Shown in pieces: positions 1 through 64,000 of a stretch of 64,000 nucleotides of DNA. The notes beneath the pieces are model-generated. The model saw only the letters and a program-made list of their open reading frames with translations. It was not told where the DNA came from and did no database searches. The number at the start of each line of letters is the position of its first letter. The stretch's first letter is position 1. The position numbers and the translations under genes were made by a program. Source of the stretch: Desulfatitalea alkaliphila (GTDB lineage Bacteria > Desulfobacterota > Desulfobacteria > Desulfobacterales > Desulfosarcinaceae); the NCBI RefSeq assembly GCF_022968795.1, contig NZ_JALJRB010000006.1, forward strand, positions 62,001 through 126,000, in the 5' to 3' direction.

Positions 1-2
1 TG

Positions 3-380
3 GAGCACCGTTCGGAGCAGCGACAGAAGACCATGGATGAATTGTTGCAGAATTTCGATCGTCTCGTTACGCCCTATTTCGCCAAAATGGAAAAGACCAT
101 TCACCGGGAGGAGTTGGCCACTTACCTGGAGATCGTCCAGAAGCACATCCACGAAATTCTTTCTCCCTTCGATGCTTCCATCAATGCCGCCTATCGCGGT
201 TTGTCGTCGACGGAAATCCAGGTCGCCGATCTGGTGCGGGCCGGCAAAACGAGCAAAGAGATCGCCCATGCCCTTCACATGAGTTCGCGGTCCGTATATT
301 TTCATCGCAACAACATCCGCCGGAAATTGAACATTGCCCACACCAAGAAAAATCTGAAGTCCTTTCTGCAAGGCCTGTGA
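3..380 (+). CDS. PAS/LuxR-type regulator, C-terminal part (5' end outside window)
   Basis: The reading frame is open from base 3 with no stop, so the gene very probably begins before the window; the first ATG at 33 is not a convincing start. The visible 115-125 residues contain a charged helical linker and then a LuxR/GerE-type helix-turn-helix (about the last 60 residues: STEIQVADLVRAGKTSKEIA, then a recognition helix before NNIRRKL). This layout matches the C-terminus of PAS-domain LuxR regulators common in deltaproteobacteria, whose sensor part would lie upstream. The role is presumably DNA-binding transcription control; the target is unknown. Codon use is like its neighbours. A stop TGA ends it at 380, and a 190-base gap follows. 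Confidence 0.75.
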   Translation, partial: EHRSEQRQKTMDELLQNFDRLVTPYFAKMEKTIHREELATYLEIVQKHIHEILSPFDASINAAYRGLSSTEIQVADLVRAGKTSKEIAHALHMSSRSVYFHRNNIRRKLNIAHTKKNLKSFLQGL

Positions 381-571
381 GTCGGCCGGCCGATATATTG
401 ACAGGTTTTAGCTGACAAAAAACGGGTAAAAAATTGTCAACTATCCTGGTTGATCCTCTGTTATATAGAAATCATGCACTTCGACCACACGGTGGTTGGT
501 CGATGCCGTCGGCGCGAACGGTTGCCGGCATGGCACGCAGAATCTTCCATGCGAAGCTGACGGAGGTATGA
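381..571. other. Intergenic region with TTGACA/TTGTCAA inverted repeat
   Basis: A 191-base AT-richer gap. TTGACA at 398-403 and TTGTCAA at 434-440 form a short inverted repeat, and TATATA lies at 462-467. No promoter with standard spacing is convincing. The gap must contain the promoter of the CheB-CheR fusion gene, and its ribosome site CGGAGGT lies at 561-567. Confidence 0.3.
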
Positions 572-3514
572 ATGCACCGGGACACCGGCAAAGGGGAACG
601 CCCCCCCTCTTTTTTTGTGGGCATCGGCGCATCGGCCGGTGGGCTGGAAGCGCTGGAGGCCTTTTTCGCCCACATGCCGGCGAACAGCGGCATGGCGTTT
701 GTCGTGATACAGCATCTGGCGCCGGATTACAAAAGCTTGATGGTCGAACTGCTTTCCAAGCGCACGGCCATGGCGGTCCGCCGCGCCGAGCAAGGCATGC
801 GGGTTGAACCCGACACGGTTTATCTGATTCCGCCGCGCAAGCATCTGACCATCTTCCACGGAAAACTGATCCTGAAAGAGCATGATCACGGCAAGGGGCT
901 CAACTTGCCCATCGACATATTTCTTCATTCGCTGGCCCAGGACCAGGCCGAAAAAGCCATTGCCATTATTCTATCGGGCACCGGGAGCGATGGCGTGCGC
1001 GGCATCCGGGCCATTAAGGAAGCCGGTGGCATGATCATGGTGCAAAGCGAGGCCTCGGCCAAGTTCGACGGCATGCCCCGGGCGGCCGTGGCCACCGGCT
1101 TGGCCGATATTGTGCTGCCGCCGGAGGAGATGCCCGCACGCTTGTTGGGTTTCATCAGACAGCCGATAGCCGACCCGGCGCATCGGACGCCGGTCCTGTT
1201 CTCGGACGCGGATGGGCTGGACCGAATTTTTCAGTTACTGCGCGAGCAAACCAAGGTCGATTTCACGCTTTACAAGCCCAGCACCGTCATGCGCCGTATC
1301 GAACGGCGCATGACGGTCACCCAGGCGGAGGATCTGAACGCTTATGTGCGGGTTTTGGAAACCCGTCCGATCGAAGTGGCCACGCTTTACCGGGAACTTT
1401 TGATCAGCGTCACCAGTTTTTTTCGCGACCATTCGGTGTTCGATGCCCTGCGGACCCACTATTTGCCGTCGCTCCTGAGGAGCGTCGGCAACCGGGAGCT
1501 GCGTTTCTGGGTACCCGGTTGCGCCACGGGCGAAGAGGCGTATACTTTGGCGATCCTGGTGCGGGAGAGCATGGCCGGGCTGGGTGATGCGCGGAACATC
1601 AAAATCTTTGCGACCGATCTGGACCGCGATGCCCTGCTCAATGCCGGCAACGGTGTCTACCCCGACAGCATCGGCGCGGATCTGCCCGCCGGCCTGTTGA
1701 CGAAATATTTCGTGCACCGGGAACACACCTTTCAAGTGCAGCGCCAAATACGGGAGATGGTCGTTTTTGCCCAGCACAATCTGGCCAAAGATCCCCCCTT
1801 TACCAACATCGATCTGGTGAGCTGCCGCAACCTGCTGATCTACCTGCAGCCCGCCCTGCAGCAGAAAGTGATGGCGTTCATCAACTTTTCCCTCAATCCG
1901 GGAGGCCTTTTGCTGCTTGGAACGAGCGAGACGCCCGGCGAAGCGATTGAATTGTTCGAAACGCTGGATCACAAATTGAAGATTTACCGGTCCCGCGGCC
2001 GCAAACGGCCGCTGGCCGGCGTTCCGTTCCAGGTGTCGGCGCACACGCCGCTGGAAACGACGGCGGTGCGCTTCGACAGCGGAAGACGGGTCTTGAGCGC
2101 GCGCCAGGAAGAGCGGATGCAGGAGCATCTGCTGGAGGCCTTGGCCGCCGACTACGGGTTTGCCCTTGCGGTGGTCAATGAGCACCTGGACCTGCTGTTT
2201 CTGGCGGGTGAGACCGATGGGCTTTTACGCCTGCCTTCGGGCAGGGTGCACAATGACATCACCCGCATGGCGGTCAAGGAGTTGTCCATTCCTCTGGCCA
2301 CCGGGTTGCAGAAGGTTTTCGGCAGTGGTGACGAGATCCGGTACACCAACATTCGGTTACCGTCCGGTGCGGGCGTTCGCACGATGCAGATGCGCATGCG
2401 GCTGTTGCCGGCCAAGAAAGGCCACGAACGCATCGCGGTGGTGGCCATTGAGTCCGCGGCATCCCCCCAAAACGAACTTCCGGCCAATGGGACCCAGGCG
2501 TACGATCTGAGCCAGGAGGCCGAACAGCGCATACACGATCTGGAGCAGGACCTGCAATTCACCAAAGAGAACCTGCAAGCCACCATCGAGGAGTTGGAGA
2601 CCGCCAACGAAGAGCTCCAGGCCACCAATGAAGAGCTGCTGGCCAGCAACGAGGAGCTGCAAAGCACCAATGAAGAGCTGCAGTCGGTCAACGAGGAACT
2701 GCACACGGTCAACGCCGAGTATCAAAGCAAAATTCTCGAATTGACCGAAACCACCAACGATCTGGACAATCTCATCGCCGCCACGAACATCGCGACCCTC
2801 TTTCTGGACGAAAATTTGGAAATCCGTAAATTCACGCCGGCATTGGAAAAGATATACCGCATTACCGAAGCGGACCTGGGCCGGCCCTTGTTTCACCTCG
2901 CCCACTGCCTGGAGGGGATCGAGCCGCTGACCACTGTGCAAACGGTGGTCGGCGGCAACCGGATGATCGAACAGGAATGCCGGACAAGGGACGGGGATTG
3001 GTTTTTAATGCGGGTGCTGCCTTACGCCGTCGGCGGAGGAGAGACATCGGGAATTGTACTGACCTTTACGGATATCGGACCACTCAAGCAAATCCAGGCG
3101 GATCTGAGCATGGAGCGGTCCCAGCTGCTGTCCGTCTTCAACAGTATCGACCACATTATCTATGTGGCCGATATGGACGACTACACGGTTCTGTTCGCCA
3201 ACGAAACGGCCCGCAAAGTTTACGGGGAGAGGATCGAGGGCGGCATTTGCCATGAGGTGCTGCAGCAAAGATCGGAACCTTGTGATTTCTGTACCAACGT
3301 CATTATCCGGGCGAATCCGGGTGTACCCCACCGATGGGAATACCGCAGCCCCGTCACCGGGGCGGACTACGACATCACGGACCGGGTGATTCATTGGCCC
3401 GACGGGCGGTCGGTGCGATTGGAGTTGGCGGTTGACATCACCGAACGCAAGCGGATGGAAATGGCACTGTGCGAGGTCGTTGAATCCGGTGAAGCCGATA
3501 GCGGGAACAGATGA
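572..3514 (+). CDS. CheB-CheR-PAS fusion chemotaxis protein
   Basis: A 980-residue multidomain protein. Residues about 12-195 are a CheB methylesterase without its usual receiver; the catalytic triad is visible as Ser21 (GASAGG), His48 (IQHL) and Asp140 (SGTGSDG). Residues about 215-480 are a CheR methyltransferase with the SAM-binding FWVPGCATGEEAYTLA. A coiled coil of repeated EEL..NEEL heptads (about 673-715) leads into two PAS regions (about 720-840 and 850-970). Such fusions usually adjust receptor-like proteins or act in kinase signalling rather than classical chemotaxis. The start is chosen for the strong CGGAGGT site 4 bases upstream of ATG. The stop overlaps the next start by ATGA, so it is probably translationally coupled with the following histidine kinase. 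Confidence 0.93.
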   Translation: MHRDTGKGERPPSFFVGIGASAGGLEALEAFFAHMPANSGMAFVVIQHLAPDYKSLMVELLSKRTAMAVRRAEQGMRVEPDTVYLIPPRKHLTIFHGKLILKEHDHGKGLNLPIDIFLHSLAQDQAEKAIAIILSGTGSDGVRGIRAIKEAGGMIMVQSEASAKFDGMPRAAVATGLADIVLPPEEMPARLLGFIRQPIADPAHRTPVLFSDADGLDRIFQLLREQTKVDFTLYKPSTVMRRIERRMTVTQAEDLNAYVRVLETRPIEVATLYRELLISVTSFFRDHSVFDALRTHYLPSLLRSVGNRELRFWVPGCATGEEAYTLAILVRESMAGLGDARNIKIFATDLDRDALLNAGNGVYPDSIGADLPAGLLTKYFVHREHTFQVQRQIREMVVFAQHNLAKDPPFTNIDLVSCRNLLIYLQPALQQKVMAFINFSLNPGGLLLLGTSETPGEAIELFETLDHKLKIYRSRGRKRPLAGVPFQVSAHTPLETTAVRFDSGRRVLSARQEERMQEHLLEALAADYGFALAVVNEHLDLLFLAGETDGLLRLPSGRVHNDITRMAVKELSIPLATGLQKVFGSGDEIRYTNIRLPSGAGVRTMQMRMRLLPAKKGHERIAVVAIESAASPQNELPANGTQAYDLSQEAEQRIHDLEQDLQFTKENLQATIEELETANEELQATNEELLASNEELQSTNEELQSVNEELHTVNAEYQSKILELTETTNDLDNLIAATNIATLFLDENLEIRKFTPALEKIYRITEADLGRPLFHLAHCLEGIEPLTTVQTVVGGNRMIEQECRTRDGDWFLMRVLPYAVGGGETSGIVLTFTDIGPLKQIQADLSMERSQLLSVFNSIDHIIYVADMDDYTVLFANETARKVYGERIEGGICHEVLQQRSEPCDFCTNVIIRANPGVPHRWEYRSPVTGADYDITDRVIHWPDGRSVRLELAVDITERKRMEMALCEVVESGEADSGNR
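2588..2717 (+). repeat. In-gene 21-bp heptad repeat coding a coiled coil
   Basis: Six imperfect 21-base units encode EEL-x-x-x-N heptads (variants of EELQATN) within the CheB-CheR-PAS gene. The protein repeat is typical of this fusion family and forms the signalling coiled coil between the CheR and PAS domains. The DNA repeat is a possible site of unit gain or loss. Confidence 0.8.
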
Positions 3515-4890
3515 AGAAAGGTAAGGAAGATTTTGTGAAAGGCTGTGCAAAAGCAATCCAACGCAGTGACCCGGATGAGTTGCGCAAACGCGGTGAAGCC
3601 CTTGTCGCCGAGGCGGGAAGCGGCAGCGAGGACATTTCCGCTGATCGATACACGGCCCTGGTGCATGAATTGCGGGTCTACCAGGCGGAACTGGAGATGC
3701 AAAACGAGGAGTTGCGCACGGCCCAGGCGCAGCTCATGGTTTCCCGGGATCGTTTCGCCGCCCTGTTTCACCAAGCGCCGGTAGGCTACGTGGTGCTTGA
3801 CGATAACGGCATGATCGTCGATGCGAACGACACCTTTCGGTCCATGATCGGCTGCGATGGTGAACCGTTGCGCGGTCGGGCATTGGTCGGCTTTCTGCAG
3901 CCCACCGATCAACCCCGGTTCCAGGCGCGCTTCAAGGCTTTTTTTAAAAAGCCGGCTGCGAAAAGCCTGGAAGCGGCCCTGCGGGTCAAGGGGGGCCATG
4001 CCCGCGTCGTGCGCATGGCGGCGTCCAAGCCCACCGAGGGTTTTCGGGCCGCGGGCGATGGCGCATCGGGTTTGTTGCTGACCATCAGTGACGTGACCGA
4101 ACTCAAGCAGATGGAAGCCGAAAAGCAGGCCGCGGAACGCCAGGCCGAACGTCTGCGAAAATTTGAAAGCCTGGGGCGCATGGCGGCGGCCGTCGCGCAC
4201 AACTTCAACAACCTGCTTGCCGTGATCATGGGCAACGTGGAGCTGGCCATGGAGGATCAGGGCCGAACACCGGAAACGGCGGCCTATTTGCGCCATGCCA
4301 TGCGGGCCTCCCAGCGGGCCGCGGCCCTCAGTGGATCCATGGTGACCTATCTGGGGCTGAACCGGGATCGATATCAGCCGGTGGACCTTGTCGCGATGGT
4401 GCGTGCATCACTTCCGGACCTCAGGGCCGAGATGCCCGACACCATTGCATGGCGAGCGGTATTACCCGATGCGGCAACAATGATTCGCGGCAATGGCGCC
4501 CAGATCCGGCAGGTGCTGAATGAACTGCTGGCCAATGCCCGGGAAGCCATGGCGCAGCGCCGCGGCACCGTCCGCTTGGGGGTCCATACCGCGGGTCGGG
4601 AGCAGATCCCCGCGTCTCATCGCTTTCCGGCGGATTGGACACCGGAGGCAAACACCTATGCCCGTATCGCGGTCGAGGATACCGGTGATGGTATCGCCGA
4701 CGAGGATCTGGATCGGATTTTCGATCCCTTCTACAGCAGCAAGTTCACCGGGCGGGGCATGGGACTGTCGGTGGTCCTGGGCATCGTCAAGGCCCACGGC
4801 GGCGGTCTGACGGTCGCCAGCACGCCGGGCAAGGGAACGATCGTTCATGTTTATTTGCCGCTTTTTCAAGGGTCCCCCGGCAGTGGGTGA
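3511..4890 (+). CDS. PAS-domain sensor histidine kinase
   Basis: A 459-residue soluble kinase with no membrane segment. An N-terminal helical region ends in a coiled coil, then comes one PAS domain (about 85-205). A dimerisation/phosphoacceptor domain carries His230 in VAHNFNNLL, and a HATPase domain (about 320-455) shows NELLANAREAM (N box), EDTGDGIADED (G1) and GRGMGLSVVLG (G2). It overlaps the CheB-CheR-PAS gene by four bases (ATGA), so the two are likely co-translated and may act in one pathway. There is no receiver in the same protein; the hybrid kinase just downstream or a distant regulator could take the phosphate. The cognate signal is not visible. Confidence 0.9.
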   Translation: MKKGKEDFVKGCAKAIQRSDPDELRKRGEALVAEAGSGSEDISADRYTALVHELRVYQAELEMQNEELRTAQAQLMVSRDRFAALFHQAPVGYVVLDDNGMIVDANDTFRSMIGCDGEPLRGRALVGFLQPTDQPRFQARFKAFFKKPAAKSLEAALRVKGGHARVVRMAASKPTEGFRAAGDGASGLLLTISDVTELKQMEAEKQAAERQAERLRKFESLGRMAAAVAHNFNNLLAVIMGNVELAMEDQGRTPETAAYLRHAMRASQRAAALSGSMVTYLGLNRDRYQPVDLVAMVRASLPDLRAEMPDTIAWRAVLPDAATMIRGNGAQIRQVLNELLANAREAMAQRRGTVRLGVHTAGREQIPASHRFPADWTPEANTYARIAVEDTGDGIADEDLDRIFDPFYSSKFTGRGMGLSVVLGIVKAHGGGLTVASTPGKGTIVHVYLPLFQGSPGSG

Positions 4891-5016
4891 CGCCTTGGCT
4901 CGTACAGGCGCATACGGCGATCTGTTTTTGTCGCTTCCGGCCATCCCACTGCGATGCACGAAGGGCCGCGCCGGGCGCGACACCTTTGCAGGCCGCTTCG
5001 AAGATTGGAGGAAACC

Positions 5017-7389
5017 ATGAACCGGCAGCAGCGGCAAGAGGAGCGGTATCGCGCCCTTTTGGAAGGGGTGGATGTGGGCTATTTCGAAGTGGACCTGGAC
5101 GGTCGATACACATTTCACAACGACGCTTTTTGCCGCATCGCCGGTTGCCCCGGCGAGCAATTGATCGGTCGCAGCTACCGTGGTTTCATGTCTCCGGAGA
5201 CAAGGGCCCGTTTGCGATCGATCTACAACCGGATATACCGCACCGGAGAGCCGGTGAGCGGTTTCCACTATGATCGCACCGACGGCCTCGGACGAAGGAA
5301 GCACATTGAAAGCTCGGTGTCTCTCATCCATGACGACAATGGAGCGCCCATCGGATTCCGCGGCATCGTAAGGGACGTGACCGATCGAAAACGGTCGGAG
5401 GCGGTACTGCGGGCCTTGGCGGCAAGCAGCAGTGCTTCGGGAGAGGATATCTTCCGGTTCCTGGTCAAGCAGCTGGCGTCGCTGCAAAAGGTGCGCTGCG
5501 TCCTGCTCGGGCGCCTGGTCGCCGAGGGGGTGGAAACGGTGCACACCCTGGCGGTATGGCAAACCGATGGCTTCGACCCCAATTTCAACTACGATCTTGC
5601 GGGTACCCCCTGTGAACATGTGGTCGGCCAAGGCACGTGCTTCTATCCGCGCCGGGTTCAGGACCGTTTTCCCGATGACACCCTTCTGGCGGAAATGGGA
5701 GCCGAGAGCTATTGGGGGACCCCCTTGAAAGATAGTTCGGGCAAGGTTCTGGGGCTGCTGGCCTTGCTCGACGATCAACCAATGGACGAGGATTCCGAAA
5801 CCCTTGCCCTGCTACAGGTCTTTGCCATGCGTGCCGGTGCGGAATTGGAACGCCAAAAGGCCGAGGCGGAAAGGGAGTTGCTGATGACGGCCGTCGACCA
5901 GTCCGGCGAAATGGTCGTCATCACCGAGCGCGACGGCACCATTCGTTTCGTCAATCCATCCTTCAGCGCCATCACCGGGTATGCGAGCGATGAGGCCCTG
6001 GGGCAAAATCCGCGCATCCTGAAAAGCGGTCACCATGATCCGCTTTTCTATGCAGAGCTTTGGGAGACCATTCTGGACGGGCGACGCTGGAGCGGCCGTT
6101 TGATCAACCGGCGCAAGGACGGTACGCTCTACACCGCCGATTGCGCCATATCGCCGGTGAGAGCGGCGGATGGAACCATTGCGTATTTTATCTGGATTGC
6201 GCGGGATGTCACCGATCACCTGGCGCTGGAAAAGCGGTTGACGATCGCCCAGAAGATGGAGGCCATCGGCGCTTTGTCGGCGGGCATCGCCCACGATTTC
6301 AACAATATTCTGTTCCCCATCCTCGGTCGCGCGGAAATGTTGCTGGATGAATTCGATTCCGGCAGCCGGCACCATGAAGATGTCGCCGAGATTTACAAGG
6401 CGGCCCGTCGGGCAGGGGAACTGGTCAGCCAGATCCTTTCGTTCAGTCGTCAGGCGGAGTTGAAACACGAGGTGGTGCGAATCCAGGCCGTTTTGAAAGA
6501 GGTGCTGAAAATGGTGCGCGCCACCATTCCCGCCAACATAAAAATCATCACCGATTTCGAGCCGGATTGCGGCAACGTCTTGGCCAACCCCACCCATTTG
6601 CACCAGATCGTTCTGAACCTGATCACCAATGCCTACCAAGCCATGCCCCCCGAAGAAGGCGGCGCCATCACCATCGCGACGAAGGTACTCTGCCCGACCG
6701 ACCCTGAAAAGCCCGACACTCTGTCGGTGGATGAAGCATATGTGCGCCTCTCGGTGTCCGATACCGGGCATGGCATTGCCTCGGATACCTTGGGCAGGAT
6801 CTTCGATCCTTTTTTTACCACGAAGGTGCCGGGTTCGGGGACCGGCCTCGGCTTGGCGGTCGTCTCCGGTATCGTTAAAGAGTACGGCGGAGACATCCAG
6901 GTGGTCAGCCAGGTCGGCCATGGCACCACATTTCATGTATACTTGCAACTGGTGGCCGGTAGCGAAGAGACAATGCCGGATATTTCCAGGGGCGGGCGGA
7001 TACTCGGCAGCGGGCGTATTCTGCTGGTCGATGACGAGGTGAGTATCGTCCGGCTGCTGACGCAGATGCTCGAACGCTTGGGTTACGATGTGCGTGGGCT
7101 GGCCGATCCCTTGGAGGCGTGGGCGCGTTTTCGGTCCGATCCGAGGGCCTTCGACCTGGTGATCACCGATATGGCCATGCCCGGCATGACCGGCACGCAA
7201 CTGGCCGGTATGTTGCACTCGGTGCGGCCTGATTTGCCGGTCATCCTGTGCACCGGCTTCAGCGAAGCTGTTGATGCGCAATCGTGCGAAGTGCACGGTA
7301 TACAGGGATTCTTGATGAAACCGGTCGCGATGCGCGCCCTGTCCGGCATGGTGCGCCGGGTGCTGGATGAATGCAGCGCATCCAATTAA
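5017..7389 (+). CDS. PAS-GAF-PAS hybrid histidine kinase with C-terminal receiver
   Basis: A 790-residue cytoplasmic hybrid kinase. The order is PAS (about 10-125), GAF (about 140-280), PAS (about 290-405), phosphoacceptor His426 in IAHDFNNILFP, HATPase (about 525-645; DTGHGIASD, GTGLGLAVV) and receiver (about 670-788) with phosphoacceptor Asp718 in VITDMAMPG. I chose the ATG at 5017, behind GGAGG at 5007-5011, rather than the in-frame ATG at 4954, which adds 21 arginine-rich residues without a ribosome site. It follows the previous kinase after 126 bases, in the same direction. This architecture, AHDFNN kinase plus C-terminal receiver, is shared with the kinase at 21127-24258, and both probably feed an unlinked phosphotransfer or NtrC-type partner. 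Confidence 0.92.
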   Translation: MNRQQRQEERYRALLEGVDVGYFEVDLDGRYTFHNDAFCRIAGCPGEQLIGRSYRGFMSPETRARLRSIYNRIYRTGEPVSGFHYDRTDGLGRRKHIESSVSLIHDDNGAPIGFRGIVRDVTDRKRSEAVLRALAASSSASGEDIFRFLVKQLASLQKVRCVLLGRLVAEGVETVHTLAVWQTDGFDPNFNYDLAGTPCEHVVGQGTCFYPRRVQDRFPDDTLLAEMGAESYWGTPLKDSSGKVLGLLALLDDQPMDEDSETLALLQVFAMRAGAELERQKAEAERELLMTAVDQSGEMVVITERDGTIRFVNPSFSAITGYASDEALGQNPRILKSGHHDPLFYAELWETILDGRRWSGRLINRRKDGTLYTADCAISPVRAADGTIAYFIWIARDVTDHLALEKRLTIAQKMEAIGALSAGIAHDFNNILFPILGRAEMLLDEFDSGSRHHEDVAEIYKAARRAGELVSQILSFSRQAELKHEVVRIQAVLKEVLKMVRATIPANIKIITDFEPDCGNVLANPTHLHQIVLNLITNAYQAMPPEEGGAITIATKVLCPTDPEKPDTLSVDEAYVRLSVSDTGHGIASDTLGRIFDPFFTTKVPGSGTGLGLAVVSGIVKEYGGDIQVVSQVGHGTTFHVYLQLVAGSEETMPDISRGGRILGSGRILLVDDEVSIVRLLTQMLERLGYDVRGLADPLEAWARFRSDPRAFDLVITDMAMPGMTGTQLAGMLHSVRPDLPVILCTGFSEAVDAQSCEVHGIQGFLMKPVAMRALSGMVRRVLDECSASN

Positions 7390-7493
7390 CCGCCACCGCA
7401 GGCAGGCCACGTTCATCCGTTGCCGGGATTTGCCATATCGCCGGCAGGGCCCTCGCCGTTTTGGTCACGCCGCCTGAAACAATAACGGCGCGA

Positions 7494-8369
7494 TCAAAGG
7501 CCGCCGTCGAGACGGTACACGGTGGTGGCGATCTGGCGCAAAGGCAGTTGGAAACCGTTGAGGGTTTCCGAGTGGCCCATGAAAAGAAACCCCCCCGGCT
7601 TGAGACAGCGGCACAGGCGGCTGAGCACCGCTTCCTGGGTGGGACGGTCGAAGTAGATGATTACATTGCGGCAGAAGATGATGTCCATCTCCCGGGGACG
7701 GTTGTAGTCGGGGTCCATCAGGTTGAGCCGCTGGAAGGCGACCCGCCGGCGCAGGGGCGGCATGATGCGCACCCGCGGATGTTGGCGGTCCTTGCTGCGC
7801 AGTAAATATTTCTTTTTCAGCGCCAGGGGAATGGGGGCGGCCTCGCGCTCTTCGTAGATCGCCTGGCGGCCTCTTTCCAGCACCCGGGTGCAGATGTCGG
7901 TGGCCAGGATCTGGAAGGAGAAGCCCGGCACCCGCTCGGCGTATTCGCTGAGCACCATCGTCAGGGTGTAGGCCTCGGCCCCCGTCGAGCAGCCGGCGCT
8001 CCAGAGCTTGAGCGGCCGGCGCACTCCGGCGCCGCTGCGGGCCAGCAGGTCGGGCAGGGCGGTGGCCGTCAACACTTCGAAGTGGCGCGGTTCGCGGAAG
8101 AAGTCGGTCTTGTTGGTGGTCACGACGTCCAGCAGGTGGTGCAGCTCCTGCTCCCGGCCTTCCTTGCTGAACACATAGGCGTGATAAGCCTCGAAACTGT
8201 CCAGGCGCAGTTGGCGCAAGCGTTTCTGCAAGCGGGACTGGAGCATGGTCCGCTTGGATGGCGGCATCTTGATGCCCAGCTCGGCGGTGATGAAACGGCT
8301 CAACGCTTCGAACAGCTTCGGGCTCAAGTGGGTGCCCCGGGCCACCGGGGCGGCGGTTTCGCCGGTCAT
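7494..8369 (-). CDS. cheR: Chemotaxis protein methyltransferase CheR
   Basis: A 291-residue SAM-dependent methyltransferase that methylates glutamates on chemoreceptors. The N-terminal helical domain (LQSRLQKRLRQL) precedes the CheR fold with LWSAGCSTGAEAYTLTMVL (SAM site), DICTRVLERGRQAIYEE and IIFCRNVIIYFDRPTQ. The start at 8369 is set by a GGGAG site about 8 bases upstream; longer in-frame forms would run into the cheY gene. It is the last gene of the large chemosensory operon, 17 bases after cheY. It works against CheB (8847-9911). A tethering pentapeptide-like end on the MCP (17980-20088) suggests direct docking. Confidence 0.95.
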   Translation of the reverse strand: MTGETAAPVARGTHLSPKLFEALSRFITAELGIKMPPSKRTMLQSRLQKRLRQLRLDSFEAYHAYVFSKEGREQELHHLLDVVTTNKTDFFREPRHFEVLTATALPDLLARSGAGVRRPLKLWSAGCSTGAEAYTLTMVLSEYAERVPGFSFQILATDICTRVLERGRQAIYEEREAAPIPLALKKKYLLRSKDRQHPRVRIMPPLRRRVAFQRLNLMDPDYNRPREMDIIFCRNVIIYFDRPTQEAVLSRLCRCLKPGGFLFMGHSETLNGFQLPLRQIATTVYRLDGGL

Positions 8370-8386
8370 GACGTTGTCTCCCGTTT

Positions 8387-8752
8387 TTATCCCAACACCT
8401 TCTTGACCACGGCCAGAAGCTGTTCCGGCTTGAACGGCTTGACGATCCAGCCGGTGGCGCCGGCGGCCTTGGCCTCGGTCTTCTTCTCCGCCTGCGACTC
8501 GGTGGTCAGAAAGACGATGGGCATGAATTTGCACTCCGGTTTGGCGCGCAAGGCCTTGATCAGTTCCAGGCCGTTCATGTTGGGCATGTTCAAGTCGGTG
8601 ATCACCATCTGCACGCCGGCGCCGTTGAGCTTGTTCAGGGCGTCCCGGCCGTCGCCGGCCTCGAGGACCTGGTAGCCGGCGCCTTTGAGGGTGAAGGCGA
8701 CCATCTGGCGCACACTGGCCGAATCGTCCACGGTCATGATCGTTTTGCTCAT
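8387..8752 (-). CDS. cheY: CheY-type single-domain response regulator
   Basis: A 121-residue stand-alone receiver. The acidic pocket is Asp9/Asp10, the phosphoacceptor is Asp53 (ITDLNMP), the conserved Thr is in FLTTES, and the conserved Lys is Lys105 (VKPF). It has the length and sequence character of the CheY subgroup found within chemosensory operons (MSKTIMTVDDSASVRQM start). It probably takes phosphate from CheA (11011-13089) and acts on the flagellar switch or serves as a phosphate sink. It lies between cheB and cheR, with a 94-base gap on the cheB side. Confidence 0.95.
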   Translation of the reverse strand: MSKTIMTVDDSASVRQMVAFTLKGAGYQVLEAGDGRDALNKLNGAGVQMVITDLNMPNMNGLELIKALRAKPECKFMPIVFLTTESQAEKKTEAKAAGATGWIVKPFKPEQLLAVVKKVLG

Positions 8753-8846
8753 TTCCTTACGCCTCCCTGACGGTTTTTCAAATGATTCCCATTTTCCACG
8801 CGATGGCCCCGGGCTTCGGGAAAGTGAAAAACCATCTTTCGCAGTT

Positions 8847-10354
<1,508 letters not shown>

Positions 10355-10365
10355 ACCGAACTCCT

Positions 10366-10896
10366 TTAAATTGCCGATTCGCCGATCGGGTCGACCGGGG
10401 TCAGTCGTTTCAACCAGACCTCTCCGCTGCCGGTGTCGAAGAGGATCTTGCGGCCTGCCGTGCCGCCCACGTCCGCCACTTTGAGGGACAGGTGCAGCGC
10501 TTCCATGGCTTCCAGGGCCGCCTCCACATTGAGCCGGCCGATGCTGTGGGATGCATTCTGCCCGGGCCGCCGCGCCATCATGGCGGCGCCGCCGAACAGC
10601 TTGACTTCGATTTGGCCCGGCCGCGCCCCGCGCGCGCTCATCCAGTGCCCCATGGCCGTGACGGCGCAGGGGGCATAACGGTAGGCGGCATCGCACCGGT
10701 CGTCGCACGCCTCCGGACGGGGGCAGCGGGGGTGCAGCACATGACAGATGGCGGCCGATCCGCTGTGGCGGTGGAACAGGGTGACCGAAACGCACGATCC
10801 CAGAACCGTGGTCACCACCGCCGGCTGTTCGGTCCGGATCAGCTCCCCCGGTTTCAGGTAGTGCTGTGGTAGATCGGCAAGGTGTGACAGCGGCAT
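10366..10896 (-). CDS. cheD: Chemoreceptor glutamine deamidase CheD
   Basis: A 176-residue CheD. The catalytic Cys35 lies in LGSCVSV and His52 in ICHVLHP; a Thr in GGTAGRKILFDTGSG completes the usual Cys-His-Thr triad. The family deamidates specific glutamines on chemoreceptors, priming methylation sites, and can bind CheC-type phosphatases; no CheC is visible here. The start is uncertain: ATG at 10896 begins the conserved part with AGGA upstream, while ATG at 11004 would add 36 residues and close the gap to cheA. It lies between cheA and a receiver gene. Confidence 0.9.
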   Translation of the reverse strand: MPLSHLADLPQHYLKPGELIRTEQPAVVTTVLGSCVSVTLFHRHSGSAAICHVLHPRCPRPEACDDRCDAAYRYAPCAVTAMGHWMSARGARPGQIEVKLFGGAAMMARRPGQNASHSIGRLNVEAALEAMEALHLSLKVADVGGTAGRKILFDTGSGEVWLKRLTPVDPIGESAI

Positions 10897-11010
10897 GGCG
10901 CGGTCCTGCTTTCGGTGGTTTCCCTGTTGCCTGAAAAGGCCTTTCAACGCTGTCGGCGACGGAAAGGCCGTGTTCGCTATCGGACACGGAACGGTCGAGA
11001 CCATGGCGTG

Positions 11011-13089
11011 CTAGGCTGCCTGGTCCAACCCGTGAATCAACTGCTGCACGTCCAGAATCAGCGCCACGGTGCCATCGCCCAGGATGGTGGCGCCGGAGAT
11101 TTCCTGCACATCTTTGTAAAGCGTGTTCATGGTCTTGATAACGATCTGGTGCTCGCCGATCACCCGGTCGACCACGATGCCCACTTGATGGTCGTCCACC
11201 TGGTTGATCACCACCTGTTCGATGGCCGGCGGCGCGCCGGCCACGGCGAAGCGTTCGCGCAAGGGGATGTAGGGCACCAGGCGGTCGCGGATGTTGAGAA
11301 TGTTGCGCCCGTGGGCGTCGGCCACATCCTGGCGGGTCAGCTCCACGCAGGCTTCCACGGAGGCCAGGGGCAGCACGAACTTCTCCGCGCCGATCTGAAC
11401 CAGCAACCCGTCGATGATGGCCAGGGTCAAGGGCAGCTTGAGGGTGATGGTGGTGCCGCGGTCTTTCTCGCTGTTGATCTCGATGCCGCCGCGCAGCGCT
11501 TCCAGGCTGCGCTTGACCACATCCATGCCCACCCCCCGGCCCGAGACGCTGGTCACCGTGCCGGCGGTGGAAAAGCCCGGCAGGAAGACCATTTGCAGCA
11601 GCTCCTTGTCACTCTTTTCCGCATCCGACGCCAGCAGCCCCTTGGCGACGGCCTTGGCCCGGATCCGCTCGGGATCGATGCCCGCGCCGTCGTCCGCGAT
11701 GCGGATCAGCACATTGGCCCCGGAGTGCTCGGCCTGGATGCGGATGGTGCCCTGCGGTGGCTTGCCCGCCGCGCGGCGCTGTTCGGGGGTTTCGATGCCG
11801 TGATCGATGCTGTTGCGCAGTATGTGCACCAGGGGGTCGTTGAGCTGTTCGATGACCGTTTTGTCCAGCTCGGTTTCACCGCCCTCGGTGTGCAACTCGA
11901 TGGACTTGCCCAGTTCGCCGGAAAGATCGCGCACCAGGCGGCGCAGTTTGGTGAAGGCGGTTTCGATGGGCAGCATGCGCACGCTCAGCACGTGATCGCG
12001 CAGCTCGGCCGTCAGCCGCTCGACCACCTCGGTGATGGCCAGCAGCTCGGGGTCGCGGTCGGTTACGGCCTTCTGGCTCAAGCGCGCCTGGACCGTGACC
12101 AGCTCGCCGACCAGGTTGACCAGGGCATCCAGCTTTTCGGCCGCCACGCGCACGCTGGCGGCCGCGGCAGGCGGGTCGCACTTGCGGCGCGTCTGTTCCA
12201 GGAACTGCTGCTCGGCCAGGGCCGCGCACACCTGCTCGGGGCGCACCGCCTGGGCATCCACCAGCAGCTGTCCCAGCCGCTTCTGCTCTTGCACAACTTT
12301 TTCCACCATCGCCGGGGTCACATCGCCCCGCGCTACCAGGATTTCGCCCAGCCTGGGCAGGGCATCATCGGCCGCCGGCCCTTGGGCCAACAGATCGATG
12401 GACAGATCGCAGCCATCCTCGGCGAAGATGAAGACATCCTTGACGGCGTCGAGCCCCTGGTCGGTGCTCAGCAGAACGTCCCAGCGCAGGTAGCACTGTT
12501 CCGGGTCGAAGGCGGCCGGTTCGGGCAGGCGGTCGGTGTGGGCGACCACCCGGCAGGATCCCAGCTCGGCCAGTTCGTCCAACAGGGCCAGGGGGTTGGT
12601 GCCGCTGGCGAACAGATCGGCGTGGGGCGCGAAGCAGATGCGGAAGATCTGTTCATCGCCCGCGGCCGCCGCTCTGTCTTCCGGATCCGCCGTGGCGGGT
12701 GCTGCGGCCGCCGGCGCCGTATCTGCCGCGGGCGCCGGCAGGGCCCGGAAGCCTTCGATGATGCCGGTCCCCCGGTCGGCGTCGGCCGTCCCGTCGAGCA
12801 TGGCCTTGATCTGATCCCGGGCCGACAGGGCCAGATTGACCAGGTGGGTGGTCACCGGGATATGGCCGTCGCGCACGCGGTCGAACACCGTCTCCACGTC
12901 GTGGGTGAAGGCGGCGATCTCATCGAAACCGAACATGGCCCCCGACCCCTTGATGGTGTGCATGGCCCGGAACACCCGGTCCACCAGATCCTTGTTATCG
13001 GGGGTTTGCTCCAGCTCCAGCAGCGACGTCTCCAGCTCGCTCAACAGTTCGTAGGCTTCGACTTTGTAAGCCGCTTGTTGATGGTCCAT
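11011..13089 (-). CDS. cheA: Chemotaxis histidine kinase CheA
   Basis: A 692-residue CheA. The P1 phosphotransfer domain has His44 (AMHTIKGSG). A linker of alanine and proline follows; a P2-like region; a short segment resembling T2SS/MshE N-terminal modules (about 285-340: LGEILVARGDVTP and a second copy LGQLLVDAQAVRP); P3 dimerisation (LVNLVGELV); P4 kinase with NDPLVHILRNSIDHGIE (N box), DDGAGIDPE and GRGVGMDVV; and a C-terminal CheW-like P5. It phosphorylates CheY, CheB and possibly the other receivers. AAAAGGTG precedes the ATG and overlaps the end of the STAS gene 3 bases upstream, suggesting coupling. Confidence 0.96.
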   Translation of the reverse strand: MDHQQAAYKVEAYELLSELETSLLELEQTPDNKDLVDRVFRAMHTIKGSGAMFGFDEIAAFTHDVETVFDRVRDGHIPVTTHLVNLALSARDQIKAMLDGTADADRGTGIIEGFRALPAPAADTAPAAAAPATADPEDRAAAAGDEQIFRICFAPHADLFASGTNPLALLDELAELGSCRVVAHTDRLPEPAAFDPEQCYLRWDVLLSTDQGLDAVKDVFIFAEDGCDLSIDLLAQGPAADDALPRLGEILVARGDVTPAMVEKVVQEQKRLGQLLVDAQAVRPEQVCAALAEQQFLEQTRRKCDPPAAAASVRVAAEKLDALVNLVGELVTVQARLSQKAVTDRDPELLAITEVVERLTAELRDHVLSVRMLPIETAFTKLRRLVRDLSGELGKSIELHTEGGETELDKTVIEQLNDPLVHILRNSIDHGIETPEQRRAAGKPPQGTIRIQAEHSGANVLIRIADDGAGIDPERIRAKAVAKGLLASDAEKSDKELLQMVFLPGFSTAGTVTSVSGRGVGMDVVKRSLEALRGGIEINSEKDRGTTITLKLPLTLAIIDGLLVQIGAEKFVLPLASVEACVELTRQDVADAHGRNILNIRDRLVPYIPLRERFAVAGAPPAIEQVVINQVDDHQVGIVVDRVIGEHQIVIKTMNTLYKDVQEISGATILGDGTVALILDVQQLIHGLDQAA

Positions 13090-13092
13090 ATG

Positions 13093-13395
13093 CTACACCT
13101 TTTCCGTGAAGGAGGCCGTGATGCCGGCGCGTTCCAGGATCGCTCGCAAAGGGTCCGAAGGGGCGCTCAGGGCAATGCTGCGCTCCGGCGCGTCGGCCGC
13201 CTTGAGGAGTTGACACACGATCTGCAAGCCGGCGCCGTCGCACTGTTCCACCGCCCCCAGGTCCACGGTCAACGGGCCGGCGCTGTTGAGCAGGGGCAAC
13301 AGAGCGCACCAGGTGTCGGCGGCTTCCCAGACGGTCAGCGCCCCGGTCAGGCAAACGGTTTGACAGCCATCGATGGTTTGGATTTCTAGGGGCAT
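13093..13395 (-). CDS. STAS-domain protein, phosphoacceptor residue replaced
   Basis: A 100-residue STAS (anti-sigma-antagonist-like) protein. The conserved region is VDLGAVEQCDGAGLQIV; the position after Asp53 that is Ser or Thr in switchable SpoIIAA-type proteins is Gly54 here, so phosphorylation control is unlikely. Small STAS proteins of this kind are common in alternative chemosensory operons, where their role is poorly defined. The start is set by AGGAG 6 bases upstream of ATG 13395. It sits between the MCP-like coiled-coil gene and cheA, three bases from cheA. Confidence 0.88.
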   Translation of the reverse strand: MPLEIQTIDGCQTVCLTGALTVWEAADTWCALLPLLNSAGPLTVDLGAVEQCDGAGLQIVCQLLKAADAPERSIALSAPSDPLRAILERAGITASFTEKV

Positions 13396-13417
13396 GGGGT
13401 CTCCTTTGCGTTGGCCA

Positions 13418-15412
13418 TCAGAACAGTTCCACGTTGTCATCGAAGTCATCCGCCGCCGTCTCCGCCATGGCCTCGGTCGGTGCGCTATTCTGCGCCGCGG
13501 CAGGGGGGGCGGCCGCGCCCAGGTGGGCCTGACGTTCGCGGTCCATGGTGTAGCGCGCCATGATGCGTTGTTCTTCGGCCTGCCAGTCGTCGGGGGCGGC
13601 GTCGGCGAACGGTTGCAGTTGTGCTTTGACCGCTTCCAGGACGGCCATTTGATCGCGGCATCCCCCGCACAGGGCATCGAAGAAACCAAGGCGTTCACGA
13701 CTCTCCTGGATGCGCGTTTCCAGTAGCAACCCCGTTTCCAGGGATCGGCCCGAGTGCTCCTTGAACAGGGTGCAGGCCGTGGAGAAGGCGGCGATGCCCT
13801 GATGCAGCCGGCTGCCGGCGCTCTCTTGCGCCCCTTGGTCGTCTTGTTTTTCGTCCATTCCGCCGGCGCAGCGCGCGATGCGCTCCATGATGCCGCTGAC
13901 TGCGCCGATGGTGGTGTTGGACTGTTCGGCCAGGTCCTTCATTTCGTTGACGATGGCGGCGATGGCGCGTCCGGCGTCCCCCAGTCGCGAAGAGCGGATG
14001 ACGGCGTTTAAGGCCTTGAGGCGGATTTCGAAATTGATGTCCCGTACCTGGTCGATGTGTTCGTTCATACGGGCCATGGTGCGCCCGGTTTGCTCCCTGG
14101 CCGCGGCCAGGCGTCGGAGGTGGTCCCGGCCCTCGTCGAACAGGGCGATCAGGCGTTCCAGTTGGCGGGTCAGCACGGTCACCGGGTGGTGGCCGCGGGT
14201 GCCGGCCGCAGGGCAGGCGCCGTCGATGACCAGGGTGTCCAGGGCTTCGGCGCGGGTCACCGACGCGACCGCCGACTGCAATCGTTCCAGGGCATCGGCA
14301 CTTTGCCGGCGTACGCCGTTCAGATCTTCGGTGATGGTCTGCAACTGGGCCATCTGCAGGCGGTTGATGCCGTAGACCCGCCCCAGGATCGCCTGCTGGG
14401 CCGAATGCGGGAGAGGGACCTGCGCGGCCGTGGCGATGATTTCCAGTGCCTCGTCCAGGGCTTCCTGGATGTGGGCGGCCCGCTGGGAGATGTTGTCGTG
14501 GATCTGCACGGCCACCACCAGTTGGCCCACCTGCCGGTCGATCTGCCGGGACTGATCGCCGATGCGATCCAGCGCCGCCATGCTCAGCTCCATGAATCGC
14601 GCTACCTGCGCCAGGGCGGTCTGCACAGCCGTGCGGGCATCGTCCATCAGTTCTTCCAATTGGGTCATGCGGGCGCCGATGTCGGCATGCACCGCGTCCA
14701 GGGCGTGGCGCGCCGCCTGGGTGTCCGTCCCGATGGCCCCCACCGCCGTGTGGACCGTGCGGGCCAGTTGGGTAATCTCTTCGGCCAGGGCCTGGAAAGC
14801 GGCACTGGCCGCCTGGCTGCGGGCACTTTCGATGCTGATGGTCAGGCCCACCATTTTCAGGTTCTTGGCCACCTGCTTGAACTGCTGGTTCTGCTGCTCC
14901 AAAGCCCCCAGGTCGGCCTGGATGGCCGCCAGACCCTCAAGGTCGTCGGCCAACCGCCGCCGGCGGGCCTGGATCTCTTCGATGGCACCGGCGGCATGCT
15001 GTTCGATGTCCCGCAACGCACCCTGGATGGAGGGCTCCTGCTCTTCGGAAAGCACGGCCGTGATGGTTCCGGTCAACTGCTGCGCTTCGGCCTGGATGGT
15101 TTGCAAGCGCCCGCCCAGGTCGAGAAAGTCCCCTTCGGTCCGGGCGCAGAGGCCTGTCAGTTCGTTGCCGCAACCCTGCAGGGTGGCCGAGAGGGCGGCG
15201 TTGTCCAGCAAGGGCGCCGGTGCCGGTGCCGCCTTGGCGTCGATCGGCGGTTCGGGAAGCGGCGCTGGGGCGGCCGGTTCGGACGGTGGGTCGGTGGGGG
15301 CGGCGGCCGATGATCGGCGGCGGCTCCATCGGCGGATCGCATCCAGGCCGCGACCGATAGCGGTCGGCGGTTGCAGCCATTGGCGAATGGAGAGGGGGGC
15401 GATCAATCCCAT
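13418..15412 (-). CDS. Degenerate MCP-like coiled-coil protein
   Basis: About 664 residues, mostly helical, with no clear membrane segment; a proline/alanine-rich stretch lies near residues 35-65. Two regions look like eroded chemoreceptor signalling hairpins: LKMVGLTISIESARS followed by FQALAEEITQLA, and FEIRLKALNAVIRSSRLGD followed by AIVNEMKDLAEQS. These resemble the MCP pattern of [11 protein letters not shown] plus VVAxEVRxLAexS. The end is acidic (DDFDDNVELF). It may be a soluble scaffold or a receptor that bundles CheA/CheW. I prefer ATG 15412, with AAAGGG just upstream, over a TTG at 15445 that overlaps the previous gene. The function is inferred only. Confidence 0.75.
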   Translation of the reverse strand: MGLIAPLSIRQWLQPPTAIGRGLDAIRRWSRRRSSAAAPTDPPSEPAAPAPLPEPPIDAKAAPAPAPLLDNAALSATLQGCGNELTGLCARTEGDFLDLGGRLQTIQAEAQQLTGTITAVLSEEQEPSIQGALRDIEQHAAGAIEEIQARRRRLADDLEGLAAIQADLGALEQQNQQFKQVAKNLKMVGLTISIESARSQAASAAFQALAEEITQLARTVHTAVGAIGTDTQAARHALDAVHADIGARMTQLEELMDDARTAVQTALAQVARFMELSMAALDRIGDQSRQIDRQVGQLVVAVQIHDNISQRAAHIQEALDEALEIIATAAQVPLPHSAQQAILGRVYGINRLQMAQLQTITEDLNGVRRQSADALERLQSAVASVTRAEALDTLVIDGACPAAGTRGHHPVTVLTRQLERLIALFDEGRDHLRRLAAAREQTGRTMARMNEHIDQVRDINFEIRLKALNAVIRSSRLGDAGRAIAAIVNEMKDLAEQSNTTIGAVSGIMERIARCAGGMDEKQDDQGAQESAGSRLHQGIAAFSTACTLFKEHSGRSLETGLLLETRIQESRERLGFFDALCGGCRDQMAVLEAVKAQLQPFADAAPDDWQAEEQRIMARYTMDRERQAHLGAAAPPAAAQNSAPTEAMAETAADDFDDNVELF

Positions 15413-15428
15413 GATACCCTTTCTGAAA

Positions 15429-17366
15429 TCACGTTTCATCTTCAATCTTCACTGTTTTCATTGCCGTGTTGCTGGTTGCCAATGGTCGGTTGCCCTTGCC
15501 GTCGTCGGTCAGGGGCAGGCGCACGGCAAAGGTGGTGCCGGTGGCGCGGGTGTTCTCCACGGCGATGGTGCCGCCGTGGTTCTGCACGATATCGTAGACC
15601 ACCTTCAATCCCAGTCCGGTGCCGGCGCCCACCGGCTTGGTGGTGAAGAAGGGGTCGAAGATCTTCGCCAAATGGTCGGCAGCGATGCCGCTGCCGCTAT
15701 CCTCGATGCGGATCACCGCCTGATCGTCTTCGCGACAGGTGCGGATGGTGATGATCCCTTGCCCGGCGATGGCCTGGGCCGCGTTGACCAGCAGGTTCAG
15801 AAACACCTGGTGCAGCCTTTGGGGGTAGGCGTTCAGGGCCGGCAGCGCGCCGTAGTCCTGCTGGATGTCGATTCTGTCCCGGGTGTCGTGCCGGATCAGG
15901 TTGACGGCGGCATCCAGGATTGCATGCAGATCGGTCGGCGTCGGTATTTCGTCACCGGGGTGGATTGCGGTCTTCAGGTCGTCGACGATGCGGCGGATGC
16001 GGTCGGTGCCTTCCCGGCTTTCGGCGATGAGGGCGCCCATGTCTTCCATGATGTAAGCCAGGTCCAGGGTCTCGGCCAGATCGACCGTGGCCGCAAGCTT
16101 TTGCTGCACCTTTGGCGGCAATGCAGCTGCGACATCGGCTTGTAGCAGACACCCACGAAGGTCGCCACAGGCCGATGTGAAGGCTTGCAGGTCGCCATGG
16201 TATTCGGCCAGGGTGTGCAGATTGCTGCTGATGAAGCCGGCGGGATTGTTGATCTCATGGGCCACACCGGCGGCCAGTTGGCCCAGCGAGGCCATCTTCT
16301 CCGATTGCATGATCCGGGTCTGGGACTGTTTCAAAGCGGTCAGGGCGTGGGCCAGTTCCTGGTTGGTGCGGGTCAAGGTGGCTTCGGCCTGCAAGCGCTC
16401 GTCGTTTTCATCTTGCAACCTGCGATTGACGGCAGCCAACTCGGCCGTGCGCTCCTGGACCTGTCTGGACAACAGGCGGCGCTGTTTGTCGCGGCGCAGC
16501 TCCCGCGTCTTGGCCTGGGTGGTGCTGCGCAATTGGATGGCAACGCCTTCGGGTCGCGCAAAGAGGCGCAGTTCGAGCCAATCGTGCAGATGGTTGTGGT
16601 TGATTTCGATTTCGCAGCTTTGCGACGTCCCCGTGGCCGACACGTTTTTTATTGTTGTGTCCAACCCCGCGTCGGCCGCCCAGGGAAACGCATCGCCGAA
16701 CTTTTTGTCGATCGCATCGTCGTGGGCCAATGCCAGCCATTCGCCGGCCGCCCGGTTGATGTAGGTGATGCGTCCGTGCATGTCCACGGCGACGAAGCCG
16801 TCGCTGACGCTCTCCAACAGCGTGAGCATGTCCTGGTTGCTTTGCAGCAGGGCCGTTTCCACCCGCCTGCGGTAGTCGATCTCCTGTTCCAGTCGCTGGT
16901 TGATCCGCCGCAGCTCGGCGGTGCGCTGGGCGACCTTATGCTCCAATGCTTGGTGGGCCTGTCGCAGTGCCTCCTCCTGGGCGGCCAGGCGCCGCTGGGT
17001 CTCGCGCTCCGCCAGGACCCGTTGCACCACATCGGGCAACATTTCCAGCAGGCCGCCCGATTTGGTCAGGTAGTCCTTGGCCCCCTCCTTGAGAATCTTG
17101 GCCGCCAACCGCTCGTCACCCCGACCGGTGACCATCACCGCCGAAACATCGGGGTCGATACTGCGCAGCTTGCGGTAGAGTTCCAGGCCGGTGGTGTCCG
17201 GCAGATCGTAGTCCAGCAGTACGACATCGAAGGTCTCGCTGCCGAACTTGGCCACCGCCGTCGCGCCATCCCCGGCGAAGGCCACGGTATGGCCCGACTC
17301 CCAGAGACAATAGGCCTGGGCCGTGGCGGTGGGTTGACTGTCTTCGACAATGAGTACATTGGCCAT
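15429..17366 (-). CDS. Receiver-PAS histidine kinase in chemosensory operon
   Basis: A 645-residue kinase with an N-terminal receiver (about 1-120, Asp52 in LLDYDLPD), a coiled coil with KVAQRTAELRRIN, a PAS domain (about 180-290), a second coiled coil, and a kinase core with phosphoacceptor His in LAAGVAHEINNPAGF and a HATPase domain (EDSGSGIAAD, GTGLGLKVVYDIV). The receiver-first order suggests it receives phosphate, perhaps from CheA, and passes a signal on, linking the chemosensory array to a two-component branch. It lies between cheW and the MCP-like gene. A strong hairpin at 17401-17435 separates it from cheW and may reduce its expression relative to cheW. Confidence 0.9.
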   Translation of the reverse strand: MANVLIVEDSQPTATAQAYCLWESGHTVAFAGDGATAVAKFGSETFDVVLLDYDLPDTTGLELYRKLRSIDPDVSAVMVTGRGDERLAAKILKEGAKDYLTKSGGLLEMLPDVVQRVLAERETQRRLAAQEEALRQAHQALEHKVAQRTAELRRINQRLEQEIDYRRRVETALLQSNQDMLTLLESVSDGFVAVDMHGRITYINRAAGEWLALAHDDAIDKKFGDAFPWAADAGLDTTIKNVSATGTSQSCEIEINHNHLHDWLELRLFARPEGVAIQLRSTTQAKTRELRRDKQRRLLSRQVQERTAELAAVNRRLQDENDERLQAEATLTRTNQELAHALTALKQSQTRIMQSEKMASLGQLAAGVAHEINNPAGFISSNLHTLAEYHGDLQAFTSACGDLRGCLLQADVAAALPPKVQQKLAATVDLAETLDLAYIMEDMGALIAESREGTDRIRRIVDDLKTAIHPGDEIPTPTDLHAILDAAVNLIRHDTRDRIDIQQDYGALPALNAYPQRLHQVFLNLLVNAAQAIAGQGIITIRTCREDDQAVIRIEDSGSGIAADHLAKIFDPFFTTKPVGAGTGLGLKVVYDIVQNHGGTIAVENTRATGTTFAVRLPLTDDGKGNRPLATSNTAMKTVKIEDET

Positions 17367-17400
17367 GGGAAGATCCGTGATATTGCTGTTCGGTATTCGG

Positions 17401-17435
17401 CGGCGGGGGGACGGCCAAACGCCGTCCCCCCGCCG
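17401..17435 (-). terminator. Perfect 15-bp hairpin between cheW and the downstream kinase
   Basis: Bases 17401-17415 and 17421-17435 are exact reverse complements around a 5-base loop (CAAAC). The stem is nearly all G-C. No T-run follows on either strand, so it is not a canonical intrinsic terminator; it may attenuate, pause or protect the upstream mRNA 3' end within the operon. Confidence 0.55.
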
Positions 17436-17439
17436 TTAC

Positions 17440-17961
17440 TCAGGCCGCTGCTTGATCGGCGGCGCTTGGGGTCGTTTGGTCCGGCGCCTGCACCATGGCC
17501 AGTTCATCCACGGAGAAGATGCGATCCACGTCCAGGATGATGATGAACTGGTCGTCGTGCTTGCCGATGCCCTTGATGAAGTCGGTGTTCCAGCGGGCGC
17601 CGATCTTGGGGGCCGCCTCGATCTGGCCGGTCGCCATCTCCATCACGTTGTGCACCGCGTCGGCCAGGGCGCCGATGACCGTCACCTCGCCGGCCAGGGC
17701 GATCTCCATCACCACGATGCGGGTGTCCAGGGTCTGTTCGATCTTGTCCATGTCGAATTTGAGCCGCAAATCCACCACCGGCACCACGCTGCCGCGCACG
17801 TTGATCACGCCGCGCATGAAGGCTGGCGAGCGGGGCACCTTGGTGATGGTGGTCACGTCCAGAATCTCGCGCACCTGGGAGACATCCAGGGCGAACATCT
17901 CCTCCCCCAACCGGAAGGTCAGGTATTGGTGCAATGCTTTGTTGTCCGTATGCTCTGCCAT
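17440..17961 (-). CDS. cheW: Chemotaxis coupling protein CheW
   Basis: A 173-residue CheW. Conserved features include QYLTFRLGEEMFALDV, VREILDV, VPRSPAFMRGVINVRGSVVPVVDLR and ILDVDRIFS. CheW links the chemoreceptor signalling tip to CheA in the sensory array. It follows the MCP gene by 18 bases, so receptor and coupler are co-transcribed. The C-terminus has a short alanine/proline tail beyond the usual family length. Confidence 0.96.
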   Translation of the reverse strand: MAEHTDNKALHQYLTFRLGEEMFALDVSQVREILDVTTITKVPRSPAFMRGVINVRGSVVPVVDLRLKFDMDKIEQTLDTRIVVMEIALAGEVTVIGALADAVHNVMEMATGQIEAAPKIGARWNTDFIKGIGKHDDQFIIILDVDRIFSVDELAMVQAPDQTTPSAADQAAA

Positions 17962-17979
17962 CGTTCGGTCCTTTCGCCG

Positions 17980-20088
17980 TTAGAAGCGTTCGAATTCCCC
18001 GTCGCGCTCGTCGCCCTTGCCCATGTCCAGGTCGATGCCGCCGGCGGGCACCGGGTGAAACGCGGAGCGGGCGTGGCCGTTGCCGTTGCCGGCCGACGGT
18101 TTGACGGCCGGCTGCGCAATGCGGGGGGCGATATCGGCTTTGGGGGCCTTGGCGCGTGCGGCGCTCGTCCTGGCCCGTTTGGTGGCGGCAACGCCGTGGG
18201 TGTCGATCTTGAAGAAGGCCACCGCTTCCTGCAGCCGTTCGGCCTGGCTGGACAGCTCTTCGGAGGTGGAGGCCATCTCCTCGGAGGCCGAGGCGTTCTG
18301 CTGGATCACTTGGTCGAGCTGCTGGATCGCCTTGTTGACCTGGTCGGCGCCGCTGTTCTGCTCGTTGCTGGCCGCGCTGATCTCCTGGACCAGTTCGGCG
18401 GTCTTCTGGATGTCGGGCACGATGCGGCCCAGCATCTCGCCGGCCTTTTCGGCCACTTCCACGCTGGAGCCCGACAAACTGCTGATCTCGCCGGCGGCCG
18501 TCTGGCTGCGCTCGGCCAGCTTGCGCACCTCCGAGGCCACCACGGCGAACCCCTTGCCGTGCTCGCCGGCGCGGGCCGCCTCGATGGCCGCGTTGAGGGC
18601 CAGCAGATCGGTCTGGCGGGCGATCTCCTCGATGATGGAGATCTTCTGGGCGATGTCCTTCATGGCGCCCACGGTGCGGGTCACGGCCTCGCCGCCGTTC
18701 TGGGCGTCATCGGCCGCCTTGAGGGCGATCTTCTCGGTCTGGGTGGCGTTGTCGGCGTTCTGCTTGATGTTGGCCGCCATCTGCTCCATGGACGAGGAGG
18801 CCTCTTCGGCCGATGCGGCCTGCTCGGTGGCCCCCTGGCTCATCTCCTCGCTGCTGGAGCTCAGCTCCTGGCTGCCCGAGGCCACGTTGTCGGCCGCCGA
18901 CTGCACGTCGGCCACGATGGCCCGCAGCTTGTCCACCATGTTCTTCATGGCCGCCAGCAACTGGCCCGTCTCGTCCTTGCTGTCCACCTCGATGGCAACG
19001 GTCAGATCGCCCTTGCTCAAGTTGTCCGCCACGTCCACCGCCTTGATGATGGGGGTGGTGATGGCCTTGGCAATGAGCACCCCGAGCCCCATGGCCACGG
19101 CCACGCCCACCAGCAGGGCGATAACGGTGAAGCCCTTGATGAAGGTGGCTTGGGTGTGGGCCGCTGCCACTTCTTGAGCGGTGGCCTTTTGATTTATCTC
19201 GGCCAATTGGTCGAGCAGGTTCATTGCCTCGCGTTGACGCTCTAGCACGGGACCCAAGGCCTGAGCCACTACCTGCTCTTGTAATTGACGCGAGTCCTCG
19301 GAAATGTCGATCATGGCCCCAAAACCGCCAAAAACCGCTTGCATGGCCGGCAGCATGGTGTTGCGGTAGGTGGCCCGGGCCTCATCAACACGGCCTTCAT
19401 TCATCAGTCGCTTGATACGGCCCACCGCCTCATGGAAATGGCGATGGGGAGTTCCGACCTCACGGATGGCGGTCATCAGGGCCGGGTTGTCGGAATGAAA
19501 GGTCGGCAGGTATCGGCCCGCATTGCAGGTGGTGTGGTCGTCACCGCCGTCGAAGTGGGCGTGACGGTCTTCCAGAAGATCCCTGACCCGGGTGACAACA
19601 ATATAGTGGTCCTTGGCAAACTGCTCCAATTGGCGGGAAAGATCGTCGGGGTTTGCAATGCCGTTGGCATCGAACTGCCGGCTCAACTCCACCAGCTTGG
19701 TGTTTTCGCCGCGCCAGGTATTCCACGCCTGGGCGAACTGCTGCCACACACGGTCCTCTTCCTGGGTTTTGGGCAGGCCGTCGTATAAATCGTAGGCCGG
19801 TTGGTAGTATTCGCGCAGCCTTGTCAAGTTGCCGTATTGGCGTTGGCGGACTTCGGGCACCAGGCCTGCGATGGCGAGGGAACGGGCCGTGGCGCGGGCG
19901 CTTTCGGCGCTCTCTTTGATCACCATCAAGCTCTGCATACCCGGCATCCGTACTTCGCCGATGTCGGTGATTGCATGGTCGCTCTGGTTGGCGCCGTAGA
20001 ACCCCACCAGGCCGACGGCCAGGGTGATAAGGGCCACGCCGCCGAAGGCCAGGAGCAGCTTGTTGCGCAGTTTCAGGTTTTTAAACAT
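17980..20088 (-). CDS. Methyl-accepting chemotaxis protein with CZB-like zinc motif in the sensor domain
   Basis: A 702-residue receptor. Membrane segments lie at about residues 10-32 and 315-340, giving a large outside domain, then HAMP and a signalling domain with the hairpin tip [20 protein letters not shown] and [18 protein letters not shown]. The outside domain is 4-helix-like and carries [10 protein letters not shown] (His161), CNAGRYL (Cys188) and PHRHFHEA (His215/His219), the three-His-one-Cys spacing of the chemoreceptor zinc-binding (CZB) family. The C-terminus ends EFERF, fitting the CheR-docking pentapeptide pattern (aromatic-x-x-aromatic). It probably senses zinc or a zinc-dependent oxidant or redox cue. 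It is the second gene of the operon. Confidence 0.93.
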
Positions 20089-20097
20089 GGTTTCCTC

Positions 20098-20637
20098 CTA
20101 TTTGACGAGTGATTGGGTGGGTTGGCATGGCGGCTTCGTTGCGGCACCGGTTTTGGCCGCCTTGGGCGCGATCCGCAGAAAGCGCCGGGGCAGGCCGTGC
20201 AGCCGATAGAGCAGCGAAGGGGTCTCCTGCGAATGCATTCGGTGTGCGTTTTGCAAATGGGTCATCAGGTTGGCCACGACGGCCTGCAGCTCCCGCAGAT
20301 CAATGGAAGGGCCCATCAGATAGCGGGGGCGCAGGCGATGCGCCTTGGCGAAAGTCGCCTTGTCACAGTCGGGTTGCATGAGAATCAGGGCAAAATCTTC
20401 AAACCAGGACGCCATGGCGACCATTTGGTCCAGTTCCCGATGACATCCGGCCAGCAGGATCACAAGGCAGCGGTGGCGCGGCAACTGCTGAATGGCCTGG
20501 CGCACTTCGTCGACTTGCCTGCAAATGTGGAATGCGGCGGGCCTCACGAGGGCACCCTCCGCGATGGTGCGGGCGATCGCCTGGGCCGCGGCCTCCTGGC
20601 TGGGTGCGAAAATCAGAGCGACGGGCTTGTCATTCAT
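20098..20637 (-). CDS. Receiver-like protein without clear phosphorylation site
   Basis: A 179-residue protein starting MNDKPVALIFAPSQEAAAQA. The fold pattern looks like a degenerate response-regulator receiver (alternating hydrophobic strands such as CLVILLAGC and FALILMQPD), but the acidic pair and phosphoacceptor Asp are not in the expected places. The C-terminus is basic and proline-rich. ATG 20637 is preferred, with AGGA 8 bases upstream, over the TTG at 20709, which lies inside the sigma-54 promoter. It is the first gene of the chemosensory operon, 9 bases before the MCP. The function is unknown; it may be a phosphorylation-independent partner. Confidence 0.65.
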   Translation of the reverse strand: MNDKPVALIFAPSQEAAAQAIARTIAEGALVRPAAFHICRQVDEVRQAIQQLPRHRCLVILLAGCHRELDQMVAMASWFEDFALILMQPDCDKATFAKAHRLRPRYLMGPSIDLRELQAVVANLMTHLQNAHRMHSQETPSLLYRLHGLPRRFLRIAPKAAKTGAATKPPCQPTQSLVK

Positions 20638-20692
20638 GGCATTCCTGTGCGGTTTGTGATCGATAACGTCACTTTTCTCTGAAGGCAGGGAC

Positions 20693-20709
20693 AGCAAGCT
20701 GTGTGCCAA
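20693..20709 (-). promoter_or_regulatory. Sigma-54 promoter of the chemosensory operon
   Basis: On the minus strand the sequence is TTGGCACACAGCTTGCT. It has the GG (-24) and GC (-12) elements exactly ten bases apart and matches the TGGCAC-N5-TTGCT consensus. Transcription would start near 20682, about 45 bases before the first gene of the operon (ATG 20637). This implies activation by an NtrC-type protein; one with an intact GAFTGA motif is encoded at 31039-32439, but no link is proven. Confidence 0.8.
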
Positions 20710-21126
20710 TCCATAATGAGCAATTTGTTGAAAGAGTAGAACGAATTAAAACGGTAAGATATGCGAAGATTGGGGAGGTGTGGTGGGATGCGGTGCTGTC
20801 CGGCGGTCCAGGAATCCGTCCGGTCCGAGAAGACAATAAGACCGCCGCAGGGTCCTGAAATGCAGGTCGTATGAGGACCAACGGGGGTGTTCAGGAGGGC
20901 GCTGCGGATTGAAGGTCATCCGGAAACGGCATATCGCGGCCCATCTCTGCGTCCTCGTTCTTTTGAAAACCTCGCCGTCATCGCCAGGGCACGGCATGCC
21001 GTGCCCCTACGCCTGTTGCGCAGGATAGCTTCGCTGTCGATTTCAAAATCGCTGTGGCTTTCGTCCGAAGGCTTGGCCGAGACCAGTGATCTGAACCGCA
21101 ATCCAATATTTTTGGATGGTCACCGA
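20710..21126. other. 417-base gap upstream of the chemosensory operon
   Basis: No gene is supported here. The part next to 20710 is AT-rich and should hold activator sites for the sigma-54 promoter. A 20-base perfect palindrome lies at 20987-21006. The rest, up to the stop of the kinase at 21127, shows nothing I recognise. Confidence 0.5.
20987..21006. repeat. 20-base perfect palindrome
   Basis: GGGCACGGCATGCCGTGCCC reads the same on both strands. The surrounding bases partly extend the symmetry. It resembles the core of REP-like or transposon-end palindromes. Only this one copy is present in the window. Confidence 0.6.
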
Positions 21127-24100
21127 TTAGGCGGGCGCTTTTGCCGCTGCTGCGTCCAGGACGTCACGCACCTTGCGGGCCAGGTCGCCGCGGCTCACCG
21201 GTTTCATGAGGAAATCCTTGAACCCTGCCTGCTGCGCTTGGGCGGCCGACATGCTTTCGCTGAAACCGGTGCAGAGGATCAGGGGCATGCCCGGACGCAC
21301 GGCGATGATATGTCGGGCCAGCTGTTCGCCGGTCATGTTGGGCATGGCCATGTCGGTGATCACCAGATCGTAGGCAAAGGGATCGGATTTGAAATGTTCC
21401 AGGGCATCGATGCTGCCGGTGCGGGTCTGCACGCGATATCCCAAGCGCTCCAGAATCTGCTTTTCCAGGCGCAGGATCGGCGCTTCATCATCCACCAGCA
21501 GGATCCGTTCGGTACCGGTGGGGTGGACCGTGGCTTCCGCCGGCTGTTGCACATCCGGATTGCAGGTCAAGATCGGCAGGAACACTTTGAACGTGGTGCC
21601 CTGATCGATTTCACTGTAAAACCGGATATCGCCGCCATGCTCCTGGACGATGCCGTAGCAGACCGCCAGCCCCATCCCGGTGCCCTTGCCCTGGGGTTTG
21701 GTCGTGAAATAGGGGTCGAAGATTTTGGACACCACATGCGCCGGAATGCCGTGGCCGGTGTCGGAGACCGTCAGACGCGCATAGGTGCCCGGATGCAGGG
21801 CCATCGCATCGGCATCCTCCTGGTCACAGACGATCTGCCGCAGTTCGATGGTGATGCTGCCGTTGTTCGCTTCCACCGCGTGATAGGCATTGGTGATCAG
21901 ATTCATGGCGATCTGGTGCAGATTGGTCGGGTCGGCCAGAAGCGGCCCGCAATCGTTCTGCAGATTGTGGCGGATGGTGATGTTGGACGGGATGGTGGCA
22001 TGCACCAGCTTGAGCACCTCCTTGAGCACCTGTTGAAACCGAACGGGGGTTTTCCGGGTTTCCATCTGGCGGCTGAAGGAGAGGATCTGATTGACCAGCT
22101 CCTTGGCCCGTTGGCCGGCTTGATGGATGGACGCCAGATTGCCCCTTTCCCTGCTTCCGGCCGGCATGTCGTCCAACAGCATCTCCGACAATCCGATAAT
22201 GGGAAACAGAATGTTGTTGAAGTCGTGGGCGATCCCGCCGGCCAGGGAGCCGATGGCTTCCATCTTCTGGGCCTGCCGCAGCCGGGCTTCAATCTGTTTG
22301 CGCGCCGAGACGTCCTGCAGGAAGGTCAGGGCGCAGGCTTGTTCTTCGTAGACCAGGGGTACGGCCGACAGCTCCACCGCCACGGTGCTGCCGTCCCGCC
22401 GCACACAGACGGCTTCATGCCGCGGCACTTTGCACTTGTCCTTGTGGAGTCGTCGCAGGTTTTCGCGCACCGTAGCGTGGCTGTCGGGGTGGAAGCGTCG
22501 GTCAATGGATATGCCCAGCAACTGGTCCGGCGATGTGGCGCCGAACAGGCGCAGGGCGGCTTCGTTGGCGTACAGGATGCGGCCTGTATTGTCTTCCACA
22601 TAGATGGCGTCGGGGGCATTGGTGACCAGGGAGCGAAATTGCATTTCGCTTTCACGCAACTTTTCTTCCATCTTTTTGCGTTCGGTGATGTCCCGGGATA
22701 CACCTTGGATGCCGATGACATCACCATTGGGATCGCGCAGAAACGATACGTTGGCTGAGGTCCAGACGGTGCCGCCATCCGCTTTGAAGTGTTCGATTTC
22801 AATGACACGGGTTCTGCTTTTGTCAATTTCGGGACGTTGCTCGTTTTTCATTTCTTCCCTGAATACCGCGTAAGTCTTTTTCAAGGAGTCTGGCGTCAAT
22901 TGGTCCGCGATCGTTTTGCCGAGGAACGCTTCGACCGTTTCACCCAACAGGCGTTCAACGGAAGGGCTGACATAGGTGGTGCGCAGGTCCAGATCCATGG
23001 TCCAGACCACATCGGCGCTGTTCTCTGCGATGCGGCGATACTTTTCCTCGCTTTCCCGCAAGGCGGCTTCGATGCGTTTGCGTTCGCTGATATCCCTGCC
23101 GAAACAGATGAGCTGCCCCCCTTTTGCTGCGAGGTGGGTGACGGAGACTTCCACATCGTACATGCGCCCGTCTTTGCTGCGGTGGGTTGCATTGAACCTT
23201 TCGGAGCCGTTGGCAACGATGCGTTGGATACGCCTGGTTGTGTCAGCGGGCGTTTCATCCGTATCCAGGTCCGAAACGTGCATTTGCACAAGTTCGTCGA
23301 GCGTATAACCGCTCATGCGGAGGAAGGCGGTATTGGCTTCCAGAAAGTTGCCCTGCGCGTCGAGAAGCCAGAAGCCGTCGGCCGTCGTTTGCAAAATGGT
23401 GCGCAGGTAGTGCTCGTCTTCTGCCAGTTGCTTCGCCAGGCGGCGCTGTTCGTTGATCACCTCTGTATAGACGATGATGCCGCCGATGGTGCCGTCCGCC
23501 GCATACCACGGCCTGCATTCCCAGCGGGTCCAATCCACCGAACCGTCTGTTCGTACAAAGGGATCCGCTTCCGCGCGGGAAGTTTCACCGGCCAATGCTT
23601 TTTGGTGGATATCGCGCCACTTCTGCGGCAAATCCGGAAACACTTCGTAGTGGTGTTTGCCGAGAATGTCCTTTTCTTCGACCCGGTAGGCCTCGAGGTA
23701 TTGACGGCTGACATGAAGGTAGCGCAAATCCTTGTCGTGCACGGCGATGGCGCTGTTGGCATGCTCGATGATGTGGCGCATCAGGTTTTGGGCGTGCTGC
23801 TCATTGCGCTGCGCTATTTTCTGTTTGGTAATGTCCTCGATGGCCAAAATGGTCAGCTTGCGACCATCCAAAACGATATGCGTTGCTCTGTATTTCAGCC
23901 AGATGGCCGGCATGTCAAATGCACGTTCCAGCAAGACTTCGCCTTCCTTTTTGAAGGCGTTCGATTCCTCCTCAAGGGCGCACCGAAGGGCTTGCGCTAA
24001 AACACAGGCCGGGCATGTGTCGATGTCACAGCAATTCGAGGAGGGCGGATGGCAATGGGCGCAGGCGATGAATGTTCCCAGGGTGGTGTGGTCGGTGGCG

Positions 24101-24258
24101 TTCAGTGATCGACCGAAAAGCGCTTCGGCCAAAGCATTGGCTTCAATGACGCGGCCGTCGCCGGTGCAAAGCAGAATACCCACGGGCGATGCGTCCAAAA
24201 TGAGCTGCCAGGTTGGGTTTGCGGTCGAAAAGTGCGGTTGGGCGGTGTTGTCCAGCAT
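21127..24258 (-). CDS. Multi-PAS hybrid histidine kinase with receiver
   Basis: About 1043 residues with no membrane segments. Five PAS-type modules occupy about 15-670: WQLILDASPVGILL, ANSAIAVHDKDLRYLHV, TTADGFWLLDAQGNFLEA, NSADVVWTMDLDLR and APDAIYVEDNTGRIL starts. The kinase core has His678 (IAHDFNNILFP) and HATPase motifs DTGHGIPAH and GTGMGLAVC. A receiver with Asp969 (VITDMAMPN) ends the protein. The first PAS contains an unusual cysteine/histidine cluster (CAHCHPPSSNCCDIDTCPAC), possibly metal or redox sensing. The start is either ATG 24258 or TTG 24264; GGGAG is better spaced for the TTG. It is divergent from the corrinoid operon across a 330-base shared control region. Confidence 0.9.
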   Translation of the reverse strand: MLDNTAQPHFSTANPTWQLILDASPVGILLCTGDGRVIEANALAEALFGRSLNATDHTTLGTFIACAHCHPPSSNCCDIDTCPACVLAQALRCALEEESNAFKKEGEVLLERAFDMPAIWLKYRATHIVLDGRKLTILAIEDITKQKIAQRNEQHAQNLMRHIIEHANSAIAVHDKDLRYLHVSRQYLEAYRVEEKDILGKHHYEVFPDLPQKWRDIHQKALAGETSRAEADPFVRTDGSVDWTRWECRPWYAADGTIGGIIVYTEVINEQRRLAKQLAEDEHYLRTILQTTADGFWLLDAQGNFLEANTAFLRMSGYTLDELVQMHVSDLDTDETPADTTRRIQRIVANGSERFNATHRSKDGRMYDVEVSVTHLAAKGGQLICFGRDISERKRIEAALRESEEKYRRIAENSADVVWTMDLDLRTTYVSPSVERLLGETVEAFLGKTIADQLTPDSLKKTYAVFREEMKNEQRPEIDKSRTRVIEIEHFKADGGTVWTSANVSFLRDPNGDVIGIQGVSRDITERKKMEEKLRESEMQFRSLVTNAPDAIYVEDNTGRILYANEAALRLFGATSPDQLLGISIDRRFHPDSHATVRENLRRLHKDKCKVPRHEAVCVRRDGSTVAVELSAVPLVYEEQACALTFLQDVSARKQIEARLRQAQKMEAIGSLAGGIAHDFNNILFPIIGLSEMLLDDMPAGSRERGNLASIHQAGQRAKELVNQILSFSRQMETRKTPVRFQQVLKEVLKLVHATIPSNITIRHNLQNDCGPLLADPTNLHQIAMNLITNAYHAVEANNGSITIELRQIVCDQEDADAMALHPGTYARLTVSDTGHGIPAHVVSKIFDPYFTTKPQGKGTGMGLAVCYGIVQEHGGDIRFYSEIDQGTTFKVFLPILTCNPDVQQPAEATVHPTGTERILLVDDEAPILRLEKQILERLGYRVQTRTGSIDALEHFKSDPFAYDLVITDMAMPNMTGEQLARHIIAVRPGMPLILCTGFSESMSAAQAQQAGFKDFLMKPVSRGDLARKVRDVLDAAAAKAPA

Positions 24259-24590
24259 AATCAACTATGCTCCCAAAGAGTTGCTGTTGCGTCGGGAAAT
24301 GTTGTTGTGCGCATCGTTTGCATTTTGCCATTTATGGTAAATGAAGGCAATGCATTTGAAGGCGTTTGGTCTTGCCGAACATTTGGCATCTGGCAATGGG
24401 GCATTCTTTGGTCGCCAAGCACAGCGAGATCGACACAGGTTGCCTTATGCTTAATGTTTCGTTGCGATGGGGCGTATAATATGTAAAATATCGAATCGAA
24501 AATTCGAAACTGCGTGCAGGCGCTTATCGGGGCCTGTGCGGTGGCCCGGAGAAAATCCCTGTTGCCGGGATGTGTCGGGCCGGGAGGTGT
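24259..24590. other. Divergent control region between hybrid kinase and corrinoid operon
   Basis: About 330 AT-richer bases without a gene. It contains the rightward promoter and inverted repeat listed separately (24451-24507). No clear leftward promoter was identified. The ribosome site GGGAGGTG at 24582-24589 belongs to the corrinoid protein. Confidence 0.5.
24451..24507 (+). promoter_or_regulatory. Promoter with inverted repeat at the start site, corrinoid operon
   Basis: A perfect -10 TATAAT lies at 24475-24480, with a weak -35 (TTAATG, 24451-24456) 18 bases upstream. Transcription would start near 24487. Immediately downstream TCGAAT (24491-24496) and ATTCGA (24502-24507) form an inverted repeat with a 5-base spacer, placed where a repressor could block initiation. 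The operator role is inference. Confidence 0.5.
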
Positions 24591-25262
24591 ATGGTGTTGG
24601 AGAACGAAAACCAGCAGGACATCGAAGCGGATGCGGCGGCGCGGGCCTTCGAGGCGGCATTGCTGCGCCTGGACCGGCTGACCGCTACCCGCCTGCTCAC
24701 CGCGCCGGCGGGCGACGGCAACGGCTTGCAGCGCATCGAGCGCTTGGTGCTGCCGGCCCTGGAGCGGATCGGGCAACACTGGGAACAAGGGGGCTTGGCC
24801 CTCTCCCAGGTTTACATGAGCGGCCGGATTTGCGAGGAGCTGGTTGAACAACTGCTGCCCGCGGCCACCAGTGAACGGGGGGAGGGGCCGCTGATCGCCC
24901 TGGCGGTGCTGGAGGACCACCACTTGTTGGGCAAGCGCATGGTGCACGCCGTGATGCGGGCCGCCGGATACGCGGTGCGGGATTATGGCCGCCTGGATGC
25001 GGCCGGGCTGGTGGCGCGGGTGGTGGCGGAGGCGGATGTCGATCTGTTGATGATTTCCACGCTGATGCTCGCATCGGCCTTGCGCGTGGCCAAGGTGCGG
25101 GAGCTGTTGGCGGCTGCCGGCCGGCGCCTGCCCATTGTGGTGGGGGGCGCGCCCTTCCGGCTGGACGAGACCTTGTGGCAAGAGGTGGGGGCCACTGCCA
25201 TGGGCCGCAGCGCCTCGGCGGCGCCGGCCATCATCGCTCGTTTGACGGGGGGTGCGCCATGA
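24591..25262 (+). CDS. Methyltransferase-type corrinoid (B12-binding) protein
   Basis: A 223-residue protein. A four-helix cap (about 10-95) precedes a Rossmann-like B12 domain with DHHLLG at 109-114, the D-x-H-x-x-G corrinoid-binding motif, so His111 would be the lower cobalt ligand. Further signature parts are MISTLMLASALR and IVVGGAPF followed by GATAMGRSASAA. It resembles MtaC/MtbC/MttC-type methyl carriers. In the family it shuttles a methyl group between two methyltransferases. It starts at ATG 24591 behind an ideal GGGAGGTG. Its stop overlaps the next start (ATGA) with a UroD-type methyltransferase. No substrate methyltransferase (MtaB/MttB type) is in this operon. Confidence 0.9.
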   Translation: MVLENENQQDIEADAAARAFEAALLRLDRLTATRLLTAPAGDGNGLQRIERLVLPALERIGQHWEQGGLALSQVYMSGRICEELVEQLLPAATSERGEGPLIALAVLEDHHLLGKRMVHAVMRAAGYAVRDYGRLDAAGLVARVVAEADVDLLMISTLMLASALRVAKVRELLAAAGRRLPIVVGGAPFRLDETLWQEVGATAMGRSASAAPAIIARLTGGAP

Positions 25263-26311
25263 GCGAACGTGAACCCATGACCGCCATGCAACGGGTGTTG
25301 ACCGCCTTGTCCCACCAGGAGCCGGACCGGGTGCCTTTTTTCCTGCTCAATGCCCTGCACGGGGCGCGGGCCCTGGGGCTCTCCATCCGGGACTACTTCG
25401 CCGCCGCCGAAACGGTGGTCGAGGGCCAGGTGCGCATGCAGGCCCGGTACGGCCACGACTGCCTGTTCGGCTTTTTTTACGCGCCGGTGGAGGTTGAGGC
25501 CTGGGGCGGAGAGGTGGTTTTCGTGCCGGACGGTCCCCCCAACTCGGGCGAACCGCCGATTCGCAAGGCCGAGGAGATCCGCGCCCTGGCGCCGCCGCGC
25601 ATCGACGAGCATCCCTGTTTGACCCGGGTGCTGGCGGCCATCGCCGGCATGAAGGCGCGGGTGGGGGATACGGTGCCCATCATCGGCGTGGTCGTCTCCC
25701 CCTTTTCCGTGCCGGTGATGCAGATGGGGTTCGAAGCTTACTTGCAATTGCTGGCCGCCGATCGAACGTTGTTCGACCGCCTGATGGCGGTCAACGAGGC
25801 CTTTTGCGTGGCCTGGGCCGATGCCCAGTTGCGGGCCGGGGCCACCACCATCTGCTATTTCGATCCGGTGTCGTCACCCACCATCGTGCCGCGGGATTTG
25901 TACCTGGAAACCGGCTATCCCGTGGCGTGCCGCACCCTGAAGCAGATCAAGGGCCCCACGGCCACCCATTTCGCTTCCGGCCGCTGTCTGTCCATCGTGG
26001 ACGATGTGGCCCTGACCGGCACCGGGGCGGTGGGGGTCAGCGCCGACGAGGACCTGGCGGAGCTCAAAGACACCTGCCGTGGGCGGCTCACCGTGATTGG
26101 CAACCTCAACGGCATCGCCATGCGCCGCTGGGACGCGGCGCAGGCCGAGACGGCGGTCAAGGCGGCCATCTCCGCTGCCGGCGCGGGGGGTGGTTTCGTG
26201 TTGTCGGACAACCACGGCGAGATTCCCTGGCAGGTGCCGGAAACGGTGCTGGACGCCGTCGCCGAGGCGGTGCGGCAATGGGGGCGTTATCCCTTGGCGG
26301 TGTCCTCATGA
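25259..26311 (+). CDS. UroD-family (MtaA/MtbA-like) corrinoid methyltransferase
   Basis: A 350-residue protein of the uroporphyrinogen decarboxylase superfamily in its methyltransferase branch: RVLTALSHQEPDRVPFF start, YFDPVSSP, GNLNGI and a C-terminal LSDNHGEIPWQVPE. Family members move methyl from a corrinoid protein to a thiol such as coenzyme M or tetrahydrofolate, using a His-x-Cys...Cys zinc site. Here the equivalent positions appear to be His237-Phe-Ala239 and His319 (SDNHGEIP), so the usual zinc cysteines are missing and the chemistry may differ. It overlaps the corrinoid gene by ATGA and lies 22 bases before the DUF1638-kinase gene, indicating tight co-expression. Confidence 0.85.
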   Translation: MSEREPMTAMQRVLTALSHQEPDRVPFFLLNALHGARALGLSIRDYFAAAETVVEGQVRMQARYGHDCLFGFFYAPVEVEAWGGEVVFVPDGPPNSGEPPIRKAEEIRALAPPRIDEHPCLTRVLAAIAGMKARVGDTVPIIGVVVSPFSVPVMQMGFEAYLQLLAADRTLFDRLMAVNEAFCVAWADAQLRAGATTICYFDPVSSPTIVPRDLYLETGYPVACRTLKQIKGPTATHFASGRCLSIVDDVALTGTGAVGVSADEDLAELKDTCRGRLTVIGNLNGIAMRRWDAAQAETAVKAAISAAGAGGGFVLSDNHGEIPWQVPETVLDAVAEAVRQWGRYPLAVSS

Positions 26312-26333
26312 AGGGCAATGCGGTGGGGATTCC

Positions 26334-29300
26334 ATGAGCGGTGCATTCGGTATCCTGGTATGCGACCTGCTGGGCCGGGAGACGGCGGCGGCGCTGGCGG
26401 CCGAAGGGCTGGAGGGGGTGCAAACGGTCACCTTCCCCTGCGCCTGCCGGGGCGCCCATGACCCGGGGGATCGCCTGACGCCGGTGGTGGCCGCCCATGC
26501 CGAGGCGTTCGATCATCTGCTGCTGCTCAACGGCGACTGCCTGCGGGCGGCCTGTCGCGATCTGGCGCCGGCCTTGCAGGCCAAGGTCGCCGCGGGGCCC
26601 GACGCCTTCGCCCTGTTTCTGCCCCCTGACCTGGTGCACCACTATCAAGGGGCGGGGGCTTATCTCCTGACGCCCGGGTGGTTGGCCGACTGGCCCGACC
26701 GTTTGACCGCCTGGGGGTTCGATCAAGCCACGGCCCGCGATTTCTTCGCTGAGTGCTGCACCCGGCTGGTGCTGCTGGATACCGGCCTGCGGCCCGACAG
26801 CAGCACCAAGCTCAAGGAGTTGGCGGCCTTCGTGGCGCGCCCCTGCGAGCGGCTGCCGGTGGGGCTGGATTTGCTGCGCCTGCGGATAAAAACCTGGGTG
26901 ATGGATTGCCGCCGCATGGATGGCCGGGACGGTCCGGACCGCATGACCGCCCCGGCGGCCGATTATGCCACCGTCTTCGACATGCTGCAGCGCTTTTCCA
27001 CCCTGCAGAATGAAACCGAGATCGCCGCAGCCATTTTCGAACTGTTCGACATGCTGTGTGCACCGGCCGCCCAGGCCTATTTGCCGATGCATGCAGGGGC
27101 GCCCGGCACCCTGGTGGCCTGGCCGGCCGATGCAGCGCCCGATGCCGCGACGGTCGACCGGATGGCCGCCTTGGCAATTCCGCATGACTGGACCGCTTCG
27201 GATGCCGGCTTCATGGTGCAGGTGCGCCAAGCCGAAACACCGCTGGCCGTGCTGCTGGTGGACGGCGTGGCGCTACCCCGCTTCCGGGAACGTTACCTCA
27301 ACCTGGCCCTGACCCTGTTGCCGGCCTTTGCCTTGGCCATCCTCAACGCCCGCAACCTGGAGCAACTGGCGCGCTCCCGGGAAACCCTGCTGGAGCGCGA
27401 GCAGCGCTTGGCCAATGCCCTGGAACGGTTGGCCCTGGCCACCAGCGGCACCGGCATCGGTATTTGGGATTACCGCCCGGCGGAGGACCATTTGACCTGG
27501 GACGAGCACATGCACGAGCTGTTCGGCGTGGCGCCCGCCGCCTTCGGCCAACGGTTCGAAGATTGGGCCCGCTGTGTGTTGCCCGAGGACCTGCCCGGGG
27601 CCATGGCCGAATTCGAAGCCGCCCTGGCGGGACGCAAGGAATTCAAAATTGAATTTCGCGTGCGTTTGCCGGACGGCGCGGTCCGGCACCTGGCCGGCGC
27701 CGCCACGGTGGTGCGCGATGACCGGCAGCAACCGAAGCGGGTGATCGGCGTCAATTTCGATATCACCGAGCGCAAGGCGGCCGAGGTGGCTTTGCAACAA
27801 GCCAAGGAGGAGGCCGAGGCGCTCAACCGTCATCTGGCCCGGCAAACCGCCTATGCCGAGGAGATGGCGGCCCGGGCCAACCTGGCCAATGAAGCCAAAA
27901 GCCAGTTTCTGGCCAACATGAGCCATGAGATCCGCACTCCCATGAACGGCGTCATCGGCATGACCGGTCTGCTGCTGGACACCGATCTGACCGGCGAGCA
28001 GCGGCACTATGCCGAGACGATCCAATCCAGCGCCGCGGCCTTGATGCGTTTGATCAACGATATTCTGGATTTTTCCAAGATCGAGGCCGGCCACATGGAT
28101 CTGGAGATGCTCGATTTCGATCTGTGTGCCTTGCTGGAGGATTTCGCCGCCATGATGGCCCCCCGGGCCCAGGAAAAGGAGCTGGAGTTCATCTGTGACC
28201 TGGCCCCCGATGTGCCGGTCCTGCTGCGGGGCGATCCCGGACGCCTGCGCCAGGTGCTGGTGAACCTGGCGGGCAATGCGGTCAAGTTCACCCACCAGGG
28301 GGAGGTGAGCGTGCGGGGCGCGGTGGCCCATGAGGATGACGATTCGGTGATGGTCCGTTTCCAGGTGCGCGACACGGGCATCGGCATCAGCGCGGCGGAC
28401 CCCCGGGGGCTGTTCGACAAGTTCACCCAGGAGGACGGCAGCACCACCCGCAAATATGGCGGCACGGGCCTGGGGCTGGCCATCGCCAAGGAGTTGGTGG
28501 GTTTGATGGAGGGCGACATCGGGGTGCAAAGCGACCCCGGCCGGGGGTCCACCTTCTGGTTCACCGTGCGGTTGGCCAAGCAGGCCGATGCGACGCCGAA
28601 GGCCTGGCCCACGGCCGATCTGCAGGGTGCCCATGTGCTGCTGGTGGATGACAACGCCACCAACCGCGAGGTGATGACCGCCCGGCTCGATGCCTGGCAG
28701 GTGCGCAGCGCCGCGGCCGCCGACGGCCCCACGGCGCTGCGCATGTTGCGGGCGGCGGCCGAAGCCGGCGATCCCTTCCAGGCCGCCATCGTGGACATGC
28801 AGATGCCCGGCATGGACGGGGCGGCCCTGGGTCGGGCCATCAAGGCCGATGCCGCCCTGGCCGATGTGCCCCTGGTGATGATGACCTCCCTGGGGCGGCG
28901 CGGGGATGCCCGGCGCATGGAGGCGGCCGGTTTCGCCGCCTACCTGATCAAACCGGCCCGTCCGTCGGATATCTTCGATTGTTTGACCTATGCCTTGGCG
29001 GACCGGGCGGAACCCGCCACCCGAACCCCCATCGTCACCCGCCACGCCATCCGGGAGATGCGCCGGGCGGCCACCCGCATCCTGGTGGCCGAGGACAATC
29101 CCACCAACCAAAAGGTCACCTTGGGCATTCTCAAAAAGATGGGCCTGAGCGCCGATCTGGCCGTCGACGGGCATGCGGTTCTGCAAGCCCTGGAACGGCA
29201 ACCCTACGATCTGGTGCTGATGGATATGGAGATGCCCGACATGGACGGACCGGCGGCCACGCGGCGCATCCGGGCCCACGAGGGCCGGGGGTTTCCTGTC

Positions 29301-29858
29301 GATGTGCCCATCGTGGCCCTGACCGCCCATGCCGGTCCGGCGGATCGACAGCGCTGTCGGGATGCCGGCATGAACGGTTTTCTGTCCAAGCCGATCACCC
29401 CCGAAGCGCTGAAGCGGGTCATCGCCGGCTGGCTGCCCGGCCTCGTCGGCGCTCCGGGGGGCGCGGGCGGTACCGATGCGACCGGGCCGCCGGCCGAGGC
29501 GCCGGATGCGTCCACGGCGCTGTTCGATCAACAGGGGCTGATGGACCGCTTGATGGGCGATATGGAGCTGGCCCGGCGGGTCGTTGCGGGTTTCCTGGAT
29601 GACATGCCCCGTCAAATCATGTTACTCGAAACCTTCGTCCACGAAGGCAACCGCGAGCGGGCCCGCCGCCAGGCCCACACCATCAAGGGCGCCGCCGCCA
29701 ATGTGAGCGCCGAAGCGATGCGCGCGGCGGCCGACCGACTGGACCAAGCCATCGGCCATGGGGCCGAGGCGGAGTTGGCCGGCTTGGTGGACGATTTGCA
29801 GGCGCAGTTCCAACAATTACGACCGGCCCTGGCCGCCCTGGCTGCCCCCGAACTCTGA
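26334..29858 (+). CDS. Hybrid histidine kinase with DUF1638-like N-terminal domain
   Basis: A 1174-residue protein with no membrane segments. Residues about 1-205 look like DUF1638, a family tied to corrinoid methyltransferases: [11 protein letters not shown] start, [24 protein letters not shown] and [10 protein letters not shown]. Then come a GAF-like region (about 215-350), PAS (about 375-490), HisKA with His531 ([12 protein letters not shown]), HATPase ([23 protein letters not shown]), receiver 1 with Asp821 ([10 protein letters not shown]), receiver 2 with Asp964 ([10 protein letters not shown]) and an HPt domain with His1115 (AHTIKGAA). This is a complete phosphorelay in one chain. ATG 26334 follows GGTGGGG. 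The context suggests that it reads the state of the adjacent corrinoid protein or methyltransferase. The DUF1638 call is by motif only. Confidence 0.85.
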
Positions 29859-29871
29859 AAGGCCCATTGCC

Positions 29872-30480
29872 ATGCGAATATTGATTGCCGAGGACGACCT
29901 CACGTCCCGCACCGTTTTGACCGCCCTGCTGGAAAAGCGGGGCCATACCCTGGTGGTGACCGAGGACGGTCCCGCCGCGTTGGCCGCCTTGCAAGCCCCC
30001 GACCGCCCCCATCTGGCCATCCTGGACTGGATGATGCCCGAGCTGGACGGCGTGACGGTCTGCCGCCGCATCCGCGCCTTGGACCTGGAACCGCCGCCCT
30101 ACATCATCCTGCTCACCACCAAGGATGCCAAGGGGGATGTGGTCGCCGGCCTGGACGCCGGCGCCGACGACTACATCACCAAACCCTACGACCCCGACGA
30201 GCTGCGCGCCCGGGTGGCGGTGGGCCGCCGCATCCTGGGGCTGCAGGCCGCCTTGGCCGAAAAGATCAACGCCCTGCAGCACGCCCTGGACGAAGTGCGC
30301 ACGCTGCAGGGCATCGTGCCCATGTGTGCCAACTGCAAAAAGGTCCGGGACGATCAAGGCTACTGGAACCAGGTGGAGGTGTATATGCGCACCCACACCG
30401 ATGCGCAGATCAGTCACGGCATCTGCCCGGAATGCGCCCGCAAACTTTACCCCGAACTCGATTTGGACGATTCTGAATAG
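29872..30480 (+). CDS. Response regulator with four-cysteine C-terminal tail
   Basis: A 202-residue protein. The receiver (1-120) has Asp8/Asp9, phosphoacceptor Asp52 (ILDWMMPELDG), Thr in LLTTKDA and Lys in ITKPYDPDEL. A short coiled coil leads to a tail with CANCKKVRDDQGYWNQ and SHGICPECARKLYP, two CxxC pairs that could bind zinc or iron. The tail type is widespread on deltaproteobacterial signalling proteins, but its function is unknown. It follows the DUF1638-kinase by 13 bases and is the likely phosphate acceptor of that relay. With no DNA-binding domain, the output is probably protein-protein. Confidence 0.9.
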   Translation: MRILIAEDDLTSRTVLTALLEKRGHTLVVTEDGPAALAALQAPDRPHLAILDWMMPELDGVTVCRRIRALDLEPPPYIILLTTKDAKGDVVAGLDAGADDYITKPYDPDELRARVAVGRRILGLQAALAEKINALQHALDEVRTLQGIVPMCANCKKVRDDQGYWNQVEVYMRTHTDAQISHGICPECARKLYPELDLDDSE

Positions 30481-30755
30481 GCCGTCGGCGAGATTGTCTT
30501 TTGGCGGTTGGCGATTCAAAATCGTCGTAAGCGTACTCAGCCCCGAAGGGGCGGTTCTCGTACGCGTACTCGAAAAGGTGCTAAATGTTCGACCTGCCTG
30601 GGCATATCGTTTGTACAAAGGGCTCAAGGGTGTTTTGATGGCATGCCAAACAATTGATTCCAAAAACCGGAAATGATGGTAAACGTCTTCTTGTTCGTAT
30701 CGTTTCGATACTGGTAAAGAGGCCTCGGCGCCGATGCAGGTTCGCGAGAGTATCG

Positions 30756-30804
30756 CGTACGCGTACGAGTACGAGTACGATTACGATAACGTGTACGCGT
30801 ACGA
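30756..30804. repeat. Tandem hexamer array (GNGTAC/GATTAC type)
   Basis: Seven consecutive six-base units follow a partial CGTAC: GCGTAC, GAGTAC, GAGTAC, GATTAC, GATAAC, GTGTAC, GCGTAC. The outer units are mirror-symmetric (GCGTAC at both ends), so the block is partly palindromic as a whole. It is not inside a credible gene. Confidence 0.8.
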
Positions 30805-30865
30805 AAAATTCGGAAGGACGTCGCCACCCAATAGCTGGAGGCGACGCTAAAAAACCGAGCGCCTC

Positions 30866-30888
30866 GGCTTGGTGTGATACACCAAGCC
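30866..30888. repeat. 10-bp inverted repeat with 3-base loop
   Basis: GGCTTGGTGT and ACACCAAGCC are exact reverse complements around GAT. It lies between the convergent response-regulator and NtrC-type genes and could terminate transcription, but no T-run follows. Confidence 0.55.
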
Positions 30889-31038
30889 AAATCAATATCA
30901 GAAGCGAGCTGAAGCAGCATCGGAATCGAAATCGATTCAGTTCTGTTTTGCGCTTCGATACCGATTTCGAGTTCCAATGGGCAAGCCCCGACTTGGGGTC
31001 TGTGGATAGCCGCTTTCTTTGTGTAGCCGCCAGCCGGC

Positions 31039-32439
31039 TCAGCGTGCCGTGATGGCGTGTTTCTTCATCAGCTCGTAGAGCCGCGAGCGCGAGATGCCGG
31101 CCATGGTGCAGGCATTGGACATGCTGCCGCCGCTGTCTTTGAGCAGGGTGTTGAGGTATTGGGTCTCGGCCATTTCGATCATCTTGTCGCGGAAGGCCTG
31201 CAAGGGGGGCAGGGGGCGGGCCGCATCGAAGGGGGTCGCTTCGGCGGGGCGGGCGCATGGCTTGGTGATCTGGCGGCACGCCACCTTGGTGCGCAAGGTC
31301 GGCGGCAGATGGCAGGAGTAGAGCACCGTTTCGTCCCGCGCGGCGGAGAGGGCGCTGTCCATGGTGTTGACCAGTTCGCGCACGTTGCCCGGCCAGTCGT
31401 GACCTGCCAACACCTCCAGAAAGTCGGCGGACATCTCTTTGGGCGTGCCGCCGTACAGACGGCTGAGCCGCTGCAGGTGATATTCGGCCAGCAGGGGGAT
31501 GTCCTGCCTTCGTTGGCGCAAGGCCGGCAAATGCAGGTGAAAGGTGCGCAGTCGATAGAGCAGGTCCTGGCGGAAGCGGCCCTTGCGCACCATTTCGTCC
31601 AGATCCCGATTGGTGGAGGCGACGATGCGAAAATTGCTGCGGCGCTCTTCCTTGCTGCCGATGGGCCTGAAACAACGGCTTTCCAAGACGCGTAAAAAGG
31701 CCTTTTGCAGGGAGAGCGGCATCTCGCCGATTTCGTCCAGAAAAAGGGTGCCGCCGTCGGCCTGGGCCACAAGTCCTTCCCGCGGGGCGTCCGCGCCGGT
31801 GAAGGCGCCTTTTACGTGGCCGAACAGCATGCTCTCCACCAAGTGGTGGGGCAGTGCGGCGCAATCCACCACTACGAAGCTGGCATCCTTGCGGGGGCTG
31901 TTGCGGTGCACCGCGCGGGCGAACAGCTCCTTGCCCGTACCCGTGTCGCCGGTGATCAGGACCCCGGCGTCGCTGTACATGGTGTGGGCCAATTGATCCA
32001 GGGCGTGGGTCAGCGGTTGGCTTTCGCCCACGATGCCCCGGCGGTCGATGGCGGGCGCCGCCGCCGGCTGCTTGCCCGCACGATATTCCAGGGCCCGCAG
32101 CAGGCGCAGGGTCATGGCCTTGGGCGATGCCGACTTCTCGATGTAGTCCCAGGCGCCGTTGTGAATGGCGAACTCGGCGCCGTCCGGATCGCCATGACCG
32201 GTCATGATGATCACTTCCGGCTTGGCGGGCGATTGGGAGATCCGGTGCAACTGTTCCAGGCCGCTGCCGTCGGGCAGTTTGACGTCCAGCAGCACCAGGT
32301 CCGCCGGCCGATTCTCTACCAGGGCCAGGCCGTCGGCGAGGCTCTGCGCACTGACGGCGGTGTGCCCGTGCTGTCGAATCAATTGTTCGAGAACGCCGCA
32401 TACACTTCGATCATCGTCGATAATGACTACCAGCGACAT
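31039..32439 (-). CDS. NtrC-family sigma-54-dependent response regulator
   Basis: A 466-residue activator: receiver (1-120) with Asp52 (LLDVKLPDG), AAA+ domain (about 135-365) with Walker A GDTGTGKE, the sigma-54-contacting GAFTGA loop, Walker B LFLDEIGEMP and arginine finger FRQDLLYRLR, and a Fis-type helix-turn-helix at the end (NACTMAGISRSRLYELMKK). It should activate sigma-54 promoters after phosphorylation. The ATG at 32439 with AAAGGTGA upstream fits; a longer frame adds 27 unconserved residues. No sensor kinase is adjacent. Candidate targets in this window include the sigma-54 promoter at 20693-20709; candidate partners include the nearby orphan hybrid kinases. Confidence 0.94.
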   Translation of the reverse strand: MSLVVIIDDDRSVCGVLEQLIRQHGHTAVSAQSLADGLALVENRPADLVLLDVKLPDGSGLEQLHRISQSPAKPEVIIMTGHGDPDGAEFAIHNGAWDYIEKSASPKAMTLRLLRALEYRAGKQPAAAPAIDRRGIVGESQPLTHALDQLAHTMYSDAGVLITGDTGTGKELFARAVHRNSPRKDASFVVVDCAALPHHLVESMLFGHVKGAFTGADAPREGLVAQADGGTLFLDEIGEMPLSLQKAFLRVLESRCFRPIGSKEERRSNFRIVASTNRDLDEMVRKGRFRQDLLYRLRTFHLHLPALRQRRQDIPLLAEYHLQRLSRLYGGTPKEMSADFLEVLAGHDWPGNVRELVNTMDSALSAARDETVLYSCHLPPTLRTKVACRQITKPCARPAEATPFDAARPLPPLQAFRDKMIEMAETQYLNTLLKDSGGSMSNACTMAGISRSRLYELMKKHAITAR

Positions 32440-32550
32440 GAATTTCACCTTTGCGTCACAGTGCGGGGCACGCGCCGCAGCCTGTTTCTTATCCCCGGCC
32501 GTGGCGTGGTACAAACCCAATATCGCACCTTTTGAGAAATTCTTTAGCCT

Positions 32551-33516
32551 TTATGGTATCCGTTGGGCGCGTTCCAATCTTTTTTTCGGGATCGAGGTAG
32601 TGTAACTGCCCGCCAGTGCAACCCATTCATCCTTTTCCGAAATATCATCGATAACGAATCCAACAGCCTCCATTTTATTGAGTACGGCGGGCTTTTGCTT
32701 TCTCAGGATGCCCGAACAGATGAAGCGGCCGCCGGGGGGCAGGACGGTGGCAACGGTGTCCAGCAGTTCGATGATCACATCGGCCAGGATGTTGGCCAGT
32801 ACCAGGTCGTGGTGGCCGGCGATGGGGGCGAGGAGGTGGCCGCAGATAAGGGCGAAGCGCTCCGGCGACAATTTGTTTTGCAGCAGGTTGGCGCGGGCCA
32901 CCCCGAGGGCCAGGGGGTCGTTGTCCACGCCGGCAAGACGGCCGGCGCCCAGCTTGGCGGCGGCGATGAGCAGGATGCCCGAGCCGGTGCCCACATCCAG
33001 CACCCTTTGGCCGGGCCGGCAGTAGCGTTCCAGCAACTGGACGCAGAGGCCGGTGGTGGGGTGGGTGCCGGTGCCGAAGGCCATGCCGGGGTCGATTTCG
33101 ATCACCTGTTCGCCCGGACGGGGGGTGTAGTCGCACCAGGTGGGCTTGACCACCAAACGCGGGGTGATGGGTTGGGGATGGAAAAAGGCTTTCCACGATT
33201 CGGCCCACACCTGTTCGTCCAAATTGTCGTAAGCAGTGGTGTAGGTCATCGGGTGGCGGGCCGCCAGGGCCGCCAGGCCCGCTTCCAAATCGCGGCGCAG
33301 GCGCGGGGCGCGGTGGTCTCCCGGAAAATAGCCGGTGACCGCCGGTTGGGCGGGTCGGGGCACCGCGTCGGCGCCCCAGTCGTCGGTTGGTTCCAGGCCG
33401 GGGTCGTCCACCACCACGCCGCTGATGCCCAGGGTGTCGAACAGCTCGGCGATCAGCTCGGCGGTCAGGTCGGTCGATGGGCTGTTGAAGGTCACTTTGG
33501 CCGCGATCCAGTGCAT
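32551..33516 (-). CDS. prmA: Ribosomal protein L11 methyltransferase PrmA
   Basis: A 321-residue SAM-dependent methyltransferase. The N-terminal substrate domain (about 1-120) precedes IEIDPGMAFGTGTHPTT, a PrmA signature, then VLDVGTGSGILLIAAAKLGA (SAM loop) and LVLANILADVI. PrmA trimethylates ribosomal protein L11. GAGGAG lies about 10 bases before the ATG. It follows mgtE by 20 bases, so the two are probably co-transcribed. Confidence 0.95.
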   Translation of the reverse strand: MHWIAAKVTFNSPSTDLTAELIAELFDTLGISGVVVDDPGLEPTDDWGADAVPRPAQPAVTGYFPGDHRAPRLRRDLEAGLAALAARHPMTYTTAYDNLDEQVWAESWKAFFHPQPITPRLVVKPTWCDYTPRPGEQVIEIDPGMAFGTGTHPTTGLCVQLLERYCRPGQRVLDVGTGSGILLIAAAKLGAGRLAGVDNDPLALGVARANLLQNKLSPERFALICGHLLAPIAGHHDLVLANILADVIIELLDTVATVLPPGGRFICSGILRKQKPAVLNKMEAVGFVIDDISEKDEWVALAGSYTTSIPKKRLERAQRIP

Positions 33517-33536
33517 CTTGTCGGCTCCTCGTGCGG

Positions 33537-34898
33537 TTACGCCTGGAAGGTGCGCATCAGTATGAAGGCGATTTGAAAGTAAATGGCAATTCCCACCGCA
33601 TCGATGATGGTGGCGATGAAGGGGCCGGCGGTCAAGGCCGGATCCAGCTTGATCTTTTTGAGAATCAGCGGCAGTAGGGCGCCGACGAGGTTGGCGGCCA
33701 GCAGGGTCGCCAGCAATGCGCTGGCCACGATGATGCCCAGCAATGCATGCTGGTCCTGCAGAAACACCCTGAAATAGGCGATCAGCCCCAGGGAGACGCC
33801 CAGGGCCAGCCCCATGAGCAGCTCGCGGCGAAAGACCCGCCAGCCATCGCTTGTTTCGATTTCGCCCAGGGCCATGCTGCGAACGATCATGGTGGCCGAT
33901 TGGGTGCCGGCGTTGCCGCAGGTGCCCATGACCATGGGGATGAAAAAGGAGAGGGCCAGCATCTGATGCAGCGCGTCCTGGTTGGCCTCCATGATGGTGG
34001 TGGAGATCAGGGATGTGAGCAGCAGGATTGCCAGCCAGATGAAGCGGCTCCAGAACAGCCGGTGGAAGGGGCGCCGGAAATACTCTTCGTCGAAGGGCAG
34101 CACCGCCGAGATGCGCTGAAAGTCCTCGGTGCTCTCGGCCTCGATGATGTCCAGTACGTCATCCACGGTGATAATGCCCAGCAGCCGGTTCTCCTTGTCC
34201 ACCACCGGCACGGCCAGCAGGTCGTACTTCGAAAAGAGGGCCGCCACCTCTTCGATGTCCATGTCGTGGGGAGCGCTGATCAGGTTGGTTTCCATGATGC
34301 GTTCCAGCTGGGCGTAAGGCTTGGACATGATCAGGTCGCGCAGGGAGATGGTGCCGATCAGTCGCCGCTGCTGATCAGTGATGTAGATGTAGTAGATGGT
34401 CTCCTTGTTGGGCGCTTGCAGCCGCAAGTGGGACAGCGCCTCGCCCACCGTCAGGTCCTTGGTGAGCATGGCGTACTCGGTGGTCATCACGGCGCCGGCT
34501 GTGCCTTCCTCGTAGTGCCACAGTTTACGGATGGCGTTGCGCTCGGCCTGGGCGATCAGGGGCATGATCGCTTCACGCACTTCGTCATCCACGGCTTTGA
34601 GCAGATCCACCCGGTCGTCCGGCTCCATGTTTTCCACGAATCGGAGCATGGTTTGGGCGTTGCCCGCTTCGAGGCAGGCCTCCTGGGTCTCCATGGAGAG
34701 TTGGGCAAAGGCGTCGATGGCCTTGTGATTGCCCACCGCCGATAAAATCTCAACGACCTCGCCGGGCTCGAGCCGGCTTTCTTCCAGCACCTCGGCGATG
34801 TCCGAGGGATGCAAACCGCGCAGGGCGGCCAATTCCGCCTGACGCCCTTCGGTGTCGGCGGTTTCCAATATACGGCTGAGATCGAGCGCGTGGGTCAT
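33537..34898 (-). CDS. mgtE: Magnesium transporter MgtE
   Basis: A 453-residue Mg2+ channel/transporter. The N-terminal helical domain (about 1-130) with repeated short helices is followed by two CBS domains (about 135-260; MTTEYAMLTKDLTVGEAL and LLAVPVVDKENRLLGIITVDD). Five membrane helices (about 285-450) include the conserved NAGTQSATMIVRSMALGE, which lines the pore. The N and CBS domains close the channel when cytosolic magnesium is high. AAGGAGG precedes the ATG. No magnesium (M-box) riboswitch could be recognised in the leader. Confidence 0.95.
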   Translation of the reverse strand: MTHALDLSRILETADTEGRQAELAALRGLHPSDIAEVLEESRLEPGEVVEILSAVGNHKAIDAFAQLSMETQEACLEAGNAQTMLRFVENMEPDDRVDLLKAVDDEVREAIMPLIAQAERNAIRKLWHYEEGTAGAVMTTEYAMLTKDLTVGEALSHLRLQAPNKETIYYIYITDQQRRLIGTISLRDLIMSKPYAQLERIMETNLISAPHDMDIEEVAALFSKYDLLAVPVVDKENRLLGIITVDDVLDIIEAESTEDFQRISAVLPFDEEYFRRPFHRLFWSRFIWLAILLLTSLISTTIMEANQDALHQMLALSFFIPMVMGTCGNAGTQSATMIVRSMALGEIETSDGWRVFRRELLMGLALGVSLGLIAYFRVFLQDQHALLGIIVASALLATLLAANLVGALLPLILKKIKLDPALTAGPFIATIIDAVGIAIYFQIAFILMRTFQA

Positions 34899-35371
34899 GG
34901 TGCGCCTCCTTAACGCCTTGTCCGGGCCGTCGGCCCGAAAAGACGTTCAGGACGGCGCCTTAAAGAGCGTGCGCAGGCAAGCGCGACGCGGAGGCGGTCC
35001 TACATCGAGGCCGAGCGGCGGATTTCCGATTTTGTGTGCTGCGACTGGGAGGTTTGGTGTCGCAACTACCACCAGGTTCCTTTTCGTCCATCAGGGTCCT
35101 CATTAATGTGTTCGACGGATCCGGCCGGCCGAGCCGATGCCGATCCTCCAAAAACGATTTGTTTTGACCGTTGGGGCCGGTAACTAATGCAATGGGATTG
35201 AAAATGCAAGAATAAATCCGATCCGTGGGGTTTTACCGGGCGTGGTTTAATGCTATGGGTTTGAAGCTATGACAAGATGTGCCCCGGTTTCCAGGATCCC
35301 TTGAAAATTGAATTCTTGCGGATGGAACGCCGACCTATTGCAGGTCGCGTCGATTGCGGAAAGAGACGCCC
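34899..35371. other. 473-base divergent gap between mgtE and a HAD-like gene
   Basis: No gene is supported; a 63-codon leftward frame here has no family character. The mgtE ribosome site AAGGAGG is at its left edge. On the mgtE strand, GCGAC and GTCGC (about 35041-35065) could form a small stem. Leader regulation of mgtE is possible, but no known riboswitch fits. Promoters for both genes should lie here but are not clear. Confidence 0.4.
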
Positions 35372-36118
35372 ATGCCACAACCCCGCTATGTCGCCATGGT
35401 CTCCTCCGACTGGAGCGAGTGCCTTTCACCCAACGGCCCCTTCGATGTCATCGGACATCACTATCCCGAGTTGCGCCCTGCCGTGGCGGCGGTTTTTCGT
35501 CAGTACACCGGCAATGCGATCCCATTGGGGGATGCCTTGGATCGGGTGGCGGCGCTGCTGCCGTCACCGATCACGGCAGCGCAGATGGACGCCTACCTGG
35601 ACGACGCCTTCGCCACCTATCCCGGGGTGCCTGAATTGATCGAACGATGCCTGTCCAACGGTATTTTGTTCATGATCAATACCACCGGCATGATCGGCTA
35701 TTTTCAAAGGGTGTTGGCCAAGGGGCTGCTGCCGCCCCTGCCGGCCCTGTCGGCCAATGACCGCATCCGTTTCGATGCGCCGGGTGCCGCCGCTTTTGCT
35801 TTTTTCCCGATGACCGAGATTGGCGACAAGGCGACCAACAGTACCGCCGCCGCCGCCCGTTTTCAAATACCGTTGGAAAAAGTGACGGTCATGGGGGACA
35901 GCGGCGGCGATGGTCCCCATTTCCAATGGGGGGCGCAGGTCGGCGCGCGTCTGATCGGTTGCATGGTCAAACCGTCATTGGAACAGTACTGTCATGCGCA
36001 CGGTATCGCCAACCACCATCGCTTCGGCCACTGCTATCAATTGGGTGAAGAGCGGGCGTCGGAGAAGGAGATGGTTTACGATTACAGGGATTTGTGGCCC
36101 TTGTTGCTCAAGGCTTGA
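35372..36118 (+). CDS. HAD-like hydrolase (putative phosphatase)
   Basis: A 248-residue protein resembling the haloacid dehalogenase superfamily: an N-terminal SSDWSECLSPNGPFDVI in the nucleophile-loop position (Asp then Glu instead of the strict DxD), INTTGM as motif II, and VTVMGDSGGDGPHFQWG as motif IV with acidic metal ligands. It probably hydrolyses a small phosphate ester; the substrate is unknown. The start at ATG 35372 is preceded by GGAAAGAG; a TTG at 35354 is an alternative. Its 3' end overlaps the convergent small gene by 11 bases. Confidence 0.7.
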   Translation: MPQPRYVAMVSSDWSECLSPNGPFDVIGHHYPELRPAVAAVFRQYTGNAIPLGDALDRVAALLPSPITAAQMDAYLDDAFATYPGVPELIERCLSNGILFMINTTGMIGYFQRVLAKGLLPPLPALSANDRIRFDAPGAAAFAFFPMTEIGDKATNSTAAAARFQIPLEKVTVMGDSGGDGPHFQWGAQVGARLIGCMVKPSLEQYCHAHGIANHHRFGHCYQLGEERASEKEMVYDYRDLWPLLLKA

Positions 36119-36506
36119 AATTCGACGCCTCGATCAGTTGAAAGCCACGGAAACGAAAGGTGTCGATTTCCTGGTCGAACCGTTTTTTGGCAATCTCTTC
36201 CGATTTGAATGCCGCGCGTGCGCTGAAGGTGTATTGGGCGCTGCTGATGTTGTGCTTTTGTTCCAAGTATTTTTGGAAGGCCGATTCCAGATCCAGAATC
36301 ACACTGGTTTTGACAAAGTACTCTTCGTCGCTGCTGCTGGCGCCGACGGCAAGTTGGCTGAGAATCGGGCTGTAGTACGCCACCTGCTCCCTGGCCGAGT
36401 AGGCGATGAGGTAGCCGTAACCGATGTTTTTGGCCCAAGCGGCCGGTGCGCCGATCACCATGACGGACATCAAGACCCAAAGCAGTAGCAAGGCCTTTTT
36501 TTGCAT
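36108..36506 (-). CDS. Small secreted protein of unknown function
   Basis: A 132-residue protein with a clear signal peptide (residues 1-25: basic MQKK, hydrophobic LLLLWVLMSVMVIGAPAAWA, cut after AWA). The mature part is mixed alpha/beta with SVILDLESAFQKYLEQKHNISSAQ. I recognise no family. GGGAGGT precedes ATG 36506 with good spacing, and codon use is normal, so it is likely real. It is convergent with the HAD-like gene. Confidence 0.7.
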   Translation of the reverse strand: MQKKALLLLWVLMSVMVIGAPAAWAKNIGYGYLIAYSAREQVAYYSPILSQLAVGASSSDEEYFVKTSVILDLESAFQKYLEQKHNISSAQYTFSARAAFKSEEIAKKRFDQEIDTFRFRGFQLIEASNFKP

Positions 36507-36725
36507 GTCAATACCTCCCGTGTGCTTCCATTCCGGTGAAGTCCGGCAGCGTATTGTCGCAGCGTGGGGCCGCCGGGCCTGATGTCGATCATGACCCGCG
36601 CTGTCGGTCGCTCTATGCCATCAACGTTCAAGACGAATGTTTGCCACTTTTAATAAATGTATTCATAAATGAAACGACGTTCGGAATCAATACTTTGTTT
36701 ACACAGGCCTTTCCGTTAAAGGGAC

Positions 36726-38072
36726 TCATGGGCTACCGGCGTCGTCCCGTCGCCGGAAACGCTCCTTGGGAGGGTTGAAATAGCCGTGCAGCAGACGGGG
36801 AAAGGCCCTGCGTACAAGGGTGATCAAGGGTGCAATGCCGATGGGCGACCCCTGGGGCGCTGCCGCGGTCATGATGTGTCGGTAACGCAGGGGGTCGAAA
36901 TTGAGGTTGCGCCACTGGATCATGTGCACCGGGTGGACCCGTAAAAAGGCCTTCAGGGCATCCCGCTCCTCGGGCGTGTCGGTAAAGCCGGGGCAGTTGA
37001 GATAGTTGATCGCCACATGGGCGCCATGGGCCAGGGCGGCATCGATGGCGGCCGTCACATCCGCGAAGGTGTACCCGGTCGGTCGGAAATAGGCGTGATA
37101 GCAGTCCGGACGGACGCTGTTCATGCTGATTCGGACACTGTCCAGGCCGGCTTTCACCAATCGGGCCAGTGGCTCGGGTCGGCTGCCGTTGGTATTGAGA
37201 TTGATGGTGCCCTGGTCGGTTTGTTGGCGGATCAGGCCGATGGCCGCCGCGATGGTGTCGGCCACCAGCAACGGATCGCCTTCGCAGCCTTGACCGAAGC
37301 TGACCACGGCGCGTTCGACGCGGTCGATGTGGGTCAAGGCGACGGCGGCGATCTCTTCGGGAGTGGGAATGAAGCCGATGCGTTCCTGGCTGCTGGTCAA
37401 GCCGGAGTCCTCCTGCAGGGAGATGCAACCCAGGCAGTGGGCGTTGCAGGACGGCGATGTGGGCAAGGGGGCTTCGTACCGTCCGAGAAAGAAGTTCTTG
37501 CCGGCTGGACAGCCATAGGTCAGGGCGCATTTTTCCAGATGGGCCCGCAGCCGGTTGTCGGGCAGGGTGCGACGCATGCGCCCCACGCCGACCTTGATTT
37601 TTTCCAGCGGCATGCGGCGCAGATCCTGGCGCGGTTCGTCGTCCACCAACCACACGGACGATCGAAATCGGCCCCGGTGCCAGCCCACGGCGCCGTAGCT
37701 GAACAGGGGCAACAGGCGGGCATCGGGGCATTCGTCATAGGCGGGGGTGTGGGTGATCACGTAGCCCGGTGAGTTGAAAGCCGCCACGGGATAGATGGGT
37801 TCGCCCGGCACATAGGGGTTGTCCGCCAGCGGCACGATCCGTTTCCGTCGCAAATCATAGAGCAGCGGGATGCGGTCGGGCAGGAACATCAATTCGCTGC
37901 CGTGGGGCAACGGTTGGGTGTGCATCACGTCGAGGGGCGCCATCAAAGCGCCGTCGGCACCTACGGCGGCATAGCCGGCCAGGTCGAAAATTTCTCCCCG
38001 CGCGTTGGCCACCACGGCGGCGATCCATTTGGGCGCAGGCCCTTTTTGTTTGCTTGGTTGCCGCTGGTTCAT
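36726..38072 (-). CDS. Radical SAM protein
   Basis: A 448-residue enzyme. The 4Fe-4S motif is CNAHCLGC (Cys209, Cys213, Cys216; CxxxCxxC), followed by VVSFGQGCEGDPLL and LNTNGSRPEPL, typical radical SAM strands. About 200 residues precede the cluster, including DNRLRAHLEKC and YGCPAGKNFF with extra cysteines; they form an N-terminal domain of unknown role. The chemistry is SAM cleavage to a deoxyadenosyl radical; the substrate cannot be told. GGGAGGGAG lies upstream of ATG 38072. The gene lies 93 bases after the glycosyltransferase-like fusion, in the same direction. Confidence 0.88.
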   Translation of the reverse strand: MNQRQPSKQKGPAPKWIAAVVANARGEIFDLAGYAAVGADGALMAPLDVMHTQPLPHGSELMFLPDRIPLLYDLRRKRIVPLADNPYVPGEPIYPVAAFNSPGYVITHTPAYDECPDARLLPLFSYGAVGWHRGRFRSSVWLVDDEPRQDLRRMPLEKIKVGVGRMRRTLPDNRLRAHLEKCALTYGCPAGKNFFLGRYEAPLPTSPSCNAHCLGCISLQEDSGLTSSQERIGFIPTPEEIAAVALTHIDRVERAVVSFGQGCEGDPLLVADTIAAAIGLIRQQTDQGTINLNTNGSRPEPLARLVKAGLDSVRISMNSVRPDCYHAYFRPTGYTFADVTAAIDAALAHGAHVAINYLNCPGFTDTPEERDALKAFLRVHPVHMIQWRNLNFDPLRYRHIMTAAAPQGSPIGIAPLITLVRRAFPRLLHGYFNPPKERFRRRDDAGSP

Positions 38073-38165
38073 CCCGGGCTACTCCCTCCCATCCGGTCCG
38101 TTTCAGGCCGGTGCTATCGATTCAGCCGTGCCTCGCGCATCACACGGCCCGCCCCGTCCCGACGC

Positions 38166-39467
38166 CTATCGATGGTACAACCCCGCCAGCCGATCCGGCG
38201 ATATACCCAGCAGCAAACCGCCGGCGATGACGGCATTGATCAGGGTGGTGCGTACAATGCCCCGCCGACGCCAGCGGCGGCTCGAGGTGACGGCCGCGCC
38301 GGGCGCCAGGGCGATCCGTCCCGAGGGGGCCAGGCGGCGGGCCAACAGCAAATCTTCGGCAATTGGCACCATTGGAAAGCCCCCCACCCGATCGAACACC
38401 CGCTTGCGCAGAAAGAACCCCTGGTCGCCATAGGGCAATTTCAGCCGGCGGCTGCGCGCGTTGGTCAGCCGGGCGATGGCGTGCATGGCCCAGTGGTCCC
38501 AGTCGGTTTGGAAATGAAAGGCCCCCAATACCACGGCGGGGTCCAGCAAACATTCAAACACGCGCGCGCCGAAATCCCCGGGCAGGCGGGTGTCGGCGTG
38601 CAGAAAGAGCAGTGCGGATCCCTTTGCCAGGTGGGCGCCGGCGTTTTGCTGCACGGCCCGGCCCGGTTCCGCCGTGATGACCGTCGCGCCGGCCGCTTTC
38701 GCTTTGAAAACGGTATCGTCCCGGCTGCCGCCGTCGGCCACGATCACCTCGATATCCGGGGCCATCACTTCAGCCACCGCCGGGCCGATGCGGACCGCTT
38801 CATTCAATGTCGGTATGACGACACTCAAAAAGGGTGCATATCCCTGTCGCCCGCCATGCAAGGCTGCCAGATCCGCCGGCGTGTCGATGTCGTCCATGGG
38901 CGGCAGCAGGGCCAGGGAAAGCCCATGCGCCTGCGCACGCGCCATGGTTTGGGCCAGCACTTCCGGGGTGCCCCATGGGATGCCCGTGAAAACATCCGCT
39001 GCTTTCCGACATCCCACCAACCAGTAACCGCCGTCACGGGCGGGACCCAGCACCAGGTCGTGTCCGGCCAGCGCTTCGAAGGCCATCTCCAAGTGCCGTG
39101 CAGTCATCCGGGGCACATCGGTGCCCAGCAGCACCACCTGCGAAGCGCCCCTGTGCAAACCATCCGCCAAGGCCGCCGCCATTCGCTGACCCAGATCGCC
39201 CTGGACTTGCGGAATCAGCTCAATCCCCTCGCGGCCCAGCCAACGGCGCACCTGCTGCGCCGTGCCGTCGGCATAGACAAACGCGACCGGCGCTAAACGG
39301 GACCCCTTCAAAACGGCCACCGCCCGTTCGGTCCACTGCCGCTGCAACTCGGCGGCCCCCAGCGGCCCCACCACGGGTATCAACCGGGTGTTGGTGCGTC
39401 CCGGCACCGGATACCGGCCGAACAGAATCAATCGGCGTTGGGCATCGACGCCCGGCATGGCCCTCAT
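38166..39467 (-). CDS. Fusion of DUF2064-type (TIGR04282) and family 2 glycosyltransferase (TIGR04283) domains
   Basis: A 433-residue protein. The N-terminal half (about 1-205) looks like the nucleotidyl/glycosyltransferase-like DUF2064 family: LILFGRYPVPGRTNTRL, LLGTDVPRM and LGPARDGGYWLVG. The C-terminal half (about 210-433) is a GT2 enzyme: FLSVVIPTLNEAVRIG, VIVADGGSRDDT, FLHADTRLPG and AEDLLLARRL. These two families are often adjacent genes; here they are one chain. The pathway is unknown, probably a glycolipid or glycosylated small molecule. ATG 39467 follows GGGAAGGGA; an in-frame ATG 9 bases later is possible. Confidence 0.9.
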   Translation of the reverse strand: MRAMPGVDAQRRLILFGRYPVPGRTNTRLIPVVGPLGAAELQRQWTERAVAVLKGSRLAPVAFVYADGTAQQVRRWLGREGIELIPQVQGDLGQRMAAALADGLHRGASQVVLLGTDVPRMTARHLEMAFEALAGHDLVLGPARDGGYWLVGCRKAADVFTGIPWGTPEVLAQTMARAQAHGLSLALLPPMDDIDTPADLAALHGGRQGYAPFLSVVIPTLNEAVRIGPAVAEVMAPDIEVIVADGGSRDDTVFKAKAAGATVITAEPGRAVQQNAGAHLAKGSALLFLHADTRLPGDFGARVFECLLDPAVVLGAFHFQTDWDHWAMHAIARLTNARSRRLKLPYGDQGFFLRKRVFDRVGGFPMVPIAEDLLLARRLAPSGRIALAPGAAVTSSRRWRRRGIVRTTLINAVIAGGLLLGISPDRLAGLYHR

Positions 39468-39560
39468 TCCCTTCCCGGAATCGGTTTGCGGCAACGGTCC
39501 TTCGGGTGCCTTTTTACCATACACCAAGCAAACCCACCAGCCGAGCCCTGCGGGCCAGTT

Positions 39561-39710
39561 TTAAGTTTTAAGTTTTAAGTTTTGATGGTCTCGTAAAAAG
39601 TCGGAATTTTCAATTTTCGACGCTGTAAGTACCTAAATTTATACGATGGCAATTTGCAAAAACACCGTTTTTGGGACTTTTTACGAGGCCATCAAACTTA
39701 AAACTTGAAC
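39561..39710. repeat. MITE-like inverted-repeat element
   Basis: Bases 39581-39602 and 39675-39696 are inverted copies of a 22-base sequence (TTTGATGGTCTCGTAAAAAG with TC; 21 of 22 match). Outside them, TTTTAAG direct repeats on the left are mirrored by CTTAAAAC on the right, extending the symmetry. The core between is AT-rich and codes nothing. The form (about 150 bases, long terminal inverted repeats, no gene) fits a non-autonomous transposable element or a large cruciform. Confidence 0.75.
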
Positions 39711-39753
39711 CTCGCACCACACCCAGTGAAAATCCCCCATCCGCCATTCTTGT

Positions 39754-39782
39754 TTGACTTGGCGCCGTTTTTCTTTTATCAA
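39754..39782 (+). promoter_or_regulatory. Sigma-70 promoter for pabA-pabBC
   Basis: TTGACT (39754-39759) and TATCAA (39777-39782) are spaced by exactly 17 bases. Transcription would start near 39789, leaving a leader of about 110 bases before pabA that contains two hairpins. Confidence 0.65.
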
Positions 39783-39851
39783 TTGTTCAAAATCAGCAAC
39801 AACGCTCCTGCGGCCAACGGCAGGGCGTAAAATGAGTTATGCCATAGGCCC

Positions 39852-39886
39852 AGCCACCCAGACTCATGTCGGGGTGGCTTTTTTTA
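39852..39886 (+). terminator. Leader intrinsic terminator upstream of pabA (candidate attenuator)
   Basis: AGCCACCC (39852-39859) and GGGTGGCT (39872-39879) form an 8-bp stem with a 12-base loop, followed at once by a run of T. It lies in the pabA leader, 15 bases before the start codon, with no rightward gene upstream to terminate, so it is probably regulatory. ATGAGT at 39832-39837 is complementary to ACTCAT (39862-39867) in the loop and could form a competing fold. An earlier hairpin sits at 39803-39827. Confidence 0.7.
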
Positions 39887-39900
39887 ATGGAGGCGACGGC

Positions 39901-40575
39901 ATGCCCATATTACTGGTGATCGACAACTACGACTCTTTTACCTACAACCTAGTGCAGATGTTCCGCCGCTACCCCCTCGATATCCGGGTGGCGCGCAGCG
40001 ATGCCATCGATCCGGTCGAAGTCGCCGCCCTGGCCCCCGATTACATCCTGATCAGCCCGGGCCCCAAGGATCCGGCCCATGCCGGCGTTTCCATGCCCCT
40101 GATACGGCAATGGCATGCCAAAGTGCCCATCCTGGGGGTATGTTTGGGCATGCAGTGCATCAACGAGGTGTTCGGCGGCCGCACCGTGCGGGCCACCCAA
40201 CCGCTGCACGGCAAAACCAGCACCGTGGTGCACGACGGACGAGGGCTGTTCGCCGGCATGCCGTCCCCGTTTCAGGCGGCGCGGTACCACAGCCTGATGG
40301 CGGCCCCTGCGCCGGACGCCCTGCGCCGCCACTTGACCATCACCGCCCGCACCGCCGACGGTACCATCATGGGCTTGGAACACCGGCGCCATCCGCTGTG
40401 CGGGGTGCAATTTCATCCGGAAAGTTTCCTCACCGAGCAAGGTTTCACCCTGGTGGAAAATTTTCTGCAACGCGGACCCTTGAAGGATCTCCATGAATCT
40501 CAAAGCAGTCCCCTCTCCCTTTGCGGATCTTCCGGGCATGGACACCGTGACCGGCGTCCATGCCCGGCCCTTTGA
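39901..40575 (+). CDS. pabA: Aminodeoxychorismate/anthranilate synthase amidotransferase PabA
   Basis: A 224-residue class-I glutamine amidotransferase. The nucleophile is Cys81 (GVCLGMQC), the oxyanion region is ISPGPKDP, and the His-Glu pair is in GVQFHPESF. It supplies ammonia to PabB for p-aminobenzoate (folate) synthesis; alone it could also serve anthranilate synthase. GGAGG at 39890-39894 sets ATG 39901; an in-frame upstream ATG at 39832 lies inside the leader hairpins and lacks a ribosome site. The C-terminus runs about 30 residues past the usual end and overlaps pabB by 83 bases, so the two are tightly coupled. Confidence 0.92.
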   Translation: MPILLVIDNYDSFTYNLVQMFRRYPLDIRVARSDAIDPVEVAALAPDYILISPGPKDPAHAGVSMPLIRQWHAKVPILGVCLGMQCINEVFGGRTVRATQPLHGKTSTVVHDGRGLFAGMPSPFQAARYHSLMAAPAPDALRRHLTITARTADGTIMGLEHRRHPLCGVQFHPESFLTEQGFTLVENFLQRGPLKDLHESQSSPLSLCGSSGHGHRDRRPCPAL

Positions 40576-42775
40576 CCTGCGGGAGCCCTTCGAGGCGTTG
40601 TGCGCCCGCTTCGCCGCCTTGCCGGGCACGGTGGCCTTGCTCAGCGGCGGCGATCTGGACTGCGCGCGGTACCACCTGCTCGGCCTGTGGCCATGGATGG
40701 TCCTGTCCGGCCGCGCCGGCCGGGTGATCCTGAGCGTGGACGGCACCCCGCACCGGATCGACGCGCCGCCCCTGGCCGTGCTGGAGACGTTGCTGGACCG
40801 CTTGCAGTTGCCCACCGGACAGTGGCCGGCACCCATGGCAGCGGGGTTGATGGGCTACCTGGCCTACGACCTCAAGGATGATCTGGAGCGCCTGCCGCGC
40901 ACCAGCGTGGACGACCTTCTCCTGCCCCACATGCTGTTCTTTGCACCGTCGCTGCTGGTCGTGCACGACAAAACCACCGGCGCCACCCGTTTGATGGTCC
41001 CCCTGCGTGCCCGCGCCTCGGAGACCCCGGATCATATCATCGATGGGTTCCGCGCCGCATGCGATGGACCGCCGGCCGAAGCGGCCCCCTTTTGTCTGCC
41101 CGCCGCCGGCCGCCGGGCCAACGTCACACCCGAGGCCTACCAACAGGCCGTGGGACGGGTGATCGACTACATCGCCGCCGGCGATGTTTATCAAGTCAAT
41201 CTTTCCCAGCGCTTCCAGGTGCCCTTCGACGGCGATGCCTACGCCCTGTTTCGCCACCTTTACGCCCGCAACCCGGCCCCCTTTTTCGCCTTCATCCAGG
41301 CCGGCGACCATCAGATCGTCTCCACCTCTCCCGAGCGGTTCGTGCAGCAATCCGGTCGCCGGGTGGAGGCCCGCCCCATCAAGGGCACCCGGCCGCGGGG
41401 GGCCACCGCCGAGGCCGATGCGGCCCTGCGAGCGGAACTGGCCGCCAGCACCAAGGACGATGCCGAGCTTTCCATGATCGTCGACCTGCTGCGCAACGAC
41501 CTGGGCAAGGTGTGCCGGGCCGGCAGCGTACATGTGACCGAGCACAAGCGCATCGAGGCCTATCGGAATGTCTACCACCTGGTCACCCGGGTGGAGGGCG
41601 AGCTGGATAGGGATACAGGGAGTGTCGACCTGATCCGGGCCGCCTTTCCCGGCGGCTCCATCACCGGCTGTCCCAAGGTGCGGGCCATGGAGATCATCGA
41701 CGAGCTGGAGCCCTGCCGCAGGCATCTCTATTGCGGCAGCATCGGCTACATCAGCCTGCACGACACCATGGATCTGTCCATCGCCATCCGCACCGCCATC
41801 ATCACGGGCGGGATCCTCCACTATTCCGCCGGCGGCGGGGTGGTCTACGATTCCGATCCCCGCAGCGAATACGAGGAAACCTTGCACAAGGCCCACACCC
41901 TGCTGACCGCCTGCCAGGCCACGGCGACGGATGCCGTGGATCCCTCCAATGCGGTGGTGTGGTGCAACGGCCGCCTGCAACCCGCCGCCGAAGCCGCCGT
42001 GCCCGTTGCCGACCAGGGACTGCTCTACGGCTACGGCTTTTTCGAAACCCTGCGGGCGGACCATGGCCGTGCGCCCTTGCTGGCGGCCCACCTGGCGCGT
42101 TTCAACGCCACCTGGCGCGCGTTGATGCCCGATCCGCCACCGGATGTCACCTGGGATGCGGTGATCGCCGCGGTGATCGCCGCCAATGGCTTGCAAGTCG
42201 GATGTGCCGCCGTCAAACTGTTGGCCACCCGCGGCAGCCGCGCCGCGGCGCCCTGGGACCACACCCTGCTGGTGACCGCCCGGCCCTACACCCATCGGGC
42301 GGCCGTCCATGAGAGCGGTGGCCTTGCCCTGGGCACTTATCCCCATCCGCGCCAAAGCCCCTTGGCGGATCACAAGACCCTCAACTATCTCTACTATCTG
42401 CAAGCCGGCCAATGGGCCGCGGCCAAGGGCCATGACGAAGCCTTGATCCTCAACCCCGACGGAACGGTTTCGGAGACCAACACCGCCAACCTTTTGCTGA
42501 TCGAAGGCCGGGAGGTGTCGCGTCCCGAATCGCCGGCGGTTTTGCCCGGCGTCATGGCGGCGGCCGTTTGCGACCAACTGGCCCGCTGGGGCTATCGCAT
42601 CCGTTGGCGCCCGGTCCAGCCTTCGGAATTGCACGGTACCGGGCAGCTCCTGGCCGCCAACGCCCTCATGGGCGCAGTGCCGATCCACGCCATCGACGGC
42701 CGCCCAAGGCCCGCAGGCGGGCCGCTGTGGCGTCGCATCAACGACGCCATTCTTCCCGGTTGGGAGGGGGCGTAA
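40493..42775 (+). CDS. pabB: PabB-PabC fusion: aminodeoxychorismate synthase component I and aminodeoxychorismate lyase
   Basis: A 760-residue bifunctional enzyme. Residues about 1-475 are the chorismate-binding component with PIKGTRPRG (295-303; the Lys in this motif is diagnostic of PabB over TrpE), STSPERF, MIVDLLRNDL and SITGCPKVRAMEIIDELEP. Residues about 480-760 are a class IV aminotransferase-like lyase (PabC) with DQGLLYGYGFFETLR and the cofactor lysine in DHKTLNYLYYLQ, plus SETNTANLL. Together with PabA it converts chorismate to p-aminobenzoate in two steps. The start lies within the pabA 3' end. Confidence 0.94.
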   Translation: MNLKAVPSPFADLPGMDTVTGVHARPFDLREPFEALCARFAALPGTVALLSGGDLDCARYHLLGLWPWMVLSGRAGRVILSVDGTPHRIDAPPLAVLETLLDRLQLPTGQWPAPMAAGLMGYLAYDLKDDLERLPRTSVDDLLLPHMLFFAPSLLVVHDKTTGATRLMVPLRARASETPDHIIDGFRAACDGPPAEAAPFCLPAAGRRANVTPEAYQQAVGRVIDYIAAGDVYQVNLSQRFQVPFDGDAYALFRHLYARNPAPFFAFIQAGDHQIVSTSPERFVQQSGRRVEARPIKGTRPRGATAEADAALRAELAASTKDDAELSMIVDLLRNDLGKVCRAGSVHVTEHKRIEAYRNVYHLVTRVEGELDRDTGSVDLIRAAFPGGSITGCPKVRAMEIIDELEPCRRHLYCGSIGYISLHDTMDLSIAIRTAIITGGILHYSAGGGVVYDSDPRSEYEETLHKAHTLLTACQATATDAVDPSNAVVWCNGRLQPAAEAAVPVADQGLLYGYGFFETLRADHGRAPLLAAHLARFNATWRALMPDPPPDVTWDAVIAAVIAANGLQVGCAAVKLLATRGSRAAAPWDHTLLVTARPYTHRAAVHESGGLALGTYPHPRQSPLADHKTLNYLYYLQAGQWAAAKGHDEALILNPDGTVSETNTANLLLIEGREVSRPESPAVLPGVMAAAVCDQLARWGYRIRWRPVQPSELHGTGQLLAANALMGAVPIHAIDGRPRPAGGPLWRRINDAILPGWEGA

Positions 42776-42941
42776 AGCATGTCCATCGACAAACAGCATC
42801 TTGCCGTCGACCGCACGGCATGGTAATTAGCCCGCCGTGTGCAAAACGCTTGCGCGCGTGTTGCGCAGCAACCCATTCGTTCAAAGCCTTCCGCCCTGAC
42901 ATCCCGCCCGGCGGTCACCATGATGCAAAAGGGGATTGAAA

Positions 42942-44300
42942 ATGCCATCGGACGGTTCCTCCCAAGGCAAAGGCATCTCCAGAGATGTTATCCGGCGTAT
43001 CGTGATCTGCGCACTGGTTCTGCTGTTCGGCGTGGTGGTCATGCTGGTCATGGTGGCCTTGAAAAAGCCGCCGGTCGAGGTGGCGGCGGGCGAACAGCCC
43101 TTGCGCGTGGCCGTGATCGAGGCCCGGCCGCGGCAGGTGCCGGTGACCTTGACCGGTTACGGCAGCGTGCGGCCTCTGGAGGTGGTGGCCGTGGCGGCGG
43201 AGGTGAGCGGCAAGGTGGTGGCCATGCATCCCCAACTAAAAGTGGGGGGCATCATTCCCGCCGATGAAGTGCTGTTTGCCATCGATCCGCGGGACTACCA
43301 GACCGCCCTGCTGGAAGCCCGGGCCATGGTCGGGCAGCTGGAGAACAACTTGCTGGCCCTTGAAAAACAGTATGGGTTCGACCGGCAGCGGTTGGTCACC
43401 CTGGAGCGCAACCGGGAGCTGGCGCGCACCGAATACGAACGGGTGCGCGACTTGTTCGCCCGCAACCGGGTCGGGACCCAGGCCGCCGTGGATGGCGCCG
43501 AGCGGGCCTACAACACCATCCGCGATCAGACCGACCAGCTGGTACAGGCCGTGGCCCTCTACCCGGTGCGCATTGCCGAGACCCGCGCCGCCCTGGCGGC
43601 GGCCGAGGCCCGGCAGGCCGCCGCGTTGAACAACCTGGAACGGTGCGAGGTGCGCCTGCCCTTCGAGGGGCGGGTCTCGGACCATGCCATCCAGGTGGGG
43701 CAGTTCGTCAACCGGGGCGTCAATGCCGTCACCCTGGCCAATGACAGCCTGCTGGAGATCCACCTGCCCTTGGACAGCCGCGATGCCCGCCAGTGGCTGC
43801 GCTTCCAGGCCGACGACACGCCCGGCGACAGTGCCTGGTTCGGCTCCCTGGAACCGGTGACGGTCCAAATCCGCTGGACCGAGGATACCGGCGGCCGGGT
43901 GTGGGAAGGCAGTTTGCACCGGGTGGTGCGCTTCAGCGAGGACACCCGCACCCTTACCGTGGCGGCTCGCATCGAAGGATCCCGCGCCCTGCCGGTCCAA
44001 GGCAACGGTTTTCCCTTGGTGGCGGGCATGTTCTGCCAAGTGGACATCCCCGGCCGCACCATGGCCGATGTGGTGCCGCTGCCCCGCTGGGCGGTCAGTT
44101 TCGAGAACACCGTTTATCTGGATGTGGCGGGCCGCTTGAAAACCGTGCCGGTGAGCGTGGCCCGCATCGAAGGCGAGACCGCCTATGTGGCCGAAGGGCT
44201 CGCCCCCGGCGACCGGGTGATCCGCACCCGCCTGGTGGACCCCCTGGAGAACAGCCTGCTGGAGATCGTCGCCGACGACCGGGAGGAGGGCGCTTCGTGA
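42942..44300 (+). CDS. RND efflux membrane-fusion (periplasmic adaptor) protein
   Basis: A 452-residue HlyD/AcrA-type adaptor. One membrane segment is at about 20-42 (IVICALVLLFGVVVMLVMVA). The barrel-sandwich halves (VAAEVSGKVVAMHPQLKVGG and CEVRLPFEGRVSDHAIQVGQ) flank a long coiled-coil hairpin (about 125-230), followed by beta-barrel and membrane-proximal parts. It bridges the inner-membrane pump to an outer-membrane channel; no TolC-type gene is in the window. AAAGGGG lies 7 bases before ATG 42942. It overlaps the pump gene by GTGA. Confidence 0.93.
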   Translation: MPSDGSSQGKGISRDVIRRIVICALVLLFGVVVMLVMVALKKPPVEVAAGEQPLRVAVIEARPRQVPVTLTGYGSVRPLEVVAVAAEVSGKVVAMHPQLKVGGIIPADEVLFAIDPRDYQTALLEARAMVGQLENNLLALEKQYGFDRQRLVTLERNRELARTEYERVRDLFARNRVGTQAAVDGAERAYNTIRDQTDQLVQAVALYPVRIAETRAALAAAEARQAAALNNLERCEVRLPFEGRVSDHAIQVGQFVNRGVNAVTLANDSLLEIHLPLDSRDARQWLRFQADDTPGDSAWFGSLEPVTVQIRWTEDTGGRVWEGSLHRVVRFSEDTRTLTVAARIEGSRALPVQGNGFPLVAGMFCQVDIPGRTMADVVPLPRWAVSFENTVYLDVAGRLKTVPVSVARIEGETAYVAEGLAPGDRVIRTRLVDPLENSLLEIVADDREEGAS

Positions 44301-47300
44301 AAGCCTTGATCACCGCCTTCGCCCGCAACCGGGTGTTCGCCAACATCGTACTGCTGATCCTGTTCGGCGCCGGCGCCTTGGCGGCCTATTCCATGATCCG
44401 GGAGAACTTTCCGGAGTTCTCCCTGGACATGATCACCATCACGGTGGTCTATCCCGGCGCCGACCCCGAGGAGGTGGAAGAGGGGATCAGCCGCAAGATC
44501 GAAACGGCCCTCGAGGGTCTGGAGGGGATCAAGCAGTACACCACCACTTCCATGGAGAACATGGCCACCGCGATGATCGAGGTCCGGGAAGGGCAGGATG
44601 CCGCCGAGCTGCTCAACCGGGTGCGCAGTCGGGTGGAGGCCATCGCCACCTTTCCCCCCGCCGCCGAGCGGCCCATTATCGAAGAAGTGCTGCTGCGGGA
44701 CGTGGTGATGTTTCTCTACCTCACCGGCGAGATGTCCGAGCGGCGGCTCAAGGAGTGGACCGAAAACACCAAGGACGAGATCCAGCTGCTGCCGGAAATC
44801 TCCCAGGTGGAGATCTTCGGCGCCCGGGATTACGAAATCAGCATCGAACTGTCCGAGCCGCGCCTGCGGGAGTATGGCCTGAGCTTGGGCATGGTGGCCG
44901 ATGCCGTGCGCCGCGGCAGCCTCAACCTGGCCGGCGGCACCATCCGCACCCTGGAAGAGGAGATCCGGGTGCGCACCATGGGCCGGCGCTACACCGGCGA
45001 GGAGCTGGCCGACCTGGTGGTGCTGGCCCGCCCCGGCGGGGAGCTGGTCACCCTGGACCGCATCGCCACCATCCGGGACGGCTTCACCGAGGACCCCATC
45101 CGGGCCGCCATCAACGGGGAGCCGGCCAACATGATCTTCATCTACAAAACCAGCGATGAAGACGCCCTGGCCATCTCCCGCAGCGTGCACGCCTTCGTCG
45201 AAGACCGGACGGCGCAACTGCCGCCCGGCAGCCGGATCGCGGTACTTTACGACGGCACCACCGAACTGAAGGCGCGCATCAGCCTGCTGACGCGCAACGG
45301 CATGATCGGCCTGGCCCTGGTCTTCATCCTGCTCTGGCTCTTCATGGACATTCGCCTGAGCTTCTGGAGCGGCATGGGCATCCCGGTTTCCATCGCCGGT
45401 GCCCTGATGATCATGTGGGCCATGGGGATCACCTTGAACATGATCTCGCTCTTCGCCCTGATCATGGTGTTGGGCATCGTGGTGGACAATGCCATCGTGG
45501 TGGGTGAAGCCATCTTCGTCAAACGTCAACAAGGATTGCCGCCGATACAGGCGGCCGTGGAAGGGGTCGGCGAAGTGGGCCTGCCGGTGTTCGCGTCCGC
45601 CGCCACCACCGTGGTGGCCTTCATCCCCCTGATGTACATCGGCGGCATTATGGGCAAATTCATCTTCCAGCTGCCCGTGGTGGTGATCGCCTGCCTGTTG
45701 ATCTCCCTGGTGGAGTGCCTGATCCTGCTGCCGGCCCACCTGAACAACCTGCCCGATCCCAACCGCGCCGATCGCGCCATGGGCGCCCTCAAACGAGGCG
45801 CCAAAACGGTGCGCCTGGCCGTGGTGCGCGGCCTGGAGTGGTTCATGGCGCGCATCTACACGCCGGTGCTGCGCCTGGCATTGCAGTGGCGCTACATCGC
45901 CATGTGCATGGCGATCAGCCTGCTGTTCATCGTACTGGGCATGGTGCGCGGCGGACTGCTCAAGTTCGAAGTGTTCCCCGAGATCGACGGCTATGTCATG
46001 ACCGCCATCGTCCACTTTCCCGACGGCACCCCGGCCGAGGTGACCCACCAGGCCATCGAGCGGATCGAGGCCGCCCTGGAGCGGCTTTCCGAGCAGATTC
46101 CCACCCGCACCGGCGAACCGCTGCTCAAGGACCGCATGGCCCTGGTGGGCCAGACCTTTGAACAGATACCGGCCACCGGTCCTCACGTGGGCAGCGTGCT
46201 GGCCGTGCTGCTGGCGTCGGAACAGCGCGGCGTGCACACCAAGGACCTGATGATCCGCTGGGAACGGGAAGTGGGCGCCATTCCGGGCATCCGTTCGCTC
46301 ACCTTCGAAGGCATGGCCGCCGGACCGCCCGGCGCGCCCATCGAGGTGTGGCTGCAGGGCCACGACATGCCCACCATACTCAGCGCAACCGATGCCTTGA
46401 TGGAGCGGTTGCGGCGCTTCGACGGCGTTTATCAGATCCGGTCGGACTTCTCGCCGGGCAAGAACGAAATCCGCCTGGCGCTCAAGCCCGAAGCCCGCGC
46501 CTTGGGCCTGACGGTGGACGACCTGGCGCGCCAGGTATATGCCGGTTATTTCGGCGAGGAGGCGCTGCGCGTGCAGCGCGGCCGGGACGATGTGCGCGTC
46601 AAGGTGCGCTACACCGAGGCGGAGCGCAGTCGCATATCGGATCTGCCCCAGATGCGCATCCGCACCCGCGAAGGGTACGAAATCCCCCTGCGCTCCGTGG
46701 CCGAGGTGCAGTATGCCGCCGGTTATTCCCGGATCATCCGCACCGACGGCATGCGCCGGGTGGCCGTCAGCGCCGCCGTGGACGGCCAGCGCGCCAACAC
46801 CGCCGAGATCCTGGCCGACCTGCAGCAGCACTTCTTCCCCCAATTGCATCGCGACCATCCCGGCCTCTATGTCTCCGTGCAGGGCGAACAGGAGAAGATG
46901 CGCGAATCCTTCGAGAGCATTTATATCAGCTTTCCCCTGGCCATGATGGGCATCCTGGTGATCATGGCCACCGTGTTCCGCTCGTATGCTCAACCCCTGG
47001 TGATCATGTTCACGGTGCCCTTCGGCATCATCGGCGCCATCGCCGGCCACCTGCTGCTGGGTTACACCCTGACCCTGATGAGCGTCTTCGGCATGGTGGC
47101 CCTGGCCGGCGTGGTGGTCAACAACGCCATCGTGATGATCGAACGGATCAACGAGTACCTGGCCGAAGGCTTCCCCTTCCGCGAGGCGGTGCGCTTGGGC
47201 GCCATGCGCCGCTTTCGGGCCATCCTGCTGACCACCGTGAGCACGGTGTTCGGGTTGACGCCCCTGATTCTGGAAACCGACCTGCAAGCCAAGTTCCTGA

Positions 47301-47518
47301 TCCCCATGGCCATCTCCATCGCCGCCGGGGTGCTCTTCGCCACCGTGCTGACCCTGGTGCTGATTCCCAGCCTGCTGATGATCCTCAACGACCTGCGCCG
47401 CACCGTCCACTGGTTCCGCCACCGCCGGCTGCCCACCCGCGAAGCGGTGGAACCGGCCGCCTTTCGGCGCCTGGAGACGCAAGCGCCGCTATCGGCACCC
47501 GATTCACAGGTCGTATAG
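44297..47518 (+). CDS. RND-family efflux transporter (AcrB/MdtB-like permease)
   Basis: A 1073-residue inner-membrane pump. It shows N-terminal TM1 (FANIVLLILFGAGALAAYSM), a first periplasmic loop with YPGADPEEVEEGISRKIE, and TM2-6 with the proton-relay GIVVDNAIVVGEAIF. A second half repeats the plan (TM7 about residue 535; FGMVALAGVVVNNAIVMIERI near 940). The GTG start at 44297 overlaps the adaptor stop and has GGAGG upstream. The subfamily with short REGQDAAELLNRVR motifs is typical of proteobacterial multidrug or lipid-type exporters; the substrate is unknown. Confidence 0.95.
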   Translation: MKALITAFARNRVFANIVLLILFGAGALAAYSMIRENFPEFSLDMITITVVYPGADPEEVEEGISRKIETALEGLEGIKQYTTTSMENMATAMIEVREGQDAAELLNRVRSRVEAIATFPPAAERPIIEEVLLRDVVMFLYLTGEMSERRLKEWTENTKDEIQLLPEISQVEIFGARDYEISIELSEPRLREYGLSLGMVADAVRRGSLNLAGGTIRTLEEEIRVRTMGRRYTGEELADLVVLARPGGELVTLDRIATIRDGFTEDPIRAAINGEPANMIFIYKTSDEDALAISRSVHAFVEDRTAQLPPGSRIAVLYDGTTELKARISLLTRNGMIGLALVFILLWLFMDIRLSFWSGMGIPVSIAGALMIMWAMGITLNMISLFALIMVLGIVVDNAIVVGEAIFVKRQQGLPPIQAAVEGVGEVGLPVFASAATTVVAFIPLMYIGGIMGKFIFQLPVVVIACLLISLVECLILLPAHLNNLPDPNRADRAMGALKRGAKTVRLAVVRGLEWFMARIYTPVLRLALQWRYIAMCMAISLLFIVLGMVRGGLLKFEVFPEIDGYVMTAIVHFPDGTPAEVTHQAIERIEAALERLSEQIPTRTGEPLLKDRMALVGQTFEQIPATGPHVGSVLAVLLASEQRGVHTKDLMIRWEREVGAIPGIRSLTFEGMAAGPPGAPIEVWLQGHDMPTILSATDALMERLRRFDGVYQIRSDFSPGKNEIRLALKPEARALGLTVDDLARQVYAGYFGEEALRVQRGRDDVRVKVRYTEAERSRISDLPQMRIRTREGYEIPLRSVAEVQYAAGYSRIIRTDGMRRVAVSAAVDGQRANTAEILADLQQHFFPQLHRDHPGLYVSVQGEQEKMRESFESIYISFPLAMMGILVIMATVFRSYAQPLVIMFTVPFGIIGAIAGHLLLGYTLTLMSVFGMVALAGVVVNNAIVMIERINEYLAEGFPFREAVRLGAMRRFRAILLTTVSTVFGLTPLILETDLQAKFLIPMAISIAAGVLFATVLTLVLIPSLLMILNDLRRTVHWFRHRRLPTREAVEPAAFRRLETQAPLSAPDSQVV

Positions 47519-47601
47519 CAGGCAATTCAGCGCATCAATTGACGGGACAACGCCATCTCGGTATACCTATGGCTCTGGTAAGGAAATTGGGGAGTCGGGA
47601 T

Positions 47602-48417
47602 ATGAGCAACCGGTCCGGGTGGCGCAACCACTTTCAAGAACACAAAATTGTATTCACCGCCGTCATCATCGGTCTTCTGCTTTTCGAACTGCAAATTTTC
47701 GCCTTCGCGGCCATGAAGTCCGGTGGGCAAGTCCGCATCCAGGTCATGGACCAGCAAAACCAAGTGGTATACGAGACCGTATACGCCGATTTTGATGATC
47801 ACGAAAAAATCCGGTTCGAAAACAACTTCGGACCTCTGACCGACTTCACGGTCCGGCAGGTCAGGGTGCAGCGACCGTTTCCTTTCCGGGCCTGGTTCGC
47901 AGCGGCCATCGGATTGCCCATCGGGGCGATGCTTTTGTTCGCCTTTTTCGTCCGGGCCTACGAGGCTTTGTTCTTCAAAGACGATGGAAGCGGCCTAGAG
48001 GCGGCCGATGACCGGGAGGGCGCAACGGACAGGATCGGCTTGATGGTCAGTCGAATCAGCCGTTTGAATATCTTCGTCCTCGGGAGTTTCGTCCTTCTGC
48101 TGGTGATCGGCATGTATGCCGTGCCCTACTTCGTGGCCGATCTCGGCCGTCACGGTGCTTCGGTCGTTTCCGAATACAGGTGGGTCTTCATCGCCATCTT
48201 TGCCGTAATTCTCGGGTTGGTGATCTGGTTTATCTTTCTGCGCTATCGATTGGCCCAAAGGACCATCGATGCTCAGATGGAGGTCGAAAAATATCGCCTG
48301 CAGCTTGAGTGCCGGTTCCGGCAGGGATCGCGGATAGCCGGCCCGGATCAGCAGCTGCGGCTTCCGGATCGTTCCACTTCAGAGGAACCTCCGTTCGACG
48401 GAAGGCGCATACCGTAG
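47602..48417 (+). CDS. Membrane protein of unknown function
   Basis: A 271-residue protein with an N-terminal membrane helix (about 18-38, IVFTAVIIGLLLFELQIFAF), a soluble region (about 40-90) with QNQVVYETVYADFDDHEKI, a second helix (about 98-120), then two more (about 155-180, 195-220) and a basic cytoplasmic tail. I recognise no family. ATG 47602 follows GGGAG; ATG 47569 is an alternative. It lies 83 bases after the RND pump, in the same direction, and may be part of that unit or an independent gene. Confidence 0.6.
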   Translation: MSNRSGWRNHFQEHKIVFTAVIIGLLLFELQIFAFAAMKSGGQVRIQVMDQQNQVVYETVYADFDDHEKIRFENNFGPLTDFTVRQVRVQRPFPFRAWFAAAIGLPIGAMLLFAFFVRAYEALFFKDDGSGLEAADDREGATDRIGLMVSRISRLNIFVLGSFVLLLVIGMYAVPYFVADLGRHGASVVSEYRWVFIAIFAVILGLVIWFIFLRYRLAQRTIDAQMEVEKYRLQLECRFRQGSRIAGPDQQLRLPDRSTSEEPPFDGRRIP

Positions 48418-48552
48418 GACGCCATTCATCCCACAAGGACACAAAGGGAACCACCATGATGATGGTGTGGCTTGCTGCAGACAAAAACCTTTCCAGACGA
48501 TATAAAAGAACAAACGATTGAAATAGTGGTCATATAAGGTGATAGGTGCTTT

Positions 48553-49257
48553 ATGGCTTGTTTGTGTGAGCAAATTGCCGGCAGTGGCATCGACCTTTCG
48601 CCAGTTTGCATCGGCCACCTGTGGATATTCCAAAACCTTGAGGCAGATGAGGTCGAAGCGCTGAGCCGGGAGGCATTACGAAAGAAATCGACCGCTGGGC
48701 AAGCGCTTTTCTTGCAGGGCGATCCGACCGATGAAATGTTTCTGATCAAAGGCGGTCGCGTCAAGCTTTCCAAGGTACTCGAAGACGGCACTGAACTGAC
48801 ACTGGATATCCGTAAAGCAGGCGACTTTGTTGGTGAAAACATGTTTTCGGAAGAGGGCCGATATCCGATCAGTGCCTATTGTATCGAAGATACCTTGACC
48901 TGCGGTTTCAGTCGCAGCCAATTTGAGCAACTCGTTCTTCAACACCCAAAGGTCGGCTTGCAAATCATCAAAAACCTCAGTGAACGAATCGCCTGGTTGA
49001 CCCGGCGCGTGGGAAGCCTGGCCGTCACCAATATCGAGGACCGCCTATACAGGGTACTAACCAGTGTTGCAAAAGAGCATGGGATGACCAGCCCCCAAGG
49101 CACCATCATCCAGTTTCCCTTGACCCATGAAGATCTGAGCTTTTTAATCGGAGCTCATCGGGTCAGCATTACCCGCGCCATGAAAGCGCTGAAAGCCGCA
49201 GGTAAAATCCTTCATGAGGACAAACGGCTCATCCTTCCCGGCTTGAAAATCGCTTAG
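48553..49257 (+). CDS. Crp/Fnr-family transcription regulator
   Basis: A 234-residue regulator. The cyclic-nucleotide-fold sensor (about 25-145) includes LFLQGDPTDEMFLIKGGRVKL, and the HTH_Crp domain (about 155-225) includes LTHEDLSFLIGAHRVSITRA. The N-terminus has Cys3, Cys5 and Cys19 (MACLCEQ...VCIG), and Cys92 and Cys100 are further in, so an Fnr-like iron-sulfur cluster is possible but not in the strict Fnr spacing. It probably regulates redox genes; an iron-sulfur flavoprotein and a flavodoxin follow directly. The start has only a modest ribosome site. Confidence 0.9.
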   Translation: MACLCEQIAGSGIDLSPVCIGHLWIFQNLEADEVEALSREALRKKSTAGQALFLQGDPTDEMFLIKGGRVKLSKVLEDGTELTLDIRKAGDFVGENMFSEEGRYPISAYCIEDTLTCGFSRSQFEQLVLQHPKVGLQIIKNLSERIAWLTRRVGSLAVTNIEDRLYRVLTSVAKEHGMTSPQGTIIQFPLTHEDLSFLIGAHRVSITRAMKALKAAGKILHEDKRLILPGLKIA

Positions 49258-49387
49258 ATTTTTGTTTTATCGGCAATCGGTCGCACCCACGTGAATTTTT
49301 CCTGCATGTAACAACTGCTACAGAAAGATTTGTTTTTGGCTCCTATGGTACAGTGTAATACAACCCCACCTATAAGGAGCACAGACC

Positions 49388-50041
49388 ATGAAACCCCAAA
49401 TAATAGGAATCTCGGGCAGTCCCATCGCAAACAGCAATACCGACCGCTTGATTCAAGCCGTGCTCGAAAGCAGTGGCCTGTCTTCGGAATTCATTAAACT
49501 CAGCAAGATCAACGTGCGTCCCTGTATCGCCTGTCTTGGATGCAAAAAAGACAACATCTGCAAGGTCAAAGACGATTTTCCCGAGCTGGCCGAAAAAGTT
49601 CGTCATGCCGGTGCAATTGTGGTTGGCGGGTATTCACCCTATGGAGCGGTTGACGGTTTTACCAAAGCGTTTGTTGAACGATTGTTTTCGCTACGGCATC
49701 AAAACGGTCTCAATAGAGGCAAGTTGGCGGTTGTTGTCGCCACGGGCATCGGCCGAGGAGCGCCCGGCTTGGAAGAGACCTGCAGCCAGATAAACCATGC
49801 CTTGACACTTGAGGGTATGAGCGTATTGGGGCAATTGAAGGTGATCGGCAATCCGGAATGCATGGTTTGCGGTTATGGCCAGACATGTCCGATGAGCGCG
49901 CTGCCATGGGTTTTCGGTGACGAAACGGAGGTGACCCCCGAAAAGTTCTGCAATGTGGAAGACCAATCGGAAACCTGGGAACAAGCCAGACTGTTGGGCC
50001 AGGAGATTGTCCGAAGGTTGGGTAAGCAAATGCGGATGTAG
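49388..50041 (+). CDS. Iron-sulfur flavoprotein (Isf-like, NADPH-dependent FMN reductase fold)
   Basis: A 217-residue flavodoxin-fold protein: GISGSPIANSNTD binds FMN phosphate, and CIACLGCKKDNIC (Cys46, Cys49, Cys52, Cys58) is the compact CX2CX2CX5C cluster motif of Isf proteins. A second set of cysteines is in CMVCGYGQTCP. Isf proteins transfer electrons and handle oxygen or peroxide in strict anaerobes. AAGGAG precedes the ATG. TGTAACAACTGCTACA at about 49305 is a weak symmetric site that the upstream Crp/Fnr protein might use. Confidence 0.88.
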   Translation: MKPQIIGISGSPIANSNTDRLIQAVLESSGLSSEFIKLSKINVRPCIACLGCKKDNICKVKDDFPELAEKVRHAGAIVVGGYSPYGAVDGFTKAFVERLFSLRHQNGLNRGKLAVVVATGIGRGAPGLEETCSQINHALTLEGMSVLGQLKVIGNPECMVCGYGQTCPMSALPWVFGDETEVTPEKFCNVEDQSETWEQARLLGQEIVRRLGKQMRM

Positions 50042-50139
50042 ATTCACAGCCTTTCCAATCAGTCAAAGCAACCACGAGAGAAATCGTTGATTGTTCCAAA
50101 AACAAAAAAGGTGATGTCAAAAAAACGGGAGGTTACGCT

Positions 50140-50658
50140 ATGAAAACATTAGTTGCTTTTTTTAGCCAGAGTGGGAATACGAAAAAGATCGCTGAAGCCA
50201 TATGGGCAGAAGCATCGCAAGCAGATAAGGCGGATTTGAAGAAGATAGAGGACGTCGCGGCTGAAGATGTACTTGGATACGATTTTATTTTTATCGGCTC
50301 GCCCCTCCACTCAGGCAGCCTGGCAGCTCCTGCCAAAGCGTTCTTGAAGGGAATGCAAGCAGCTTCAGGCCAAAAAATGGCTGGTTTCATCACTCATTTC
50401 GCCCCGGTCTATCCGGAGCAGGACATGAATGCTTTTGCAGAGCCGATAAAAACAGCTTGTGAGGAAAAAGGTATTGAATACAAGGGCTTTTTTGACTGCC
50501 AGGGGGCGCTGACGGAATCTTTGCACACAGCAGTGCAAAAGAAGCTCAATTTATCGGACGAGCAATGGGCGAACATGGTCAAGCAGATGACCGGTCATCC
50601 CAACGAAGAAGACATCAATAAAGCTAAAAAGTTCGCCAAGGAGGTTTTGGCGGATTGA
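50140..50658 (+). CDS. Flavodoxin-like protein
   Basis: A 172-residue flavodoxin-family protein. FFSQSGNTKKIAEAI is the FMN phosphate loop, FIFIGSPLHSGSLAAPAKAF follows, and HFAPVYPEQD lies in the later loop. The mid-chain length and C-terminal helix suit an electron carrier or FMN-dependent reductase. GGGAGG lies 8 bases upstream of the ATG. It stands 98 bases after the Isf gene and likely belongs to the same redox group. Confidence 0.88.
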   Translation: MKTLVAFFSQSGNTKKIAEAIWAEASQADKADLKKIEDVAAEDVLGYDFIFIGSPLHSGSLAAPAKAFLKGMQAASGQKMAGFITHFAPVYPEQDMNAFAEPIKTACEEKGIEYKGFFDCQGALTESLHTAVQKKLNLSDEQWANMVKQMTGHPNEEDINKAKKFAKEVLAD

Positions 50659-50667
50659 AAGAGCCTC

Positions 50668-51061
50668 TTACATTCCGTAATGAAGGCTGTCCTTGGAATT
50701 ATCGCTGTTTTTGTCCAGATGCCTCGCCAGTTCGATGGTGCAGATCGCATTCGATTGGAAAATGTCCTTCCTGTTGAGTATGTCCACATCGAACTTGGCG
50801 GGATGCGCAACGATGACGGTGCCGGGATTGCCCACCAGGGCAGTCGGCTCTTGGTGCGGCCGGCTGCCTCGGAAAGGGGGGGTTGTCCTGCATCATTTTG
50901 TGGGTGATCTGGTGGATGGACCTCGCCTCTATCGATATGGGCATGCCCGGGTTAAACAGTTCGCATACCGGCTGTCCGCCTTGGGGCTTGAAAGGGATAT
51001 GACAGGTCCTGTCATCGGGCCCGTTTCCGGTTGTTGATGTATCCAGAAAGCTGAGCCTCAT
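50668..51061 (-). pseudogene. 3'-5' exonuclease (DnaQ-like), frameshifted
   Basis: Two frames join to one DnaQ-fold protein. From ATG 51061: LSFLDTSTTGNGPDD (Exo I; the usual DxE is Asp-Thr-Ser), ELFNPGMPISIEA and SIHQITHKMMQDNPPF. In the next frame, from about 50880: TVIVAHPAKFDVDIL (Exo II) and ICTIELARHLDK to the stop TAA at 50668. The break is at a run of seven C (50876-50882); removing one C restores a 131-codon frame. The loss of Glu in Exo I also argues for decay. It overlaps the stop of the SUI1 gene (TGATG), so it was once coupled to it. Confidence 0.75.
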
Positions 51062-51429
51062 CACCCGCCGGCAATCTTGACCTTGAACCCGCTCCTTTCC
51101 AATTCGGCCCGGACGGCCTCCCGATGGTCCCCCTGGATCATGATGACACCGTTTTTGGAGGAGCCGCCGCTGCCGCACAGGTTTTTGAGCCGGGTGGCCA
51201 GCTGCTTGATGTCCTCGTCACGTTCATCGAACCCGGAAATGGTCGTAACGGTTTTGCCGCCGCGCCCCTTGGTTTCGCGCCGGATGCGCAGAATGCCATC
51301 GGATTCGGGCGCGGCGCCTTTGGAGGCCCGCTTGTCCTTGCAGGCGCACTTTTTTTGAGGCCGCCCGCAAGTCGGGCAAATGCGGCCGGTTTCGGTCGAG
51401 TAAATGAGCCGGGAATCGTCATTGGCCAT
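51061..51429 (-). CDS. SUI1/eIF1-like translation factor (YciH type)
   Basis: A 122-residue protein starting MANDDSRLIYSTETGRICPTCG, a short CxxCG...CxC zinc-like stretch, then the SUI1 core: LRIRRETKGRGGKTVTTISG, LATRLKNLCGSGGSSKNG and VIMIQGDHREAV. Bacterial YciH relatives are thought to affect initiation fidelity. There is no strong ribosome site before ATG 51429. It overlaps the exonuclease pseudogene start by one base. Confidence 0.92.
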   Translation of the reverse strand: MANDDSRLIYSTETGRICPTCGRPQKKCACKDKRASKGAAPESDGILRIRRETKGRGGKTVTTISGFDERDEDIKQLATRLKNLCGSGGSSKNGVIMIQGDHREAVRAELERSGFKVKIAGG

Positions 51430-51577
51430 GAAGTGTGCACCGGGTTTCCGAGCATTTATGAGATGCTCTTTTTGCATGGTGTTGTCGGAAAATCTCATGT
51501 TGTCCAAAGGGGCAACACGCAATGTTTCCGGTGGGATATTTGGCGGACATACCTACAACTGCAGATCTTTGATGTGT

Positions 51578-51654
<77 letters not shown>

Positions 51655-51979
51655 ATCGTGGCCGGTGCATACCACGACCTTGATCGCGATGCAAGATTCA
51701 AACAGAGGCCCTTGGCGTCGAAACGCGCAGCACCCGGCCACCCGGCCCACCCGCCGGCGGTTGTTCAATGCTCCGCAGGCACCTATTGAGACCGTGCTCA
51801 CACCTATCGCGTAATTAAAATGTCTGCATGCCTACGACTACTCATGGTGCGTATCTCGCCCGGCCAATTTTGCTTGACACCCTTCCTTATAAATATTAAC
51901 TATTTTCCTTTTAAACAGACACAGTTAGTGGAAAAGAGGTTTAAATAAAGCATCCGAATGGCGTCCGGGCGATATTTGT
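51655..51979. other. 325-base gap between tRNA-Pro and tRNA-Leu
   Basis: No gene is supported. It carries the candidate promoter for tRNA-Leu (51874-51902). The part next to 51655 should hold the leftward tRNA-Pro promoter, which is not clear. Confidence 0.45.
51874..51902 (+). promoter_or_regulatory. Candidate promoter for tRNA-Leu
   Basis: TTGACA (51874-51879) and TAACTA (51897-51902) are 17 bases apart, giving a start near 51909 and a 70-base leader to tRNA-Leu. An alternative -10, TATTAA, has short spacing. Confidence 0.45.
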
Positions 51980-52066
51980 GCGAGAGTGGCGGAATTGGTA
52001 GACGCACTGGACTTAGGATCCAGCTCTGGCGACAGAGTGGGAGTTCAAGTCTCCCCTCTCGCACCA
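51980..52066 (+). tRNA. tRNA-Leu (anticodon TAG)
   Basis: 87 bases with GCGAGAG/CTCTCGC acceptor stem, anticodon loop CTTAGGA (TAG) between CTGGA and TCCAG, a long variable arm typical of class II tRNAs, T loop TTCAAGT and an encoded CCA. Confidence 0.95.
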
Positions 52067-52416
52067 TCCCGGCCATCCATCTCAAGCACCTTGGCGCGAG
52101 GACGGCAGTTGTTCGGTGAATCGACAAGCCGCCCGGGCCGGTTTTCAACGGTGCGCACGTCTTGTTTTTCATTCCGCCATAGGAACAATGGGTGGTGGGT
52201 TGCAAGGTTCGGCAAGGTTCGTTGCCGCCTGATCCGGATTTGGGCGGCCACTGTTTTTTCGGCTCGCGCTTTTGACACCGGGGGACTTGCGTCGGGGCAA
52301 GCGGTTGCTGCAAGTTCCGATGCCAAGGCCGGACGGTTTTTGGCGCGAAAAATGCATTAGTTGCGGGGCACGGGTCCCGCGACCGACGAGGATGGGCTTA
52401 GAAAGGTATCGACGTT
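52067..52416. other. 350-base gap between tRNA-Leu and trigger factor
   Basis: No gene or known RNA is recognised. GCGGG and CCCGC near 52356-52373 could form a small stem without a T-run. The tig ribosome site AAAGG is near 52401. Confidence 0.4.
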
Positions 52417-53748
52417 ATGAAAGTGACTGTTGAAGATCAGAGCAGCGTCAAAAAAGTGTTGCACATCGAGGTGCCGGCCGACACGGTTACCAGCGAGTTG
52501 GACAAGGCGTATAAAGAGGTTGCGAAAACCGCCAAAATCAAGGGGTTTCGCCCCGGCAAGGCGCCCCGTTCGGTGTTGGAGCGGATGTTCCGCAAGGATG
52601 TGCACGCCGATGTTTCCTCAAAGTTGATCCAGGAGGGTTTCCTGGCCGCGGTCCGGGAAAAGGATCTGAAGATCATCGGCCCGCCCACCGTCGAACCTCC
52701 CGAACTGACGCCGAACAGCGCTTATGCCTTCGATGCGGTGGTGGAGGTGCGTCCGGAGATACCGGAAATCGCGTACAAGTCCCTGGAACTGACCAAGAGT
52801 GCCTATCAGGTCAGCGACGAGGAGATCGATCTGCAGCTTAAAATGGTGCAGCGCAACATGGCCAAACAGGACAAGGTGGAAGAGGATCGGCCTCTGGCCG
52901 ACGGTGATGTCGCGGTGATCGATTATGAGGGTTTCAAGGACGGCAACCCCCATGAGGCCACCCGCAAGACCGAAAACTTCGCCGTCAAGCTGGGTGACGG
53001 GCGTGTGGTCAAGGATCTGGAGGCGGGGCTGGTGGGCATGAAGGTGGGCGACGAGAAAGAGATCGACGTGGCCTTTCCGGAGGACTATTTCAGCAAGGAG
53101 CTGGCCGGGCAGAAGCTGCAGTTCAAGGTGCGGCTCAACGAAATCCGCCAGGAGACCCTGCCGCCGTTGGACGATGAGCTGGCCCGCAGTATCGGTGACC
53201 GGTTCGAATCGCTGGACGCCTTGAAGGAAAAGATCCGTGAAAACCTGCAAAGCGGCTACGACAAGCGCATCGAGCAGGAGCTCAACGAGCAGGTTTTCAC
53301 CCAACTATTGGAAAAGGCGCCCTTCGAGGTGCCCGAATCCATGGTGGAATCGGAGTTGGAGCACATTCTCAAGGATGCCGAACGCTCTTTCGAGCAGAGC
53401 AACCGTTCCTTGGAGGATGCGGGGCTCAGCCGCGAGGCCTTGGCGGAAAAGTACCGTCCGGTGGCCGAGAAACAGGTGCGTCGCCACTTCATTCTTGCCA
53501 AACTAGTCGAGCAGGAGCAACTGACCTTGGACGATGAGGCGCTGGAACAGGGGTTCCGCGACATGGCGGCCAGTTTCGGCCAGCCGGTGGAACAGGTCAA
53601 GGCGTATTATCAACAGGATCCGGACAGTTTGGAATTTTTTAAGCACACTTTGCTTGAAAAGAAGGCGCTCAAGATTATCATTGATAACAATACGATCACG
53701 GAAGCCGAAGCGGCGCCAAAGACCGAAGGAGAAGCGGCAAATTCATAG
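52417..53748 (+). CDS. tig: Trigger factor (ribosome-associated chaperone)
   Basis: A 443-residue trigger factor. The ribosome-binding N domain has GFRPGKAPRSVLERMF, the signature loop, at about 45-60. The FKBP-like PPIase domain (about 150-245) shows GDVAVIDYEGFKDG and a long helical C-terminal chaperone domain follows (about 250-430). It binds ribosomes at the exit tunnel and helps nascent chains fold. It heads the usual tig-clpP-clpX-lon proteostasis group. Confidence 0.96.
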   Translation: MKVTVEDQSSVKKVLHIEVPADTVTSELDKAYKEVAKTAKIKGFRPGKAPRSVLERMFRKDVHADVSSKLIQEGFLAAVREKDLKIIGPPTVEPPELTPNSAYAFDAVVEVRPEIPEIAYKSLELTKSAYQVSDEEIDLQLKMVQRNMAKQDKVEEDRPLADGDVAVIDYEGFKDGNPHEATRKTENFAVKLGDGRVVKDLEAGLVGMKVGDEKEIDVAFPEDYFSKELAGQKLQFKVRLNEIRQETLPPLDDELARSIGDRFESLDALKEKIRENLQSGYDKRIEQELNEQVFTQLLEKAPFEVPESMVESELEHILKDAERSFEQSNRSLEDAGLSREALAEKYRPVAEKQVRRHFILAKLVEQEQLTLDDEALEQGFRDMAASFGQPVEQVKAYYQQDPDSLEFFKHTLLEKKALKIIIDNNTITEAEAAPKTEGEAANS

Positions 53749-53931
53749 TTTCGATCAGCGCGCCCCTTGCGCTCCAACAGATCGGCGATATAATGAATTC
53801 TAACGCACGCACGGCCAAGGGGCCGTGCAAACCCGATGCATCAAGTGCTGCAAAACCAGGGCGAAGCCAATGTGCGTCGGAGTGTAAATATTTGAAAATT
53901 ATAACTATAATTACCAATAAGGAGTATCGGC

Positions 53932-54546
53932 GTGCCAGTCATTCCAATGGTCATCGATCAATCCAGTCGCGGCGAACGTGCTTACGATATCTATTCGCGT
54001 TTGCTCAAGGACCGTATCATTTTCTTGGGAACCGCCATCAACGACGAGGTGGCCAATCTGTTGATCGCCCAATTGTTGTTTTTGGAATCGGAAGATCCGG
54101 ACAAGGACATCAATTTTTATATCAACTCCCCCGGCGGTTCGGTAACCGCCGGGTTGGCGGTTTATGATACCATGCAATACATCAAACCGGACATCGCCAC
54201 CGTCTGCATCGGCCAGGCGGCCAGCATGGGCGCTCTGCTGCTGGCGGCGGGCAGCGCCAAAAAGCGCTATTCGCTGCCCAGCTCGCGGATCATGATCCAT
54301 CAGCCCATGGGGGGCTTTCAGGGCCAGGCATCGGACATCGAGATCCAGGCCAAGGAGATTCTGCGGGTGAAGGAGATTCTCAACCGGATTCTCAAGGAGC
54401 ATACCGGCAGGGATCTGACGCAGATCCAGAAAGATACGGATCGGGACTATTTCATGTCGGGGCAGGAAGCAATGGATTACGGCATTGTGGACCATGTGAT
54501 CCGCAATCGCAATGACCTCGACCAAATCGACAAGATGGAGAAATAA
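53932..54546 (+). CDS. clpP: ATP-dependent Clp protease proteolytic subunit ClpP
   Basis: A 204-residue serine protease. Catalytic residues are Ser98 ([11 protein letters not shown]), His123 (MIHQPMGG) and Asp172 (DTDRDYFMS), with the family's INSPGGSV. It forms the two-ring proteolytic chamber fed by ClpX. The start is GTG at 53932, behind AAGGAG with 7-base spacing. It lies 5 bases before clpX, so the two are co-translated. Confidence 0.97.
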
Positions 54547-54551
54547 CCATC

Positions 54552-55796
54552 ATGGCCAAAAAAGACGACACCAACGACAACCTCTTCTGTTCTTTCTGCG
54601 GCAAAAACCAGAAAGAGGTGAAGAAACTGATCGCCGGGCCGGCCGTCTATATCTGTGACGAGTGCATTCAGCTGTGCAGCGAGATCATCGAGGAGGAGGC
54701 GGAGAAGGACGAGAGCGAGCTGTCCCACCTGCTGATTCCCAAGGAGATCAAGGGGCGGTTGGATGATTATGTGATCGAGCAGGAGACGGCCAAGCGGATT
54801 CTGTCCGTTGCGGTCTACAACCATTATAAACGGCTCGATTCGGCCATCAGCACCAGTGAGGTGGAGATCGAGAAGAGCAATATTTTGCTCATCGGTCCCA
54901 CGGGCAGCGGCAAGACCCTTTTGGCCCAAACCTTGGCCCGCTTTCTGAACGTGCCCTTCACCATCGCCGATGCCACCAGCCTCACCGAGGCCGGTTATGT
55001 GGGCGAGGATGTGGAGAACATCATCTTGTCGTTGTTGCAGAACGCCGATTACGATGTGGAAAAGGCCAAGCGCGGCATCGTTTACATCGACGAGATCGAC
55101 AAGATCGCCAGCAAATCGGACAATCCGTCCATCACGCGGGATGTGTCCGGCGAAGGGGTCCAGCAGGCCTTGTTGAAAATCATCGAGGGAACCATGGCCA
55201 GCGTGCCCCCCAAGGGCGGGCGCAAGCACCCGCAGCAGGATTTCGTCAAGGTGGACACCTCCAATATCCTGTTCATCTGCGGCGGCACCTTCAATGGGCT
55301 GGATCAGATCATCAAGCGGCGCCTGGGGTCCAAGACAATGGGTTTCGGCGCCAAAATCCTCAAGGAGAAAGATGCCACCCTGGGTGAGATATTAAAGGAG
55401 GTGCAGCCCGAGGACCTGATCAAGTACGGCCTGATCCCCGAATTTCTGGGACGTTTGCCGGTCATGGCCACCTTGGATGAGCTGAGTGCCGAATCCCTGG
55501 TGCGGATCCTGACCGAACCGAAAAACGCCCTGGTCAAACAGTACCAGAAGCTGTTCGAGGTGGAAGGGGTCAACCTGCGTTTGACCGACAGCGCCCTGTC
55601 GGCGGTGGCCGACCAGGCCATCAAGCGCAAGTCGGGCGCACGGGGCCTGCGCGCCATCTTGGAGGATTGCATGCTTGAAATCATGTACGAATTGCCCTCC
55701 ATCGAGAATGTCAAGGAGTGCGTCATCGGCGAGGATGTGGTGCTGCACAAGGAAGACCCCATCTTGTTGTACGAGCAAACCAAAAAGCAGGCATAG
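54552..55796 (+). CDS. clpX: ATP-dependent Clp protease ATPase subunit ClpX
   Basis: A 414-residue AAA+ unfoldase. The N-terminal zinc-binding domain has CSFCGK and CDECIQLC (about 13-40). The AAA+ core has Walker A GPTGSGKT and Walker [10 protein letters not shown], and the pore and ClpP-docking region is followed by the C-terminal small domain. It unfolds tagged substrates and feeds them to ClpP. It is 8 bases before lon. Confidence 0.97.
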
Positions 55797-55804
55797 ATTT
55801 ATAA

Positions 55805-58255
55805 ATGGTTAACATTACACGTTTTTTCAAGGGCGACGACAGTGACAAGGCGGGGCATGTGCTGCCCCTCCTGCCCTTGCGCGATATCGTGATTTTTCCC
55901 CAGATGGTCGCGCCGTTGTTCGTCGGACGCCCCAAGTCGGTGGCGGCCCTCTCCAAGGCCATGGACACCGCCGACAAGCACATTTTTCTGGCCACCCAGC
56001 GCAGCGCCAATGTGGACAACCCCACTGAAAAGGATATTGCCGTGGTGGGGGTGATCGGTACGGTGTTGCAGCTGTTGCGCCTGCCCGACGGCACGGTCAA
56101 GGCACTGGTGGAAGGTCAGGTGCGCGCCAGGGTGCGCCGGTTCATCAAGACCGACGAGCTGTTTCAAGTGGCCCTGGATCCCATCGAAGAGGTGACGGCT
56201 TCGGAGCCCGAAGCCGAGGCCCTGGCCCGGTCGGTCAAAGAGGGCTTCGAGGCCTATGCCAAGCTCAACAAGAACATCGCCAAGGACTTGGTGGCCAAGG
56301 TGGCCGCCATTACCGATCCGGGTCGGTTGTCCGACGCGGTGGCGTCCCACTTCTCCTTCAAAATTGAAGACAAACAGCGTCTTTTGGAAGCAACACCCAT
56401 CGAGCGGCGGCTCGGCCTCTTGGTGGAGCTGATCAATCTGGAGATGGAAGTGTTCCGGATGGATCAGCGCATCAAGGTCCGCGTCAAAGAGCAGATGGAG
56501 AAAACCCAGAAGAACTACTATCTCAATGAACAAATGCGGGCCATCCGCAAGGAGATGGGGGCCGAGGACGAAGCGGCCGACGAGCTAAAGGAGCTTGAAA
56601 AGCGCATCAAGCGCAAACGCATGCCTCGGGAAGCGGCGGCCAAGGCGCGCCAGGAGTTCAAGAAGCTGAAGTTGATGACGCCCATGTCGGCGGAAGCCAC
56701 CGTGGTGCGCAACTACATCGAGTGGATCATCGGCCTGCCGTGGTACGAGCGCAGCCGGGTGCGTATCGACATCACCGATGCGGAACGGATCCTGGAGGAA
56801 GACCACTACGGCCTGGACAAGCCCAAAGAGCGAATCCTGGAGTACTTGGCCGTGCAGGCCCTGGTCAAGAAGATCCGGGGGCCGATTCTTTGTCTGGTGG
56901 GACCGCCGGGGGTGGGCAAAACCTCCCTGGCCCGGTCCGTGGCGCGCGCCACCGGACGCCGCTTCATCCGCCTTTCCCTGGGCGGCGTGCGGGACGAGGC
57001 GGAAATTCGCGGCCACCGGCGCACTTACATCGGCGCCATGCCGGGCAAGATCATCCAGTCCCTGAAAAAGGCCGGCACCAACAATCCGGTCTTCTGCCTG
57101 GATGAAGTGGACAAAATGAGCATGGATTTCCGCGGCGATCCCAGCGCGGCGCTGCTGGAGGTACTCGACCCGGAGCAGAACTACGCCTTCAACGATCACT
57201 ACCTGGACTTGGATTACGACCTGTCGGAGATCCTGTTCATCACCACGGCCAACACCCTGCCGGACATTCCCCTGCCGTTGCAGGACCGCATGGAGATCAT
57301 CCGTTTGCCGGGTTACACCGAGCACGAGAAATTCAATATCGCCCGCGCGTTCCTGGTACCCAAACAGATCAAACTCAACGGCTTGCAACCGGAGCAGATC
57401 GCCATTTCGGACAACGCCGTTTACACCGTGATCAACCGCTACACCCGGGAAGCGGGGGTGCGCAACCTGGAACGGGAGTTGGCCGGCATTTTCCGTAAGG
57501 TGGCCCGCCATGTGGTCAAAACCGAAACCGACAAGGTGGTGCGGGTGACCGACAGTTCCGTGGCCAAATACCTGGGGCCGCCCCGGTTCCGCAGTTCGGC
57601 CATCGAGGAGCAGGATCATGTGGGCATGGCCACCGGCATGGCCTGGACCCAGGTGGGCGGGGAGCTGTTGTTCGTGGAAACGCTGACCATGCCCGGCCGG
57701 GGCCAGGTGAGCGTAACCGGCAAATTGGGGGATGTAATGAAGGAGTCGGCCCAGGCGGCGGTCAGTTTCGTGCGCTCGCGGGCCGCCCAGTTGGGCATCG
57801 ATCCACGCTTTTACCGCAAGCTGGATCTGCACATTCACATTCCCGAAGGCGCGATTCCCAAGGATGGCCCTTCGGCCGGCATCGCCATGTGTACCTCGGT
57901 GGTTTCGGCCCTGACCAAACGGGCGGTGCGCCGGGAGGTGGCCATGACCGGCGAGATCACCCTGCGCGGGCGGGTGCTGCCCATCGGCGGGGTCAAGGAG
58001 AAACTGCTGGCGGCCCATCGCGGGGGCATCAAGAAGATCGTTTTGCCCAAGGAGAACGAAAAGGATCTGAGAGATATTCCGGCCAGCGTCGCCAAACAGT
58101 TGGAGATCGTCACCGTGGAGCACATGGACGAGGTGTTGCCCCATGCCCTGGTGCTGGCCGAGGGTGAGCGGCTGTTCTCCGACCACGATATGCCCTTCGA
58201 TATGAGCAGCGCGAATACCGGCGAAAAACCCGAGGAGCGGGCCCCGATCAATTAA
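55805..58255 (+). CDS. lon: ATP-dependent protease Lon
   Basis: An 816-residue Lon. The N-terminal substrate domain (about 1-200) begins [15 protein letters not shown]; coiled-coil follows; the AAA+ core has Walker [12 protein letters not shown]; and the C-terminal protease has the Ser in [10 protein letters not shown] and Lys in [10 protein letters not shown] as the Ser-Lys dyad. It degrades damaged and regulatory proteins. It ends the tig-clpP-clpX-lon run. The tRNA promoter follows its stop by nine bases. Confidence 0.97.
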
Positions 58256-58263
58256 AAATTCCC

Positions 58264-58292
58264 TTGACACGTTCGGGGTGAAATGATAGCAA
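58264..58292 (+). promoter_or_regulatory. Promoter of tRNA-Val/tRNA-Asp
   Basis: TTGACA (58264-58269), 17 bases, then TAGCAA (58287-58292) with an upstream TG forming an extended -10. Transcription would begin near 58299, 35 bases before tRNA-Val. Confidence 0.65.
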
Positions 58293-58333
58293 AGGCTTTC
58301 TGTTTGGGACCCTCGACAGGTTCCATGTATTGG

Positions 58334-58409
58334 GGGCGGGTAGCTCAGTCGGGAGAGCACCGGCCTTACAAGCCGGGGGTCACAGGTTCAAGCCCTGTTC
58401 CGCCTACCA
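58334..58409 (+). tRNA. tRNA-Val (anticodon TAC)
   Basis: 76 bases: acceptor GGGCGGG with TCCGCCT (two G-U ends), anticodon loop CTTACAA (TAC) between CCGGC and GCCGG, T arm ACAGGTTCAAGCCCTGT and encoded CCA. Confidence 0.95.
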
Positions 58410-58443
58410 TGCAGAAAGTCGTTTTTTGGAAAATTCGTTTTGC

Positions 58444-58521
58444 GGGGGTGTAGTTCAGTTCGGTTAGAACGCCGGCCTGTCACGCCGGAGGTCGCGAGTT
58501 CGAGTCTCGTCGCTCCCGCCA
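58444..58521 (+). tRNA. tRNA-Asp (anticodon GTC)
   Basis: 78 bases: acceptor GGGGGTG with CGCTCCC, G discriminator, encoded CCA; anticodon loop CTGTCAC (GTC) between CCGGC and GCCGG; T loop TTCGAGT. It lies 34 bases after tRNA-Val, in the same transcript. Confidence 0.95.
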
Positions 58522-58532
58522 TTCATATCAGA

Positions 58533-58565
58533 GGGCTTATGAGGTATCACTCATAAGCCCTTTTT
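58533..58565 (+). terminator. Rho-independent terminator of the tRNA operon
   Basis: GGGCTTATGAG (58533-58543) and CTCATAAGCCC (58550-58560) form an 11-bp stem with a 6-base loop, followed by a T-run. It lies just after tRNA-Asp and before pyk. Confidence 0.92.
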
Positions 58566-58613
58566 CTTTTCACCGCCGGGCGCCGCGTTCGGCCCATCCG
58601 CAAAAGGTAAACC

Positions 58614-60041
58614 ATGGCCCGTAAAACCAAAATCGTCGCTACCATATCCAATTTGAACTGCGAACCGGCCTTCATCACCCGGCTCTACAAAGCGGGAATG
58701 GATGTTGTGCGGCTCAACACGGCCCACATGTCTCATGACGATGCCCTGGTGGTGGTCGGGGCGGTGCGCCAAGTGTCCGACAAGATCGGCATCCTGCTGG
58801 ATACCAAGGGGCCTGAGATCAGGACCTGCGCGGTGGCCCAGCCGTTTACCGTAAAGAGCGGCGACACCATTCGGGTCAAAGGCGCACCCGACGAGATGTC
58901 CCGCGAAGGGATGATCTGCGTCTCCTACCCCGATTTCGTTCGCGATGTGCCGGTGGGCAGTTCGATCATGATCGATGACGGCTACATCGCTCTGGCGGTG
59001 ATGGACAAGGACGACGAGTGGTTGATCTGCACGGTGGAGAACGACGGCACGATCCGGGGACGCAAAAGCATCAATATCCCGGCCGTGCATGTCAAGCTGC
59101 CGGCCCTGAGCGAAAAGGACAAGGGTTTCATCCGTTTCGCCGTGGACAACGATCTCGACTTCATCGCCCACTCCTTCGTGCGCAACAAGGAGGATGTGCT
59201 GGCCGTGCAACAAATATTGGATGAACGCGGGTCCGCCATCAAAATCATCGCCAAGATCGAAAACTATGAAGGGGTGTCCAATCTGGAGGAGATTCTGGAC
59301 CATGCCTACGGTGTGATGATCGCCCGTGGCGATTTGGCGGTGGAGGTGCCCACCGAGCAGATTCCGTTGATCCAGAAGCGGATCATTCGCAAATGCATCG
59401 AGCGGCGGCGGCCGGTGATCGTGGCGACGCAAATGCTCCATTCCATGATCGAAGCGCCTCGGCCCACCCGGGCCGAGGTGTCCGATGTGGCCAATGCCTG
59501 CCTCGATCATGCCGATGCGTTGATGTTGTCGGGAGAAACCGCCAGCGGCCAATATCCAGAGATGGCGGTGCGCACCATGGCCAAGGTGATCGAGGCGGTG
59601 GAGGGCAAGGAGGACGGCGGCTACATCAATGTGCCCTACCGCCAAGAGAACCGGATCACGGCCTATTTGGCCAAGGCGGCGGTCAAGGCCGCGCTTCGGC
59701 TCAATACCAAGGCCATCGTGGCCGATTCGGTGAGCGGCACCTCCATTCTGGCGCTGGCGGCCTACCGCGGCGGAAATCCCATTTATGCCCAGGTGTACAA
59801 TGAGCGCGTGATGCGGCAACTGGCCCTTTCCTACGGTGTGTATGCCGATTACCTGCCGATGGACGAAAACTCCACCGAGCCGTTGCACCAATCCATTTGT
59901 CGCCTGGTCGCCGAAAAGCGGTTCGCCGCCGACGATCTGATCATTGTGCTGGCCGGCAGTTTCGGCGCCCGTGCCGGTGCATCCTACATCGAGATCGCCA
60001 CGGCGGGCCTGTTGCAGGACAAGTGCGCGCTGCCGCGCTGA
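58614..60041 (+). CDS. pyk: Pyruvate kinase
   Basis: A 475-residue pyruvate kinase that transfers phosphate from phosphoenolpyruvate to ADP. Conserved parts: RLNTAHMS, DTKGPEIRT, IIAKIENYEGVSNLEEIL (catalytic Lys and metal Glu), GVMIARGDLAVEVP and MLSGETASGQYP. The C-terminal allosteric domain is present. AAAAGG precedes the ATG. It converges with the corrinoid-activator gene, leaving 5 bases between the stops. Confidence 0.96.
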   Translation: MARKTKIVATISNLNCEPAFITRLYKAGMDVVRLNTAHMSHDDALVVVGAVRQVSDKIGILLDTKGPEIRTCAVAQPFTVKSGDTIRVKGAPDEMSREGMICVSYPDFVRDVPVGSSIMIDDGYIALAVMDKDDEWLICTVENDGTIRGRKSINIPAVHVKLPALSEKDKGFIRFAVDNDLDFIAHSFVRNKEDVLAVQQILDERGSAIKIIAKIENYEGVSNLEEILDHAYGVMIARGDLAVEVPTEQIPLIQKRIIRKCIERRRPVIVATQMLHSMIEAPRPTRAEVSDVANACLDHADALMLSGETASGQYPEMAVRTMAKVIEAVEGKEDGGYINVPYRQENRITAYLAKAAVKAALRLNTKAIVADSVSGTSILALAAYRGGNPIYAQVYNERVMRQLALSYGVYADYLPMDENSTEPLHQSICRLVAEKRFAADDLIIVLAGSFGARAGASYIEIATAGLLQDKCALPR

Positions 60042-60046
60042 ACCGG

Positions 60047-61975
60047 TCACCACACATTCCGGTCGGGGAAATCCATGGCTGCGATGAAGGCTTCGTAAAA
60101 GCCGGGGTGTAACGAGAGCTCCACGTGGTCGGCCAGATCGGCGATGGCATTGGCCCTTTGCCATTGGGCCTTGGAAATCAAGGCCAAGGTTGCGCCGGTG
60201 GCCGCGGCGTTGCCCATCGAAACGATTTTGGCCGGGTCCAGGAAAGGGAGCATGCCGATGCGCATGGCGCTGAGGGGGTTGACGTAATTCCCCAGGGCGC
60301 CGGCCATGCAGACCCGGTCGATCCGGTCCACCGTGACCCCCATTTCATCCATCAGCAACTGGACCGCGGCGGCCACGGCGCCTTTGGCGAGTTGCAGCTC
60401 GCGGATGTCGTTTTGCAGTAGCTTGATGGTGCGGCCGTCGAAACTCTCTTCCGGCGTGGCGACCACAAAATCCATCACCTCGCTGCGGGGCCGGGGCGCC
60501 AGTCGGGCAGGCAGGAGTTCGAATTCGGTGTCCCGGCCATGGTGTCCGAGCACCCCCTCTGCGTCCAGCACGCCGTGGTGCAGCAGCACGGCCGCCAGGT
60601 CCACCAGGCCGCTGCCGCACAGTCCCTTGGGCTTGATGTTGCCGATCACATTGTACCGCAGTTCACCTTCCAGGCCGCGTACGCTTTCGATGGCGCCCGA
60701 CTTGGCGATCATGCCGTGCTGGATGCGGGCGCCTTCCAGGGCCGGACCCGCTGCCGCCGAGCAGGTCAACAGCCGGCGGCCGTTGCCGAGAAAAATCTCT
60801 CCGTTGGTGCCCAGATCGAGCCCCAGAACCAGTTCCGTTTCCTGGTCGGCGGCGCCCGAGGCGAGGATGAAGCTGATCAAATCGCCGCCGATGTAACCCG
60901 ATTTGGCGGGCATTACATAGAGCATGGCATCGGGGTGCAGCTCCAATCCCACTTTTTGGGTGGGGAAGGTGACCCCCTCGGTGATCACCGGTGCAAAGGG
61001 GGCTTCGGCGATGCCGCTGGGGTCGAGGCCCAGCAGCAGGTGCTGCATGGTGGTGTTGCCGGCGGCGACGGCCACGAAGATGTGGTGGGGTTCGATGCCG
61101 CCGGCACGCGCCAGCCGGCGCAGGATGGCGTTCAGATCGTTGAGCAGCAGGCGGCGCAGGCGACGCAGGCCGTTCTTGGTGTCGCGCAGGTATTGAATGC
61201 GGCTGATGATGTTGCTGCCGAAGCGGGTCTGGGCGTTGAGGCGGGAGATCACCCCTTTTTCCACGCCCTGATCCAGGTCGATCAACTTGCCGACCAGGGT
61301 GGTGGTGCCGATGTCGAAGATCACCCCGTAGCGCCCGTTGGGGCTGCCCACCGGGGACCAGGCCAGCATGCACTCTCTGTGAAGCAACGCTTCGCCGCGA
61401 AATTCGGTGGCGCGCAGATCGGCATAGAGGGTGGACAGACAGCCATGGGTGATTTTCAGGTTGTCACGGGACGCGCCCAGCACACTGCGCAGGCGATGAA
61501 AATCCGATGCCGCCGTTTGCAGGTCGGGCGGCGGGACCAGAACCGGAATCCGGTCCAGCAACGGATCGAGGGCGATGTCTTGGGTTTGTCCGTGCTTGAG
61601 AATCTGGAACAGCTCGGTGGGATCGCGCTGGGTGTCGCTGAACACCACCAGGTCTTTGCGGATCGGTGTGCGGCAGGCCAAGCGGATGCCCTGGTCCAAC
61701 TCCTCGCTGCTGAGCAACCGTTGTTCCTGGCGGTCGGGTGGGCCGATGGGGGTGATCACCTTGATTTTGCATTTGCCGCAAGTGCCCAGGCCGTTGCACT
61801 CCGTATCGAGGTCGAGGGTGGTTTTGCGCAGCGCTTCATAGATGGTGACGCCGTATTTGACGCGGATCCAGAGATCGTCGGGCAGCACATTGAGCCAGAG
61901 GCTCTTTTTGGCGCCGGTGGCGGGGGGCGTGCGCAAGGGGCGTTTTTTTTTCTTGATTTTCGGCGGTTTTTTCAT
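60047..61975 (-). CDS. Corrinoid activation/regeneration protein (ferredoxin plus ASKHA ATPase, RACE type)
   Basis: A 642-residue protein. A basic N-terminus leads to a 2Fe-2S ferredoxin domain with Cys60, Cys66, Cys69 and Cys101 (CNGLGTCGKC...ACR). A linker follows, and then the ASKHA-fold ATPase: VIFDIGTTTLVGKLIDL (phosphate 1), VAAGNTTMQHLLLGLDPS, LGLDLGTNGEIFLGNG and VCMAGALGNYVNPL. The family reduces inactive cob(II)alamin in corrinoid methyltransferase systems to the active Co(I) state. It is co-directional with the DUF1638 and MttB-type genes upstream (gap 4 bases), consistent with one operon. Confidence 0.93.
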   Translation of the reverse strand: MKKPPKIKKKKRPLRTPPATGAKKSLWLNVLPDDLWIRVKYGVTIYEALRKTTLDLDTECNGLGTCGKCKIKVITPIGPPDRQEQRLLSSEELDQGIRLACRTPIRKDLVVFSDTQRDPTELFQILKHGQTQDIALDPLLDRIPVLVPPPDLQTAASDFHRLRSVLGASRDNLKITHGCLSTLYADLRATEFRGEALLHRECMLAWSPVGSPNGRYGVIFDIGTTTLVGKLIDLDQGVEKGVISRLNAQTRFGSNIISRIQYLRDTKNGLRRLRRLLLNDLNAILRRLARAGGIEPHHIFVAVAAGNTTMQHLLLGLDPSGIAEAPFAPVITEGVTFPTQKVGLELHPDAMLYVMPAKSGYIGGDLISFILASGAADQETELVLGLDLGTNGEIFLGNGRRLLTCSAAAGPALEGARIQHGMIAKSGAIESVRGLEGELRYNVIGNIKPKGLCGSGLVDLAAVLLHHGVLDAEGVLGHHGRDTEFELLPARLAPRPRSEVMDFVVATPEESFDGRTIKLLQNDIRELQLAKGAVAAAVQLLMDEMGVTVDRIDRVCMAGALGNYVNPLSAMRIGMLPFLDPAKIVSMGNAAATGATLALISKAQWQRANAIADLADHVELSLHPGFYEAFIAAMDFPDRNVW

Positions 61976-61979
61976 ACGG

Positions 61980-62618
61980 TCAGCCGTTTTGGTGTTGTTT
62001 CAGAAAAGCGATCAGGTCGTCGTAATCGGCATCCAGCACGAGCAACGGCAAGGACAAAAAATCGGCGATCCACTGTGCCCGCGCCGTTAGATCGGGGTCC
62101 CGGGGCTGGCGAATGTAGACGGTTTGTCGGTAGTGTTCGAAGGTCCAGGCGCGAATTTGTGGATCGTCAAGCTCCAGCGGCGTGCGGCACAAAACATCGA
62201 AATTGAGGATCACCTCCTTTTCCAGAAAAAAGGTGCCGGGCTGTCGATCCATTAAACGGCGGTAGGCCGTCCGGCCGAGCAAGATTTCGTAGCAGTGGCC
62301 GCAGGCAATGCGGTCGATGCCGCGCGGTTGCAGCAGTTGGTCGATATCCGGACAGCACTGCCCGAAAAGACAGCCGGCGGGTTGACGATCCGTGCTGCGG
62401 CAGGCGATGCACTGTTGGAGTTGGTCACGCAGTTTGTGCGGCCGCAGGTGCAGATGGGCGGGCAGGTAGATGATGTTGCCGCTTTCATCCGGCCGGTCCA
62501 CCCCCAAATGCTGCAAGGCGCTGCGAAATACGTCGCAGGCGATCAGGGGATGGTCCGCATCGATGGTGACCGCAAGCGGCCCACGCCGCTCATGTCCGTT
62601 GGTTTTCTTCAATTTCAA
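61980..62618 (-). CDS. DUF1638-family protein
   Basis: About 212 residues of the conserved family linked to corrinoid methyltransferases: LIACDVFRSALQHLG, GCLFGQCCPDID, CGHCYEILLGR, QPGTFFLEKEVILNF and FEHYRQTVYIRQP. The many Cys and His residues could bind metal. The molecular role is unknown. No in-frame ATG fits: the ATG at 62747 would overlap the MttB gene by 158 bases. TTG at 62618 (or 62612), overlapping the end of the MttB gene by about 29 bases, is the likeliest start, but this is uncertain. Its stop is 5 bases before the ASKHA gene. Confidence 0.85.
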   Translation of the reverse strand: MKLKKTNGHERRGPLAVTIDADHPLIACDVFRSALQHLGVDRPDESGNIIYLPAHLHLRPHKLRDQLQQCIACRSTDRQPAGCLFGQCCPDIDQLLQPRGIDRIACGHCYEILLGRTAYRRLMDRQPGTFFLEKEVILNFDVLCRTPLELDDPQIRAWTFEHYRQTVYIRQPRDPDLTARAQWIADFLSLPLLVLDADYDDLIAFLKQHQNG

Positions 62619-64000
62619 TGTGCCTGATTTCGGGAAATTGCTTATCGATTTGGTTGCGGCAAACAGCGTCCAATCGGTCTCGACGGTTGGCCAGCATGGT
62701 CCGGACCTGGTCGCGGCTGCGGGAGACGAGGGTCGGCTCTCCTTCACGGGTCCACAGGTCGTAGGGCATGCGGACGCTGTGCTGCGGGTAGAAGTGTTGC
62801 GTCATCATGTGGTTGACGGTGTGGTCCGCCAGCACATAGTTGCCCCCCGGCCCCGTCGCCACGATCTCCTCCACCGCCAGGGTGGCCGGGGTCACATCGA
62901 TGCCCTGGCGCAGGCGTTGGATCATGCCGATCATTTCGTGATCGATGAGAAACTGTTCGAAGGCGATGGCATTGCCGGAGTCCAGCATGCCGGCCGCCAG
63001 ATGGATGTAATCGGCCCCGGCTCGGGCCACCAACAGGTAGGAGAGCATCTTTTCGCCGCCGGCTTGGGCGTCGGGCACCTTGGCGTCGGTGAGTCCGGCC
63101 GAAGCATAAATGGGCAGCTGATGCCGATGGGCCAGGGCAACGGCCGCACCGTTGAGCATGGCCGTTTCCACCGAGCCGATGGCCAGGTTCATGCGGCGCA
63201 GATCCATGGTGGAGGGAACCGCACCATAGAGCACCGGTGCGCCGGGGTGCAGCGCCTGGATGACCGCCACGGCGCCCAATGCTTCGGCGTGCAGTTGGAC
63301 CAACGTGCCGGCCAGGGTCACCGGGGCGGTGGCGCCGGCCATGGGGGCCGGCGCGCAGGTCAGGGGGACGCCCCGGCCGGCGCAGAAATCGATGATCGCC
63401 AGGGTGCCCGCGTCCAGGGTCAATGGACTGATGGGGTTGGTGATCACCGAGACAAAAGGCCGCTGCCGCAGTTTCTCCGCGTCGCCGGCGATGGCGGCCG
63501 CCAGGGCGTGCATCTGACGGGCGCCGGATACGGTATCGCAACCGCCCATGACATGCTTGGCCGTGTTGTTGAAAGCCTGGAAAAAATCGTTCAGGTGATA
63601 GTGGGCCGCCGGCAGATCGTGGGCCTGGCAGGGGATGATGAAAAATTGCAGGTGCGGCAGCTGGTCCACCAGGCAGGCGGCGCGGGCGATGTCCGCCAGC
63701 ACGGTGGGTCGCATGCGGCGGGTGGCGGTCTCCAGAATTTGAAACACGCGTCCACCGTTGCCGAAATGCACCCGGCCGCCGCCCAGCACCAAGTCTTTAT
63801 CCGGGTCACGGCCGCAGAGGGTGATTTGCCGTGGCGCATCGGCCAGTCGCGTTTTCAACCAGTCGTGCGGCATGCGCACCGTTTCGCCGGTGCTGTCCAC
63901 GGTGGCCCCGCTGTCGGCCAGGCGCCGCCGTACCATCGGGTCGCTGATGCGCAGACCGGTACGCTCGAGGATCTCGCGCCCGGCGGCATCGATGGCCGCG
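62590..64000 (-). CDS. MttB-family trimethylamine/betaine-type methyltransferase (5' end outside window)
   Basis: The frame is open past the right edge; 470 residues are visible. The TIM-barrel MttB-type features include FNNTAKHVMGGCDTV, VSVITNPISPLTLDAG, APAPMAGATAPVTLAGTLVQ and VLYGAVPSTMDLRRM. Family members move a methyl group from methylamines or quaternary amines to a corrinoid protein. No in-frame TAG occurs in the visible part, so it is probably a non-pyrrolysine homologue (MtgB/MtpB-like range); the substrate is undetermined. The gene leads the DUF1638-ASKHA operon; its corrinoid partner would be outside the window or supplied by the protein at 24591-25262. Confidence 0.9.
   Translation of the reverse strand, partial: AAIDAAGREILERTGLRISDPMVRRRLADSGATVDSTGETVRMPHDWLKTRLADAPRQITLCGRDPDKDLVLGGGRVHFGNGGRVFQILETATRRMRPTVLADIARAACLVDQLPHLQFFIIPCQAHDLPAAHYHLNDFFQAFNNTAKHVMGGCDTVSGARQMHALAAAIAGDAEKLRQRPFVSVITNPISPLTLDAGTLAIIDFCAGRGVPLTCAPAPMAGATAPVTLAGTLVQLHAEALGAVAVIQALHPGAPVLYGAVPSTMDLRRMNLAIGSVETAMLNGAAVALAHRHQLPIYASAGLTDAKVPDAQAGGEKMLSYLLVARAGADYIHLAAGMLDSGNAIAFEQFLIDHEMIGMIQRLRQGIDVTPATLAVEEIVATGPGGNYVLADHTVNHMMTQHFYPQHSVRMPYDLWTREGEPTLVSRSRDQVRTMLANRRDRLDAVCRNQIDKQFPEIRHIEIEENQRT

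Follow-up and report, generated by a model that had tools for sequence, protein, structure and literature searches.

A conserved leader RNA with competing folds upstream of pabA in Desulfatitalea alkaliphila and its probable role in p-aminobenzoate supply

RAT antiterminators, the targets of BglG, SacY and LicT, are small hairpins with an asymmetric internal loop that overlap a terminator and exclude it, and the systems built on them control sugar genes. Among the riboswitches of folate metabolism, THF-II (the folE motif), which recognises THF or dihydrofolate by the pterin moiety, has been reported from Rhizobiales. It lies before folE, the right arm of its P1 containing the ribosome-binding site (RBS) (PMC6800512), and works as an OFF switch through the RBS and without a terminator; a conserved pyrimidine in J12 and a pyrimidine in J21 together form its pocket (PMC6800512, PMC9881143). 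The ZTP riboswitch (pfl) responds to folate stress by switching transcription on (PMC7337938, PMC7484762) and controls one-carbon and purine genes. A third RNA, the gcsH motif (WRC-77-1), is a weak riboswitch candidate of Desulfobacteraceae with six representatives, found before gcsH (PMC11109978). In the open-licence literature we found no riboswitch for the supply of p-aminobenzoate (pABA), an earlier description elsewhere being possible, and nothing relevant on bacterial pABA importers.

The RNA described here lies in the pabA leader of Desulfatitalea alkaliphila, within a window of 64,000 nucleotides that makes up the whole stretch of DNA analysed. It is a conserved element that is absent from Rfam and occurs in many sulfate reducers and some spirochaetes. 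Rfam scans at gathering and permissive thresholds returned no relevant family in the window, in the leader (E <= 5) or in eight relatives (E <= 2), in agreement with an earlier sequence-only reading of this DNA, according to which no known folate or ZTP riboswitch signature fits. The closest likeness is to THF-II, which also has about 60 nt, the order P1, asymmetric internal loop with conserved bases, P2, and a folate-pathway gene behind it (PMC6800512, PMC9881143); in the pabA-leader RNA, moreover, a near-invariant pyrimidine directly precedes AGG, and the strand across from it has a C/U. By analogy, these facing conserved pyrimidines recall the hold of THF-II on the pterin ring (PMC9881143). 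However, J21 is one nucleotide in THF-II and three in the pabA-leader RNA, the latter gives no match to the folE-motif model, and genes, phyla and expression platform all differ: instead of folE, the element precedes pabA or pabB, a Na+:solute symporter (SSS) gene or a LivK-type gene, and, unlike in THF-II, the 3' strand of P1 lies in the terminator loop and the Shine-Dalgarno sequence falls outside P1. With the ZTP riboswitch the pabA-leader RNA would share its regulatory logic, but the pfl aptamer is a separate Rfam model without a match here. The gcsH motif is likewise a candidate regulatory RNA, from Desulfobacteraceae (PMC11109978), and is set apart from the pabA-leader RNA by its description (six representatives, before gcsH).

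The sigma-70 promoter that the sequence-only reading had placed ahead of the leader is present (Table 1). Its hexamers match the consensus at 9 of 12 positions, transcription is predicted to start near 39789, and TTGAC occurs at most 110 nt upstream of the element in 127 of 189 relatives as against 17 when shuffled. A generic promoter scan skipped the -10 hexamer TATCAA because it requires a T at position 6. The leader as a whole folds with z = -3.0. A hairpin in its 5' part, which had also been claimed as a feature of the leader, is indeed predicted by folding, but relatives show unrelated hairpins in its place or none; as it is kept only in close relatives, we rejected it as a part of the element, which starts at about 39829.

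Table 1. Features of the pabA leader and operon (positions in the window).
Feature	Position	Strand	Details
Promoter	39754..39782	+	-35 TTGACT 39754-39759, 17-nt spacer, -10 TATCAA 39777-39782; read from sequence
Accessory hairpin, 5' part of leader	39803..39827	+	predicted by folding; outside conserved element
Antiterminator / putative aptamer	39832..39867	+	conserved in about 190 relatives
P1	39832-39838 with 39861-39867 and 39840-39841 with 39859-39860	+	A39839 bulged; covariation 0/500 shuffles
Asymmetric internal loop	39842-39846 / 39856-39858	+	part of putative aptamer
P2	39847-39849 with 39853-39855	+	C-G to U-A change
Intrinsic terminator	39852..39885	+	stem 39852-39859 / 39872-39879; T-run 39879-39885; ACTCAT in loop
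Shine-Dalgarno GGAGG of pabA	39889..39893	+	read from sequence
pabA, gene under predicted control; encodes the glutamine amidotransferase of aminodeoxychorismate synthase	39901..40575	+	TIGR00566 195 bits, cut-off 121
pabB-pabC fusion (aminodeoxychorismate synthase component I and aminodeoxychorismate lyase)	40493..42775	+	same operon, downstream of pabA

Behind pabA, the pabB part of the fusion gene scores 346 bits with TIGR00553 against a cut-off of 328, and the C-terminal part matches the aminodeoxychorismate lyase PRK06092 with a score under the cut-off. The pabA and pabBC frames overlap by about 83 bases (40493-40575) if the first ATG starts pabBC. Separate from pabA, a TrpG-like paralogue of 50% identity lies on another contig of the genome (G000:C45). 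In D. alkaliphila the leader is itself open in the pabA frame, from TTG 39754 to ATG 39901 (39754-39903), so an automatic gene caller may place the pabA start too early.

The conserved core spans 39832-39885 and has the layout P1-[UUAUG-N2-5-YAGGY / RCCAYCC-(A/C)G]-P2, its 3' strand doubling as the 5' arm of the terminator. A consensus of 32 sequences reads TGAGTTATGnAAYAGGC-loop-GCCACCCAGRCTCA-n-GGGTGGCTTTTTT. The bases that stay unpaired and hardly vary comprise UUAUG and, ahead of GG, the pyrimidine-A in the 5' strand, together with A-Y-C in the 3' strand. As the sequence-only reading had it, ATGAGT (39832-39837) can pair with ACTCAT (39862-39867), which sits in the loop of a terminator whose T-run ends 15 nt ahead of the pabA ATG. 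The terminator by itself reaches -19.9 kcal/mol (z = -5.6). As long as the last strand has yet to be transcribed, P1 belongs to the minimum-energy fold in 175 of 186 nascent RNAs (nascent mean -9.1 kcal/mol); the complete RNA has a mean of -22.2 kcal/mol, and in D. alkaliphila and one relative its fold is the terminator. Both folds draw on the same GCCACCC strand. An H-type pseudoknot of P1 and the terminator was considered and rejected because in four elements no base separates the 3' strand of P1 from the 3' arm of the terminator. Judged by this shared strand, P1/P2 and the terminator are mutually exclusive, as the claim of competing folds had implied; since the two are unable to coexist, the hairpin is an antiterminator that would need help to win.

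The covariance comparison that had been suggested as a check found that P1 and the terminator both covary well above controls. In alignments that were fitted to the P1/P2 model, and are thus somewhat biased toward it, P1 shows both-sided changes in 7 pairs and 95 cells against a shuffled mean of 34.5; 0 of 500 shuffles reach 95, and controls in which P1 was slid give at most 40 cells. The terminator has 61 cells against 17.4 when shuffled, again with 0 of 500 shuffles reaching this level. Like the model-fitted alignments, the original MAFFT alignment supports covariation of P1/P2, and a second sequence set agrees on P1. Taken together, the covariation of P1 and of the terminator excludes chance.

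When 60 relatives were searched with the leader as DNA query, only its 3' part matched, at 76-95% identity, and the matches lie upstream of PabA at a variable distance; the element is present at all 30 PabA loci fetched from relatives. Among genomes that are related to each other and in some cases incomplete, covariance model R1 matched 172 of 389 genomes of the class, and R2, in which variants are included, matched 78 in a sample of 395 from the phylum. Seven strong matches come from 7 Spirochaetota genomes and all precede the same SSS family (42-56% identity), and 249 genomes of a Firmicutes phylum gave one weak match. Weak R2 matches in L295-L299 have no core and were discarded as false.

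Of 192 distinct elements, 149 are followed by pabA, 29 by an SSS gene, 8 by a LivK-type gene and 2 by pabB; the other 4 are unassigned, one of these at a contig end. A divergent copy of the element (L288 in G706, 2001-2071, minus strand) lies before a gene for an isochorismatase-family hydrolase, a context that may reflect a further step related to chorismate or pABA, unless the match is due to chance. At another locus (L325 in G083, 201-256) a strong element of 65 bits has no pabA, SSS or LivK gene within 1.8 kb and is possibly an orphan or degraded locus.

The SSS proteins form one family of Na+:solute symporter, with PanF as the nearest equivalog (172 bits against a cut-off of 328), and the LivK-type proteins one family of ABC substrate-binding protein (Peripla_BP_6) whose distant solved relatives bind amino acids, urea and other extracellular ligands. 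A PabB over the TIGR00553 cut-off is found in 20 of 21 pabA-type genomes as against 1 of 37 transporter-type genomes (Fisher p 2e-13, in a test that ignores relatedness), and the lower-scoring TIGR00553 matches fall in the TrpE range. The exceptions are a LivK-type genome with such a PabB (G519) and a pabA-type genome without one (G154), the latter perhaps owing to assembly gaps. A search of 28 pabA-type and 8 LivK-type genomes for the SSS homologue (E <= 1e-60) gave none; that the 26 SSS-type genomes have it is a consequence of their selection. The pabA, SSS and LivK arrangements are thus nearly exclusive. Because the arrangements nearly exclude each other in this way, the element is probably a control element of pABA supply that precedes whichever gene supplies pABA, and the SSS and LivK-type transporters become candidate importers of pABA or of a pABA source, a substrate that we infer from gene context. 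The simplest reading is that genomes without pabB depend on the import of pABA or of a source of it, and that whichever gene does the supplying has been joined to this one RNA. The suggestion that this could be a new element controlling pABA synthesis therefore stands as far as a conserved attenuator without Rfam match before pabA is concerned, but has to be widened beyond synthesis alone, as the element also precedes two transporter families. Most SSS-associated elements carry GCCAUCCCG instead of GCCACCCAG; given that both forms precede pabA and transporters, they do not by themselves mark two ligands.

Our preferred reading, to which we assign a probability of roughly 0.55, is that the leader acts in cis as a transcription-attenuation element for pABA supply, with an ON riboswitch as its likeliest form. 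The comparison shows that the sequence is conserved, that there are two folds which exclude each other, and which genes follow; the binding of a small molecule and the ON polarity are what we infer. The first structure to form in the nascent RNA would be the P1/P2 hairpin, complete with the conserved asymmetric internal loop. Without stabilisation, the following GGGGTGGC strand would capture CCACCC, the terminator would form and polymerase would halt before pabA, and a signal of pABA shortage at the internal loop would keep P1/P2 in place, block the terminator and let pabA-pabBC be transcribed. In relatives without pabB the same switch would drive the SSS Na+ symporter or the LivK-type ABC transporter, importing pABA or its source. 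The helper of the antiterminator may be a ligand, which would make the RNA an ON switch, or a protein. As is general for riboswitches, a covarying 5' leader with conserved unpaired residues stands before metabolically related genes, and the expression platform excludes the aptamer, the 3' strand of P1/P2 being the 5' arm of the terminator. Where the sequence-only reading had left the choice between an attenuator and a riboswitch, the covariation of two competing folds upholds the attenuator, and the riboswitch is our interpretation.

With regard to the ligand, ON control of pABA supply means that the signal must rise when pABA is short, and pABA itself, although the obvious candidate for feedback, would for this reason be ill-suited. 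Chorismate is a poor fit because it would not report the need for pABA import. Our best guess is a pterin that builds up at low pABA, with 6-hydroxymethyl-7,8-dihydropterin diphosphate (DHPPP), which dihydropteroate synthase joins to pABA, fitting best, or else another shortage signal. We put forward more tentatively, and at somewhat less than even odds, that the RNA is a new riboswitch class of Desulfobacterota and Spirochaetota that turns on pABA supply when a pterin, for instance DHPPP, signals pABA limitation, and that it marks the SSS symporter and the LivK-type ABC transporter as pABA importers that replace lost pabAB. One short RNA would then mark the gene that feeds pABA into folate synthesis in two phyla, give a testable function to two uncharacterised transporter families, and predict which sulfate reducers and spirochaetes rely on neighbouring organisms to supply a vitamin precursor. 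With a pathway intermediate such as DHPPP as its ligand, the RNA would sense when the two branches converging on dihydropteroate synthase, which sulfonamides target, are out of balance.

We consider it unlikely that the helper is instead an RNA-binding protein, one that responds to folate or pABA status and, like LicT, SacY or BglG, keeps the terminator from forming by binding the hairpin. The layout is RAT-like, with a hairpin of about 30 nt and an asymmetric internal loop overlapping the terminator, and a short conserved internal loop would suit a protein site as well. However, PF03123 (CAT_RBD) is present in 0 of 22 element-bearing genomes, the controls E. coli and B. subtilis being positive, so that a BglG-type protein was rejected as the antiterminator; moreover, no candidate protein is linked to the element, and the genes immediately downstream encode enzymes and transporters.

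It is also rather improbable that the RNA is a riboswitch whose ligand is pABA or some folate end product, whether binding favours the terminator (an OFF switch) or pABA induces expression. End-product repression is the usual logic of biosynthesis genes, and a regulon confined to pABA supply genes would suit a pABA-specific signal. Nevertheless, the conserved loop belongs to the fold that excludes the terminator, so stabilisation by a ligand should turn the genes on, and a pseudoknot joining P1 to the terminator is ruled out where the helices directly adjoin. Folate as the ligand further predicts that the element is found on other folate genes, but all assigned contexts concern pABA supply.

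A conserved terminator without switching, for example a read-through terminator that fixes a constant low expression, would account for the strong covarying terminator and is nonetheless very improbable: the 5' strand of the hairpin (GAGUUAUG-N-YAGGY) lies outside the terminator and is equally conserved, P1 covaries on both sides in many lineages, and terminator function alone cannot account for the invariant UUAUG and YAGG outside its stem. Ribosome stalling on a leader peptide is barely credible, even with a leader open in the pabA frame in D. alkaliphila and an AUG within the invariant UUAUG, since translation from this AUG would end after one or two residues (M-stop or MX-stop) in 83 of 189 relatives and yield longer peptides, unrelated to one another, in the rest, P2 loop lengths vary out of frame, pABA is no amino acid, and the short open reading frame keeps neither frame nor length over the competing hairpins.

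A permissive Rfam scan also gave miRNA matches at 39560-39714, outside the element, which are spurious and owed to an A/T-rich, near-perfect palindrome of about 120 nt (39573-39700; GATGGTCTCGTAAAAAGTC ... GACTTTTTACGAGGCCATC) directly upstream of the pabA promoter. This palindrome is bordered by TTTTAAG/CTTAAAA-type repeats and looks like a small mobile or MITE-like repeat.
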